Shown here one piece after another: positions 1 to 64,000 of a stretch of 64,000 nt of DNA. The DNA is from Chalara sp. BL73 (lineage: Eukaryota > Ascomycota > Leotiomycetes > Helotiales), in assembly GCA_918026815.1 (NCBI GenBank), contig CAKJVC010000001.1, positions 124,001-188,000 on the forward strand, read 5' to 3'. Position 1 is the stretch's first letter, and each line of letters opens with the position of its first letter. The notes under the pieces were generated by a model that saw only the letters and a program-made list of their open reading frames with translations, was not told the origin of the DNA and searched no databases. The position numbers were made by a program, and so were the translations under genes.

Positions 1-497
1 AGAAAAGGTATTGTAGGTTTCCTTTGCTTCTCTTCTCTTCTCTTTTTGGGATACGTCCTTTCTTTAGCTTCATTAGTAATCTATCAAATGGAAAGTATAA
101 TTAACCAATTGGCACCACTGAAACTCTTTTCATTTAGTCCGGAATAATCGCTGCCTTTGTATTTGACTTTCATTGCTGATCCCCCCAGGCTAATGACCAC
201 ACTCTTTGATAGATGCCTCAACATAGGTACCTGATATTCTCGCACGCGGAGCCATTGAGCGAACTTTCGCTAGATCATGTGATCAACGTGCTATTAACGC
301 CTGAGACGGTTCTCAAAAATTAGAAGTTGTGATCAAGCCATGATTCTGACTGCACCATATCCCAATCTTAGGGTTGGCATGTCTATAAAATCCATTTTGA
401 AGACCAAAATTTCCAATATCCATGCCATTCGTCCTCCCCTTCCTTGTGCATACAAGACCCGGAATGTCCAAGGCATTGTAGGTCATCTCCTCGCTTA
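1..497. other. AT-rich flank left of element A, no gene seen
   Basis: Only short, unconvincing open frames are present and none resembles a known family. The stretch ends at the TA dinucleotide (496-497) that abuts the left inverted repeat of element A. Confidence 0.5.
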
Positions 498-541
498 ACG
501 TCTGTCCCTGCGTGCCGAAACGCACCCTGTAACGAAACAAA
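498..541 (+). repeat. Left terminal inverted repeat of element A
   Basis: It starts ACGTCTGTCCCTGCGTGCCG directly after TA (496-497). Its reverse complement recurs at 4946-4989 with three transition differences. Confidence 0.85.
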
Positions 542-1588
542 ATGTAGGTACTTCAAGTTCAAGCGACTTAAAATCTGTGAACTCGTTAAAATTTTTATTT
601 ATTTCGATTTCAGTGCATTATATGCTTCTCTTAAACACTCCTAACCTACTAGTTCCGAAAAATATTATCGTGTTATCGCTGCCCGTTAGATTTACGGAGA
701 GCCTCCTTTTACCCTATAATCAGACTACTCGACTTGTAACACCACTATTAAAAATTTCTCACTATTTTAACACATTAAACGATTAAATATAAATATCTAG
801 GTCCTGTAATAACACGGAAATGCTATTGCTACTTTGTGGCAGCCAAGGCGTGCCCTGTTATACAACGTCGCTATATGGGTTGATACCTCCTCCAATTAAG
901 CGAGCAAGGACCCTGGTTACCTGAGTCGCGTTTACAATAATCCCTGTAAAAATAATTATATTAATAATGTAATTCCTGTGGCTGCTAATTTGTGAATGCA
1001 AAGCGTGTGGCTGGGTTAGGGGGACCTCGCCGGAAAATTCCGTTTCCCGACATCCTCCGACAGGCAAAATGTGGCAGCCAGACCGCCTACTTCCGGCTTC
1101 TCGCTGCCTGCTAGCTTTGCACTGCTGGCTTTTCATTTCTAGCTTCTTACTTCTGGCTTTTCCTTCAAACTGTTTGTGCTCTGCTTGAAACGACGAACGG
1201 CTTCGATTACTACCCTAGCCTCTAAAGAGAATCCGTTCTCTGCACGATTGCTCCTCAATTCATGGATGACCTCAAAGATAACAGTGTCCGTAATGGCTGC
1301 CAGAGTAACGAAAGGAGCCGAAGCGATGATCTTTCGTCAACTCGGTTACGGCTGGCGCCGTCGATGCCCTATTTACTATGACTTGAGCCACTAACAGGTG
1401 CTTTTGTAAAGTAATGTGCCCATGGCCGTTCCTGCACACACTCGCCCGTACCATATATCGCGTCGCTGCATGATCTGATCAAACAATCCTTTGCCGAATG
1501 TGCCCTGCTGCATGATCAAAATCTAGCCTATGCTGGAAGGGGACCTTCCCGGCCAAATCGTTCTACTAGGCGTGGAAATGCCCTTTCC
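542..1588. other. Element A interior, no gene seen
   Basis: AT-rich sequence between the left repeat and the HET pseudogene. Small open frames on both strands show no family resemblance. Confidence 0.5.
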
Positions 1589-3409
1589 TTAAACTAGTTT
1601 GATTCTCCTAGTCGTAATAGTTGCGTTTTGCAATACTTCTCCGTGCATGATTCCCGTGATATAGCACTCGCCGACCACAGAATAAGCACTATCGTCGGTT
1701 GGCCGAAGAACAAACGGCACTTCGCTTTCGTACAAAACGCAGATCAGATTTCCGCTTTGGGTAGACAATGGTACGCAACCCAAACTCGAGCTTTCTGTGA
1801 CGCAAAACCGGCGCTTAGCTGACTACTTTTCTAGAGAGACCTCAATGAGCGCGTACGCCTCCAGGTTGTGCAGCTTTGTGAAAGACTCGAATTTCCCTTG
1901 GTTGTCTAACTCAAGAGCCACATCGACGACTTTTTGGCTAAGGACTTCTGGAAAGTCAACGATAAAAGAGAGGTATCCCGCCATTAATTTGGAGTAGCCG
2001 GCCGGCGCCGGCAGAGCTTCTCCCGTGAGGCCGCAGGTCATTGCCCGCCAGAAGTCCTTTTACTGACCAGCAGTGAAGCTGCTCGTACCGTCCGTGGCCA
2101 GGTCTCGGGCTTCACAAAGCCATTTGCGCAGTTCCTTGGCTCTAGCTACGCTCTCGAGACTGAAATCCCAGCTAGGAGTTATCCGGGAGAAATTTGTCGG
2201 GGAGCCCAGAACCTGGATTTTGTCCACAATCTTTCCTTGAAGCTGCAGACTCCGCGAGTCGTGGTCGACCCAGGCCACCGGCCGGGTGTTACCAGCAGCC
2301 TTGAAAGAGGTCTGATCGCTGTATTGCATCAACGGATCAACGTTCTCCAAGTCGGTCCAGTCTGGAACCCAGGATGGAAGTTTGGACGGGCCATTCGGTC
2401 CAGATGCGCACGACAGCATCCTCAAGCTACGGTTCTGCTTTGCGTCCCATTGGGCTAGGCTTTGGAACACTTGCTCGACCTCCGCTTCGTAGTCAACCTT
2501 AAAGTCGCTTTCTAGACTCCAGTCTCTTGCCAAACCAAGCAGTGCGAAGATCTTGTCTACTTTTTTGGTGCTTTCGCTTTGCTGGGTGTCCATTAAAAGC
2601 TCGAAGAGGGACTGCAAACCGAAACCCTGCTGTGCTTGCCGCGCTGCTTCGATGCCCCTGATACTCTTTAAGTTTATCTGAATGTCTCTGTGGTTAAGGT
2701 ACCGCGGCGGAATCAGGTCTTGGAGTTCGTTGAGGATAACGTGGGCAAATGCAGCCCACGGCATGCTGATTCCTAGGCTTTGGACCCTGGCTTTTCGAGA
2801 AACGGCGACTTCCTGTACGACCCAGGTCCTGCGAAACTATCCTCTGCGAAGAAGAGATGATATTTTGCTCTCCAATTTCTCCTCCCGGACCATTTTCCGC
2901 AGTGCCGCCTTTATCTTCCCAGCTGGTTGCCTTTCGTCATCCTTCAAGAGTGCGACCAACTGGAAGAAATTGAACACTTCGTAGTCCCTAGGTTCCGGCG
3001 GCAGAAAGATGATAACTTCGTCGGCTTTGGAATATATTTCCTTCATCGCCCCGACTTGTTGTCCTTTCTCTGCAGGATCGTCTTGGTTAATGCATACGGC
3101 GTCGACCCATAATACACGAGGCCGATCTTTGTGTCGAAGTATTCGGAGCGCCCAGGTGAGATTCCAAGAGATCATTAAATAGCCATACGGGTCGCACTGA
3201 AGTTTATAAATCCCAATTCCATGGACCCCACTACCCCATGTATATGATAACGCTTCGTAGGGGCATTCCTCCAAGGAAGCAACGTGCTTTATCTGACATT
3301 TTATGTCATCCCCGGTCTCGCCTGGCTGCAAAACCAGGACGCGGGTCTTGTCATTTTGCGAAAGGGGTTTATATTCATAGCGGCTACTGCGCTTTGAATC
3401 CTCGATCAT
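1589..3409 (-). pseudogene. HET-domain (heterokaryon incompatibility) gene with three in-frame stops
   Basis: One uninterrupted minus-strand frame of 607 codons runs from ATG at 3409 to TAA at 1589, without frameshift or intron, but is cut by stops at 2837-2839 (TAG), 2060-2062 (TAA) and 1823-1825 (TAG). HET motifs are clear: YEALSYTWG and WVDAVCINQDD in the first 190 codons, then FRRTWVVQEV right after the first stop, and a C-terminal end with CYITGIMHGEV. HET proteins trigger cell death after fusion of unlike fungal strains. The first stop sits where the family has Trp before FRR, so TGG became TAG. All three stops can be produced by C-to-T at CpA on one strand, the preferred target of repeat-induced point mutation. 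It is the only gene recognised in element A. Confidence 0.85.
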
Positions 3410-4945
3410 CTATATGCAGTCATTTCCACAGCGATCCTGAACGTCAGCTGCTTCTCTCACCATGTATGTGTTGTATGTTACAAAATTCATAGCCACTACC
3501 GCGAACCAAAGAGCATATGTGTGATTTCCTGTAACATTCAATACTCGCCGTAGTATTGTAGGACAAGGGCTCGTGCGGACATGGCGGCAAAAAACAAAGC
3601 TCGACCTTGATGTCGATGAACGGCCGAAGGCAGCAGTTTGCAGGGTCCCGTAACGGAGCCGTATCCGTGCAGGATTAAGAGGGTGTTTCATCGCTTCTGC
3701 CGTAGCAAGCAGCTTGCTGTCATATCACACCATGTGAATATAGAAGAAGCGTTCGCATAGTCGAAGGATTCCAAGGGGGTCGTTTCCTGCGGATTGTTTG
3801 GAGAAGTGAGCGATTTTCTACTTCGGAAACGTCCAGAAGAACGCCACACTTCCACGTGAGATGTAACGTGGGTGCTAGCCTGCGGCTCACACGAAGCCTT
3901 CGAAATTGATTACTGTAAAGTAGTGGAATTTCTGGACGATGCAAAGGGCTTAAATAAAGCTGGTATAAAATAAAAATACATAATGTAGAAAGCAACCAAA
4001 TTACTATATCGAGACAAAACGGATTAAAAATAAATCCAAGCGGAATAACTAAAAGACCGAAGCTTGCGCCTTTTCTTCTTTTCGAAGGCATCAGCTTATT
4101 TCGAAGGCATTTCGAAGGCAATTATGTCAACAACACTCTTAACACTAACTGAAAATATCCAACAGCTGGTTTACGTATCAGCAAGTGCCTACTTCATTTC
4201 ATTCACGCGAAATACAGTTATGTTTCGAAGTCTAGCTAACTCGATATCTTTAGTAGGGTCTCCGAAGTGCGAACACCGCGACACCCCATAACGAGGCAAA
4301 ATCCAACTCGAGTGATTTTTCTTCTGGCACAGCAGCAACTCTGAAGCGCAAAAAAATTGTGACGCTCTCAATAGCTGGCACTTTATGAAAGTGCAAATGT
4401 GATAACGGACCACACTTTACTATATGCAGCTCGGATAGCGACGGCTGTTACGGACGGTAAGCCGGGAACATGCGCCACACGCGTGACATTCTACGCCACC
4501 AGACTTAAAATAGTGGCTGAGGAAAATATAGCGAGCCCGGATTTATACAGTATAATATAACCAGGCTAATGCATATTAATAAGCACAAAATGAAGCTAAA
4601 AATTATGTGGCGTTTATGCACCTATTTTCTCACATCGGAGAAACTTTCGGGCTGCATCATTTCCCTTTTAAGTGTCTTCAAAAATTCGAGCCATATTCTT
4701 CTAATATAGATCCTTTCTTTAAGTGCTCCGAATTTTAAAGAGACTCTAATAGTCGTAATTAAGCATGGGGGTACAGCCGAAACGGCGATCAGTAGCGTGA
4801 TTAAAACGATCGACTGCACAACTAACTACAGTTGTTTTTCTCTTGCTAAGTAGTCTTTATAGGGAGAAATAATTAAAGAAAGTAATGTTTTAAGTACAAA
4901 TTCATAGACCTGCTAAGAAAAAAGTTGTGATTAGTAAACTAAGGA
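3410..4945. other. Element A interior downstream of the repeat end, no gene seen
   Basis: AT-rich. The 10-mer TTCGAAGGCA occurs three times within 40 bases at 4081-4120. A 133-codon open frame on the minus strand (3720-4121) has no family resemblance and poor composition for a gene. Confidence 0.45.
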
Positions 4946-4989
4946 TTTGTTTCGTTACGGGGTGTGTTTCGGCACGCAGGGATAGACGT
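4946..4989 (-). repeat. Right terminal inverted repeat of element A
   Basis: The reverse complement reads ACGTCTATCCCTGCGTGCCG and is followed outward by TA (4990-4991). It pairs with 498-541. Confidence 0.85.
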
Positions 4990-5075
4990 TAGTTCTTCTG
5001 GTTCGTGATGGACACAAATTTCCTATTTTGTATGGTCATCTTTCATAGCTGATGGGTTTTTTATTCTCCTTGGTA

Positions 5076-5118
5076 ACGTCCGTCCCTGCATAGCGAGAAA
5101 CCCACCGTGCCGAGAAAA
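5076..5118 (+). repeat. Left terminal inverted repeat of element B
   Basis: It begins ACGTCCGTCCCTGCATAGCG after TA and includes CGTGCCGAGAAAA. It is inverted at 8922-8964. Confidence 0.85.
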
Positions 5119-5814
5119 TAGATGGGTACTTCGGCTCTGACTAACTCAAACTCTATCCACATATCGACATTTCTGATACTTCCGTGCATATTGGTTTCTC
5201 TAGTCAATCCCGAATACCATGGCCCTTCCCCTTTGAAAAAATAATGTTTGCATCATCGCCTTCGGACTTGATTTGCGAATGGTTCCGTTTATAGCGCACT
5301 AGAGTTCACAGCTCCACAATCGAGCTCTTATCAGCCCTAGTACTCATTAAATTGTTATATCAGAGCCATAGAGCCTTCTACCATGCTGAGAAATCGTCAT
5401 CAGCCTTGTAGCTGCTGTGAAATTCAGATTCATGCAGGATCTCCACCTAGTTCAGTACTTCTGATTGCATGATCAAGGATCCTGGTGGTGTAAAGCGAGA
5501 TAGTAACTAAAATCTCATTTTTTTTAACTTACGTAATCAATTGCCAAGCCTGCTGGCTGTTTAGGACCGTGGCTGAAGCATTCATCGCAACATCTCAGAA
5601 ACCCCACAAATCGTTCAATTGTTCGTCAATGGATTCTCGTAATCTTACATCTCCGGAACGTGTTATATTCGAAGACCCCCTACTTCACGATGTAGTCGCT
5701 CTGGCCATGCCTGCTCTTGTCTCTGCTGGGGACCTTCTCAGCTTTGCAGCTCTTGAAGTGACAGCTGCTCGTGCGTTCTGCTCTTCGTGTCCTCGGCTAT
5801 ATTTATGATGCTAT
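5119..5814. other. Element B interior, no gene seen
   Basis: Region downstream (3') of the HET gene within element B. A 79-codon plus-strand frame at 5569-5808 is not recognisable and probably not a gene. Confidence 0.45.
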
Positions 5815-7944
5815 TCACCGTATTTCCAGGCTAGTGAGACAGCGTTTGCCCGATTGAAGAAGTTCTTGGACTTCTCCTCTCATCAGTCCGTCGACATAAC
5901 ATGACCCGACGAGAACATAGTGTTCCTCAATTCGTCGTAACAATACCGGCGCCGTATACCCAAAGAGAATGAAAAGAAACTCATCATGCTCCTCTCGCAC
6001 GCCGTCCTTGCCCTCTTTTTCCATGGTGCCGTCCACCGGACATCTTCCCAAGTACCCATCCGCCGTCATAAAGAGCCCATAACTTTTCCACGTAGTCCAA
6101 CCCTCAATTCCCAAGGCCCTCATGGTATCTCTCAGAATAGCTGGATCATCAAGCTCCTGCTCAAAGTCCTCCAACACTTCTCCAGCCCCTTGTATCTCAT
6201 GGGAGAGGAGGAACTCACGGAGAAACACCCCTGGCGGTTGGTTGAAAACGTACTGACTGGCTAGAAAACAATATCCGAGCCGTAGCTCGCGTCGTAAATC
6301 GCCTCTCCAAGCAGCATAACCCATGCATGCTCGAAAAAAAGCCCTAAGGGGAGGAAGGCCGGATTTTGAGAGGTGAGACGAGTTCGAAATGTATACAGAG
6401 TAGTAGTCTGCAAACTTGGACATACTCAAGGGATTTTCCGACGCTTCTGGTAAGTCGTGTTTCTTAAGCTCATACATCCCGCAATCCCAGTCTATGGTTC
6501 GTTCGGAAAGATACCGCACGCGCCCCAAGTCAATGCCAGTGACCCAAAGGCTTTGGCGTTGAATCATGAGTGAACCTGCGGCCCGATGCGTGATGTTGGT
6601 TCCTGCCTGCCACTCGGGGAAGTTGTGAGTTGCAAACTCGTTATACGACAAATTACCTTCGAAAGATGGTAGCCAGCTGGGAGAAGAACTATACCGGTCG
6701 AAAGTTCCAGCGTATGTGAGAAGCGCGAGCTCACAATCACCCAGCTTGCCCTGCCCGCGTGGTGTGGACTTTTGCGTCTCGAGATATTTTGAGAAGTATT
6801 CATGTAAAACATCTTCGTATGGCTTCTCGTAATCGACTGCTATCGGGAGTCGGTTGATGCCAAGTAGACCGTAAATATAGTCTCTTGGATTTGTTGCCTC
6901 GGCGAATCGAGCTGTGCGAGCTGATAGAGCGACTAGCTCGGCTACGCTGACCCCAGATTGCCTTGCCTCCTTGAGCTCAATCGCGCGAGAGACTTGAGCC
7001 CAGGCTTGTCCAGAATAATTGATTTGATTGTGGAAGTTGATGTAATCGTTCTTCCCACGTGTTGGCTGCGGAACAAACCTCCCCTTCCAGAGGGCGACTC
7101 GTGCTATCGCCTCGAATGGTATCGTTGTCTGTGGAGTCGCCACGATCAGTCGCTGCGCCAGAATAATTTCCTGGGAGATCCAGACCCTTTTCCAGTATTC
7201 GCTCTGCCGTAATTCGTGGAGGGCGCGCTCCGGCTCGGTGGCCCATCGAGGCGCGCCGGTGAAGAACCTCCACCGTCGTTTCTCTGGCAGCTTTAGCGTT
7301 TGCGTGCTCGCCGCTGATGCGTCGTTCAGCCTAGAATCAGTGTCGAGGGCGTGAATCAGCTCGCTGAGTTTTAATTTTCGGCCGACGGCATGCTCTATCC
7401 TCTCATCGAGTGCTTGGACCGTATCCATGGCGACCTTCATCACAATCTGCCACCTTCTTTCCCAGCCTGATCCACCTTGGACAGGACGAGGGGGAAGCCA
7501 GCCAATGACGATTTCTGCCCGTCCATAGACTGATTCCATCAATGCCACTTGGCTAGCCGTTTCTTGCAGGTCTGACTGGTTGATGCAAACTGCATCGGCC
7601 CAGAGGCGGAAAGTACAAGGGTCGCGATCTGGAAACGTCTGCCGCCATACTCCCCTGACATGCATGAGCGCTGACGCGAGACTCTTTGTCACGCTAACAT
7701 CTTGTCCGTCCACATTTATCGACTCTAACTCTCCTTTCGAGGCCCATGGGGACCACACGTATGATAAGGCGGTGAAATTGGGGTTGTCATCGAGGGAAAC
7801 TGTGATAAGATGGTACGCGAATGTTTCCTTAGGTCGGCCCCACCACGTGGTTTGGTTCTGCGACTCGATCATGATCAAGCGTATTTGTTTTCGGCTTGCG
7901 TCTAGGGGTCGGTACAGCTCCTGAGTCTGCGTCGAGCGATCCAT
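5815..7944 (-). CDS. HET-domain (heterokaryon incompatibility) protein, intact, 709 aa
   Basis: Intronless frame from ATG at 7944 to the stop at 5815. The HET domain fills roughly residues 40-260: FTALSYVWSPWAS, LWADAVCINQSD, a run ending ESVYGRAEIVIGWLP, and YWKRVWISQEIILAQ. The C-terminal part contains PRDYIYGLLGI and ends with HYVLVGSCYVDGLMRGEV, the usual tail of this family. HET proteins cause programmed cell death when incompatible hyphae fuse; the exact partner cannot be read here. The domain often sits in long proteins like this. It is alone inside element B, in the same orientation as the broken HET gene of element A. No premature stop is present, unlike its neighbour. The family call is secure; allelic identity is unknown. 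Confidence 0.93.
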   Translation of the reverse strand: MDRSTQTQELYRPLDASRKQIRLIMIESQNQTTWWGRPKETFAYHLITVSLDDNPNFTALSYVWSPWASKGELESINVDGQDVSVTKSLASALMHVRGVWRQTFPDRDPCTFRLWADAVCINQSDLQETASQVALMESVYGRAEIVIGWLPPRPVQGGSGWERRWQIVMKVAMDTVQALDERIEHAVGRKLKLSELIHALDTDSRLNDASAASTQTLKLPEKRRWRFFTGAPRWATEPERALHELRQSEYWKRVWISQEIILAQRLIVATPQTTIPFEAIARVALWKGRFVPQPTRGKNDYINFHNQINYSGQAWAQVSRAIELKEARQSGVSVAELVALSARTARFAEATNPRDYIYGLLGINRLPIAVDYEKPYEDVLHEYFSKYLETQKSTPRGQGKLGDCELALLTYAGTFDRYSSSPSWLPSFEGNLSYNEFATHNFPEWQAGTNITHRAAGSLMIQRQSLWVTGIDLGRVRYLSERTIDWDCGMYELKKHDLPEASENPLSMSKFADYYSVYISNSSHLSKSGLPPLRAFFRACMGYAAWRGDLRRELRLGYCFLASQYVFNQPPGVFLREFLLSHEIQGAGEVLEDFEQELDDPAILRDTMRALGIEGWTTWKSYGLFMTADGYLGRCPVDGTMEKEGKDGVREEHDEFLFILFGYTAPVLLRRIEEHYVLVGSCYVDGLMRGEVQELLQSGKRCLTSLEIR

Positions 7945-8921
7945 GCTTTCTAAATCATTAAAAAAAGGGGCAACGCCAAGGCCTTGTGTCGCTGCGCTGC
8001 TTCTAGAAGTTTGAGAATAAATTCAGTCGCGTTCAGGGTGTAGGGGGAATCGCAACATGGCTATACATTGCCGTAGGCGCCCCAAGGCCAGCCAACCAGT
8101 AGGCAGTCAATGCAGGAGCCAATGGTTGGCTGTCTAAGCCACTCAACCCTCATACGCGGTTGAGCCATAACTTCTTGTAGCTGAAATGTACAGCATCGTG
8201 ATAAGTAGTGCAACCCGCCCCTTCCCGCAGTTTCTCTACAGGATAGTGCGTATTGTACAGCAAAGTGTGCTGTACAGTAGAGCGTACTGTTTAGTATAGC
8301 ATAATGTACAGTGTAGTAAAGCACAAAGACGATGACACAATTCAAGAAGTCAGAATAAGCACTTTCGTGCTAAATATCTTGGAGAAGCAAAAGTGGATGA
8401 CACAAGTATGGAGTCCGAATTTGCCCTGGTAGATCAGCTGGCAGCATTCTGCTACACGTGAGATCTCGTTAGCCACAGCCCGGAATAGCCACAAGCTTGG
8501 CAAATGATTACATAAGAGATATTCTGCCAGATTTCTGCACTAACTAAAATTAGTTAGTCGCTTTAATGAGAGGTAGCAACCCAGGTGGCGACATTGCACA
8601 AATTTGGATATCACAGCAACAACATGGCTGGCAATGACTTCTTAGTAGTCCTAGAGGGCTTATAGGCTCGGATAAAGATGATTTTTAAATTGCAATAACG
8701 GTAAAAGGTTAATCGTAATACTGTAGTGGAAGAGTCCTATTATGCCATAAAATGAGACCCTCTGCAAACCAGGCGCGACGATAATAATGCGAAAATAAAT
8801 TTCCAAGAAGCCTAATTAAGACATTTTTAGGAGTGATCAAAGCATAAAATGATTACAAAACTTTGGGAATTTTTGGTGTTTTTATTGAGTTTGAATTGCT
8901 TGAAGTCAAGGTACCCAATAT
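7945..8921. other. Element B interior upstream of the HET gene (promoter side)
   Basis: About 1 kb that must hold the HET promoter and 5' leader. It contains a TGTACAG-rich stretch (8238-8325). No second gene is recognised. Confidence 0.5.
8238..8325. repeat. Degenerate TGTACAG/GTACTGT-rich stretch
   Basis: TGTACAG or close variants recur five or six times in about 90 bases (for example TTGTACAGC, CTGTACAGT, GTACTGTTTAG, ATGTACAGTG). It lies 300-380 bp upstream of the HET start inside element B. It may be simple low-complexity DNA or spaced binding sites. Confidence 0.45.
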
Positions 8922-8964
8922 TTTTCTCGGCACGAGGGGTTTCTCGCTACACAGGGACGGACGA
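8922..8964 (-). repeat. Right terminal inverted repeat of element B
   Basis: The reverse complement reads TCGTCCGTCCCTGTGTAGCG and continues to CGTGCCGAGAAAA. TA follows at 8965-8966. Confidence 0.85.
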
Positions 8965-9243
8965 TAGTTTTGAATACCAAGCACGAAAGAGACATGAAGA
9001 GAAGCTTTATCTCTAGCGCTATCGCAGGTCTTGGCAGTGCCATCTCCGTCGTCATAACCAACTATGGATCCTGTAGGTGTACAATGTACGTCGAACTACA
9101 AAATAGAATCTTATCTAAATTGGTCGGAGAAATTATACTTAAAACGCCAAACAACTCTATACATCTGTCACCAGTTTTGGCAAGAGATTTGTTCGAACTA
9201 GATCCGAACTTGAACAGCGCCAATTGAAGGGCTTTGAAATTCT

Positions 9244-10083
9244 ATGGCACCACAATATGTCTGGATCGTGTATAGCCAGCATACCTGTATAGAAGAAGGC
9301 GGTAGTCAAAGGTCCACAGAGAGCACGGATGCTGTTTTCAACAACCTAGAAGGGGCGAATAGCCATGCCAAAAGTCTCCTTCACCGCAAAATCAAGAGAT
9401 ACGGTCGCGGCAACGTGACCAGCGTAGAGGAAACGAGAATTATCGATGTTAACAGCAAAGCAGATATGGGAGGCGAGGAAACATATCTTGGGGTTGTAAG
9501 ACTGTGCCCCAGTGGATCTCGGAAGAACAAAGTATATGAGATCCTATACAGTACAAGGGCTATGGAAGTCCGAACCGGCATTCCTGCACCTCGTTCTGAA
9601 ACTCCAGATCAAGATGCGGAAGATGAGAGTATATATGAAGAGGGGTTATCAGATGGAGATAACTCCGATCCTGAGGCTGAGACCAAGGAACACACGAGGC
9701 CATTCGCACCACCAGCTCCCCGATCAACCTGTCTATCCGGGAAGACATTCGCCTTCACGGGGCAAGGCCGCGGGCTCGAGCGCGCGGAGTCGATGTCGAT
9801 AGTCCACAGACACGGGGGCATGATGGTTGAGACGGAGAAGCACCAGCAACCTGACTACCTGATCACGCATCACGACGGCGATGAGCGGCTTGTCAGGGAG
9901 GTGTCGAAGAGGAAGCGGGGGAAGAGGACTTTCGTTATTGATAAGGGTGGGCTGGTGGAGCTGGTGAAGAGTCTTGCTGGCCTGGACGGCGCCGAGAGGG
10001 TGGTGGATATGGATGCTGGGGTAAAGGGTGAGAATGGATCGGGAAGGAAAAGGAAGAAGGTTGATGGCTCTGTGGGGATGTAA
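9244..10083 (+). CDS. BRCT-like domain protein, 279 aa
   Basis: Single-exon frame starting at ATG 9244. The C-terminal half (residues about 163-248) looks like a BRCT domain: it opens with CLSGKTFAFTGQGRGLER, has HRHGGMM at the glycine turn, PDYLITHHDG, and ends with FVIDKGGLVELVKSL. BRCT domains bind phosphopeptides or DNA in repair and replication proteins such as RFC1 and DNA ligases. A lysine/arginine run near the C-terminus (GRKRKKV) is a likely nuclear signal. The N-terminal 110 residues are not recognised; the middle is acidic and probably disordered. It is not a whole RFC1 or ligase, since no ATPase or ligase domain is present. It converges with the bZIP gene 820 bp downstream. Family call fairly sure, role unknown. 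Confidence 0.75.
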   Translation: MAPQYVWIVYSQHTCIEEGGSQRSTESTDAVFNNLEGANSHAKSLLHRKIKRYGRGNVTSVEETRIIDVNSKADMGGEETYLGVVRLCPSGSRKNKVYEILYSTRAMEVRTGIPAPRSETPDQDAEDESIYEEGLSDGDNSDPEAETKEHTRPFAPPAPRSTCLSGKTFAFTGQGRGLERAESMSIVHRHGGMMVETEKHQQPDYLITHHDGDERLVREVSKRKRGKRTFVIDKGGLVELVKSLAGLDGAERVVDMDAGVKGENGSGRKRKKVDGSVGM

Positions 10084-10903
10084 TACAAATACAGATAGAT
10101 ATGGAGGCAGGATTAAAAAATTCAGGATTCGTCCCTCCCATCGCTATAGAATTGGGGGGGAGGGTTTCTTTTCAGAACAAGTACCATTTCCGAAAATCGA
10201 ATTAGAGACATCTTTAAAATATTCTAAGATCCTAACCTCCGATGTATACCATTTCGTGGGTGCTTACGCCATATTTTCCATACCTGCGATGTCGAAAGAC
10301 CTTGCATCATCTCACTTTCTGTCATTAATTCTCATATCGACTCATCCTCCCTCTGAACGCATATGCCAAGAGACGCTGGAAGGGGGGCCATTATGAGTCG
10401 AGATATCTCATACCGAGGACCAACCAGGAATTTCTCCTATCAAGAATTTTTTTTTTGGAAAAAAAAAAGGGGGGGGGACTCAGAATGAGTCGAAAGATTT
10501 ACTTTTCCACTCATAACCCATCGTAAACAAATCAATATGATACAGCTCGCACTTTTACGGCGTTACGGTTGGATTTAAAGTTGTATATAAGATATCGTAG
10601 CATCACACGTAGAATCGAACATTAATAGGATTCAACGAGGCTCATAAATTGGACCATGCATTTCTTGAAAATCTTGATCTAGGTAAATCTCCTTTTCATT
10701 TCGTCCCTCCAAAGAACGCCGGGAAATAAAAGGTTATGATGGACACAGAATATTTTGCCGATGTGATTTCGTCCTTTCTTGGAACAAAGAAAAAGGAGAA
10801 AATGATCCATCCTAACCGACATCGTCTGAACCTACTCCTCCTCCAAGAAGCTCATTATCTCTTAAGTTACATTCTGAAGCGCTAATCGAGTGGTATGGAT
10901 AGA
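10084..10903. other. Convergent intergenic region with homopolymer tracts
   Basis: 3' flanks of the BRCT and bZIP genes. Around 10447-10478 runs of T, A and G follow each other directly. No gene seen. Confidence 0.5.
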
Positions 10904-11818
10904 CTACTTCTTCAACAACCCCCTTAAAACCTCGACCTCCCCTTGCAACTTTGCGACCTGGATCTTCAGCGCATCGCGCTCGGTTTGTGTTTCCTTGAGT
11001 GCCTGCTCGAGAGAAGACATCTGATCGACGCGCTTCTGGCGATAACGCCTGGCGGCGAGGGTGTTGAGAGTGCGTTTTTGGATTTTGGAGGCTGGCTCGT
11101 GAGATGATGTTGAAGGTGAGGGAGCAGGAGTAGGTTTTTTTGGTGAGCGGTTGGCGGATGAATTTGACAGTGAGTGTTTTTTTGAGTTCGAGAATGTTAG
11201 GGTGGGGTCCAAAGACGCGGACAAATAGCTTGAGGATCCTTGGGAGATCATGGATGGCGGGGTGTTGTTTGGAGATAGCTCTGTGAGGAGTGCGTTAGCA
11301 TGGCTCGAAGTGAGGAAGGAAGCTTCGATATATAAGGAATGACACACACCTTGATAAGAGAGGAGCTCCGGAGAGGACGCGGTAGCTGAAAGGGTTTCGG
11401 ACTCGGGTGGGAGTGAGTTCATGTATGATATCTGATGCACATCTTCTAGTAGATCGAACACGTGACTAGTGGCGGACAAGAAGTCATTCGGTAGTTCAAC
11501 ACCTGGCCATTCGGACCAGGTATCAGGGTTTGGGGTATGTGTTTGCGAATGCCAGGCTTCCGGCTGAGAGGATGGTAATTGTGAATTATCCAGAAGATTG
11601 TCTGAACTACAGCCAGTGAATTGGTCGTAATACAGATCTGGGCCAAGATGTAGCGATGAACCGTCATCTTGGTAATTGATGGAACTCCAATCACCATGGT
11701 GGTACGAGGACAGCGAGGTGACCAACTGGCTGGAAGAAAGGCACTGGGTGTCTGCTGGCTGCTGCTGAACTGGCGGCTGCTGCACACATTGCGGTGGAAT
11801 TTGTATACGCGGGCTCAA
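10904..11818 (-). CDS. bZIP transcription factor, about 280 aa
   Basis: The C-terminal 60 residues form a classic bZIP: basic region NTLAARRYRQKR (matches N-x2-AA-x2-[SCY]-R) followed by heptad leucines in LEQALKETQTERDALKIQVA and GEVEVLRGLL. The rest is rich in Ser, Pro and Gln, as in activation regions. A likely 69-nt intron lies at 11281-11349, with donor GTGTGT, branch GCTAACG and acceptor CAG; it is a multiple of three, so the frame also reads through. The first codon of the open frame (TTG at 11818) follows an in-frame TGA, so the true N-terminus is probably in an upstream exon I could not place with certainty. It resembles fungal bZIPs of the general-control/Meab type without being a clear CpcA, whose basic region differs. 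Confidence 0.82.
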   Translation of the reverse strand: MSPRIQIPPQCVQQPPVQQQPADTQCLSSSQLVTSLSSYHHGDWSSINYQDDGSSLHLGPDLYYDQFTGCSSDNLLDNSQLPSSQPEAWHSQTHTPNPDTWSEWPGVELPNDFLSATSHVFDLLEDVHQISYMNSLPPESETLSATASSPELLSYQGVCHSLYIEASFLTSSHANALLTELSPNNTPPSMISQGSSSYLSASLDPTLTFSNSKKHSLSNSSANRSPKKPTPAPSPSTSSHEPASKIQKRTLNTLAARRYRQKRVDQMSSLEQALKETQTERDALKIQVAKLQGEVEVLRGLLKK

Positions 11819-11984
11819 TCACCCGCTTTGGTCTCGTCAATTGGATATGGGGTTCAGAAGTGATTCTGAAGTTGAATACTGCACAAATTGTCTAGCAACT
11901 TTGAGGGAACTAAATACTCTTTCACAAATGGTGGTGGGTGATAAAAGTGGGGTGGTGAAGGCGAGCTGTTTGGGAAAGGTGAAA

Positions 11985-11993
11985 ATGACTCAT
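11985..11993. promoter_or_regulatory. Gcn4/CpcA-type site ATGACTCAT upstream of the bZIP gene
   Basis: A perfect nine-base palindrome matching the optimal Gcn4/AP-1 site lies about 165 bp upstream of the open frame, in the likely leader or promoter. A near match (CGAGTCAT) lies about 100 bp further upstream. This suggests control by general amino-acid control or self-regulation; binding is inferred. Confidence 0.5.
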
Positions 11994-13054
11994 GCTCTTG
12001 GCTGCCGCAACATCCACGGCAATCAACAGGATTCCAATGAACAGAATGCAAATCCCTTCAATTCATGCACCTCGCCTCGTTTGCGTGAGCCGAGTCATAC
12101 CTTGCTGATCCTGTCCCAAGCCGTGAGTGGTGGATGAAAGGACAGGGCAGGATATCCATTGGAAATGTCGATGTCCATCACTTGTCACAATTTCATTTGC
12201 ATCTAACGGCACCTGCGGCGACGGATTTGCATTGTGATCCCAGATGAGGATATAAAGGTTTTCAATGGAGTATCAAGTCATTATATTTCCTCAAATCAAC
12301 AACAGCTACTAAATGAAATAAGGAAAGGCACCACTCCAGACACAAGAAAATGGCAGCATCGCAAACAAGTCTGGCTTCTCTGACGATCCGAAGTGCAAAC
12401 TTGCCAATAATTGAGAGACACTAGCAAACAGTTAGAACCGTACAGAATTGGCCTGAGAAAATGGACGCTGCTATGTCCTCAGACCAAACACGTGCAATAC
12501 CAAGCTGGAGGTTCTGGCATCACATCCCCAACAGGCATATTCATAGCTATCGTCAATACCAGCATACCCTACCTCTTGGCACGACATGAATCTGCGATCT
12601 CCAGGAATGGTAGATGAAAAGGGATTGCTGTTCTTCGGATCGTGTTGCCTCCCGTGCGCAGCTCCACCACCATCAAATGTGCCATCCTTGCATTCTGGAG
12701 CACAGCGGTGAAGTGATCAACCTCGTACAACTACTAGGCATATGATGTATTCCTGATACTGCCAGTTGTCACTTCGGCGTCAAAATAGTAAACTTATATC
12801 CGCAATAATTGTAAATGTGACTCGACCACTATAGGGTCTTCTTTGATTGATATTTCGGACCGTGGGGGTATGCCAGTATCAAATCTACGACTTACCTGGG
12901 TAATTCAAAGTTAGCAAGCCTATCTTCGCAATAGTGCATAAAGTTGAGAAAATAAAGTGCGTCTCAGGTCTTTTCAGTCTTACAGAGTCATCAACCTGCA
13001 AACTTGAACGGCTTCGTATCCATGCTTGTACTGACAGCGGTCTAGAACTGTAAG
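11994..13054. other. Long upstream region of the bZIP gene, no gene recognised
   Basis: Contains CT- and CA-rich tracts typical of fungal promoters. Small frames only. Confidence 0.4.
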
Positions 13055-13338
13055 CATATGACCCGCGCCCACTATACGCCGTCGCCTTTGGTCGCAAATG
13101 CTATGGAAGAACATTACAACTCCTGAAGAAAGCGCTATCAGATGATATAGATATACCCGACAGTTTCACCGAAGCACTTGCTGGCTTGCGCAAGCGCAGT
13201 CTTGCCAAACAGCCGGATTGCCTAATAAGTTCGGAAACTGCTGCCAAAGACCAGAACCAAAACCAGGACAAGCTATTGAAGCAGTCGGACCTTTTACCAG
13301 TTGTTCATCATGGAGGCACAAATATGACGGGTGTGTAA
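13055..13338 (+). other. Coding-like open stretch, unrecognised
   Basis: A plus-strand frame without an ATG start stays open for about 94 codons and ends in TAA at 13336-13338. It has protein-like composition (for example GRTLQLLKKALSDD and FTEALAGLRKRS), and a possible acceptor (TGTAAG) precedes it. The short helical passage loosely recalls the C-terminal region of fungal zinc-cluster activators, but no upstream exon or zinc cluster is visible. It may be a gene remnant or chance. Confidence 0.25.
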
Positions 13339-14763
13339 TAGACAGGACACACCTTGATGATATGCTATTTCTTTGTACGGCAATCACAGCCTTGTCCGGG
13401 GCCAACTCGTTGCCCAGCTATGCGCATTCCCCCATGATATAGTGCACACGATTTTAGGTGGGAACTTGTATGTCTTCACATTTTTCCAGATCGCCATCTA
13501 GCTAATCTGCCGCAGATCAGCCTCGCAATCCCAGGAACAGTATGCTCAGTTTGTTTGGATGGTTGTTGTCGCGACCATAGAATGAGTGAGAGGTCGATAG
13601 AAAATGAGAGGGTTCGGCATAAAAATCACGCTGCCAGCAAACGAATGACGGGTTAGGCTCAATGAGAGACGTCTCATTACCTGGAACTGACATTTGCTTC
13701 ACGATCGAACGCGATGGGGGCGGTCTTCTGGACAAATCCTCGTATTTGTCATGGCCGAGAAGTGCGACGGAGGGCCTGGTAGATAAGTCAGACTCAGCAG
13801 CAGCAGTGGTTGGACGCCGAGCATATCCAGCGGCATGGGGATTGTGCCGGGTGATGATTGTTGTTTGGATCTGTATCTTTTCGGTCTGCATTGACTCGGA
13901 GGAACAGATGGGAAGGCTGACAAGGTCCTCCGTGACCTGACATCTGCCAAGACATAGAAGGAGACGCGTTGATTGGTGGGTGAAGTGTTACGTGGGACCG
14001 ATCCCCTGTCATTGGCTAAAATAGAATCGCCGATCATGTAAGCGAGCTTATAATAACCTCCAGGACTGATATTCTGCTGTAATATATATCATGTCGTTGG
14101 CCAAGCACACCCCCCAACCCAACCAACAAGCCTTCTTCATCAACGCCTCTTCCAAAAGTAGTATTATTATTCTGACAGCAGTGATGACCCCAAGAATGAA
14201 CTTGCTTCATTTCCCCTTTCTCCTGCTTCGGCTTGGCATGTCAAACACGAAATTTGGTTATTTGAGCATCTCCAAGTGAAGCATGCTTATTGTTGTTGTT
14301 GTTGCTGCTGCTGCCGCCGTTTTTGTATATAAAACAGGCCGTGTGGTTCGGGGAGTTTCTTCGTGTCGTGATCGCTCCTTGAACCCAGCATGTCTTTTCC
14401 TGTACCATGATTTTCAGGTGTAGACAGCATTCTCGAGGCTCTCCGGACGCCATGTCACCACTTCGCCGCATTGGCGTCAAATCAGATGCTTGTCACACCA
14501 TTCCATCCCACCCTGGATCGGAAGCGAACCTAGTGATTACTTCTATGGCTTGCTGAGCATCTTGCCGTTGGCTATAGCGTTCATCTGATGCATGGAATTG
14601 TGTGGCTGCTGGCTCGCAAAACAAATTGAGCTGATGCCCCAGGCGAAATTAGGTCTGGGCTGACTGTCATTTATTATACAATGGAATGCGCCTCCCGTCT
14701 CTGGAAATCTTCTGACTCCTAAGGATGTAACTTTTTGCATCAAATGTACCATATTCCTTGAGA
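13339..14763. other. Intergenic region with a trinucleotide microsatellite
   Basis: A 124-codon minus-strand frame (13517-13891) is possible but has no family resemblance. A TTG/CTG/CCG microsatellite sits near 14290-14319. Confidence 0.4.
14290..14319. repeat. Trinucleotide microsatellite (TTG)n(CTG)n(CCG)n
   Basis: About thirty bases of pure triplets: four to five TTG, then CTG, then CCG. Not inside a supported gene. Confidence 0.85.
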
Positions 14764-16201
14764 ATGCTCGTGGTTCTGGCTCTCGCTCTTATTGTCGGGT
14801 GGAGTCTCGCTCAACGACCGGATAACGCGACAGTCTGCGATTATTACGCACTAGCTCGATATGGAGAGAGCAATAATGTGACACAAGCAAAGTTGATCGA
14901 GAACATCGTGGCTCTTGCATATGGTGGACCCTTTAACCTACCTGAGGTTGATCCGGAATTAACTGGAATCATAAATCCTGGGCGCTTCGACAATGAAACA
15001 GTAGACCTGAAGCCATGGTTCGATGGCACACTTGCCTCCTCTAACTTTAATGATGGGCCGACCGCGATCAATTGGCTAGATGGAGGTGGTTCAAAGCCGT
15101 TCTCCGATTTCCTGACTGGAGGCACCCCGACTGTTATTATGAAGAACACAACGAATCAGTTGTATGTGTCTTGTCCCAACTTATATACCGTAGTTCTGAC
15201 ATGTATTTAGTCGCCTTTTCAATCACTGGCTCGTAGCCTTCAGCCGTGTTTTTGACTGCTCTTTTCCCATTGCACCCGCCAAAATTGGAAACACTGGCGG
15301 ATCCCCATCACTTAGTCTAGCATATGTTCACAAATATATGGATCTTAATCATACATCCTTAGGCCACTTCATCAATCAACTCGGGCTAGCAGCTATTCAC
15401 TATGGGTTTTCACAACAAGACAGCGATACAATTTCCAGGAATCTCAATGCTCAGTATAATGTCCGGTGTGCTCGGGCAGTACAGCTCAATCCATCGCGTC
15501 CTCCTCAACTGCTATCGTTGTGCCAGGACGAGAGCTGTCCATTGGCACCGAATCCTGATTGCGCAGCATATGTCAATCTCAAACCTGGCGATAGCGTTAA
15601 TGCTTCAGGTGGGGCTACAACCATACTCTCTACCCAAACTATACAGAATTCCCCAACAAACACTCCGGGGTCGCCATCCCCGGCTTCTACAACATCCGCA
15701 GGAACAGGATCAGAAACATCTGCCTCACAGAGAGACGCCACAAGAGATGATTCTGATAAATTAGGCCCAGGCGCAATTGCTGGAATTGCAATCAGTTCGG
15801 TAGTGGTAGCTCTCATGGCAATTGGGTTGGCTCTTTGGTACTTCAAGAAGCGCAGTCCTCCAAAATCAGACTACACTCCATCATCTGCATACATTACTCC
15901 AGCATTCAGCGAGGGCCACCGATCTACAATATCAAGTATTCATCCACCGGACAGCAGTGCAGATCCCTGGCGCCCTCCTCCGATGATGCAGGTGCCAATC
16001 GCTGAGCTACCAGATGTTCCAGATATCCCAGATAATTCTAGTCCACAAAAATCACCAGCAAAATTTTCAAACTTCTTACATCGACAAAAGTCCCCTGCAA
16101 AGCTTCCCGACTATTCGACTCCGCAAAGGTCACCGGCGGACCCTCGATGGGACATTTCTCCAACAAGCCCACTGCATCGTAGTGGGGCAGTAAGATCTTA
16201 G
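14764..16201 (+). CDS. Secreted/cell-surface single-TM protein, 462 aa, conserved fungal family
   Basis: Two exons, 14764-15161 and 15211-16201, joined over a 49-nt intron with GTATGT donor and TTTAG acceptor; the frame closes to 463 codons. A signal peptide is evident (MLVVLALALIVGWSLAQ). The lumenal part (residues about 20-260) carries repeated N-glycosylation sequons and the passage AYVHKYMDL followed by CPLAPNPDCA, which I recognise from a widespread uncharacterised ascomycete family. A Ser/Thr/Pro-rich linker leads to one membrane span (GAIAGIAISSVVVALMAIGL) with a basic stop-transfer KKR. The cytosolic tail of about 140 residues is proline-rich, with three copies of a S-P-A-K/D-type motif (QKSPAK twice, QRSPAD). 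The topology suggests a wall sensor-like protein, but the function is unknown. Confidence 0.82.
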
Positions 16202-17175
16202 GGTAGATCTCATCTCGCAACCAGAGGGTACAATGAAAACCAATAGCGGCATACCATGGGCAAGTGGCCATATGGAGACGCGAAGCGGCCAACACATTCG
16301 ATAGAAATGTGATATACACATATCAATAAGTGGTATATTTGAAAGAGTTCGACCTGGAGGAATTAACCCCGGCGGAAATTTGGCGTTTGCTCTTGTCTTG
16401 ATCGTGTTTGGTCAAGGAAATTAGACTTGCCATAAAGTTTATTCAAGCGTAATTATTTTGCGGCTGGACACCACTGTATATAGAATATTAATGACATACT
16501 ATTCACGGCCAGCGCCTGCTCACAAATCAACCACCATATTTTGCAAGTGCCATATATTACTTCATTCACTAGTTTCTCAGCATTGGTATTTCGATATTAA
16601 TGCCCCACAATCATGCAGTTTAGATATTTCGCTTCAGGTATATCAATGCCTGGATTACTCTAGCATTTATCATCTGATCAGTCTGAAATAACACTCACGA
16701 CCTTTGGATATCAACACACTTGTATGTTCTCCTTTGGACAGAATCAAAGATCTTATCAGTACGGTTGCCATGGTACGCTCAGCTGATTATTTTCTTCTAT
16801 AGTTAGCTAGGACCCATATCCGAAGTCGAGGATTGCCAGTATAAGAGCTAAAGAGGCATAATTTTATGGAGCTGACGATTTAAGACGAAGGCTAACACGA
16901 ATGGGGATCTTTAGCCCTTGAAGGGTCAATATCTAGCTAAACATCTTCTATAACAAGCTCGATCTGCCATTAGAAGCCTCCAAGTCCGGTTGCCAGTCAC
17001 TACCCCACGATTGCCGCCACCGAAAACGCGTTTCTCTACCCATATCATCATTATATGAATTAAAAATTAGGAATCAACGGTCATCAACTATGCACCACAT
17101 AAAAAGCAGTCCAATTCCAAGCCAAACAGCGCAAAACATGAAATTTTCGAAGATCTGAATAACGAATCACTCCCT
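16202..17175. other. Intergenic, no gene seen
   Basis: AT-rich spacer between the 3' ends of two convergent genes. Small open frames only. Confidence 0.5.
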
Positions 17176-17973
17176 TCAATCCTTCCCGCTTCTAGCCTTC
17201 TTTTTTTCGGGTTCTTCTTCCTCAACCTCTTCTTCCTCCTCACTCCCACTCTGCATCGGGGTATTCTTTCTCTTCTCTACATCCCCACTACTCTTTCTCG
17301 TCTCCTCAGCCGGCTGCTTCTTCTCGTTCGTTGCCTTCTTCCCGCCCACCTTCTCATTTCGCTCCCTCTTAGGTCTCCCAACTTTCTTCCCCGCACTGCC
17401 GTCCGACCTCTCCTGTCCAGACCCCGCTCCGTCCTCCTCAGACCCATCTACATCATCCCCCTCATCCTCCTTCCCATCACTTCCATCACTTCCATCACTC
17501 CCATCCCCCTGCTCTTTCCCACCTTCCTCCAACCCCTCCGATGCCTCGGCCGAAGGTCCAGAGTTCACCCTAGAAATTTCTGCTTTCTTAGTCTCGTCAG
17601 ATTTCTCCTCCGGCGCTCCTTTCTGCGGTTTGTTCTTGCTCCCGGCCTCGTTCTCGTAATCCCCTCCCCGTTTCTCATATTCCTTTGATAATTTCGTGGC
17701 CTACAATTCCGTTTAGCCTCCCGCTCTCCCAAAATACAATCTTCATATCGCATCTTTCATGAGGATGTGAGAGGACAGGGGAGCATACCTTCCAAGCAGA
17801 CCATTGTCCCTTCCCGCTTCCATCTTTATTTGTTTCACGCTTCACTTCTGAAGCGGCGTCAGCGATTGTATGAGGTGAGGAAAGCAGGGGAAACGAAGAG
17901 GAATGGGGGGGATACCTTCTTTCACTTCCTCTCTCAGCTTGGGATCTGTGGGTTTTCCTTTTGATGACGGCAT
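17176..17973 (-). CDS. Conserved charged, probably nuclear fungal protein, 213 aa
   Basis: Three exons on the minus strand: 17973-17916, 17847-17789 and 17700-17176; donors GTATCC and GTATGC, acceptors TTCAG and TGTAG; 214 codons in frame. The first 60 residues contain the conserved core (GKGQWSAWKATKLSKEYEK, then GGDYENEAGSKN) found in small ascomycete proteins of unknown function. The rest is highly charged and probably disordered: an acidic Ser/Gly/Asp stretch, an AT-hook-like GRPKRER, and a Glu-rich then Lys-rich tail. The composition suggests a nuclear or chromatin-linked role, which is inference only. Confidence 0.8.
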
Positions 17974-19170
17974 TGTGGGTTAAATGGACCCTCTCGATCT
18001 CCAAGAGCGAACTCTGTATCCTTGAATTTCAAATTCAGAGCTGGAAGGTATTTACACAAGACTTGGTGTGCGAAGAAACGGTCTACCACACATATGAGGA
18101 TGAGGGAATGGGTGAGGATGATGAGAGTGCATATGCATATGGAATGGCTGCGAGAAGTCATGACATCAGGATCTGAAACCGGGACCTGCCAAGGCGGGTG
18201 GATCCGAGCTTGTTTTTGTGGAAAAGGGGGAGGTTCGCTTAGGTGTGGGTCCCTTTGGCGACAAGCATGATGGGATGAACGTGCAATCATATTTTCTTGT
18301 CCCTGGTATATATTTACTTTTTAGATAAAGAACCAATTCTTGGGTTGGATCCTCTCATTCGATCAATCTTATAGATAGGTCTCGGGTTCCCCCTGATATT
18401 CTTAGTCGTGGTCGGTTGTCCTTCCGGACCCGGCAAGTATAAGCGGTATGGTTGTAACAGGCATTGTACGCATAGCCTTGATCATTGTCTTACTTTGCTT
18501 CAGCACGTTTGGGACAGCCACTTATTGCAGGCCGGCTATCTGCGACCCTCTTAACCATAGGGCCCGGTCCTGCGTGGAGCTGCAACCTCATCCCTCTATC
18601 TGCAGATTTGTACGCGAGATCTTGTTTTTAACTTTGATCTACAAACTCTCAACCCTATGGACATGGTCCACAGAAAGGCGCACCACACCAATCTGGATTG
18701 TAAGGTTTGGGTGTTGGCTTCCGCTTCGGCTTTTCAGTCTTAGTTTCAGCTTTAGATTCTAATTTTGAGGGAGTAAGAGCCGGCGATTTGGTGGGATTGT
18801 CGGCCGCAGGCGTGCTCCACGCTATCGTCAGGGTCCCTTATGGTTTTGAGCTCAAATAGATAGTTTTGTTGAAGTTGGAGGTAGCTGTCGTTGAGTGGGT
18901 GCTGTCCGATGACGTTTGGAATGAGGGTGAAGCATGGGCAGTCTTTGTTTGGATCCTATGGATTCGTTAGAAGGAAATAAGTACAGCCTTTGACATATTG
19001 AAACTTATCACTGCACAATAGCCCTTGTTTCCCTTGCAGGACTCCTCAGAGCAGAGAGGCTATGTAATGGTGAGCCTGATTATTGGCACTTTAATGTTTG
19101 GACTTACTGAGGTGCTGGTTCTTTTCGTCCCAGGAGGGCATTTATTTTCGGAATAGGTGATGTAAAACAC
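17974..19170. other. Intergenic with possible small or broken exons
   Basis: A plus-strand frame at 18448 begins with a strong signal-peptide-like stretch (IALIIVLLCFSTFGTATYC) but the remainder does not look like a protein. A minus-strand open stretch at about 18770-18960 is also protein-like. Neither can be called a gene; the first could be the displaced 5' end of the metallopeptidase relic downstream. Confidence 0.3.
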
Positions 19171-19837
19171 CTGTAAATGCCAAGCGACCTGGCTTATGTG
19201 GACTGGCCGGATGGTGGCCAAGGAGTACTGGATCATTTAAATATACCCCGCGTTTTTAAAAGTTGCGACGAAGCAAAGTTCAAGCTCGGAAGGGATATCA
19301 AAGCACAGATGTGGGGGAAACTGATGAGAGGTCTCAAGCCCATTGTCACGATTTAGCCATGGACACAAATTGATGCTGTCTCTTCATTTGAGAAAATCTT
19401 ACACCGTGAGGTAGGTACTGGTATTCGGAGATTTCTTACCTACATTCTAACCTTAAAGCTCACCCATGCCCATGGGGTATTCAGTCGACAAACAGATAAT
19501 GTCCGTGACGAAGAAGCTGGAGAATCAATTTGGAAAGCTTACGGTAAGTTGAAATAATTATCGAAGCCATTAATAGCCTATTCGTAGGCCGGTAAAACTG
19601 TAATTTGCTCTCCGCTCGAATAGGAAATACTCCTAATGGTCAAATGGGGCTTGAGAGGAACGGAGGTATTGACCTTTTAAGCCACTTCTTAATAGATTTC
19701 CTCAAACCTAATTATTTATAGATACCTATGCCTTATTTAGGTCCGCAGCACGGATGCTCGCCGACGGTCATACAGTTAGAATTAACGGCTCATTCACTTG
19801 TGCTAGAACAACGAAGATGAAGGAGCTCGTGGAATAA
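19171..19837 (+). pseudogene. Zinc metallopeptidase relic (M35/lysine-specific-like)
   Basis: Exon-like blocks 19171-19410, 19459-19543, 19624-19665 and 19732-19837 join in one frame over short introns with proper GT/AG ends. The C-terminal half shows LTHAHGVFS after an intron, WKAYGNTPN and NGDTYALFRSAARM, the order seen in fungal deuterolysin-like proteins (zinc helix, then an N-x-DTYALFA tail). Two defects stand out. A TAG stop interrupts the frame at 19354-19356. The zinc motif reads H-R-E|L-T-H across the splice instead of HExxH, with one extra residue. The N-terminus and signal peptide are missing or unplaced. It looks like a recently lost secreted protease. Family call moderate. Confidence 0.5.
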
Positions 19838-20664
19838 ATTGATTGAAATGATAATAGCAGGCTGCTGAGTTATTTGCAATTAAAATGAATTGACTTTACG
19901 GGCTACCTTTGAAGTTTTATACCATTTTTGGGCTACATTTATTGGATTACACGACGAATTTCGGATTTTTCTATAGTAATGTTTCACCATAATGCATCCT
20001 ATAGCTTTCTAAATCGGAGCCCATCTTCTAACATAAATCTTATGGTGAGTAACCTACATGCTTCCCCACGCGGGCATACCCTACCTGTAACAGAGCTCAA
20101 GTTCTTTTTCGCAAATTTTAATCCACTGAGTGGTATCTGTCGGTTATTGTAAGCCATTCAATTGTGAATGTGAGGTTGCGTATGCAATATAACATTGACC
20201 ATAGAATACAGCTCGCTTAATTCGATACTGCACAAACAGCTCTATTATAAGCGGCCCCTATGAATGTGAACTTGACAGGCCAACATCAGTTCTTCCTTCT
20301 CATATTCTTTGTTCATATGTCTTTCCGCAAAGCCGTTAAAATAGACCCTCTATATTAGTTGCATAGTGCAATAAGGTTATGCTTAACTAGAAGACTCTTC
20401 TTCTACAGCCAATCTGTGAATCGTTTTGGTTATGCTTTTGTTTTGTTTGCTGGGATCCGGGCTATCGCCGGCAGAAAAAGCGCAGTAAAAGTAATCGTAT
20501 ATCATATGAGAGAAGTATAGGATATCATCCGCCGCTTTTTGAACCGTCACTTCTTGGGCCGCGAACGGCAGTTGCAATTCAAGAACGCAGCTATTGGCGA
20601 TCTAGCACAATACGCCTTGTCTGTGTATTCTCTCACCCGTCGCCAAATGTAGGCTATTATTTTA
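19838..20664. other. AT-rich region, no gene seen
   Basis: No supported coding sequence. It may include the eroded 5' part of the DUF7730-like relic that follows. Confidence 0.45.
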
Positions 20665-21135
20665 TTGCCTAATCGTCTTGCAACTTACAATAAAATCAGA
20701 TATTACGAAGCCATATTTCATCTATATGCAGATAACCACTCCGAAACATCTACCAAAGCGATAGTAAAATATTTTGACCTCTTCTTGCTGCCACAGCGTC
20801 TCCATTCAACTTCCTTTCGCTTCAGATGGTCTTATACTGGCATTCCAGTCTTCCATTTCCAATCAGATGGAAGTCATTTAGGCGAAGGGCCACAATACAA
20901 GTATAAAACTTGGAAAGTATGTGGAATAATATAGCCAGTATGACTGGGCTACAAAACCTGTGCATTCAACTACACCTCGACGGCGAGATTTGGCAAGACA
21001 TTCCCGAGGAAATATTATTCTCAGCACTGGAGACTATAATGGCTGTCACATCACGCTGACTATTTGAACTTGGCATCTCGCTTGACTCTTCTATTATCGC
21101 AACACCGCCATGGCAAGCTCTACCTTGTATCTTTC
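20665..21135 (+). pseudogene. DUF7730/F-box-like relic
   Basis: A plus-strand reading gives LFLLPQRLHSTSFRFRWSY, then MTGLQNLCIQLHLDGEIWQD and ALETIMAVTSR, which matches the C-terminal half of the DUF7730 family (F-box-like fungal proteins with a solenoid-like tail). The frame is broken between the blocks and by TGA at 21057-21059. No N-terminal LPxEIR-type motif is found upstream. Related remnants occur on the minus strand at 35.4-37.3 kb. Confidence 0.5.
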
Positions 21136-22346
21136 GATTCATGAACTTTTATGAATGCCCTACAACAACTTGGGATGTCTTACTATTGCACGACTAGAGT
21201 TCTGTGGGGTTTGAAGCTCTCTACTTCTCAGCATCATGAGAGGAGCCATGGTTGTACTTTGTAAAGCCTATCTATAGGTCATTTATATCAAGTACTCTGG
21301 TAGTGGAAAAGCTCATAGTGCAGCATGAAAGATGAAGGACCCAATATCAACACGTAAACGTATTCGTTGATCTGATGATTCCTGAAGCGATTGAGGTGCT
21401 GATTATCCTTCCTGTCTAACCCACCATTGCATTACTGGAGTGGAACATGATGTGCTTATGAGAAAGCAAAGCGTAGGAATGATAAGACAATAAGGTATCA
21501 GTGAATGCACAATAATTTGGAAGCTTCGATTTGAAATAGAAGACGCACAGTATTGTTGTGTGCGATCGTTCCCGGCTACATTCCCATCTACCACTATGAT
21601 CGGAGCGCCACGTGAGCCGCCATGTCTTAAAGATAACGGGATCGAATCGCAAGTCGCTTTTAAGGTTGCCTCTGAACTCCCATATCTATCGGGTCCTACC
21701 AGCCACGCCGTTATTCTAAGGCATGATAGGTTGGCAGCTGTAGGGTCTGAACCTACCAGGACAAGGTGTCTTCCCCTACGTTGGACATGTGAAAAATACG
21801 TCGCAGGTGCTCACTCGAGAAGCAGTGGCAGCCACCTCCCGGGAGCCCCTGGACCAGCTGGATAGCTATGACCACACGACAACAGAATTTTACCAGAACC
21901 GCCGTGGCTTGGCATGAAAGCCCAAAAGTCCTCCTTAAGGGATAGAAATCGCACTAAAAATACGGATGGTGGCGTACTCGGTTCTATACAGAGGACGTTC
22001 AGCTGTCACTCGCACGGACCAATGGGGTCGCAAAACAGGGCTGACAGGCTACTTAAACGCGCCAATCGCCATCTTGGCCGGGTTCATCGAGCCAATCAAG
22101 ATCTGATCCTATGGTAGTTGCAAGATGCTTGTTCCTGCAGCTGTGCATAAATTCTCCCCCAAATCTACAGTTTGTAGGGTTACAGCTTTGCGCTCGGGGT
22201 ATAATATCCCCAGGTCGCGCCAGCGGCGAGAGTTGCTTCGCATGCATCACCTTACAGTATGAACTACCGGTCGTGCCAGACTCGTGATCTGCAGCCCAAC
22301 CAACGGTAATCTCTCACTTTCACGGTTATTGGTGCTGCATTGGGAG
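21136..22346. other. Intergenic, no gene recognised
   Basis: Several frames of 60-100 codons occur on both strands without family resemblance. It includes the promoter and possibly an upstream exon of the membrane protein gene. Confidence 0.4.
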
Positions 22347-24428
22347 ATGAATGGCATGTTTCGGATAAACCAGGGATGGACTCTCATTGTTTTGACTCTG
22401 ATCCTCCTGGTGATAACTTGCCTCCAGGCCCGCAGAAGCATCGTGACGAGAAATTTCCCAATAGTCAACCAGTCTCGCAGCTACTCCATCCTCCTCCTGC
22501 GTGCTTTCTCTGAGCTGACGGGCCTCTCGCTATGGGCGACAATCTCTACAACATTGGAACGCCTCAAGTGGGTTATGATCTGTCGAAAGGGCCAATCTAG
22601 AGCGAGGTTCGTCGAATTCCTTGCCCTGCAGGAGGGCACAACAATTCTCGGCCTGCTATCTCTCGCAACTGGAGCCGCCGTGCCGACCTTCAAAACTCGT
22701 CTTTGGAGTATCATACGGCTGTTATTTATAGTTTTCATCCCCGGGATAGGCGTCCTTATCATGAGTATGCTCCTTCCGCTCCTCCTCGTGATGCCCCAAA
22801 TCGGAAGCGGAATGGAGATCATTTCTCCCAAATAGTTTCATAATGGCAATATGTATGCAACTAGGCTGATTATGGAGCAGGTCAGGTCGACATCCAATTG
22901 GCGTTCTCTCCGGTTTCATTTCGGAAGCCATACTTCGGCTATGCCAACCAGCCGATGAATGCCTCTGCGGCAAGCGAATACACAGGATTTAGTGACCTCT
23001 TGCTGTCATGGAAGTTCTCGAGTTTCTTGGGGGACCCGGCCCGCTCTATAGACTTAACACCAGAGGCCGAGAGGGCCAAGGTCTGCGGCCTTAATGCGGA
23101 CGCCCAGGACCAGTCGGGTTGTCATCGGACTTATTTCCTTTCCGGAGAGAGTATGTTTATTATGCCAGAGCTCGTCGTTGATGCAAGCTTTCCGGATGCA
23201 AACATTGTTCTTGTCCGTAACCATCGCGGTTTTCTCCTTGACTTCAACACAGGTGATTCAACTACAGAATTTGATGCTGCCCAGGAGTGCCGGACCTATT
23301 CTTCTCGATACCTGGGGGCTCAGGCTGGAGCAATTCGCCTGTGTGTCAGTAACTCCAGCTCTAATGAGCTTGAAGCTCGTAAGATAATCCATTTATATAC
23401 CTCTGCGAAAGAAGGTGCAAGACTAAATGAATAAAGGTCTTGTGACATGCCCTGGTCCTATAGCGTCGCGGCTGATGTGCCTTAACGACTCGTCTTGGTT
23501 TCACAACGTGGACTGGACAGTGAAAATGTCTGCGTTCTTTCAGAATGCTACAGTTGCCTATAGTCGAACCAACGGAACTATCCTGTGGCACTCCTTCACC
23601 GACGCCCCGCGCATACCCGTCCATCTATCTGCGTCGCAGATTCTGGATGCCTATGATCGTCTGCTTCTCGACACTACCACATTGTTACACAAGAATGGTA
23701 CCGATTTGCCCCTTTTCTCAGGTAGCACATTTCCAACCTTCCTGTGGATGAGCATGCCGAATTTTAGCGGCCAACACGCTATTAACCCTGCCACAAGCAA
23801 TGGCGTTTTCTCTGCACTACAATCCCTGCTAGCTATCCCGCTGTACTACTGCCAGACTGGTATGGCCAGGCGCCTCGTTCCGACTAGCCTCGATGGCAAG
23901 TCCGTTTCTAACCCAGATCTATCTGCCCTATTAGAGGTGCTGAGTCCTCTCCCGGAACGCAGCAGTCCGACAACATTCGCCTACCACCGCTACGAAATTG
24001 TAGTTAGCCGTCCTACTCTAGTCGCTTATATCGTGCTCAGCGGCGCGGCCTTGCTTGCTTGCAGTATTGCCCAAGTTTTTATCAGCATGTCTGCAAAGCG
24101 TACTGGCCGTGGAATTCGAATGCCACACCTCAGCCGCTACCCGGCACTCGATTTGCTTACGCACTGTACTATCGAAGACGAGAATGGGAGTGCGATCTAT
24201 CAAGGCCGATCTGATGTCCTACCCTGTGATAGGTCGCAGAGTAGCCTGCTGAGCTGGCTCTCGACGATGAGTGTCAAGTGGTCAAGGCCACCTAGCATCC
24301 AGGAAGATCTACAATTATTTGCGGTTCATCGCGCAGATGAACCAGTCGATTGGCCATTGGAGAGCATACCATCGATTCGTTCTTATTCCAGTGGAAAGCT
24401 TGCTCAATCTCCGAGCGCCTACGTTTAG
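22347..24428 (+). CDS. Large fungal membrane protein of unknown function, 635 aa
   Basis: Three exons, 22347-22764, 22881-23378 and 23437-24428; introns have GTATGC/GCAG and GTAAGA/AAAG ends and the frame closes to 636 codons. One hydrophobic span follows the N-terminus (WTLIVLTLILLVITCLQA), two more lie near residues 90-140, and one lies near residue 520 (YIVLSGAALLACSIAQVFI). A long external region of about 370 residues with several sequons and paired Cys sits between them. The layout and the passages EGTTILGLLSLATGAAVP and GDPARSIDLTPE are those of an abundant uncharacterised Pezizomycotina family. The start could be ATG 22347 or 22356, or lie in an upstream exon. No catalytic motif is visible. 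Confidence 0.8.
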
Positions 24429-25289
24429 CGCGTAGTGGAAAGCAACATGCGGGAGGGCAAGTATAGTTGTATATTACATACTAATCCCTTCTCTCTCTAA
24501 AATGAAGACTAGGCTGCGCTTTCGCAACGCAAGCCTCTCAACTATTCTCTACAGAAACTGGGCACATAAATTCATCTGCACGACGCATTTCAGTGCGTAT
24601 GGGGAGATACGGATGCTGGGTATCTGCGTTGATGGATAGGGTTTCCCGTCGCGGTAAACCTACACGCTGCGCTATCACCTCTTCGAGATTACTCTAAAAC
24701 GAAATACACGAGTGGGTTCTGTTTTCGTTAATCAGAGAAACTCGGAAGAGCAGAAACAGCAAGGTTCATCTTATGAAAGAGATATATAGTAAACCATATC
24801 GTGCCATTGTTTGGATCCGAAAGGAGGTGGTAGATAGAGAAGAAGCACGTGAATCTACCACACTTAAAAATTAACTATTTGTTTCTGTTGACCTCTATGT
24901 CGAATTTGAGAAGTTACTCATACGGCTTCCTCCAGAAACCTAATGGCCAGTTATATCAAGGACTTAGTAAACTATAAGCAACAGCTCTGATACCGCTGAA
25001 ATCAAGCATGATCAGGCTTGAGAGACCAAAAAAGAAACCGACGCTTACGGAACGTCCAAAAATGGCAATTTTGGTGCGCCATGATTTTAGATCCCGTCTT
25101 GTGATGCTTAAATCCAGCGACGAGTGGAGAGGGCGGTTTCGTCTGCCAATTTTCCTGGGTGGGCTTGACGCTAAATTTATGCTTATTTTGGTGGCAGGCG
25201 GTTTAGAGTTCACTTCAATGCCTGAATGAATTGCAGATGAAATATCTTGACGCCTCTGACTGTCTGATTTAGTAACAGTCGGTGAGAGA
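24429..25289. other. Intergenic, no gene seen
   Basis: AT-rich spacer with only short frames. Confidence 0.5.
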
Positions 25290-26204
25290 CTAGATGAGGA
25301 TCAGTTCATCCTCAGTGCTAACACTAGTGGGAACGCTATTTTCTGAGTCCAATTCCATATCCCGTGGAGCATTACTGTCATCGTAGTCCTCCTCAGCCAA
25401 GTCTTCGTTCTCTTCATCGTCAAAGACAGCATCATCTTCCACACCATCTGTTCTCTCCTCGTTGAAGGCTGCATTTCCCCATCCATGAGTCAAAGTATTG
25501 TGTGCAACCTGGGGCTCAGTAGAAGCCGAGAAGAAACCGAAAATGTTCTTCTGCTTTACCGTTTTGTACTTGACGGCAAAGACCTGCTCCCCAACAGTCT
25601 CAAATGCCACTTGGTTTGAATGATCGCTCCAGGAAGAAATTCCAATCTCGGGATTAGTGTGCCAAAAAGGACCCCTGAATGCTTCGGACAAAGGGATGGT
25701 CACCTTGCTCTCGAGCCCTAGTCCGCCCTTGTTGTTGGTCTTTAAAAGTCGTTCCGGCGCTGCACGTCTTGAGACCAACAACCATATACAGCTTCCCACT
25801 GCTCCTACTCATCAATCCTTTCGCACCTTCCAAGCTCTTCTTCAACTCTGGATCCAACATAAGCTTATCAAAAGGCTTTATAGTGATCTTGTAATCTGTA
25901 CGTCTTCACAGTGGTATTGTTGATGCTGGTGTCAGTAGGTTGGTTTCCATGGCCTTGGAGATCAGCAAGCACTTTCAATTTTGCTTGTGCAGTTGCCTCT
26001 TTCACCGCGCTCAATTCCATGGAAGCAGACTTCTCTTCGATTACCACTGGTGCGGTTTTGATTATCGAGAGCGGGTTCTTCGGCTCGGAGTTATCGAGCG
26101 GTCGGGTTGGGTGAGTAACGAAACGACCAAGCAGCCTTTTTGCGTCTTTTGGCTGGAAGACGGGCTCGTAAGAGCACGAATGTTGGTTTTTCAGATGGTG
26201 CCAT
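25290..26204 (-). pseudogene. Conserved fungal protein with frameshifts
   Basis: Translated in pieces, the minus strand gives FQPKDAKRLLGRFVTHP, SINNTTVKTYRLQDH, a block LDPELKKSLEGAKG with GKLYMVVGLKTCSAG, and a tail with VFAVKYKTVKQ and an acidic C-terminus. I recognise this order from an uncharacterised Leotiomycete-type family. The pieces lie in different frames with no room for introns. A one-base slip at the T4 run near 25870-25873 and another near 25738-25748 are needed, plus one near the ATG at 26204. All lie at homopolymers, so sequencing error is a real alternative to gene loss. Function unknown. Confidence 0.5.
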
Positions 26205-26651
26205 CTCTTGATTGTGGAGATTGTTTATAACAGCTAGTCCTGTGTGGAGAGAGCAGTTGATATGCAGAATAAATGATACCTAACCTAAAGAGCCGATGGG
26301 TTCGAAATCTCAAACCTCCCCTTATCTTCTCACGACTCCAATTATTCAGTATTAGGCATGTTTTCGACTAGGGGCTACAGCCTTGAAGCTCATGAAACGC
26401 GGCGTTTAATTATAGGTTGTTTGGTGTTCGCCCTTGGATGTGAAACGCCGCCTATATGCAAGAGATCCCACCTCGTCGACCCCCCGACTGGAGCTGAAAA
26501 TCCCTTTTCAGCGCAGCGCACACACTCGCTATCCAGCCCAATTAGCACCATCACGGCCGAAAACTGATTTATATCTTAGCACCGGCCGGCCAATAGAGCC
26601 AACCAAAGGAAAGAACGAAATACTCTGGTATACTGAACAACAAATAAATCG
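26205..26651. other. Divergent intergenic region
   Basis: About 450 bp between the frameshifted gene and the unrecognised 476-aa gene, which point away from each other. No gene seen. Confidence 0.5.
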
Positions 26652-28286
26652 ATGACTCGAGGACAATCAATCTATGTGGTTATTTTGGAGCTGGAATCAG
26701 GAATCGATGGAACTGGTCACGACTTTTGGAGTGTCGAGGACTTCGCATCGAACAATGGGTCCCCATTTGAAAAGGCCAAAGGAGAACGTTGCCATAAAAG
26801 AATCCTAGACCTTAGTCACTTGCTCCATTACAAACTTGGGGTTTCCTCACTGAAGATCCCAAAAGATTCTCAACTCGTTCTAGACATCGTGGCTAAATCT
26901 GGGGAGTCGTCCTATTCAAAGTACCTTGGGAAGTGCTGGAACAGTGTTTGATCTCTCTTCATACCTCAAAGGCTCTCACATTCGACAAGGGGTTCTCAGA
27001 ACGATGTATCGGTCGATCGCCGAAGGCAAAATTTGGGAATCTGCCAACAAGGTCTCTCCGGCCTTATTAGCAAGTCTCACAGAGGCGTATAAGGGTGAGG
27101 TAGACGACTCGGGTTTGTCTCGATATCATAAAGAGCTTGCGGCATCTTCTATTCAACGTGACGACTTTGAGACGGCTTTGGAGACTTTAGAAGCGTGGAT
27201 AAATACTCGACGTGACAAAGGTCTACCAGATGAGCACACCCAAGCCTTTCAGGATTATTTGTATGCTGTGTGCTACGATGGCTTGGAGAGGTATCTAGAG
27301 GCAAAATTCCACTGTGGAAATGCCTTGGCTATGTGCGTTCACATCGGGGCGGATAAAATACGTCTCGCCTGTTTGCATGTTGCCGCTCACTTAGATATGA
27401 TCATGAACGCGGACTTCGGCATGGTTGTGACTCATTTGTGCCAAGCGGGTTGTCTTGCTTACTTGAAAGATAATGACTGCCAGTACCAAAAGCAAGGGAG
27501 CATCTTGAAGATTTTGGCTTATACCTTCTGTATTGCCTTGGGGTTATTCGACGAAGACGACTACCCAGGAAAACTTCGTTCAAAAGATGTCCAGAACTTT
27601 TTCGCAGCTGCAATTCATGGACAGAAGCAAAGTCCCCAGTCCTCCTCTGCTCTCGGTCGGAACACACCAGATAGTAGTGGTCAGCAGGCCAGGCCAATTG
27701 AGATATTGCAATATATGCTTGAGAAGGTTAGGAACGAAGTTGGCTTGCCAAAGTTCGTAAGCCTCATGACGAGATATAATGAAAAGGTTTTGGAAGCAAT
27801 GCTGGCGCAAGATCAATCTTAATGGGCTAGAATGGAAGCTTTAATGTTTGGGACTGAGATGGATATCTTGGCGCTTCCTAGAGGCACGACCAAGCCGACT
27901 CTCCAAGAAGTCCAATCCATAGGCCAACAGAAGGGGTCACCCGGGAAGCCATGTTCCAATCAGCCATGATGGACATAGGCTACTCGATGACTCAATCTAT
28001 AGATGCAAAAGTTGTCCAAGGAGGTGAGCCGGCGGATCGTTTGCGCCGATTTGATGAGTTGCTGCAAGATGACATCGAGAGAGTGGCCGAGGAGGTGCAA
28101 GATGTTCGCTTCTTGTTTCCTTGGAAAGGGAATTGTGTTCGGTGGCCCCAAGTCTATTATCTAGATAAGAGGGGCAATTGTAAGTATACAATGCCACTGT
28201 ATGAGATTGAAGAGAAGAGAACTTGCACATGGGTGGTGGATGAGTGTGGGGTTTGTAGAGGCGTATTGGGGGCAGTTGATGAGTAA
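26652..28286 (+). CDS. Unrecognised protein, 476 aa by proposed splicing
   Basis: Three open blocks in different frames can be joined as exons 26652-26920, 27000-27756 and 27882-28286. Introns are GTACCT...CTCAG (79 nt) and GTAAGC...CCTAG (125 nt), both in phase, giving 477 codons. The middle (residues about 110-280) is helical with a repeat-like rhythm (DDFETALETLEAWINTRRD, LEAKFHCGNALAMC) that may be a TPR-like solenoid. The C-terminal 110 residues contain CTWVVDECGVCRG, a possible small metal-binding knot, but only with three Cys close together. I do not recognise the family. If the splicing is wrong the gene would be broken in two places. Confidence 0.5.
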
Positions 28287-30252
28287 CAAATGCATCAGGT
28301 GCTACCACTTTGAATATATCAGTGATATATGGGTGCGCACAACACCCAGAATAGATGGTGTACTGGTTTGAATAATGATTCATGGTTCGGCTCCATTCGA
28401 TTTGTCTTATAGCCGTACGTGTGTGGCTTACCAGGTGCCTTAGTGACAATATTGAATGGGTCACAGGCAATGACTAAGTGCCTTGAGCCATTGGCCTCCC
28501 GATGTCCTTCTTGCTGAGCCATCCGAGCTTGGCTATGTGAACATTATTTCTTTCTCTAGGGATTTAGAAACCAAAGCAGAAAGTTCCCTCTTGACCAAGA
28601 ATGGCTGTTCTGTTAGCATTGTCTAGCTTCACCGAGTACAGTTGGTCACAGAGAGCACGAGCACTCCACGGCGCTGTCTCGTAGGCTGCTTTATCGACCC
28701 GTTAGAGTTTGGCCCGATCCAGATGCGCTCTTTGTCCTGATATCTCCGATTCCCGCAACGCAGTGAAAATTCGCGTGTGGTTCTCCAACGTGAACATCCA
28801 TTTCGTTTGCTTTTTTTTCTTCATTTCCAATTCTGATGTAGCAATCGTGCCCACCAGGGTTAGAACTCTTACAATGCTTGACCTACCGCTCAGTGGTGTA
28901 CAGGCTGCTACCGCGTTACTACCGCGTAAGATGGGGATGCACTCAGAGTTGAATGTACGTTGCATAGTTAGATCTCAATCTTCTTCATATCTCTGACTTA
29001 TTGTGCTTTGAGCGTTTCAATTTGTGGGTTAAAGGTCGCTAATCTGTGGAGCTAAGTTGTGCGCTCCTTATATTCATATTGTCCTCACTTTGACTCAGTC
29101 GGCAAGCATTTCGCCTCCTGTGCTCTAACCGATTCGGGACCGCTGTCATTGATGCTGGAAGTTCTCGCCCCTTCGCAGTGAGGGCATAACTTTCGTTGCT
29201 ACGATGCACCATTTGAGACACGAACTGATCTCTTTTCGTTTTGATTGCCCGGGCCTACTCGATTACATCGTTCGCATCCTCCCTATTACATTATACCACT
29301 CTATACCTCCTTTTATTCCACCCCGAGGTCTTAGGCGTCTGGCAATGTCGAGCCAACGCCCTATATTGTCCTTTCTCACCCGACTACTCGGTTGCTGACT
29401 GTCATTTGCCGAGCCGGATCCCGAACGATAATGTCGCGGTTATCAAAGGTGCCATGTGTATGAATGGTCCCCATGGGTTTCTTGGGCCGGGAGTTATAAG
29501 GTACAACCCTAACCAAATGTCCGCTCCAGTACATATTTAATCTGACTAACCATTCTCCTACTTATTAGACTATATAATCACAGCTCTTTATTTAAGACGT
29601 TTGAGGCTTTCGGGATCAGCATAAGACGGGCTAAATGTTTTCCGCCAAGGCACAGGGTAGTATAATGATAGGTCAATTATGTAGGGGAGCTTCCTGACCC
29701 AGCACCTTAAAAAAAGGGAGTTCAGCGCCACAAGTCCCACCTTCACCTTGGCATAGACCCTCACTTATTTTAAGCTTACCGGCACCGTCTTGGCTCCAAG
29801 GCATCAACATTCCCGTGTTTATGCATATATGCCAAAAGCCGTTCGAGCGAGAAGGGTAGCCATTGTGTGAAAATACTCCATAGGGCTCGAGTTACGAGTA
29901 GAGAACACACTGCTTAGAAAAACTACTGTGGTTTAGCCGAATATGGTAATAGTTAGTCCGAATTGTTACTCTAGCTGCGGCAACGCAGCAAAGCTTACTC
30001 GGTTTTAGCCGCGCCTGTCACCTGGCAGTAAAGGAAAGATATCTTGCCCCGGTTATTGCACAAATTCATAACTAAAGGGCTAGCGTTTGCCAAGTTTAGA
30101 GTGAACGGCTTCAGCTAAACAACCCTACTGGGTACTAATCCACATACGAAGATTCTTATGCTGGCTTAGCTTCAGCCTCACCTTCTTGGTGCATAAGAGG
30201 AGAAAGCTTCCTAAGATGGATCTGAGACGACCTCGATACTTAGTAGCCCAGA
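28287..30252. other. Long intergenic region, no gene recognised
   Basis: Several 60-100 codon frames without resemblance to known families. On the minus strand near 29100 the string GGTTAGAGCAC resembles a tRNA D-arm, but no cloverleaf could be drawn around it. Confidence 0.4.
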
Positions 30253-32085
30253 ATGTTGTTGCTTAGACTTGTCTTCCTCCTCATTTCTTGTAACGCTCTC
30301 GTACGAGCAGCGGGTGCTGAACCTTCTAATCTCGAATCGGCCGAATCCAGCAGCTTCATTCTCAACAGGTTCTCCGCCACGAAAGTTTTCGAGCTGCGTA
30401 ATAAGGAACGAGCTGCTAACCTCCTCCTAAACCGCCAGCAGCTCGTGTGTCCAGCGTACGCACCGGTGGATTGCGGTGCCCCCGGCTGTTGTAGGGCAAC
30501 TGAGAATTGTCGGACGGAAGGTTGCTGCCCAAAAACAGCCGAGACGTGCGGTGGCAAAGCATGTCTAGCGAAAGGTCAGACGTGTTGTGGAAATGGCGCG
30601 TGCGAGGTCGGGACTACGTGTATGACAAGTCCTCGCGGGACCGTTACTTGTTGCTATGCTGGGATGACAGCTTGTGACAACGGCAGTTGTAAGGTGGACC
30701 TTCTGGATCGTTGTGGGAAGAGCTGAAGACAGTGGAAATCGGCTAATGGTGCTTCTCAGGTTGTTTTGCGGGTACCAAGTGCAGCGATACCAACCCAGGC
30801 AAATGCGAGCGCTTGATCACAAGCGTCACTCGGTTGTCGAGTACAGGAGTGTCTACGAGATCTAGCACTGTTATGATCCAATCGCTGATAACATCTTCTG
30901 CAACAATAACAAGAGCAGGCACGGTATCCACAAAACTTACAGCAACGAAATCAATTAGTATTAAGTGCAAAAGTACGCCTACCTTCGCAAACACGAAGCG
31001 CACTGCAGCACCGGAACTAGAAGGCGGCTTAGTGCACAACAAGCCCGTTTCCGATCTATTAAAAAGGCAAAGCGAGGAAGACGACTTACGTCAGTTCTGC
31101 GACACGGATGATGAGCAGATTCCCATCATGTACTTTCCGTGGTATCCTGGCGAGACGGACCAGCTGATCGAGAGCACCTGTGCAGGAATTGGAGGCGGAG
31201 ATGAAATATTGCTAACTTGGGCTGGCGATGGCCCGGCCGCCGCGGAAAAGCGCAGACGTCAATCTGGCTGTCCCGGTTATTGCGCCGGTAAGTTGCTCGC
31301 CTGTGTCTAAAGTATAACTTATTCTAATATAGCTATAGGAATTGGAGAGAGCATTAATGCCGTGTATGGTGAGCGAAATGAATGCGACGAATTCCCGCCT
31401 GCTTCGAGTACGCAGGGTGGCACTGGAGCTCATAAGTTGTGTATCGTCTGGTGGCAGAACCAGCTCGGCGGCAAACTAATCCAAAGTTATAAATGGCTGT
31501 ACAGACTCCAGCCAAATCAGAAGTTCATCATTCGTGTTGTGCCAGGGTGTGCAAAGTTCAGCGCTGCCAAGAGGGAAATAGATTCCAGCAAGCAGTCGTA
31601 TACCGCTGCTAACAGCACGTGGCATCAGGATCGGAGGCCTGGAGCCGAGGATGGAGTGGGATTTGTTTTTGCTCCCATGACTGAGGTCAAGGCAGGCACA
31701 TACAATATTTCTCTTGATCTTGGCAGCCCAGTCATAGAGTTGTCCATCACGGACGGAAATGGGCTGGAGTACTTTAGGTAAGCATGTTAAGCCGAGAAAC
31801 TCATGGTGGATGCTCTCCTGCTGATTTACGATTGACAGGAATACTGCTCCGTCAGCAAACGAGATATCTAATTTCACAGTTGAAGATACTGCGGGCGATG
31901 GCATAAACCTTGCAATTGCTGCGTATGCAAGAAGGGATGATCATGTGAATATAGTATACCAAGCCGCTCTAATGCCAAACAACACAGAGACTGGGACTAA
32001 AAAGTCCAAGGGAAGTCCGGTAGGACCCTGGTCTCTACCTTTGACCTTTTTTGCCATTGTTTTCACTACCGTAATGCTAGCCTAG
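30253..32085 (+). CDS. Secreted, Cys-rich NucA/NucB-domain protein with GPI-type tail, about 558 aa
   Basis: Four exons: 30253-30709, 30760-31287, 31333-31777 and 31839-32085 (the first donor could also be three bases later). A signal peptide (LLRLVFLLISCNALVRAAGA) is followed by a Cys-rich region, residues about 70-170, with many CC and CxxxC pairs like a wall- or chitin-binding module, then a Ser/Thr linker. The next domain has NECDEFPPASSTQGG, the core motif of NucA/NucB-type deoxyribonucleases, and a beta-rich end. The last exon ends with a short hydrophobic tail (LPLTFFAIVFTTVMLA) preceded by small residues, typical of GPI anchoring. A surface-attached nuclease-like protein is likely; activity is not shown. 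Introns are 45-61 nt. Confidence 0.78.
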
Positions 32086-34269
32086 GCTAGAGGCAGATAT
32101 TTTCGACTGCCGTAATCCAATTTTGGACGAGAAATATTCGATCGACTTGTATTTATGTACTTAGGGAGGGAATAATGGGGTCAAAGCCAGTAGGACAAAT
32201 GCTTAAAGGATTGGCAGCCATGGTCGTAATTTTTTTCGTCCTATTTGCAATATCCGTGATGGTCGAATGATGGCAAGGGTGCTGTAGTTGCTAGTTTCCT
32301 GAAGAGTAAAGACTATCAATCACTTTTCGCGTTTTGGCGTGATGCATTTGTCATATTCTTCTTGGATGGAATCGTCTACTCCCTATAAAAGAGGAGTCCC
32401 TTAAAAATGCTAATGTTTTTGCTATCACTTGATCAGCTTTCTATCACAGCCGGTGAAAATTCCTGAGATCTTCTTTCAATATTGCACTGCATCTTGGTGA
32501 AGCTTCTGTAGCGGTGCAGCAGGCAGGCAGATAGCCAATATCTGGCTTTTCGAACTCTGTCTTAATATAGCTAAAGGAGTATCCTGTGACAGCGCACCTG
32601 CTTAAACTCTTGACATGTTTCCTACAGCGCAACCGCGCTAAGAGAACTAGTATCGAGCATAAAGCTGGCCGCTACTAGAGTGGCTGCTCTAGACCATTGA
32701 TCTCACGGGTCTAGTAACAAACTATAGAGTAAATTTTAATGCGACCACGCCATTCAAAGGGAATGTGGTTCAAAGCGAAAGTGTTGCTCGTGAAAATCTA
32801 TCTTAGAGGACATAAAATCTTTTAGTATAACCTGTATATACAAATCTTCTGGACTTTGGTGTCTAAAACTGGCTGGGTGAGCTTGATCTTAAGATCCATT
32901 ATCCAAGAAAGTAAAAAAGGTCACAGAGCGTATTGAAAGATCTTACTAGCATATTGAAAATCGCTTCGTCATTGCTAGCATTGTGTCCTAATATTGTACA
33001 ACCCTATATTAAATAGTGACCACTGCCTCTTACCTAACTTACTCAATTGCATGTTTCTGCCTTCCTGAGCACCCAGTTTCCCTACCACGTCTGAACGCAT
33101 TAGATGACCTTAATTCAACTTATTAAAGACCACTTACTCAAACTAGCGTCTAGCAAGCATGGTAGCAGATGGGCATTGTCCCTATCCGGCTCAGATGAGG
33201 GAGCCTCGGCCCGACCGTCCCCGATCCATTCCCGCAAATGCACTCTGTAACCGTACACGGCCTCGTCCGGCACACACATCAAAACTTTCCGCATTCTCTA
33301 AAAATTACGCCAACACGTCAATGCAGCCACACAGCTCTCTTTGAAATGCATGAGGCTGAAATGCGGGGCAAGCTCACACAAATCTACACAGCTAAGTGTT
33401 TGAATATAACTGATAGTCTTAATTAGGATATGATAGTATGGCGTTACCTTAACTGATTACAGTAGTTTCATTTTACTATATGTGGCTATTGTACATTACT
33501 GTAGGATTAAGTAAAGGAATAGAACAGAGATTTAATGAATATTTTTGGTTTCACGGCATAGAAGTGATAAAATGATACAGAAAACAGGACGGACAATATG
33601 GATAGCGAATGGAAGTAGCTTGCTGAAGGCGAGAGTATGAAGTGTATTTAAGAATTGATGAGGGAGGAAGGAAGGACACCACTTCAATTCGCAACTTTAG
33701 GTGTTATTCAAGCAAGGCTTCCAGACAGGTCCGGCTATGAAGCAAGACTCGATACGAACGTAGTTTGGCAATCCAAAATTTAAAGCACCCTTAAACGCCA
33801 ATCAAACCTTGAGCCGATCAATTTCGCTGTACCAATCCAATGGGTAGGATACGTAACAAGCTAAAAGGATGTACAGCTGATTGTGGTAGTTAGCGCTTAA
33901 AGGGTATGTTTTGGTACGCCACTTTGCATCTTTTGGCAAATAGACATGACTTGCTGTGAGCAAATTCAATCATTCGATATTAATAATTCTCACGTGGAAC
34001 AACGTATGCAGAGACAGTCGAATGATTGCCGTGCAATTAAATGCAATGATGGGTGACGGTGGCATGTCGCGAAAGTCTCATGCATACCTCTCATTCTGGG
34101 TAAGCAGCAAGCTGAAGACACCCCATAAAGCAAGGGGCCCAATAGCCCGCTCTCCAACGTAAACACCGCATTATGTTATGGCATTGAATCTAAAGTTTCT
34201 CGCGAGTTCCCATTAACTCCCCATCTAATGCGAATTGCCGCGTCTACGTATTCTGACTAGTTTCCGACA
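32086..34269. other. AT-rich region, no gene seen
   Basis: Over 2 kb of AT-rich DNA with many TA-rich stretches and only short open frames, consistent with mutated repeats. No repeat family is recognisable by eye. Confidence 0.45.
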
Positions 34270-34573
34270 ATGGTCAAATACACTCGACTCTACGGTCGCC
34301 TAGGTGGGTAAACCAAGTTTGTTGTTTAACATGACAGAAGCTCTTGGCTCTCGCTGACCCAAGCTAACAGAAGTTGACCCCTCGGCCACACCTGCAGAGA
34401 TCAAGCGCGCATTCAGGAAAACTGCATTGAAATTGCATCCAGACAAAAATGTAGATAACCCTAGCCATAGGGATGCAAAGTTCATAGAGGCATACCAAGC
34501 CTATGAGATCCTCTCCGACCAAAAGAAGCGGCGGTTATTGTGTTCATTTATTCTGCATTTAAATTTAGATTAA
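34270..34573 (+). CDS. Short J-domain (DnaJ-like) protein or remnant, 78 aa
   Basis: Exon 34270-34303 (MVKYTRLYGRL) joins to 34371-34573 over a 67-nt intron with GTGGGT donor, GCTAAC branch and CAG acceptor. The result is a near-complete J domain: LYGRLEVDPSATPAEIKRAF, LKLHPDKNVDNP with the essential HPD, and FIEAYQAYEILSD. The J domain stimulates Hsp70 ATPase. The frame stops soon after the fourth helix. Downstream, GAPPNFSEFLSSIANKL (around 34600-34660) looks like a continuation that would need another intron without a good donor. It is either a stand-alone mini-J protein or a truncated gene in AT-rich DNA. Confidence 0.55.
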
Positions 34574-35385
34574 ACAATCCTTCGGCTGCATCTCAAGTTT
34601 CAGGATGGTGCTCCACCCAATTTCAGTGAGTTTCTTAGTTCCATCGCCAACAAACTCAATGCACAGGGAAGACGGATGTTAGTAACTTATATTATAATAG
34701 TCAGAGCCCAATTTTGGCATGGAGGCAAAAACTATACCCAGCTGTATCTTACTTTAAAGCTTACCAAGCCTTAATGAATAACTAGTAATTATACTTCTTC
34801 TTTGGATGATCGAGACAATTTGCACTTTGTCGAGTGCTTTTACATTCATCTGCATCTTAGCACTAATTATAGCAGGTTTATATATATTTAATTCCATTGC
34901 TTCTGTAGGAACATTTTGCCGCGATTCACTTATACATATAAGGATTCAACGATTACCTTATTTTCTCAATACTGCATGTAATATCTTCGACTATTATCGA
35001 TGATATTAGAGTTTTTGTTATATCAGTCGGCTTAAACACAGCTTAAATCAAGCCAACGAACCATTAAAAATCTATATTTCCAAAAAATTTAATAAAAATT
35101 TAATCGTATTTGGCTGTAATGCAAACTGCGGTAGTAAAATGAGGTATTCATAACTCAAAAGGCAAGCTGGCTCCTGCCTAGGCAAAAGTGCGTTTAAGCA
35201 AAGTACTTTCCACTCACTAAGTTTAACAATTTCATCCAAATCTTGATCCTGTAAAACGATAGACTAACATAAAACAAGCTAGTTTGTCAATTATCATTGG
35301 CAACTACAGTTTAATACCTTATCTCATGGAGCTTCCTCGTTTATAGCCCTTGAATGTTCTCTGCTCGATGCGACGGGATTTTAGT
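34574..35385. other. AT-rich region, no intact gene
   Basis: Contains the possible lost continuation of the J-domain gene near 34600-34670. The rest is AT-rich without recognisable coding. Confidence 0.4.
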
Positions 35386-36279
35386 TCACAACAGGGGTCC
35401 CTTTATAACAATTATAAGGTCTCTAACTAGGATACTACAAGGTAAAGCCCTCCAAGAGGTGGCATCAGTTATAGAGATAAAAGGGTGGATAAGCTCGAAG
35501 GATCGAGGTTCTGTGACTGACTGCCATGATAGTTTCCAACACATCCGTCCGTTTGGCGTCTGGAATATTATTCCAGAAATATTCATTGAGAGCTAGTTCA
35601 ACCCGTAGCAAACGCAGATTCTTCATTCGCGCTAGGTTGCTTCACATTGTCCTCCAGATTTTAACCTTATGGACAAGTCCTTCGCTTAAAGCGTTTCCTT
35701 TATCAGACGACGGATACGGAAGATCGCCGGCATATTCCCAATCGAACCGAAAGGGCTGTATATAAGAAATATCATGTGGGAGGAAAGAGCAGTCCAGATA
35801 TTGCACAACGTGTACAGAATGCATTATCTGAGAAGAGCTGAATTATGCCCTCAGAATAGTTGGCATCATTGTTAGTTCTAATGTACGACCGTACTTTACG
35901 CTTGGAACCCACATTTGGCGGCAAGTAAGTAGCAACTCGACCCTGGACCGACCATGGCTCTGTCTTGCTGAATTTATCGAGCCCTGCACTTAGCGCAGTG
36001 CATCCTATGCCTACCTGGTCTAAGTTCAACATAACAAAGCATGAGTTTCGGATAAGGATTTTGAGAACTTGCCTCCATTGTAAAGGCCAATGTTTGACCA
36101 CCTAACCATTCTTTCCATATTTTCCGGTGCATCTCAGCTGGTAGTCTTGTTAGGAGCATACACGTCTTCCCTGGGGAGTTCCGCGCTGTTGATGGTATGT
36201 CCTGGGGTGGTAGCCGGATACGGTGGAGTGAGAGCCTTCCGAGATTTGGCTTAAATGGCATGCTACATTCGCTATCCAT
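35386..36279 (-). pseudogene. DUF7730/F-box-like relic
   Basis: Minus-strand pieces in family order: LLTRLPAEMHRKIWKEWLGG (F-box-like start), NNDANYSEGIIQLFSDNAF, FRFDWEYAGDLPYPSSDKGN, then LRLLRVELALNEYFWN and VLETIMAV. They lie in shifting frames and are interrupted by stops, including TGA where Trp is expected near 35590-35600. The full layout of a DUF7730 protein is thus present but broken. Same family as the relics at 20.7 and 37 kb. Confidence 0.6.
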
Positions 36280-36971
36280 ACCGAAACATTCTAATAGCTG
36301 TATATTTGTCGGCGGTTATATAGGTTTACGCTTGATACCTTCAGGAATATAGGGTTGAGGAATATGCAGTAGGACAATACAGGAGGTCATTACGCCCCAG
36401 TACTAGAAACCCTCCCAGGATCATAGACTTCAGGGCTAAAGTTTTCAAGGTTAGAGGTCTCAAGATTAAAAGTGCCAAACCTATGAATTTTAAGACGAAC
36501 GAGGTCAATTGTAATTTCCTTAACTACTTGAGTTAATTTGGCACCTTTTTAATTTTGAAGAATAGCGGTTCGCACGCCAATATATGGAGTGAACATGTGA
36601 TTTCCTTCGTTGCCGCACAACTTTTCATTTGTGTACGTGAAATAACTGAAGAAGATGTACACATTCCCTTCCGGGTTATTGATATACGAGTAAACTGTGG
36701 TACGGGACTTCCAGAGAGAATTACCATATCGCCACACAGAGTTGAAGAAGTGTAAAGTCGCTTTCCTAGATAGGAACTGGTAAAATCTGAGCACTTGTGA
36801 ATGATGCAATTTTGAAAGCCTTTAACCTGAAATGCTGGAAGAAAACGGCTATAATGTTCTCGCAAGAATGAATGAAGCGGTAGCCTTTCAACAGCTGTAT
36901 ATACTCCATCTGAGACTTGCATGGTACCAATCTGTATTATTAAAAGCATTCGGAAAAGCTCATTATTTTGA
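36280..36971. other. Region between two DUF7730-like relics
   Basis: A 162-codon minus-strand frame (36533-37021) overlaps the upstream relic but does not resemble the family. No gene called. Confidence 0.4.
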
Positions 36972-37262
36972 TTACACATGACAGCGCCGTCCATGGAGCT
37001 GCCTTGATAATTGATGGGCAAGGAGAACAGTAAGTTTAAAGAGCTGAGGTGTGGTGATTGCCACTATCGGCTCCAGTACTCCATACAACCTCTCGTCCGG
37101 GATGTCCCGCCATAATTCTTCATCAAGAACTAATTCTACGCGCAATTCTCGCAAGTCTGTCATACTACCAATGCTCATCCATGTCTTCCTCCAAGCCAAA
37201 TATTTGTAATATGGGCCAGGGAGCAACGGACACCAGTCAGCCTGGCATGGAAAGTCAAGCAT
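36972..37262 (-). pseudogene. DUF7730-like C-terminal fragment
   Basis: A 96-codon minus-strand frame encodes WRKTWMSIGSMTDLRELRVE followed by LVLDEELWRDIPDERLYGVLEPI, closely parallel to MTGLQNLCIQLHLDGEIWQD of the relic at 20.7 kb. Only the C-terminal part is present and no N-terminus is found upstream. Confidence 0.5.
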
Positions 37263-38825
37263 GCCAGTATAAATCCATTTGAAGTGGAAGGTTTGAAAAC
37301 TTGGAAAGCGTTATGGTAGGAAGAATCTCTCTAAATATTTAAGACATGGGCATGTTGTGTCATAAATATGTTGTTCGCGAACATGTGAATTATGACCTCT
37401 GAGTATCTGAATGTGGATTAGATTGGTGTCAGGAATAATACGCTAGGGCAAACCTCACATTTGACGGCAGGTCAGAAGTATATTGACGACATGATTTAGA
37501 GAATTATCGTCACTTTGAGCGGCGGTATGGACGCATTCGATACTGTGCCCACTCTCACTATGCAACTCCGGAGGGCTCTTTGCACATCGTTTCCAGCGAT
37601 GCAAGACGATATTAGGGTTTTGTGCATTCACATGCCTGACTGTCGTGAGTGTGGTTACCTGGACAGTGAAACACTCTTTCCAGATTTCGTTTCGTATCTC
37701 CGGCGGAAGCTTTCTTAACAGTGGGCACGCTAATTAGCGTGATGTATTTTGTACTCTAACTGTCATTGGGTTCTGAATTGTAAGAGATCTTCGTGGCCTT
37801 CCCAGAATGGGCGGTTCGAAATACGGCGGATGGTATGCTATATTTCTTTCACAAGATATTCCATATCTCTCACTATCTTTCTTTCAACGGCGGTAACATG
37901 GATCCCAACAAACAAAGCAAAAACAAGACCGGAACGAACTCCAAACAAGCTCGATGATCAGAGATTTAAAATCAGGCATGCTTTCGTGCTAGTCCTTGAC
38001 CGTAAGCCACACGCGTCAAAGAATGGCAATTGGCACAGGACAGTTGGAACAACATAAGCCAAAAGATAAGATGTTGTCTGTCATGTTGCAACTTGGTAAC
38101 CTCGGATGAGACCAGTTTCCAACAAATTATTATAGCCGAACAAACTCCCCGATGCTCTAAAATTCTCAAAATCACCTGGCTGATACACGAGATTAAAATA
38201 TTAAGAGGAAGCGTGTCGCTCCCAGCAAAAGTTGCTTTACGTAAGGTGAAAAAGGCTAGTTGTGTAGACTTCTTTTGATTCCTCAGGCCAAGTAGAATAT
38301 GCCACAATTCCAAACAAAACCATCTACTTAGGCGGACGCCGATGCTAGATCCTGAGCAGCAGACCTGAGGAGGCATTTTCTAAACAATCTAGGGGGCCTT
38401 ATGCGAGGAAACGAGTCTAGAATGACATCACGAAGACGTAACATAGTCCAAGATAAGAGTAAACCCTATTTCTGCTTCTACTGTGCCTTCCTTCCTATGA
38501 ATCTCTAGTGAAAGCACGGGGTCAAGGGCCTGCTTCTATGTGCAGTCTCACAGCAGATCCTTGTGTAGGAAAAATCTGGGGATCGTCCGCAATTTGATCT
38601 TACATCATGCTATTTGGCTTAGTATATATCAGAACACGCCGCGTGACGCAGTATCATTTGGTAGCATGTGAGAACACAAATCACAGCAAGTTGTACAGAA
38701 ACTTCTGCACACACTCGCTTTCGACATTCCAATTCGTGGTATTATACAGCTAGCTTCTCAAGTATCGCTTGGTATACAATATCATACAGCCCACCCGAAC
38801 TCCCTTGGTGCATAATGTACAACTC
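37263..38825. other. AT-rich intergenic region, no gene seen
   Basis: Open frames up to 134 codons (minus strand, 37972-38376) have no family resemblance. Confidence 0.45.
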
Positions 38826-40105
38826 TTACTCCACCTTCGTAGGAATTTTAACTTGAGCTCTACTGCGGTCCATAAGTGGCACGCCATATCTCCATCCAAC
38901 ACCATTGTAACCCCGACCATCTTTACCAGCAGCATCAACATTGACGTCTGTAAACTTAAACTCCCACCTTTTTGTATTAATAGTCTTTACTTGCCCCCCC
39001 CGCTTCTTCTTCTCCCTGCGTAGCCTTCGTACCTCAGCCTCCGCATCTCTCCCTGCTTGTCGCTCTGCAATTTCTTCTTGTGAAAGGCCCGCGCTGAGAT
39101 CTTTATGCATGAGGGTCAGCTCGGGATGAGGAACTCGGTCATCGGCTGGGAGAAGATGGTCATCAAAAATTTTTGCTGCGTCTGTGCGTGTGAATATTCT
39201 CGATTCAGAAGCAGGGTAGAAGATTTGTGGACCGGTCGCTTGGTGGATAGGAAGATCGTTGATGGATTCGTGAGGTTTGATTGACTTTCTGTTTTCTAGA
39301 TTGGGGTCGTAATTTGTTACAGGGAGCATGTTCATGACTGCTTCTGCATATGGCTTTGCAAGTGGTTTTCCCTTCAAGACTGGTTAGTAGATACCTTCCA
39401 GAATATATGTTTGGATAAGTAGTAAATGAACTTTCAGAGAGGCTCGCATGCTAAATTTTGTAACCATGTAGGTGTCTTAAAGACTAATCGATTTTTTTAT
39501 AATCATCATAAAGTTTTGGATCTTCGAAGAAAGAAGAAATAAATACTTACTATCCGAGCCCACTCCTTTTCAATCTCCTTCAGCCGTACTACCGCTCCAA
39601 CTCGGCTCATCTCAACGGAGAATTCTGTGCTGACGTCTCGAACAGACTTTCCTTCTATCATGATAGCTTCCCATATTTTCTCTCTCATCTCGTCGCCAAG
39701 CACGGGCTGGCTTATGAAGAATGGGTTATGCGGGAAAGGCCTCAAGTCTCTGTTTGTCTCCGGCGGTACCGCATTAGAATCTACTCTTGGCTTCTCCTGC
39801 CCAGGTACTACTGGACTCTCGTCTTGCTCTTGAGTCTCCCGCTTTCTGGCCTCTAACACCCGCTTCAACTGCCCATCACTTGTGTACGCGGTCAGATAAT
39901 TGGTATGCCCTTGTGCTGGATTCCTAAATATCTCTCCCTGGCTGTTGAGCCATCTATATAATTGGTGTCGAGCTCGTGTGACTCGTGCATTTCCATCTTG
40001 TCGTAATGTCGTGGTGAAGGAGCGGCATTGCGCAGATTTCGGGTATTGTTTCGCACATGCAGAGACTGGCGAAGGAAAAGACGGACATCTTAAGGAAGGT
40101 GGCAT
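38826..40105 (-). CDS. Mitochondrial small-subunit ribosomal protein mS45 (Mrps35/Bot1p family), 366 aa
   Basis: Two exons, 40105-39551 and 39371-38826, around an intron with GTAAGT donor, CTACTAAC branch and TTGAAG acceptor; 367 codons in frame. The N-terminus is basic with aromatic residues (QCRSFTTTLRQD), as expected for a mitochondrial presequence. Conserved passages of the Bot1p/Mrps35 family follow: RARHQLYRWLNSQG, DLRPFPHNPFF, MSRVGAVVRLKEIEKEW, SESRIFTRTDAAKIFDDHLL, and near the C-terminus WEFKFTDVNVDAAGKDG and GVGWRYGVPLMDRSRAQVKI. The protein belongs to the fungal mitoribosome small subunit. Length and intron position look normal. Confidence 0.93.
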
Positions 40106-40452
40106 TGTGGAATGGGCTTAGTGAACGAAAAGCATGAATGCTAGAAGTTTGATGTTGAGCTTTGCGAGAAAGTTTTGTTTAGAATTTAGTGCCTAGGTCA
40201 TGTGATTCTTGAGCATCTTGGCGGAGCTATTCACCTATGTTTTGTCTCTACTTTCAACACCTTTGAGAGATCAAAGCGATTATGAATAGGGCAATTTTCA
40301 TTTCTTGTCATAAGTCTAAATCTAAGCTAGAGTGGTTTGGGTTTTGTTTTTGGCTTCTAAAATCTATCCAGTCTCCCAGAAATGACGATAGAAATACCAC
40401 AAGATCTTCTATCCTATTACGCAGCTCTTAGTTTATCATCAGATTCGAATCG

Positions 40453-41408
40453 CTACAGACTGTGTTGAACCTTTTGGTGTATCGCAGGCTTCTCAACAAC
40501 CAGATTTGATCGAATTTTCTCGACTTCTTCTTTCGTGAGACCACACTTCTCCACCATATAGGCTTCAGTGCCACCAAACTTCTCCTCGATGATCCTCAAC
40601 GTTCCGAGCATTGCTTCACGCCTGGTTTCTGTTATTTTTCAAGTCGACCTACAGAAGTGGGAACTCACTTTGCTCCGATCATATTCAGAGCACCAGCCAT
40701 GCTACCTTGCAGCGCTGGATCATTCAGGAGATGCTGTATGACAGCCTCCTTCCACGCTTTTGGCATACCAATCTCAGTCAAGGAATACTCGGCAGCGACA
40801 GTCTGATCATCGACTCCACATAGTGATAGCACCAGAGCACAGATAACTCCTGTTCTATCTTTGCCAGCGGTACAGTGCACGACAAGAGGCTTGTCTGGCT
40901 CATTGGCGAGATGCAACAGAATTGTCTTGTAAGAACCTAAAGCGCCAGACTCGAGAATAGAAGTATACGCCCGTTTAAAGCCCTATAGCCGTTAGCAATA
41001 TTCCGAATATATTAGCTAGATGAATACCTCTGCTCCATCAGCATAGTCCTTGAATCGAATGGCTAAAGCCTCCGGAGAATAATCACGATCCTGAAAGACC
41101 GGGACGAAGACTCGCTCACAGCCTTCCCATTCCTTCACACCACCTCTCCCTGCCGCAATATTTTTCTCGATCTCATTTAGAGATCTTAAATCGTAAAAAT
41201 GAGTGACACCAAGCTTTTTCAAGGTAGTAATCCCATTTTCAGTCACGGCGGTAGGCTCACCGCATCGATATATAATACCGGTGCGGACCGAGTGATTGTT
41301 GGATGTAGCCAGAGGATAGCCCCCGAGATCACGAAAGTTTGGTATTCCGTCGACACCGATGAAAGGTGGTGATTGAGGCTCAGCCGAAGCTGAGATAGTT
41401 GTGCTCAT
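40453..41408 (-). CDS. Protein-tyrosine phosphatase (Y_phosphatase3 type), 287 aa
   Basis: Three exons on the minus strand: 41408-41028, 40982-40669 and 40621-40453; donors GTATTC and GTGAGT, acceptors CTATAG and ACCAG; 288 codons. The catalytic P-loop HCTAGKDRTG is complete (Cys nucleophile and Arg), preceded by the family's N-terminal signature GIPNFRDLGGYPL and IYRCGEP. The fold is that of cysteine phosphatases related to bacterial and fungal tyrosine/serine phosphatases of the DUF/Y_phosphatase3 group (a phosphoinositide substrate is also possible). No signal peptide. It shares a 228-bp divergent spacer with the CCDC97-like gene. Confidence 0.92.
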
Positions 41409-41636
41409 CTTGAGGTGAAAAAGTACTTTGTGGCAGCAGAAATATTATGTTAAGTTATATGGTGTCGAGATGTGCCTCGGTTGTTATCAAAGATGGCGCA
41501 GCAGGTCATGGTAGGTGTTTTATACTCTTTTCAACCACTAATCATCAATCCCATCAGCGTCAAACACGTGTAATAAGGAATCTCATTATTTAGATAATAG
41601 TAATGCCATTTGGTCCACAGACTGGCATAAATTCAT
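41409..41636. promoter_or_regulatory. Short divergent promoter between phosphatase and CCDC97-like genes
   Basis: Only 228 bp separate two outward-facing start codons, so both promoters must lie here. An E-box-like AACACGTG sits near 41565. No further element can be supported. Confidence 0.5.
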
Positions 41637-42368
41637 ATGAGCAACAATAACCTCAGCACCACGAACAACCCCGCTAACGAAAGGCTGAACATGCCTCTCA
41701 TTGAAGAATCCCCAATTTTGAGTCAAGAAGACTCTGCTTCAAAAGAAAGAACAGAGCGAATCCGTATAAAAAATCGTCGAAAGATGTATCTGGATCGGCA
41801 TCCATCATATTTCACATCTCCTGATCTAGAACTTGCAGGTGCCTTTATCTACTCAAATCGCCACCATGAAAATAGTGACTAACAGATACCAGATCCATTA
41901 TTATATGATCGCTGCATTCGGAGATTCCAGTCAGCAGCTGAGCGAGAAGCAGACGGGCGTTCTAAAGGCTATTCAGGGGTCTTAGAAGCAGATTTATATC
42001 GATCAGAGGCCAAGCTCGCGGCTTTGAAAGGCAAGACGACAGATGGTGAGCCTGTGCAGTCCTCTACCAGTACGATGGTTCCTTTTGTAAGTTACGCGAG
42101 GGGAGAAGACGGGGAAGTCTTACCCGAGGATCCGGATGAGATTCCTAAGACGAAGGAGGATGGCTTTCAGAGATGGAAGTTTGAAATGACGGTCAAGTTT
42201 TTGAGGGGCGATGACAAGGATTTTGACTATAAGGAGGTGGATGAAAGTGAGGAGTGGGATTTTATAGAGAGTCAGGAGGCAGAAGAGAAATGGTTTGACG
42301 ATGAGGAGCCGGAATGGGAGGATAAGGACGGAGTCAAAAGCGGAGAGACTGGTATACAAGACTACTGA
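41637..42368 (+). CDS. CCDC97-like (DUF2052) protein, 225 aa
   Basis: Two exons, 41637-41838 and 41893-42368, with a 54-nt intron (GTGCCT donor, ACTAAC branch, ACCAG acceptor); 226 codons. The join restores the family core LELADPLLYDRCIRRFQ, then KGYSGVLEADLYRSEAKLAA. The upstream RRKMYLDRHPSYFTSPDLEL also fits. The C-terminus is strongly acidic, as in relatives. CCDC97 proteins associate with the U2 snRNP/SF3B part of the spliceosome in animals; the fungal role is inferred from that. Confidence 0.85.
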
Positions 42369-42951
42369 GTCAGTGCCACGCTATAAGAGCACTCTGGGAA
42401 GGGGCTATTGCTATCCTATCGGCAATGTGGTAAAAATAAATTACGCCTTTGCGATATAATGATTATGGACGAGCTCAACTCGCCTGGTATGGGCCAACAT
42501 ATTACACATCGAAGTCACGCTGTAGAGTGGCTCACTCTTATTAGGACTTATTCGGCCCTAGTCTGAAACGGAGCGACCCTTCAAATTAATCATGGATCTC
42601 CCTAATCTATGATGTATAGCACGAGACATATTCAAATCATCTCACATTCATTCTCTTTCTATGGAGGGGATTAGGTCTCGTGATCTTAGAGTGAATCATG
42701 TGGGATGTGTCGAAATCTGGCTGACTAATAAATAAGGCGAGGCTGTCTCAGGCTGTCAAGTGAATGTTGCGACCTACTGCTTCTGTTGCTTTGTAGCAAA
42801 CTTTCATCAACAAGCCTATCCAAGACATTCTGCATCAGGATCGGCTTCTTTCTACAATTCGCCATATCTTTCAAGCAGATTCTCCCGAAGCCACATACTT
42901 TGCATCTCAAGCAAGCATTCCTCTTGAAAGAACTACCCCGCCATCGTCGCT
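42369..42951. other. Intergenic, ATG3 promoter region
   Basis: About 580 bp with no gene seen; it contains the upstream region of ATG3. Confidence 0.55.
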
Positions 42952-44204
42952 ATGAACTTCCTGCATAGCACCTTCGAAAAGGTTCGAGAATGGGCACCCG
43001 TCTCGCATACTTCGACCTTTCGTACAAATGGCCAGATCACTCCCGAAGAGTTTGTTGCTGCTGGCGACTATCTTGTTTATAAGTTTCCAACCTGGTCTTG
43101 GGCCGATGCGGAACCTGCGAGCAAGCGTGCTAGCTATCTACCCGCAGGCAAGCAGTTTCTAGTAACGCGAGGAGTTCCTTGCCACCGCAGACTCGATGAC
43201 AACTTTGCTGGAGATGCTGGACAAGATGAGACAATGGTTGGAGATGGAGAAGACTTCCGAGGTGGGTTTATGACATTATCTCATGCCGACGAACTGCTAA
43301 CTAGAAGGTTTTAGCTTCGGGTGGACGATCCGCAGGTGATGATGAAGACGGCTGGTTAAGAACAGGAGGTTTGGCTGCCAGTCAAGAAGCTAGAGCCCGA
43401 GATGTCCGAACGGTTGATGAGAGTGGTAATATGGGTGAGCGAGAAGAAGATGAGGACGAGATTCCAGATATGGAGGATGAGGAAGATGATGAGGAAGCTA
43501 TCATTCGTGATCCCAAAGGCGAAGGAGATGCGTATGTTCTTGCAAGTGGTGATAGACTTCACAGATCTGCTAATACGCCATTACAGGTCACGCCGAACGT
43601 ACACAATTTATATCGCGTATACCCCATACTACCGCACACCACGTCTATACTTGTCCGGGTACCAAGGCAATGGGACCCAGCCAATCGCTCCACATCTCAT
43701 GATGGATGATATCATGGGAGACTACAAGGACAAGACTGTTACATTAGAAGACTTTCCATATTTCAACAGCGGCATTAAGATGGCTTCAATTCACCCATGC
43801 AAACATGCACCCGTCATGAAGACTCTACTAGACCGAGCAGATGCAGCCCTCAAGCTCCGGAAAGAAAAAATGAAGCAGGGTAAGCTCGCGCCAGGCGCAA
43901 AGGACAGTGGTATGGAAGGCTTGGTAGACGATCTTGGCAAGGCCTCACTTGAGGACAAGAAAGCTGTTGCGGAAGGCATGAAGGCTGGTGGAAACGGGAA
44001 TGATGAGTGGGAGGTCCTACAACATGATGCTGATATCCCTGGAGGTGAGGAAGAAGCTGCTATTCGGGTGGATCAATATCTAGTGGTTTTCTTAAAGGTA
44101 TGATGACTTCTAGTAATTGATTCACAACACACTGCTAATGGTATTTTTAGTTCATGGCTAGCGTAACGCCAGGTATCGAGCATGACTTCACGATGGCCCT
44201 GTAA
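42952..44204 (+). CDS. ATG3: Autophagy-related E2-like enzyme Atg3, 363 aa
   Basis: Four exons: 42952-43261, 43315-43531, 43587-44097 and 44151-44204; all introns (53-55 nt) have GT/AG ends and TAAC-type branch points; 364 codons. Atg3 is the E2-like enzyme that passes Atg8 from Atg7 to phosphatidylethanolamine in the cytosol. The N-terminus starts [20 protein letters not shown], followed by [19 protein letters not shown]. The catalytic region reads [17 protein letters not shown], with the HPC active-site Cys, preceded by [17 protein letters not shown]. The last tiny exon gives the conserved C-terminus [10 protein letters not shown]. The acidic flexible loop lies between residues about 130 and 175. 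Nothing unusual. Confidence 0.96.
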
Positions 44205-47200
44205 CTTGATATTATCTCTTTTTGTCCAGGCATGGATTGGGATGGCTAAGGTGGACTTTTTATGGGATCTTGGAGTTAGGAGTGAAGACAATGCCAATGG
44301 TATATACCGATTAGAGTACCAACGAATCAGTAAGACATGAAATCTTTCATTACGCTGCTTTCAACTTCTCAAATCCTTTACGTATTTATATTCTGCTTTC
44401 AAAAAGCATCAGTTTGACCTACATCCTTGGAAAGGTGGTCGGTCATGTAAGGCGTATTCAAATCATGATTCAACGATCCGAAGAGGCAGGCTCTTCACAA
44501 GATACCATACCTGCAGCCATCCCAGGCTTGCTCCGCACTAAGACTAAAATATCATGTCTTGTTACGTGACAATACACCTATACTGAAGCCGGCTTATTGT
44601 CTAGCATTTCTTAGCATCTCATTACTTCGGCTTGCTTAGACCGTCACACTACGTAAGGGCCCTCCTCAATAACCTGTTTTCGCTTGGCTTTGGAGTTTAC
44701 TGGTTGCGCGCTTGGTTTTTGTTGCACGTAGCCGATCGGGGCGCGTGTTTTTTGTTCCGCACTACCATATTGCTTAGGTTGCGTTCGTCTCGGCGCTACT
44801 GAGCACGCTTATTCTCTCTAGCTACCGTTGAGTAAAAGCCCATATCCAGTTTACTTTAGAGCCTCACTTGGTACATGAGCCGTTGAGTGACTACTCTCGC
44901 TTGTATTTAATCCAATCATCATCTGTTCTGGCTGTTTCACGGTGTTCTGATGCATATCGCACTCTCTACTATACCTTCCAAATCCGGAACCTAGGCACTC
45001 TCACAGCAATCGGTTTTACCAGAGCAAAAGACTAGGAACCAGAGCTAGCATATTTTACGTTTTATCCCTTCTGAGTGGCTATCAATGGGATTGTTGCATA
45101 TCGTAGATGATTCTATACCTTCCATATTTGGGATTTGGTGAATTTGGTGAGTCAACTCTTGTGATAGTCTTAACTAGAATGAGGAGCCAACAACCTTAAC
45201 TGTTCAATAGCTTTGCGTCATTCTATGCGGCGTCAGGACTTTTGTTACATATCGCACTTGCTGCCTTAAGGATGTTCCTTGTTAAGCGCATTTTAGTATA
45301 TACTAAATTTGTTGAGGTAATACTTCGAATATAACGGCTTTGATCCTAGTGACTCTCGTATTGCGCCTCCACCCTCCCAACATGTTATATCGTCCACCTC
45401 TTGCTTTGCCGCACATCGACATTTTATTACTCCTAGGGTGACCCTTGTCAAGTATTCTCCGGACGGTCTATCACTTTCAATAGTGAATAATCAAAATGCA
45501 TTGGCTGAAGGACAGCCACGTGATGTGGTGCCTCCAAGTTAGCTTGCCGGCAAACCCAATAACTTAGGCAATCTGTTTCGAGCTCTGTTGCACGTCTCAG
45601 TATCACCACTCGAGGGATGTTCCTTGCGGCTGTGAAATTTGCCATAGGCTTCCAAAATCATAATTCTCACTAAGTCGATAGTCCCTGTGCGCCAAACCCA
45701 GCTGTTGCCTGAATCTTCAACTGTTTCTTCAAAATATATAATTGATAGTTGTTTTTGGACATAGTACAACTCCCTTGAGAGACAATACCTGTATATTTTA
45801 TGTCCTATCACTTCACCCCAGAGCCGTAGTTGCACCGAACTGATAAATAGCTGTTGCTCTTATCATAGAAGCACCTAATCATACCTCAGCATAGCATGAC
45901 TTCCGTGTTTATCGCATACTTGATTATATCAATAGGCCATCCCTGTCTAGGTTTTCCTTTTATGGATCTAGTTCAGCAGTCACTGCACAGCAGGCTATTC
46001 TTACATTTGCTCTACATCATTCACCTATTTTTATCCTTATGTTTGAGCGTCAGGAGCGTATCTTTGAGCTTCGGCTTCACTGGCTTCGCAATGGGGGCTT
46101 CTGTGTCGTCCTCTGCAGTCATAGGTGCTTAAGATCTGAAAGTAATGGCAAGCTACCTTTTCACCAGAAATTCTGCATCCATTCCTAGTCACTCATTCTT
46201 ACTTGTGTTGAATACCGCGACTCCGAACGTGCAAGGGTGGTTTCTCGTCCAGTATGTGCGTCGTTGATTATACTCTTACAGAACTCAAATGGCCGAACTT
46301 GCCAGACATTGAATGATGAATGAACCCAATTATGCCCTCCTTCTTGCATTTTGCAGTATGCCATCTACCCAATCAGAGTAAAAGTATTTCTTGTCTAGCT
46401 TCTCGGCAAATAGTTCGGCCTTGATAACAATGACCACGAGATATAGCCAGCAAAACTTTCGGAGTCCACCAATAATATTATATTAGTTTGGCTTTGTTGC
46501 GCGTCGCGAATCGGCAGTTGTAAATGCCGAAGGTATTCTTCTTCCCCATTTTGTGCTCCATGTAGTTTGAATTCCTTGAAGTGTGACTGTCTATCCCTTC
46601 ATGATGTGATTCGCCCACTCTTCTCATGTCGCGAGTAAGGCGTCTCAGGGTACTATATTCTTGTCGATAAATAAGTTTGGCAACGGCACCTCTCATAACG
46701 AATGTTGCATTTATTTGTTTATCAAATAAGCTTTTAAGAATGGAGCTAAGGTATTTGACTTTGTTAGACCTCTAACTAGGCCTTGTGATACGGAGGTAAT
46801 ACTATCGAACAGGGTATGTAAAATTGATTGAAGAACTAGAATAGAATCTTTCGACAGAATGATAAACAGGGGTAACCATGCCAAGAGATTATTAAGCCGA
46901 AATCAACCAATAGTCTTCGTCCTGATTTATTTTCATTAAATCAGAAAGCTAACTGAAATACCACATATGTTATTAACACACTGCGCATCTCATCGTTGTC
47001 TTGTGCAAATAGTCCTCAAACATATATCTCGATATTTTTTGGGGTGAAACAGTGTGCATTCGTCGGCGTGAGTGAATTGATCAAAATCCCTTCTCAATGA
47101 TAAATCATACGAATTATAGATCGTGTAGGTCTGGGCCGACAACTATACACAACTTGTAGCACTCACAACCAAGCTTGGACTTTAAGGTTCTTAATCTTAT

Positions 47201-47447
47201 ATTTAGCCTTGAAACGCCCTTCTTTTACTCGTTGATCGATACGAATGGTCTGATGATGCTTTCTGTAACTACTAAACCGGGGATCTACACTGCTGAGCAT
47301 GAGAAATTTCATTCGCTTTACGCTAGAATATTCGCCAGGGGTAATCGATATCAACTTACTTAGCACTTCCTATTTTTGATGGTATAAACGTCTTCTGGCC
47401 CATATCAGCCTTTCTATTCAAGTAACTTATGCAGACTTTTCGCCATA
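44205..47447. other. Long gene-poor region, no gene recognised
   Basis: More than 3 kb. Overlapping minus-strand frames at 45448-45835 (65 and 98 codons) and a plus-strand hydrophobic frame at 45896-46132 could be relics, but none resembles a known protein. Confidence 0.4.
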
Positions 47448-48882
47448 ATGAAAGCCGTCATCATCAAAGACGCTGGAGAAGCAGAACTTGCAGATATCAA
47501 TGAGCAGAATTTGCTCTCTGATTACATCAAAGCCAAAACAGCAGCTGCCTCGAACCCAATTAAAGTATTCTTAATCCAAGATTGGCCGATATTGCTGACT
47601 ATATTGTAGCGGATATCCACCATGCAGCATGTGCCGGTCTTGTTAGAGGGGTTGTAAGTATGAATGCCAATGTATAAAAGATACTGATCACTAATTGACA
47701 GGCTGCGGTTTGGATGGTATCGTTGAGGAACTTGGGGCAGATTGCAAGAGTGAAATACAAAAAGGAGATAAAGTATATGGGGTGTGCCATTGTGCAATCC
47801 TTGTAAGCATCAGTCTTAACCTGGGTATGGCTTCACTAATTATCTAGAATAGCCTTAAGGATGGGTCTTCTGCAGAATATGCTGTGCCAAAGACGAATAT
47901 GTTGCAAAAAAAAAACTAGATTGTATGACCTTCGAAGGAGCAGCCATGTTGAGAACTGGAATCACATTCGTCGGTCAAACTCTGTACATGACTTTGAATC
48001 TACCTTTGCCTACAGAACCAGCAAAGGTTCCGTTTCCTATACTTATATATGGAGGTAATACGGCAACAGGGACCCTGGCTTTTCAGTTTGCAAAACTGCA
48101 AGTTTATCTTTTATGTGCCTTCTGATGAAGCTGATCCAAAACGTAGCTCTGGCTTTTCAGTTTGCAAAACTGCAAGTTTATCTTTTATGTGCCTTCTGAT
48201 GAAGCTGATCCAAAACGTAGCTCTGGCTTTACTATCATTACCGCATGCAGTTCAAAGAACCACGAACTTGTCAAGCCTTGTGGTGCAGACTTCGCCTTCG
48301 ACTATCGTGATTTCGCTTGTGCTCAGAACATCAGGGGATGCACGCAGAACTCTCTTTGCTACATCTTGGATTGTGTATCCACCAGCTTAAGCTCTGAGGT
48401 TGGTGGATCTGCGTGGCTGCTTTCCCTTCCACTGGCACTAATGCCATGCGGCTTATGACTCTATTGACTAGCGGATACCTTTACACGAACTGATGTTAAG
48501 ACCACTATGGTACTGGTAGATACTACTTTCAGCGAAGTCTTTTCAAAATTCGGTATGGAATTCCCAGCAATTAAAGGGCGTTATGACGTCGGTGTTACAT
48601 TCTGGAAGGCGAGTCAGAAATTGTTGGCTGCGGGGAAGATTAAGCCGCATCCCGCTGCAAGACGGGAGCAGAGATTTGCTAGGATACCAGCTAGGTATGT
48701 AGTTCGTTATTTTACCGTGAAAGAGGGTAAGACTAACCGATGGAAGCCTTCAAGAGATAGCGAGTGAGAGTGTGAGCGGCATTAAACCTGTCTATACAGT
48801 CTCTGAGACTCCTGAAACAAGGGATGAGGCATCCGCTGCTGGCGATTCAGCATTGAAAGCGCCTGAATTAGGGAATTGGTAA
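47448..48882 (+). pseudogene. Medium-chain (zinc-type) alcohol dehydrogenase/enoyl reductase-like, decayed
   Basis: The start MKAVIIKDAGEAELADI and later blocks (GLDGIVEELGADCKSEIQKG, DGSSAEYAVPKTN, PFPILIYGGNTATGTLAFQF, KNHELVKPCGADFAFDYRD, LLAAGKIKPHP, VSGIKPVYTV) are in the order of MDR oxidoreductases of the enoyl-reductase kind common in fungi. The nucleotide-binding turn (YGGNTATGT) survives. Several frame slips break it: near 47660, in a run of ten A at 47900-47915, and near 48700. An intron with a rare GC donor follows AFQFAKL and has been duplicated with its flanks (see repeat). Likely a pseudogene; some slips could be sequencing errors at homopolymers. Confidence 0.65.
48077..48224 (+). 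repeat. Perfect 74-bp tandem duplication across an intron
   Basis: Bases 48077-48150 are repeated exactly at 48151-48224. Each unit carries 21 nt of exon end, a 49-nt putative intron (GCAAGT donor, GTAG acceptor) and the first 4 nt of the next exon. Splicing from the first donor to the last acceptor would remove the extra copy. Confidence 0.9.
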
Positions 48883-49139
48883 ATAGTTGAACGTCATGGA
48901 TATCCTTGAGCTCTTAAGGGTCATTTCGTAGACAAATGAATCATAAATTACAGAATTGATAGGCGCTGATGCTATATCATGCCTACCCCCGATGTCGATG
49001 AACGACGATTTAAAAGTAGACGTAAAGTAAGAAGTCTAGCTATAGCAAAGCTTTTTCCATTCCGGCGGTTTCTCCTCCTATGCTGAGCATATACATATAT
49101 TAGCCTTCAACATTAATTTTCATGTCTAGCTCTCTTTGT
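48883..49139. other. Short convergent intergenic spacer
   Basis: 3' flanks of the reductase relic and of the rhodopsin-like gene. No gene seen. Confidence 0.5.
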
Positions 49140-50599
49140 CTATACCACTAATTTGCTCTCTCCTTCCCGCCAGGTATCCTCGACAGCTTCATCCCTGCCT
49201 TCCGGAGAGGCGTCTACTTCACTGTCAAACTCAAAGACTTGTTTCACTGTCTTTTGCACCAGTATTCCACCTTCTTCGGTAGCTTCATCACTACTGTGTA
49301 ACCTGATAGCACGATCGTGCATCACAAATGAATTGATACCATATCGTCCACCATTACTATTAGAGAAGGAACTCGTGCTCTTTGCGAAGTGTGAGGAATG
49401 TTTGCGACCGGTGATAATCTCAAAGACAGGAACGAGAGTGGGTATACAAGCGGCGATGATCACAATGTTTATATCTATGCTGTGAGGTTTAAGACATTAG
49501 AAATGAGGGAACGAACTGGCAGGAAGAAAATGAGGGGTCTTACGCGTTCCATACAAAGAGCATTACAGTCGCCCCTGAATGGTTTGTTAGTATATGGCTA
49601 ATGGGGAGGCTTTATTGAAATTGAGAGCTGACATGTAAGATCCTTGTGGTTACTATCGTTCTGAAGTTCGACCACTATTAAAATTGCGAAAGCAAATGCT
49701 CTGTAATCTCTGATTAGACATTTCAAATGTTATGACATGGTATCGTTATGGCAGAGTGCTTACGGTACCCCCGTACTAAGTAGACAACAGATGGCGAATT
49801 TCTTCTTTGGGTGCATCTGCAGTTTCCAGATCATATGGACTGCGATAGTGGCGAGAGCGAGATTAAGAAATGCCATATAACCTAAAGGTCCAGTATAAGC
49901 ACATTTATTCCAGCAGAAATATTTCGAGAAGGGTAGTCGGGCTTAAGGTCAAAAGGCATTATGCATAAGTACGCCACTTACTCGCAGCACATTGATTAAT
50001 CCTTGCCACTATATTATGATCAATACAGTGTCCCTTGGGTCCTGTGGGACTGTGATCCCAAAGCAATTCCACAGGCCGACATTGCGTGAACATCAGGATG
50101 ATACAGACACTGTTCAGTACCACCATAAAAGAGCAGAGACCTATGAGCAATTTTGTTCGCCATCTAGTTGGCGCCTGCAGCCTATAGATCAAACATGCGA
50201 CAGAGATCTTTCCAGCAGTAAGGCCTCCGACACACATTGGCTGCGAGATCCAATTCAGACGGGTAGTCTTTGTAATTTGCGCATCGGTCAAGGAACTTTG
50301 ATGCCTACAGCCACCTGCAAGGGCATATATGGTCCACAATATGCTCATGGCCATTGTGAAGCACTGTCATTAAGAGTCAGAAGTACTGCTTTGGCAGATG
50401 ATAGGGATAGAGAGGCGAAAATACGTACAACGGCTGCGAGTATCATATAATCATCCCACCAGATCTTTCGAATAAGGAACCCACGACAATAAAATCTTGC
50501 TGCAACGAATATAATTGCCAGTGACTCCCAGGTCCATGTCATAGATAGCAGCAGCGGGGATCTGTCTTCATTCGAGTGTACTGAGGAAAGTGAACTCAT
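49140..50599 (-). CDS. Fungal rhodopsin-like seven-TM integral membrane protein, 369 aa
   Basis: Six exons on the minus strand: 50599-50429, 50363-49982, 49881-49764, 49700-49633, 49574-49544 and 49479-49140; every join keeps phase and gives 370 codons. The family's hallmarks are present: KIWWDDYMILAA after the first span, FTQCRPVELLWDH in the middle, FLNLALATIAVHMIWKLQM, and at the end ATVMLFVWNAIDINIVIIAA followed by IPTLVPVFEIITG. These are features of the large SAT4/rhodopsin-domain family of the Pezizomycotina, related to PTH11-type receptors but without the CFEM domain. The cytosolic tail of about 90 residues is acidic. Ligand and function are unknown. The 31-nt exon 5 is unusually small. 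Confidence 0.88.
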
Positions 50600-51600
50600 T
50601 CTATCGAGGGTGGTAGTGCTGAACAGCCAGCGTCTAGTTGCTCTTTGGTAACTTCGCTATCATGTAGTCTCTTCTGGAATGGTCATACTGAGGTTTAAGA
50701 GCGTCACCGACAACGAAGATGGCATACTCTTCATATCTTCCTCAGATTCTCAATGTAACCCACCCATTCTCATAGTTCGGCCCCCATGGTTGCATTTAAA
50801 GAGTTGCGGTACATGAATTACTTCATTCATGTTGCAGGAGGGGGCTTGTCCCTGGTGCATCTCTCCGGAAGTATTATGCCGCTGTACAGGTGTGGCTCAA
50901 GCTTACGGCAGCACGGTAGACTAACGATAGTCAAGTTCTTACTCGACGCCTAATAATTCCAACAGGGGCATTGATCAAGCGTTCACCTATTGTCCATGAA
51001 AGGTCCGATAAGGAAGTGGGAATTCCAGTAATCTCTGAGACGTTTCTAGAATCATGCATGAAATTTTTTTAGAATGCAAACATATACCCTTGCCCCCAAC
51101 TGCCGTGTACCAAAGAACCTCATTTCCGGAACTGACCTTGACAGAATAAATAATTGCCTGTATTGTACTTTACCAACAAACGTAAACTCTAAAAAGTAGG
51201 ACTTTGAGTAAGCTTCCTAATAAGTCCAAAGTTACGAGCCCTACAAAACTTAGAAACAAGATTACGAAAGACCCGATGTCACGACAGAGTAGTAATGGTA
51301 AGCTTACCGTGGAGGGAGTATGCGGGGCGGATCGAACCCACCAAAGCGGGAGAGCTAGCGGGAACGCTAACCTTAAGGCTGGCTATTGACACTTCCCGAT
51401 TTTGTTTAGCCGTGATCTCCATTTCCAACTGTAAATGCGCGCTGTTCATGCATTCTGGTTCGTCGCAATGAAGCGCATTATATCTCAAGTTGTTACAAGG
51501 TACGTCAACTTCTAGGCGCAAGGTCAAATTTCTGGAATGCATCAGAATTAACGAACAAAATACATTGCTCCATGGAGACTAGGCTCATTCATATATTTTG
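50600..51600. other. Intergenic, no gene recognised
   Basis: Only short frames. At 51330-51395 the minus strand contains GGTGGGTTCGATCCGCC, which folds like a tRNA T-arm, but no matching acceptor and anticodon arms are found. Confidence 0.4.
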
Positions 51601-51608
51601 TTATTTAG

Positions 51609-51970
51609 GTACCGTCGCGCAACTTCGAAGACGATTGCGACGACGATTGCGACGACTTCCTCACAAAAAGTGATCACTGGTAGGTCAAATCCCCGGGAAT
51701 ACAGTCATTCTTGAAAGGTTTCAGGGTGTCTAAGTAGTGCTTTTACTCCATGCTTTCTAAGGAACGACAAGGCTGACAATATCTACAGGTCGCATCAAAA
51801 CTCTCCCTCACGAAATCCGATGCCAGATTTTTGAGGCGGTGCTTCTGCTACCCTGGACAATCAACAGCTATGACGCTTTAGTTCCCGCAACCGGACCTCT
51901 CGACAACCTCATGCTTGCGTACCCCGAGTTGAAAGATGAAATTTGGGCATGGGCTACCCGTACATCTTAA
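51609..51970 (+). CDS. Short F-box-like protein or remnant
   Basis: A block at 51789-51970 encodes GRIKTLPHEIRCQIFEAVLL and continues to NLMLAYPELKDEIWAWATRT before TAA: an F-box-like start (LPHEIR) and one helical stretch. It joins in phase to an upstream block ending at 51679 over a 109-nt intron (GTAGGT...CTACAG). That block includes a duplicated ACGATTGCGACG unit. The first exon and start codon are not certain; only about 90 residues are covered, much shorter than usual F-box-like proteins. A truncated gene is likely. Confidence 0.35.
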
Positions 51971-52517
51971 GGGCTCATAAGTAGAATGAAACTAAAGTGT
52001 GAACAGTTCCAATTTCTCGTCCTTGGCTCTCTATTTCCCCTACCAGCAAGTACGGGAAGAATTACAACCGTCAAGAAAAATATGGTCTGTCGAGTTCGGT
52101 GATTGTCAATCCAAAGACGTTAGTTGTAGAGAGGAAGAATACGTTCAACTCACTAGTGATTTGCTTTGCAGAGAACAAAACTTGGGTCAAGCCAGGACAA
52201 GGCATCTCTCATCCAAACATACCTTAGTTGCTGAGACTTTGTCTGGATGACGACTGAACGAGTGCATAGAGTGGTATCTGACTGGGAAGAAAGGTTCTCG
52301 CACATCCTCTAATTAAAGATAATAATCCTTGTGGAATTTGTAAGTCTATTGAACATTAGCATATTATTTTGGCACTTAAAGCCTTGGTGGGGGCTAGGTC
52401 ATAAGAAAAGCAAGACTACCAACAGGTAGCCTAAGACATATACATACCATATCTAACCCAATGTCCGCATTGATCTGCGTCACGGACCATTTTCGGCAAC
52501 CTAATGTCATATACTTC
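51971..52517. other. Intergenic, no gene recognised
   Basis: Short frames only, between two F-box-like loci on opposite strands that converge here. Confidence 0.45.
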
Positions 52518-53245
52518 CTAGGGCGTAATAGTGAACGGTTTCCCATCATTTCTCTCCCACGTCCAAATTATAATCTCCCTCATCCCTCTCTCCCCTCCCT
52601 CCCATCTGTGACTTTGTATCCCTTTGACACCACTAATTTCGTCGATCCTCTGGCGCGCAAACTTCAGATCAGGAAACCCGTCTTGACCAGGGTATCTCGC
52701 CTTCTGTATCGGTTTGCAGAACTCAACGACGATAAGGTGAATGCCAAAGAGGGATGCGCGATGGATGGGGATCATGAACTCGCACCAGGCCCACGCGGGG
52801 GAGTCGGCATGATGCGTGAAGTCGAAGAAGAGAGTGCGGAAGGCGTTGCGGAGGAGGCATTTGTTGGCGCGGAGTTCTAATTCGAATTCAGGATCTGGGA
52901 CGGGCTCTGGTCTAATCATATATAGCATGTCAGTCAACCAACGGGTTGGGGCTTGTAGAAGGAAGGCAAAGAAACTTACATATCCACATGCTCTGGGAAC
53001 TGTAATTTTAAGTGGCTAATTTTCAAAAGCTGCTTCATCTTGATGCGCTTAAACTCCTGCTGGTTCGAGAGAGTAATTACGGCATTTTTGGATTTATATA
53101 TGGGTAATATCTCGGCATAGAGCGCGTTGTCTGCTGCGAGCGCCAGAACCAGCGGAGGCGCATTATTGCCGCGACGAACCTGCAGGTCTGCTTCCCTATA
53201 AATCGCCTCGCGCAATTCGGGTGGAATATCTCTTAGAGTTGTCAT
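52518..53245 (-). CDS. F-box-like fungal protein, 219 aa
   Basis: Two exons, 53245-52980 and 52911-52518, over a 68-nt intron (GTAAGT donor, GATTAG acceptor); 220 codons. The N-terminus MTTLRDIPPELREAIYREAD is the F-box-like LPPEIR-type motif that opens many fungal proteins of unknown function. The rest (LALAADNALYAEILPIYKSK, then HLKLQFPEHVDIPEPVPD) follows the same plan as such proteins, which often end in a helical or beta domain. F-boxes recruit Skp1 in ubiquitin ligases, but binding is not certain for this divergent class. No disruption is seen. Confidence 0.72.
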
Positions 53246-54478
53246 TACACAGCTGAACGTTTCACTTCACTAATGCTCGACATAAGCTATATTGTATAGT
53301 AAATATAGAGCAATTACAACAAAGGCGCGCCGTGTTGATCTAGACGTGGAATTTGGGGATCGTTGTCGTCAGAATGACCGAGGTAGTCTTGGCACATAGC
53401 TGGCTTTGCCGGGGACAGCAATCACGAAACCTTATATTTGATTCAAGGGGAACTTATAATTGGAACCCCTAGAATGATCAATGTCTATTCTAAGGACCTG
53501 ACATAAATTTCCATAAATTTAGCCACAAACTGGGAGATAGAATTACTAAAAAGGATTGCCTTTATTATAGCATGCTTTTTAAAAATATCGATTTCTTTAT
53601 ATGCTTGAATAGGTCAATAAAAAGCGAAATTGATTGTAGTTCCATACTTAAACAATTCCAATATTAAATTCTATTTTTCAGTTACGCAAGCCGTATTAAA
53701 TCTATGGCAAATTCGAAAAGTAAACCCCAGCCATGCTATTATTACACATGCGGAGATGTGTTTCTGATTACCTAGTCCGCTGTAAGGGTTCCTAAATGTC
53801 ATCCTTAAGGGGTTGGGATGCCTACATGCCGAAACTACACGTACACTTGTGGAGTAAAGTTTTTTCATGTCTGAAAACAGTTCATGTTGTCTTAAGAGAG
53901 CTAATTTCCGATTGTTCCTCATTCTACATATTGCTTAGCATACAAAAACTTCATAGCCTCATCATCTGATTACGCTGCTGCTTACAAGAGAGCAGTGCAA
54001 TTAACTTACAAGATGCTTTTAGGTAAGTTGAAAATAACCAAGTCGCGTTTGTAAGTTAGCACATTCGTCACTTAATCTCCCTTTAAGCCCTTATTATATT
54101 AGGTTTTGCATTAGAATTTCCAGAACGTTGTAGAATGCAAATTCCCAATTCCACAGGTACTGCTCAGTAACCATTAAGCCTCCCCACGGCATCCAGAGTA
54201 ATTACTATTTAAAACAGCTTCTTTCTATTAACTAGCACCAATCAAATATTTCACACTCCTTACGTCCCAGTTTGAAAGATTAATCTTAGCAACACAGAAC
54301 GATACCTGATAGCCGTCGATCTCTCGGTGTTGATTTTCAAGATAGCTAGCGTCTGCGAATGCTTAACGTATGTGTGACATAAGAAAAACAAAGATCATAA
54401 CGAATTACCATAAAGCACTCGAATATGTTCTTGGAGTTATTATAGACGGAAACATCTATGCCGAATTGCTCTACCGTT
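53246..54478. other. AT-rich intergenic region, no gene seen
   Basis: A minus-strand frame of 83 codons at 53671-53922 has no resemblance to known proteins. The remainder is AT-rich with many in-frame stops. Confidence 0.45.
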
Positions 54479-56730
54479 TCAAACAAGTGTGACTATTGCG
54501 TCAGGTTCGCCGAACCAGTCATCTACAAGTTCGTCCTGGCCGGCTTCCAGGGCTGTCTTCATCCAGTTAAAAGGGTGATCAACGAGATAAGCTGCTTGGG
54601 CGATCGGATTGCGATTGCTCGCCCACTCCTCGCGAAGCATCGTATTTCTTGGAAGGCGCTGCTCCCGGTACTCAAAATAGCCGATGCGCTCGAATTGGTT
54701 CACAGCTTCGCCAGTAGGTTGCAACAATATGCCTCGTCCCAAGTGAAGCTGAAGACACCATGTGTCGAAGACATTCTCCCAGGACACCATCTCGTCAGAC
54801 TGCAATCTTGTCAAGCTCAACTCTGCGTTTGGAGTGTCCATAAGACATATCCCTATTCGGTGCCTCGTGTCTTGAGAATCGGACTGTGCCCTTGGAGCCT
54901 GAAAGCCAATAATGTGGTAACGTTCTTGTTTTCCATATAGAAAAATCTTCCGCAAATATCCCTTAACTAGAATCTTGCCCGAGCAACGAAATCCATAGAG
55001 ATTTGGGAAGTCTGTCACATTCGTGCTGACGATCGTTGCGCACATCGGAGTACAAACATGGCGGTGGATACGCTCATAGGAAACCTCGAACCTCCTCGCT
55101 GCCCAAGACCAAGAAGGTGCCACATCGATTCTCACACTAGGTGATTTGACACACCACAGAAGGTCGTAGACCAAATTCTCTTCCCAGAGGCCGGCGAGGT
55201 ATTTACCAGGGTTGTCGGCTCTCTTCGCAAATTGCTTTGCTACTCCTGACAAGGCTATGAGGCTGTCTGTTGGTTCAGTCAAATACCTGCTTGAGTATTC
55301 CTCAACTAGCGCATGCCAGGAATCAAACTGAGGATGAGGGTTAAGACGGTTACAAAGCTGGAACTGGAAAGGCTCCCCTTCATGGTATTCGTATTGTCTC
55401 CCATGATCGCACTCAAAGAAGATCTTATCTTTCCCAAGGTGAACAAATCGCGTAGCCAAGATCCTCTCCTGGAACGTCCAACCACGTGTGTACAATGGAC
55501 CCAGGGTGTCTTCGGATCTACGTTCTTGAGAAGCAATGAAACAACGACGGAGACCGTCATCAAGATCTGTTGGCATCGCCTCTTGAATATTACGAATTTC
55601 CGCAATTGCACGGTAATGGTATGGCCAGCAATGAATCCCTTCGTAAGCATTTGATGAGGCAGCCATGCCAAGGACCACAACGGCCTGACTGTATATCGTA
55701 TCCATTTGAACAGACTGTTGACTCCAGTCATCCTTGGCCTCCGTCGACTTACCTTGGAAGATACACAAAGCATCAACCCATAGATAACGAACGCCGAGCC
55801 CCCGCGTAATCTCTATTGCATCTTGCAAAGTGGGGGGCAATTTCTCCATTGGTATCCGCTTTTGCAGTTCCTCCAAAGTCTCTGGTGTTAGGGTCAAGAA
55901 TGGAACGCTACCCCAACAATAGCTAAGAGCAGCATAAACACCGCTAGAAGGCTGTCCTTCATCTGCGGCTAACGCCCCTCCGTTCCATGGGTTAATCCAG
56001 AGGTATGGTTGGTTTACTTCACCACCGCCCGGACCGCCCACGTCAATCAGTCTAAGTGGGAGCAGTTGGTTAAACGCAGTGGGGCAACTTGGGTGACCAT
56101 GTAAACATTTTCTGATATTGTCGCCAATAAACTCGATAGTGTTTGCCTTGCCACGAAACATTGCGTTATTACCTTAGACATGTTAGTGTGTCAGTAGCAA
56201 GTAAAATTACTTAAGAAGCCATTACTTTCTGTGAGTACTGCTAGCCGCCGCGGAGCATGAAAAAACCTCGATTCGCCATTGTGATTAATACGGCCGTGAT
56301 ATCCGGCAGTGACTGTTAATTGGTCTTCAGTACGGAGCTTGAGGCTGATTGCATTGTCATGCTGAAGAAGAATGTTCATATTCTCTTGGGAGTTGGCTGT
56401 AAAAGATTCCAGTATCATACAGCAGAGTTGACATCCATCAGAAGCTGATTTGACTAGACTAGCACCATCGGGCTGATGGGTACCTTCACTGAGCGAGAAT
56501 TGCTGGCAAACGTTACAAAGATTATCCCCACTGAGTAGGTATTCACTTGTTGCGTGAACTTCTTCTAACGGTGTCCAGGATCTACTAAGCTCAGGATCTG
56601 CCCATGGCCATTCCAGTTCTGACAGGAAAATCCGGCATCTGATATCGATAGCTGCTTCACCCCAGGTCATGGACCCTTTCCTTCTGATCTCTGACTTCGC
56701 TCTTGCTACTCGAGATAGTTTGAAGCTCAT
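54479..56730 (-). CDS. HET-domain protein with N-terminal Cys-rich region, 732 aa
   Basis: Two exons: 56730-56226 and 56172-54479, over a 53-nt intron (GTAATG donor, CACTAAC branch, CTAAG acceptor); 733 codons. ATG 56730 is chosen as the first Met; a non-ATG extension exists upstream. The N-terminus has LCNVCQQF and, 30 residues later, DGCQLCCMI, the Cys pairs typical of one HET class. The HET domain at about residues 245-400 shows YAALSYCWGS, LWVDALCIFQG, QMDTIYSQAVVVLGMAAS and LYTRGWTFQERILATR. The C-terminal 300 residues are the usual variable region. Role: incompatibility-triggered cell death, by family. Unlike the two HET genes at 1-9 kb, no TIR-bounded unit was found around it. Confidence 0.92.
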
Positions 56731-57539
56731 GCGGACCGATGAGATGCGGACCAAGGCGCTAGATCATCGCACCAATGGAAGCAAGTAGGTGGATCCTTTA
56801 TATAGAGTCCGGATTTGATTAAAATAAGTACAACAGTAGCGGGCTTGGGTAGATAGTATATGGCGCTGGGTTGACAAAGATTGAGCGAAAACTGATCCAA
56901 TTAAGGAGCTATTCTGGCCAGGAGGTGGTGCACACTCTACGGCTCTACATAAAGAGCACTATGTAGTTGGCGTGACAGTGTTGTCACATGACTGTGTTTA
57001 GTAATCACCATACATTTCGAAGTATGCCTGGTGGGCAAAGGCTCGCTCTCCATCATGGGATACACACCCATCTCTGGCAATATACTAGAGTGCCTGAGAA
57101 ATGATGGGCGGGCTGATAGACGTATAAGTCATAATTATGGTCTAGAAATGGCATTGTTTCACTGAATATTGTCACGCGTACACTTACTGATGGTTAGCGA
57201 ATCTAAAAATTCCTTCACAGGGGATAGCTTCTGAAAAGGAGTTGTTGAACGTGTAACAAGGTACTATCTCTGGCTGTTAAATGATTTGTCGCTGCACGAC
57301 CCAGGTCGCCTTTGTGAGTAAGCGAGCCGCTAGAGTAGATTCACGTGCAGATAAGGGCCGCACGCTAGCCCAGCCTCGTCGAACAAAAGAATCAGCTCAG
57401 CCTTCCCACCATTCTTGTTCACTCCAAAGACTCGGCCATATTTGCATATAAGACCAAGCGCACCTGGACAGCTCCATCGTATCAACCTGTGCTGTCCTCT
57501 CCGTCTCATCTTTTCACAACACATTTTAAAACCCACACA
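56731..57539. other. Divergent intergenic region, HET and NC2-beta promoters
   Basis: About 800 bp between outward-facing genes. No other gene seen. Confidence 0.5.
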
Positions 57540-58621
57540 ATGTCGGACCGCGAGTTTAATTGTAAGTCATTTGTACTGTTTTTCTCCTTTGACGCGTCTT
57601 ATATGTCTCCAAAATGAAGATCCCAAGAAAGAAATATGAAAAGGAATCTCTCCAAAGAGAGCACCTATCCCTTGCGCGGAGATTCTCCGCTGGAAGAAGC
57701 GCCTATTGGGATGTGGAGCCTCGCTTGGGAAGGGGCATGTCCCGAGTCTGAGCTTCGAGACATCTGTTGCTCTGAGATGCCTCGAAGGGAAAGTCGGAGG
57801 TCACGCATATCCATATCATATCTTTCGGGAGAACCTTTGATATCTTTAAAGCCTTACATAATGAGTACTCGCTAACATTTTCTATAGCAAGCGATGACTT
57901 GTCATTACCTAAAGGTAGATATGTTCTACGTTTCGTTCCGCTACACCGTTGGGCTCATAGAAATGCCAACTTAAAAATGGTCTTTTGCTATGGGCAGGAT
58001 GATTTATGTCTTTCACTCGTCATAGCTATGAGTTTCTTAAATTTTGGTTCCAAATATGAGGCCACAAGCTGTGGTCATGTGCACTAAGTCATCATTGCCA
58101 CCACTGTCAAGCAATCAGCAAATGCAAAGGAGGCTCTTTTTATTATCAGTCTTCGAGTCATCCGTAAGGTTATCAAACACGTACTGATAATCTCATTTAG
58201 CGACTGTACAAAAAATCGTGACCGAGATTCTCCCTCCAAGTTCTGGTCTCGCTTTTGGAAAGGACGCCCGTGACCTGCTCATAGAATGCTGCGTCGAGTT
58301 CATTACCCTTATCTCTAGCGAAGCGAATGAGATATCAGAAAAAGAATCCAAGAAGACGATTGCATGTGAGCATATCACCAAAGCACTCGAAGCGCTGGGA
58401 TTCGGAGAGTATGTGGATAGTATCATGGAGGTAGCGGGAAAGCATAAGGAGGAGTTGAAAGTATATACGCTCTTACACTAAATTGAAATGAAAGAAATGC
58501 TAACAGAACTAAGGGACGAGAAAAGAAGGCGAATAAACTCGAGCAGTCCGGCTTCTCCACGGAAGAGCTTTTAGCTATGCAAGAAGCAGCTTTCCGAGAT
58601 GCAGCTCAGCGTCATGGATAA
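57540..58621 (+). CDS. NC2-beta (Dr1) histone-fold transcription repressor subunit, 138 aa
   Basis: Four exons: 57540-57561, 57888-57914, 58201-58460 and 58514-58621; the first two introns are long (about 325 and 285 nt), the last 53 nt; 139 codons. The protein starts MSDREFNSSDDLSLPKATVQ, runs through the histone-fold passages ILPPSSGLAFGKDARDLL and CCVEFITLISSEANEISEKE, then ALEALGFGEYVDSIMEV, and ends with GREKKANKLEQSGFS and LLAMQEAAF. This is the order of Dr1/NCB2, which with NC2-alpha binds TBP on DNA and blocks TFIIB. Exon 2 of only 27 nt is easily missed. Confidence 0.94.
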
Positions 58622-58871
58622 CTTACTACTTCTCTGTTTCGTTCTTTACACTACTTTTCTTTTTCATTTCCCTGCATGAAAATTCTTTATTACATGGGCA
58701 TGCGAGTCTGGTGCATGGGATGGAGTTCCGGGACTCGGTTCTAGTCGTTAGTTTAGGTTTCAGCACAATGGAACTCGTGAGAAATAGTGCTCGCATTCTC
58801 CCTGCGCTCCATAAACAACTTTTCGCCTTGCTAGAATTATTTTAGTAAGATCTACACCAGGCACCAGGGTT

Positions 58872-60011
58872 TCACGGTTTGCCCTCATTCCCAACCCTCA
58901 ACACTAGCCCAAACCAGCACTTTACCCCAACCCATTTCCTTCCTCTATCTCCTAGCTTCCCTTCCCTCCCTACATCTCCTTCATTAACTCCCCTCTCATC
59001 CGCTTTCCCTTCAACCTTAAATCCATACTCTTCCGCTTTGCTAGTCACATCTTCGATCTTATGTATGTAACTCGTCCCACGGACCTAAGATATTGTCAGT
59101 ACATATTTACATTGTGAATAAAAGGCTTTCGATATACAAACCTTTACATTCGAATCAGTGTCTAAGAAGCCTGCCTGCGAAATCCCTCCCATGTCCGGAT
59201 GCATATTGGTCAAAACTAATACTCCGCCCTCCTTCTTCAATAACCTCTTCACCGTCCCGAAAAATACATCAAGCGGGAGGTGTTCCAATACCAAAGTACT
59301 TAACACCATATCCGCATTTCCCTCCAGCAAATCCTCTTCTTCTGCGCTCCATTCCTTAAACGCGTCAAAAACATGGTACGTTACAGTGGCATTTGGCTGA
59401 TCACTTAATGCCACCAGACGTTGTTTGGCAAGCTCGAGCATGGACGGTGAGAGATCGAGACATGTGACTTTGTCGACCGAAGGAAAGTTCAGAAGTTTTT
59501 GTGTGCTGCGGCCCGTGCCTGTTCCTAGTCTAATAGATGTGTTAGCCGAGAAAAGGAAGGAAGAGGAAAGGGATAGGATGCGGAGATACGTACTCGGTTA
59601 CTGAGATTTCGCGACCAGAAGGATGGAGGTGAGAGACGCCGCTGGAGAGCAGGGGAGGCAGGTATTCATCATCGAGGAGCTGGAGAATATTGCCGTCCGT
59701 GTCGTAGACCTGGATCTGTTAGCTGCACTGCACGATTGGAAGTAGTCACTTAGAGGAATTGAAAGTTTAATATGTGCTTGATGTGATATAGGAAGTTTTC
59801 TCGCCTAAATATGATATTCATGGCTTGGATGGGGGAATGATGCTATGTGTGGGCGTGGATTATTCGGGTATGGCTAGGTTGGCAGAAACAGGTCAATGGT
59901 AAGTGTAGAGCATACTTAAAAGGCATTGAGAAGGAATCAACGTACCTTTGACCATCGGTTATAGAGCTCAGTATTCGAGACGGACTCGATTGGACGAGGA
60001 TTACCCAACAT
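58872..60011 (-). CDS. Class I SAM-dependent methyltransferase, 260 aa
   Basis: Four exons on the minus strand: 60011-59946, 59709-59594, 59529-59142 and 59084-58872; 261 codons in frame. Motif I is LGTGTGR after SVTE, followed by the acidic strand KVTCLDLSPSML and a later HVFDAFKEW; DMVLSTLVLEHLPLDVFF is the post-motif region. The start MLGNPRPIESVSNTELYNRW and the tail (KWVGVKCWFGL) match a fungal methyltransferase group of unknown substrate. The passage VYDTDGNILQLLDD lies before motif I. Small-molecule methylation is likely; there is no neighbouring biosynthetic cluster. Confidence 0.88.
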
Positions 60012-60888
60012 TGCGCTTACAGCTACGCTTTAAATGGCACGAAAGACTTCAAGATACTTTAATATAGGTTGAAGATACTATATTCTCTTAGAATAATCTC
60101 AAATGAAGTATATATCGCGATCTTGGAGACGCTGTAAGATTAAGATCTGTATATATAGTAGAAAAATGTTTGGCATGACTCACGCCGTGACACAGGGCGT
60201 ACTTGTATACTGATTGCTTTCTCCGGATAAACTAGTCGAAGAAGAGGAGATAACTTTTATTAACCGTCTCTTGTAGAATATAGGCTCAGGTCTTTCCGCA
60301 GGGCAGAGAGGAATACAGAGCTTCCTGAAGAAGAGAGTAGGTATTTACAGTTATCACGTGACTGGACAGGTTGCTATGTTAAAGGGTTGCGATCAATGGC
60401 ATTTGCCATAAAACGTTGGAGATCTAAATCAATTGAAGGTGTAACTATGTTGATTGGAGGGTAGAGTGTTGATATACTGCTCATTGTCTATACACCCCTT
60501 TACTCAAAGTCTGGGGAAGATCCCTGTTTATGATTGGTTACAAAAGGGACCCCTCAAACAGAGAAGGAAGCTGCGAAAGTAAAGAGGAATTCGTGTTTTA
60601 AGCTCACAATTGAGTCTGCCACCTTTCTCTTCTGCTTCTGCTTAGAGATACTACTCCATGGCATCAAGCATTCAAATATCGACATCAATTTCTGACTCCA
60701 ACGCTCTTTCTTCCCCACTTCCGGTCGACTCGTCCCAAACCGGACGATAGTGAACCGTGCCCTGCATCGCGAATCCTACATTTTATGTAGCCTACTCGAA
60801 ACGAAACATTGTTTACCTCGACAGGCATCTCGATATACTTTAATCGCCCTCCATCTCCCTAAGCGCAGGGACGTTCCCGCACCTCACT
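60012..60888. other. Divergent intergenic region
   Basis: Spacer between outward-facing genes with CT-rich tracts near 60600-60720. No gene seen. Confidence 0.5.
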
Positions 60889-61515
60889 ATGCCGAGCAAC
60901 GGCAAGCCTAACGGGCGGTTCGAGCTACCAGCGCTCGCGCCTATCGACTTCTCCCTTACAGATGGCACCAATATACCTCCTCCGCCTGCCTCGCCGATCC
61001 AAGAGAAACCGCCACCTCCTACAGACCAACCCAAACCTTCTGATCTTTCCCTCACAACTTCGACGCCTCCAGCGGACGAAAACGCCCAAGAGCGCGGTCG
61101 CACTTCGTACACGACCAACGACCACCCTCCCTTGTCGCCGGCATCTACGGGACGTCCCTCTTCAATCCGACGCTTTCTTTCGCGTAAATCGCTGAACGCG
61201 AATTATACCAATGGCACAAACCACAATATCTCATCGGATGACCTGACGGTGGGGACGAAACGGCCGGAGAGCCCGAGTAGTTTCTTTGAGAAGCCAGGAC
61301 TGAAGAAGAGCAAGAGCGGCAGCTGGTTTAAGAGGCTAGGGAGCAGTAACTGGCAGAGTGTGATATACGAGAATGAGAAAAACTCAGTGACTAGGGAAGA
61401 AGAGAAGAAAGGGCCACCTCCGCCGAAGTTGCCGGAGTTGAGCCAGTTTAATACGAAAGTTGCGAGTAATGCCGGGGGATTTGGGGATGAGGATATGTTT
61501 AAGAATATTAAGTGA
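60889..61515 (+). CDS. Conserved disordered fungal protein, 208 aa
   Basis: Single exon from ATG 60889. The first two thirds are rich in Pro, Ser and Thr (PPPPASPIQEKPPPP), with RRFLSRKSLNANY as a basic patch. The C-terminal part contains FFEKPGLKKSKSGSWFKRL and a final segment with KLPELSQFNTKV and GGFGDEDMFKNIK, a C-terminal signature I recognise from uncharacterised ascomycete proteins. No enzyme domain. Phosphorylation-rich scaffold or signalling role is possible but unproven. Confidence 0.78.
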   Translation: MPSNGKPNGRFELPALAPIDFSLTDGTNIPPPPASPIQEKPPPPTDQPKPSDLSLTTSTPPADENAQERGRTSYTTNDHPPLSPASTGRPSSIRRFLSRKSLNANYTNGTNHNISSDDLTVGTKRPESPSSFFEKPGLKKSKSGSWFKRLGSSNWQSVIYENEKNSVTREEEKKGPPPPKLPELSQFNTKVASNAGGFGDEDMFKNIK

Positions 61516-62463
61516 TGCGCGGGACTGGGAATTCAAATGGTATGTAAATCTCTGCGCGGTCATCTTTTGTCGACAAGAAGGAATACGTTAGGAGACCCCA
61601 GGAGTTATGCTTACTATATGATGAATAGATTAATCCGACCTCTTATACCATAGCTGTAATCAAACTTTGACGGCATTGTTACGGGTTATGCGAGGTTCAA
61701 ATGTGTCATGCAAGCTGGAGAAAATAAAGGTCCAGAAAATATTCTACCTGCTTCCAGACAAACGGCGTCACTCTTTCATGCCATATTTTGGGTTGCAGCG
61801 CTGCATTTGTGGCCTCATTGGGTGGTTTCCCTCAAACTTTTGGCATGCATCCTCATCTTGTTCTGGCAAAATTTTCTTGTAATAAACGGCACCGCTTGCC
61901 AGGAGGCTGCTTCTTTTTTCAAACCTTCGAAAAGAAATTCATTATGTTGTTTTATTTCCTTGGCCCTGAACCCAAAGCTTTATGCGAGATACAGGTGTCT
62001 TCATTGGTGGTTGTTTGTCGTATGAGCTGTGTATAGTTGCTGCGTGGTGGAGAACGTTACTATGGCAGTGTACTCTATACCCACCAGATCTTTTGATGAC
62101 ATGTACGGAATATCAAGCTTTTTAGCACACGACTTTATATGGCTTGAGACCAAACCATTTACTTTATCCGTTCCGCTCCTTTGGAAACAAACATGCGAAG
62201 CCGATTTTCTTTCTTTGCGTCTACAAATTTTGCATCAAATAAGCTCCACGACATCAGCGTAGTTGAAGGGGGGAAACAGAACAAAACAAACAAAATAAAC
62301 ACCCCATGAAACACACCAGTTCCAATCTATGGATGCACTCCACTTGTGAAAGCCACGTGCAGACCCCTGCATGACACAACAACTCTAACGTCATCCATCT
62401 TTGGAGCTCAAAACCTTAAACTTAATTCCAACCTTCCACCAGGAAGCTCCATCAACCTTCACA
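61516..62463. other. Intergenic, no gene recognised
   Basis: Overlapping plus-strand frames of 70-105 codons at 61667-62036 have no resemblance to known families. Confidence 0.45.
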
Positions 62464-63713
62464 ATGTCCCTTTCAGGAGCTTTAAGGTCGAGTAGAGCTC
62501 TACCTCGGCAATTGGCCCCCAAAAATGCGCCATTGATATACAGAAGATATAAATCAGGGCCATACGGATACACGCAAGCTAAAGCGCTCGTATACTCCAG
62601 TCATGGCGAGCCAGAGGACATCCTTTCGTATGCGTCTTCCCCTTTTTTGCTCCCCAAGTTAGACATAGAGCTAATAGAGCAAATAGTCTACACACACATT
62701 CCATATCTCCCTCGCTCCCACCAAAACACGTCCTTCTCCGCACCCTTGCTTCTCCCATAAACCCGGCAGACATTAACCAGCTCCAAGGCTCCTACCCCTC
62801 CAAACCACCCTTCACCCCCCTCCTCGGGACCCCCCAGCCTTCCGCGGTCGGCGGCAACGAAGGTTGTTTCGAGGTCGTCTCCTCGTCTTCGTCCTCGCCT
62901 TTGCAAAAAGGCCAATGGGTCATAACATCCGGCCCCAACCTCGGCACATGGCGCACCCACCTGCTGGTCAAAGAAGATGAGGTGGTAGCTGTAGACAAGG
63001 AAGGATTGACACCAGTGCAGGTGGGCACGGTCGGCGTGAATCCCTGCACCGCTTACAGGATGCTCAAGGATTTCGAAGGCGGCGTGACGGAGGGCGAGTG
63101 GTTCATCCAGAACGGTGCGAACTCCGGGGTAGGGAGGGCGGCGATACAGTTCGGGAGACTGTGGGGAGTCAAGTCGATTAATATTATCCGCGATCGTGAC
63201 GACGCAGCGGCGACGCAGAAGCTCAAAGATGAGCTGGTTGAGCTGGGTGCTACCAAGGTGGTTACTGAGTCGGAGCTTATGAATAGGGAGTTTGGGGATC
63301 AGGTTAAGGAGTGGACGAATGGTGGCAGGGAACACGTGAAGATTGGACTTAATTGTGTCGGCGGCAAACCTACCACTGCGTTGATACGCAACCTTTCTTC
63401 CGGAGGCCACCTTGTCACCTACGGCGGAATGTCTAAACAACCGGTCATGTTACCCACGGCTGCCTTGATCTTCAAGGACATCAGGTTTTCTGGGTTTTGG
63501 GTAAGTAGATGGGGTGATAAGCATAGAGGGGAGAGGAAGCGGACGGTGGATGAGATTCTGGATTTGGTCAGGAGAGGGGAATTCAAGGATACGCCAACAC
63601 AGGAACTAACTTGGAATTGGGACACGCAGGAGAATCTGTTGAAGGATGCGGTCAAGGGGACATTGAGCGGCTTTAGAGCTGGAAAGAGTGTTTTTGTTTT
63701 TGGTGACACGTAA
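62464..63713 (+). CDS. Mitochondrial 2-enoyl thioester reductase (Etr1/MECR), 396 aa
   Basis: Two exons, 62464-62627 and 62687-63713, across a 59-nt intron (GTATGC donor, AAATAG acceptor) that restores EDILSLHTHSISPSLPPKHV; 397 codons. The enzyme reduces enoyl-ACP with NADPH in mitochondrial type II fatty-acid synthesis, which feeds lipoic acid. The N-terminus is a basic, amphipathic presequence (GALRSSRALPRQL). MDR features are present: INPADINQLQGSYP, VGTVGVNPCTAYRML, the NADPH loop QNGANSGVGRAAIQF, and GLNCVGGKPTTALIR followed by GGHLVTYGGMS. The C-terminus GFRAGKSVFVFG is typical. It is distinct from the decayed MDR gene at 47-49 kb. Confidence 0.94.
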
Positions 63714-64000
63714 TGTGATGTGTTGGACGAGGAAATAAAGACTGTATATACACCAGATGGGTAAAACGCGGTATCGTATATTTTTATCATCTAAAGACCA
63801 ACTTTAAGTTGATACAAGGGCCAGTATGTGTCATGCTTCAAATGAGCAAACTTTTCTGGAGTCCATTTGTTTCTATAGATGTTATACATATCCTACATGT
63901 AATAATACATACGCAAGACTCCTTGATCAATATTTAGAGCCCCATTCCAAAGGAGACCACCAATTGACAGGTTATAGCCCCGCCCATCTGCACAGCTTTG
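63714..64000. other. 3' flank of the enoyl reductase gene
   Basis: No gene seen to the window edge. Confidence 0.5.

Follow-up and report, generated by a model that had tools for sequence, protein, structure and literature searches.

As far as the accessible parts of the cited papers describe them, several known elements resemble the locus reported here. The closest kind would be ToxTA (formerly ToxhAT) of Bipolaris, Pyrenophora and Parastagonospora (PMC6737239, PMC12506042), a likeness judged from published descriptions. ToxTA is non-autonomous, duplicates a TA target, bears long terminal inverted repeats (TIRs; 74 bp), has NLR-type cargo and has been proposed to be of Tc1/mariner type (PMC6737239, PMC12506042). 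Its authors place its Patatin-TPR cargo gene in the NLR family (PMC6737239), which qualifies the view, taken in the preliminary description of our locus, that small TIR elements are not known to bear such cargo. The family described here likewise consists of TA-duplicating, non-autonomous TIR units with host-type cargo, NLR genes included. However, ToxTA is a single 14.3-kb element with eight genes, whereas here pairs of ends spanning about 2-9 kb hold many different HET/NLR genes in one genome and are linked to a transposase clade.

The Mariner-SS families of Sclerotinia sclerotiorum, as presented in the available text, share with our units ACGT tips, TIRs of tens of bp (36-70 bp), a TA duplication and a transposase with HTH_Tnp_Tc5 and DDE motifs, but they are about 1.4-2.3 kb long and code for transposase, whereas the units here are mostly longer and carry HET/NLR cargo (PMC4188875). 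In the same text, the ACGT tip is found in all families except one named TcMar-Pogo, so we leave the subfamily name of our units open. Starships are also mobile and carry HET and NLR genes (PMC9594970, PMC12134995, PMC12506042); they are described as giant and as using a tyrosine recombinase captain, in contrast to small units with TIRs, TA flanks and a DDE transposase. The captain of a Starship is a DUF3435 gene at its 5' edge. The HET-NACHT-WD40 domain order of our cargo at C60, C63, C100 and C165 is that of the HNWD (het-D/het-E) NLR genes of Podospora, around which the available portion of that work describes no TIR element (PMC1805685).

No account of a family of HET-carrying TIR units was found in the accessible part of the open-access literature, and what is new here is a one-genome family of small TIR units whose most frequent cargo is HET/NLR genes. 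Pack-MULEs and similar plant TIR elements hold host genes between TIRs without a transposase, mostly as gene fragments; here, in contrast, several cargo genes have long open frames. To our knowledge, the multiplication and movement of HET and NLR genes are poorly explained outside the giant Starships.

An intact HET gene between TA-flanked inverted ends

The window, that is, the whole stretch analysed, comprises 64,000 nucleotides. Direct inspection of its letters bore out the preliminary description of 5076-8964 (about 3.9 kb): a 43-bp inverted repeat (5076-5118 against 8922-8964, 38/43), flanked by TA on both sides, encloses a single complete HET gene of 709 residues, and no transposase was seen inside among frames of at least 110 aa (Table 1). 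The repeat finder left this end pair unlisted, and the pair is evident in the letters themselves. The TIRs are tens of bp long with an ACGT-type tip, reading ACGT on the left and TCGT on the right. The HET frame runs for 735 aa from stop to stop and 709 aa from its first ATG, has no internal stop, and matches PF06985 (E = 7e-21) with 75.5 bits against a curated cut-off of 22.5. The two other frames of at least 110 aa inside the element both overlap it.

A sister element, absent from the preliminary description, lies next to it. Its ends are of another type, the element proper spans 498-4989, and its HET gene is broken by a single stop. Four matches to the end pattern with 0-1 mismatch occur in the window (496+, 4977-, 5074+ and 8952-) along with five further ones with 3 mismatches, giving 9 in total and no excess over a chance expectation of 6.9.

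Table 1. Features of the HET element and its sister, in window coordinates
Feature	Position	Strand	Basis
Sister element, end type A, including flanking TA copies	496..4991		TIRs 498-540 / 4947-4989, 40/43
Sister HET gene, one in-frame stop at 2837-2839	2060..3409	-	HET 5.5e-23 on 2837-3409
Spacer between sister and window element, 82 bp	4992..5073		Alignment of ends
Left TA copy of target-site duplication	5074..5075		Read from letters
Left TIR, type B, two tandem CGAGAAA-like motifs	5076..5130	+	45/55 to right end; type-B pattern; alignment of ends
Left subterminal region, common to other elements	5143..5465	+	70% to end in L067 (C129)
Intact HET gene, 709 aa + stop, one open frame	5815..7944	-	Translation; Pfam; two full-length relatives at 39-40% identity
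HET domain PF06985	7168..7776	-	Residues 83-285 of 735-aa frame
Right subterminal region, common to other elements	8570..8909	-	8570-8972 = 71% to end of NLR element L058
Right TIR, type B	8910..8964	-	Type-B pattern; alignment of ends
Right TA copy of target-site duplication	8965..8966		Read from letters

A multicopy family of ends and a linked transposase clade

The ends of the window element belong to a multicopy family beyond chance. A search of this genome with the 125-bp left end returned 39 matches, counting the query and the right end of the same element. Patterns built for two related end types matched 64 (type A) and 116 (type B) times in this genome, while the reversed patterns matched 0 and 0 times; a looser pattern (15 bp, 2 mismatches allowed) was noisier, with 143 + 150 matches against 92 + 93 in the reversed control. 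Among the matches listed (64/64 of type A, 100/116 of type B) there are at least 157 distinct ends. Among these 157, neighbouring ends less than 12 kb apart formed 63 pairs: 32 were convergent, and the three other arrangements accounted for 12, 13 and 6. Members have about 320-450 bp of terminal sequence in common and differ in cargo. Because the search patterns included TA, flanking TA in these pairs is partly given by construction; the empty site of a sister unit, described below, is free of this. The type-B pattern gave no match in viral contigs.

These ends are associated with a particular group of transposases. An end pointing at the gene lay within 8 kb of 11/23 genes at least 49% identical to the transposase at C5, against 2/63 other pogo-type genes (Fisher 3e-6); with two segmental copies dropped, the clade still gave 9/21 (Fisher 3e-5). 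The C5 protein has a DDE_1 match and shares 79% identity with a Rutstroemia protein named transposase tan1, so by Pfam domains and by this identity the transposase appears to be Tan1-like and of pogo type. The pairs at C5, C52 and C66 carry the same ends on relatives encoding a DDE_1 / HTH_Tnp_Tc5 transposase, and the frames read there were broken or incomplete: at C5, the frame is open for 460 aa, with an apparent N-terminal part in other frames with stops. At C65:101529, an end has a 487-aa open DDE frame close inside. The check for an autonomous relative sharing these ends yielded a linked transposase clade, and no complete autonomous element occurred among the pairs read.

Movement of sister units

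Sister elements have moved as units. When joined, the flanks of the HET element at C59:143731-147380 align at 91% with C82:1231765-1231994, where TA occurs once; this is an empty site. Less favourable to this reading, at C5 the two unfilled relatives aligned have TG in place of the TA of the filled site. A HET-NACHT-WD40 element present at C100 and C165 is 97.9% identical between the two sites and alike exactly to its ends, with unlike flanks; an NLR-remnant pair (C83, C165) is 92.6% identical where aligned, also with unlike flanks. The similar couples L049/L050 and L051/L052 share their flanks, so they were rejected as jumps and treated as segmental duplicates.

The claim that an end pair moves a self-recognition gene is supported for the family, through its multicopy ends, its linked transposase clade, a sister's empty site and duplicates at unlike sites. 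It extends neither to an explanation of presence/absence variation between strains nor to a demonstrated jump of the window element, for which the search found no second copy in its own genome, and no single-TA empty site turned up there among the 40 of 80 candidates scored.

Cargo of the units

The 157 listed ends formed 28 convergent pairs of more than 1.5 kb, and the cargo was read in 19. A HET domain was present in 11/19, the window's own two included, and NLR parts in 3 more. The five without recognised HET/NLR cargo held a GNAT gene (C133), an ADH gene with a weak APH match and a broken transposase (C52), a broken transposase (C66), ankyrin repeats (C59:15457), or nothing recognised in the three frames scanned (C14). 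Cargo genes are broken in the window's sister on C1 and at C4, C83 and C165:203699. Among the 19, two pairs were assigned other than by their own Pfam scan, L052 through the genome HET list and L060 through its 97.9% identity to L057; two of the 9/28 pairs left unread have a NACHT-type match. Three loci fall outside the 19: L066 (C92), with ends in one direction, L067 (C129), with no partner end, and L068 (C175), whose left end has no clean TA and whose right end is degenerate. L068 contains HET and HET-NB-ARC-TPR frames.

Based on these findings, we propose, with a probability of about 0.8, that the window element is a non-autonomous, ACGT-tipped unit of Tc1/mariner type within a HET/NLR-carrying family. 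The transposase serving it would be Tan1-like, with domains of pogo type, and the unit would insert at TA and duplicate it; its cargo would be the intact HET-domain gene with its own flanks, and its family would combine common ends with varied cargo, HET and NLR genes most frequent. The window element itself would have been moved by that transposase. Selection on HET/NLR diversity, atop insertion in NLR-rich regions, may account for the cargo bias.

The own genome holds very many HET and NLR genes, with 766 HET candidates, and uniform density predicts 1.35 HET pairs against the 11/19 seen (11 is reached in 0 of 1e6 simulations); without the copies, HET was in 8/15 pairs against 1.03 expected (2 of 1e6), and with the window's own two dropped as well, in 6/13 against 0.92 (139 of 1e6), all under a model that ignores the clustering of ends in NLR-rich regions. 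On a genome HET list of 150/766 candidates scored, from which the window's own HET genes are absent, HET occurred in 3/28 pairs. The mean for shifted pairs was 0.195, with 3 reached in 4 of 5000 shifts, and two of the 3 pairs are segmental copies of each other.

In part, the bias does reflect neighbourhood, as the ends sit in NLR-rich regions. It is conceivable, though we lean against it, that the units are mobile and their HET/NLR genes a mere by-product of such regions, any adjacent DNA being caught alike. Among the matches listed, a NACHT-type gene lies no more than 50 kb from 78/157 ends and a P450 from 8/157, the units cluster, and GNAT and ADH genes were caught too. Pairs shifted by 10-100 kb were nevertheless poorer in NACHT-type genes, with a mean of 0.49 against 7/28 observed pairs (two being copies of one unit; 0 of 5000 shifts) among the matches listed for NPHP3_N, a list of 150 of 308 candidates for a broad NTPase model that also has matches in 9/14 control genomes, 5 of them over the cut-off. 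Among the same matches, NACHT-type genes lay more often inward than outward of the ends (26 vs 9 ends at 6 kb, 14 vs 2 at 3 kb). Among the scored HET candidates, HET genes likewise lay more often inward (9 vs 2 ends). Counted gene by gene, inward-only against outward-only cases were 15 vs 6 at 6 kb (p 0.08), an excess that leaves room for the by-product, and 12 vs 1 at 3 kb (p 0.003). Changes also look constrained in the one copy pair measured (pN/pS 0.26-0.45). A P450 control of 92 genes (12 second pieces dropped from 104 rows) gave 0 inward and 0 outward, and is unmatched to compartment given how few listed ends have a P450 nearby. MFS_1 was tried as a background control and was unusable, with 9/737 candidates scored.

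Origin of the units

A further possibility, which we hold at similarly less than even odds and which complements the proposed Tc1/mariner-type unit, is composite capture: right-type ends of two neighbouring elements became paired, and the gene between them became cargo. By the scoring used, both ends are right-type in the window element, C100:64594, C60:528510, C83 and C165:203699 (the last two being copies), and one is left-type and the other right-type in C59:9955, C14, C59:143731, C63, C100:57118 and the sister element in the window; one side of C60 has both a right-type and a left-type end, separated by 462 bp. Against this, the left/right scoring relies on two short consensus strings of our own making, by which C5, C66 and one C133 end are ambiguous.

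We consider it improbable that the HET gene is a resident one, flanked by chance by two unrelated ends or by solo miniature elements, in an interval that never moved as a unit. Miniature elements bearing such ends do exist (239-251 bp, at C100 and C121), the ends cluster, and the window element is single copy, with no empty site among the 40 of 80 candidates scored. However, on each side it has one end together with subterminal sequence common to other elements, rather than a short two-ended unit, both ends are type B, and gene-bearing sister units moved whole; because of the single ends and the whole moves, we reject two miniature elements as the main reading. That the HET gene sits inside a giant Starship, its inverted repeats being incidental, is very improbable, for although HET and NLR genes are Starship cargo in the accessible accounts (PMC9594970, PMC12506042), sister units of 3.6 and 6.2 kb end exactly at TIR and TA, alone at unlike sites, with no sign in these sisters of movement in a giant unit; a Starship around the wider region is conceivable.

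Returning to the proposed Tc1/mariner-type family, it suggests a simple route for the spread and variation of self-recognition genes. Whether it is also a transposon lineage specialised in allorecognition genes, with HET/NLR cargo as part of unit persistence and not a chance passenger, we regard as unlikely on the present evidence. If it were so, a unit's HET/NLR gene might penalise fusion with nuclei lacking it or bearing another version, and the units would both produce and maintain a mobile self-recognition repertoire that changes fast. The matched duplicates, 97.9% alike, allow the divergence of such genes after a jump to be measured. As the units are predictable by their ends, this route can be tested through single-TA empty sites in strains and through self-recognition differences that follow the units.

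Structure of the window element

The preliminary description proposed that a pair of transposon ends carries an intact HET gene, and its structural observations hold. The inverted repeat of 43 bp, as read from the sequence, pairs 5076-5118 with 8922-8964 at 38 of 43 positions, and the likeness extends further (45/55); TA dinucleotides flank it at 5074-5075 and 8965-8966. The enclosed gene is a minus-strand frame of 709 residues from the first ATG, with no internal stop and a score of 75.5 bits against the Pfam HET model (cut-off 22.5). Judged by its sequence, it looks functional. A relative search retrieved two unnamed full-length proteins at 39-40% identity, followed by more distant HET proteins, the named ones often from the Fusarium solani group (25-29%). 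Four window matches to the end patterns described below have 0-1 mismatch: two belong to this element and two to its sister element.

A family of transposon ends

The ends recur across the genome of the strain itself (58.7 Mb, 199 contigs), where a search with the left 125 bp found 39 matches, the query itself included. The ends of the fetched units form two related groups: type B, to which the window element belongs, resembles TAACGTCCnTCCCTGCGTnnCGAGAAACCC..CGTGCCGAGAAAA (n=18 ends), and type A is TAACGTCtGTCCCTGCGTgCCGAgACGCACCCTGTaACGAgACAAA (n=12 ends). Both carry a tandem pair of CGARA-like motifs, as would fit two putative transposase binding sites. With up to three mismatches, the patterns matched 64 (A) and 116 (B) times, and the reversed patterns 0 times each. 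At least 157 distinct ends are present among the matches listed (64 of 64 and 100 of 116). Neighbouring end pairs less than 12 kb apart (n=63) faced each other in 32 cases, against 12, 13 and 6 for the other arrangements, and 28 convergent pairs span more than 1.5 kb. Side-by-side units, with gaps of 82, 106, 304 and 1286 bp, occurred four times versus a mean of 0.10 under uniform random placement. Miniature elements of 239-251 bp bear the same ends.

Features of the window and of related units (C, contigs of the genome G000, the window lying on C1; L, fetched stretches)
Feature	Position	Remark
Window element	5076-8964	type-B ends
Sister element	498-4989	type-A ends; 82 bp from window element
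Sister HET gene, in-frame stop	2837-2839	gene broken by this one stop
Third HET gene	54479-56173	564-aa frame, 1.5e-28
Side-by-side units	C59:9955-19599; C165:145033-156992; C100:57118-69505; window 496-8966	
HET-bearing pairs	C1 (two, window); C4; C5; C59:9955; C67; C59:143731; C60; C63; C100:57118; C165:145033	
NLR parts	C83	WD40, NACHT-type match with stops
NLR parts	C100:64594	TPR; NB-ARC slightly below cut-off
NLR parts	C165:203699	winged-helix match below cut-off; longer copy of C83 unit
Other cargo	C133	GNAT gene
Other cargo	C52	broken transposase, ADH (alcohol-dehydrogenase-like) frame, weak APH match
Other cargo	C66	broken transposase
Other cargo	C59:15457	ankyrin repeats
GNAT acetyltransferase, ADH-like frame, weak APH	L059 1347-1955; L064 4002-4634, 6551-7777	
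C5 element	L050 303-8330 (G000:C5:1922-9953)	
Miniature elements	C121:68938-69188; C121:69499-69749; C100:40153-40391	

Cargo of the units

Cargo was read in 19 of the 28 convergent pairs: the two of the window, 14 chosen from a list of ends with their content then unseen, C59:15457 (within a stretch fetched for another pair), and C52 and C165:203699 (from the 125-bp left-end matches). Further end pairs with HET or other cargo, which the preliminary description proposed to look for, do exist. A HET domain was found in 11 of the 19; the C4 and C5 pairs are segmental copies of each other, and the C59:9955 pair, which has two HET genes, has a segmental copy on C67. Four units (C60, C63, C100, C165) contain HET, NACHT and WD40 pieces in that order, and three further pairs contain NLR parts. 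The remaining five lack a recognised HET or NLR gene, and in one of these, on C14, no cargo was recognised. Over stretches longer than 80 residues, HET proteins of different units are ~21-42% alike and NLR-type proteins 62-68%; cargo was therefore probably acquired several times.

Cargo bias and genomic neighbourhood

If the 766 HET candidates of the genome were uniformly spread, 1.35 of the 19 pairs would bear one, against the 11 observed. With copies dropped, the figures are 8 of 15 versus 1.03; with the window's own two also dropped, they are 6 of 13 versus 0.92, a count reached in 139 of 1e6 simulations, which assume uniform density and ignore the NLR-rich clustering of ends. The elements do live in NLR-rich regions, since a NACHT-type gene lies no more than 50 kb from 78 of the 157 ends, and the HET/NLR bias is partly due to this neighbourhood. 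Among the matches listed (150 of 308 candidates in the genome), NPHP3_N, a broad model with matches also in 9 of 14 control genomes, occurred in 7 of the 28 pairs, two of them copies of one unit; pairs shifted by 10-100 kb gave a mean of 0.49, and none of 5000 shifts reached 7. Such a match, again among those listed, lay inward of 26 ends and outward of 9 within 6 kb, and inward of 14 and outward of 2 within 3 kb. Counted per gene, the contrast is weaker at 6 kb (15 inward-only versus 6 outward-only, p 0.08) and stands at 12 versus 1 at 3 kb (p 0.003). HET genes, among the 150 of 766 candidates scored, lay inward of nine ends and outward of two. The inward bias is likely real, whatever its cause.

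A linked transposase and a possible mechanism

A 460-aa DDE_1 frame on C5 is 79-80% identical to Rutstroemia (named transposase tan1) and Botrytis proteins, and unnamed proteins reach 86%. A neutral gene close to the end of the window has helotialean proteins (Rhexocercosporidium, Calycina, Oculimacula) at 73-74% identity; together with the transposase, this suggests a host among the Leotiomycetes whose own proteins were absent from the matches to that gene. With 92 of 230 candidates in this genome scored, 11 of the 23 near relatives of this transposase (at least 49% identity) have a family end that points at them from no more than 8 kb away, against 2 of 63 other pogo-type genes; dropping two segmental copies leaves 9 of 21 (Fisher 3e-5). 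On C52, an HTH_Tnp_Tc5 domain precedes the transposase. No unit among those read was complete and autonomous. The best candidate is C65:101529, an end with three mismatches from which a 487-aa open DDE frame lies ~0.4 kb inward.

Window-type units are most likely moved by a Tan1-like transposase supplied from elsewhere. It would bind the ends, excise the unit and reinsert it at a TA, and the HET gene would move together with its own flanks. Right-type subterminal sequence was scored on both sides of the window unit and of four others (two being copies), whereas at least six units have a left and a right end by this score and the assignment of a few is ambiguous. This suggests that some units form by the pairing of ends from adjacent elements, with capture of the intervening gene; the short gaps between adjoining units would favour this route.

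Empty sites and duplicated units

Joined flanks were searched against the same genome (15 queries, 16 junctions). The empty site sought for such elements was found for the related HET element C59:143731-147380, whose HET frame is open (710 residues): its counterpart on C82 is 91% alike across the join and has the TA once instead of twice. The C5 element, a HET gene and transposase frame inside a type-B end, has its join spanned by four relatives at 86-90% (among them a pair of mutual copies at C92) and by more at lower identity; the two aligned both have TG at the junction. Copies of this element that share its left flank are located close to the ends of contigs, at C1:3661, C3:1874870 and C4:4064. 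The 13 other queries, the window element included, gave no join-spanning match in this genome with 40 of 80 candidates scored, which makes absence weak evidence.

Duplicates were also found. The HET-NACHT-WD40 units at C100:57118 and C165:145033 are 97.9% identical over 6.2 kb, with flanks unlike from the TA outward. Their frames remain open, and 66 non-synonymous against 52 synonymous changes separate the two copies (pN/pS 0.45 for WD40, 0.26 for NACHT and 0.29 for HET, the last on four changes). The NLR units at C83 and C165:203699 are 92.6% alike where aligned, differ in length by 1.9 kb and have unlike flanks.

Relation to known elements

ACGT-tipped Tc1-mariner families of Sclerotinia have TIRs 36-70 bp long, duplicate the TA and encode HTH_Tnp_Tc5/DDE transposases, but measure ~1.4-2.3 kb (PMC4188875). 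The TcMar-Pogo family described there is without the ACGT tip, so we assign no subfamily name. Starships likewise carry HET and NLR cargo but are giant elements that rely on a tyrosine recombinase (PMC9594970, PMC12134995, PMC12506042). In a study of Fusarium MITEs, HET genes are mentioned on the same chromosome and, in the parts consulted, not within the MITEs (PMC3599309). The nearest known kind is ToxTA, which is non-autonomous, with a TA duplication, a 74-bp TIR and an NLR-type gene in its cargo (PMC6737239, PMC12506042). The open-access literature, as searched, yielded no account of TIR units with HET/NLR cargo as a family. A many-membered family in one genome with HET and NLR genes as its commonest cargo, its movement shown by an empty site and duplicates, seems to be new.

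Other HET genes

Near the third HET gene of the window, the sole end-like match has three mismatches, which is chance level. The HET repertoire of the genome is very large, and all 150 of the first-look candidates that were scored exceeded the cut-off.
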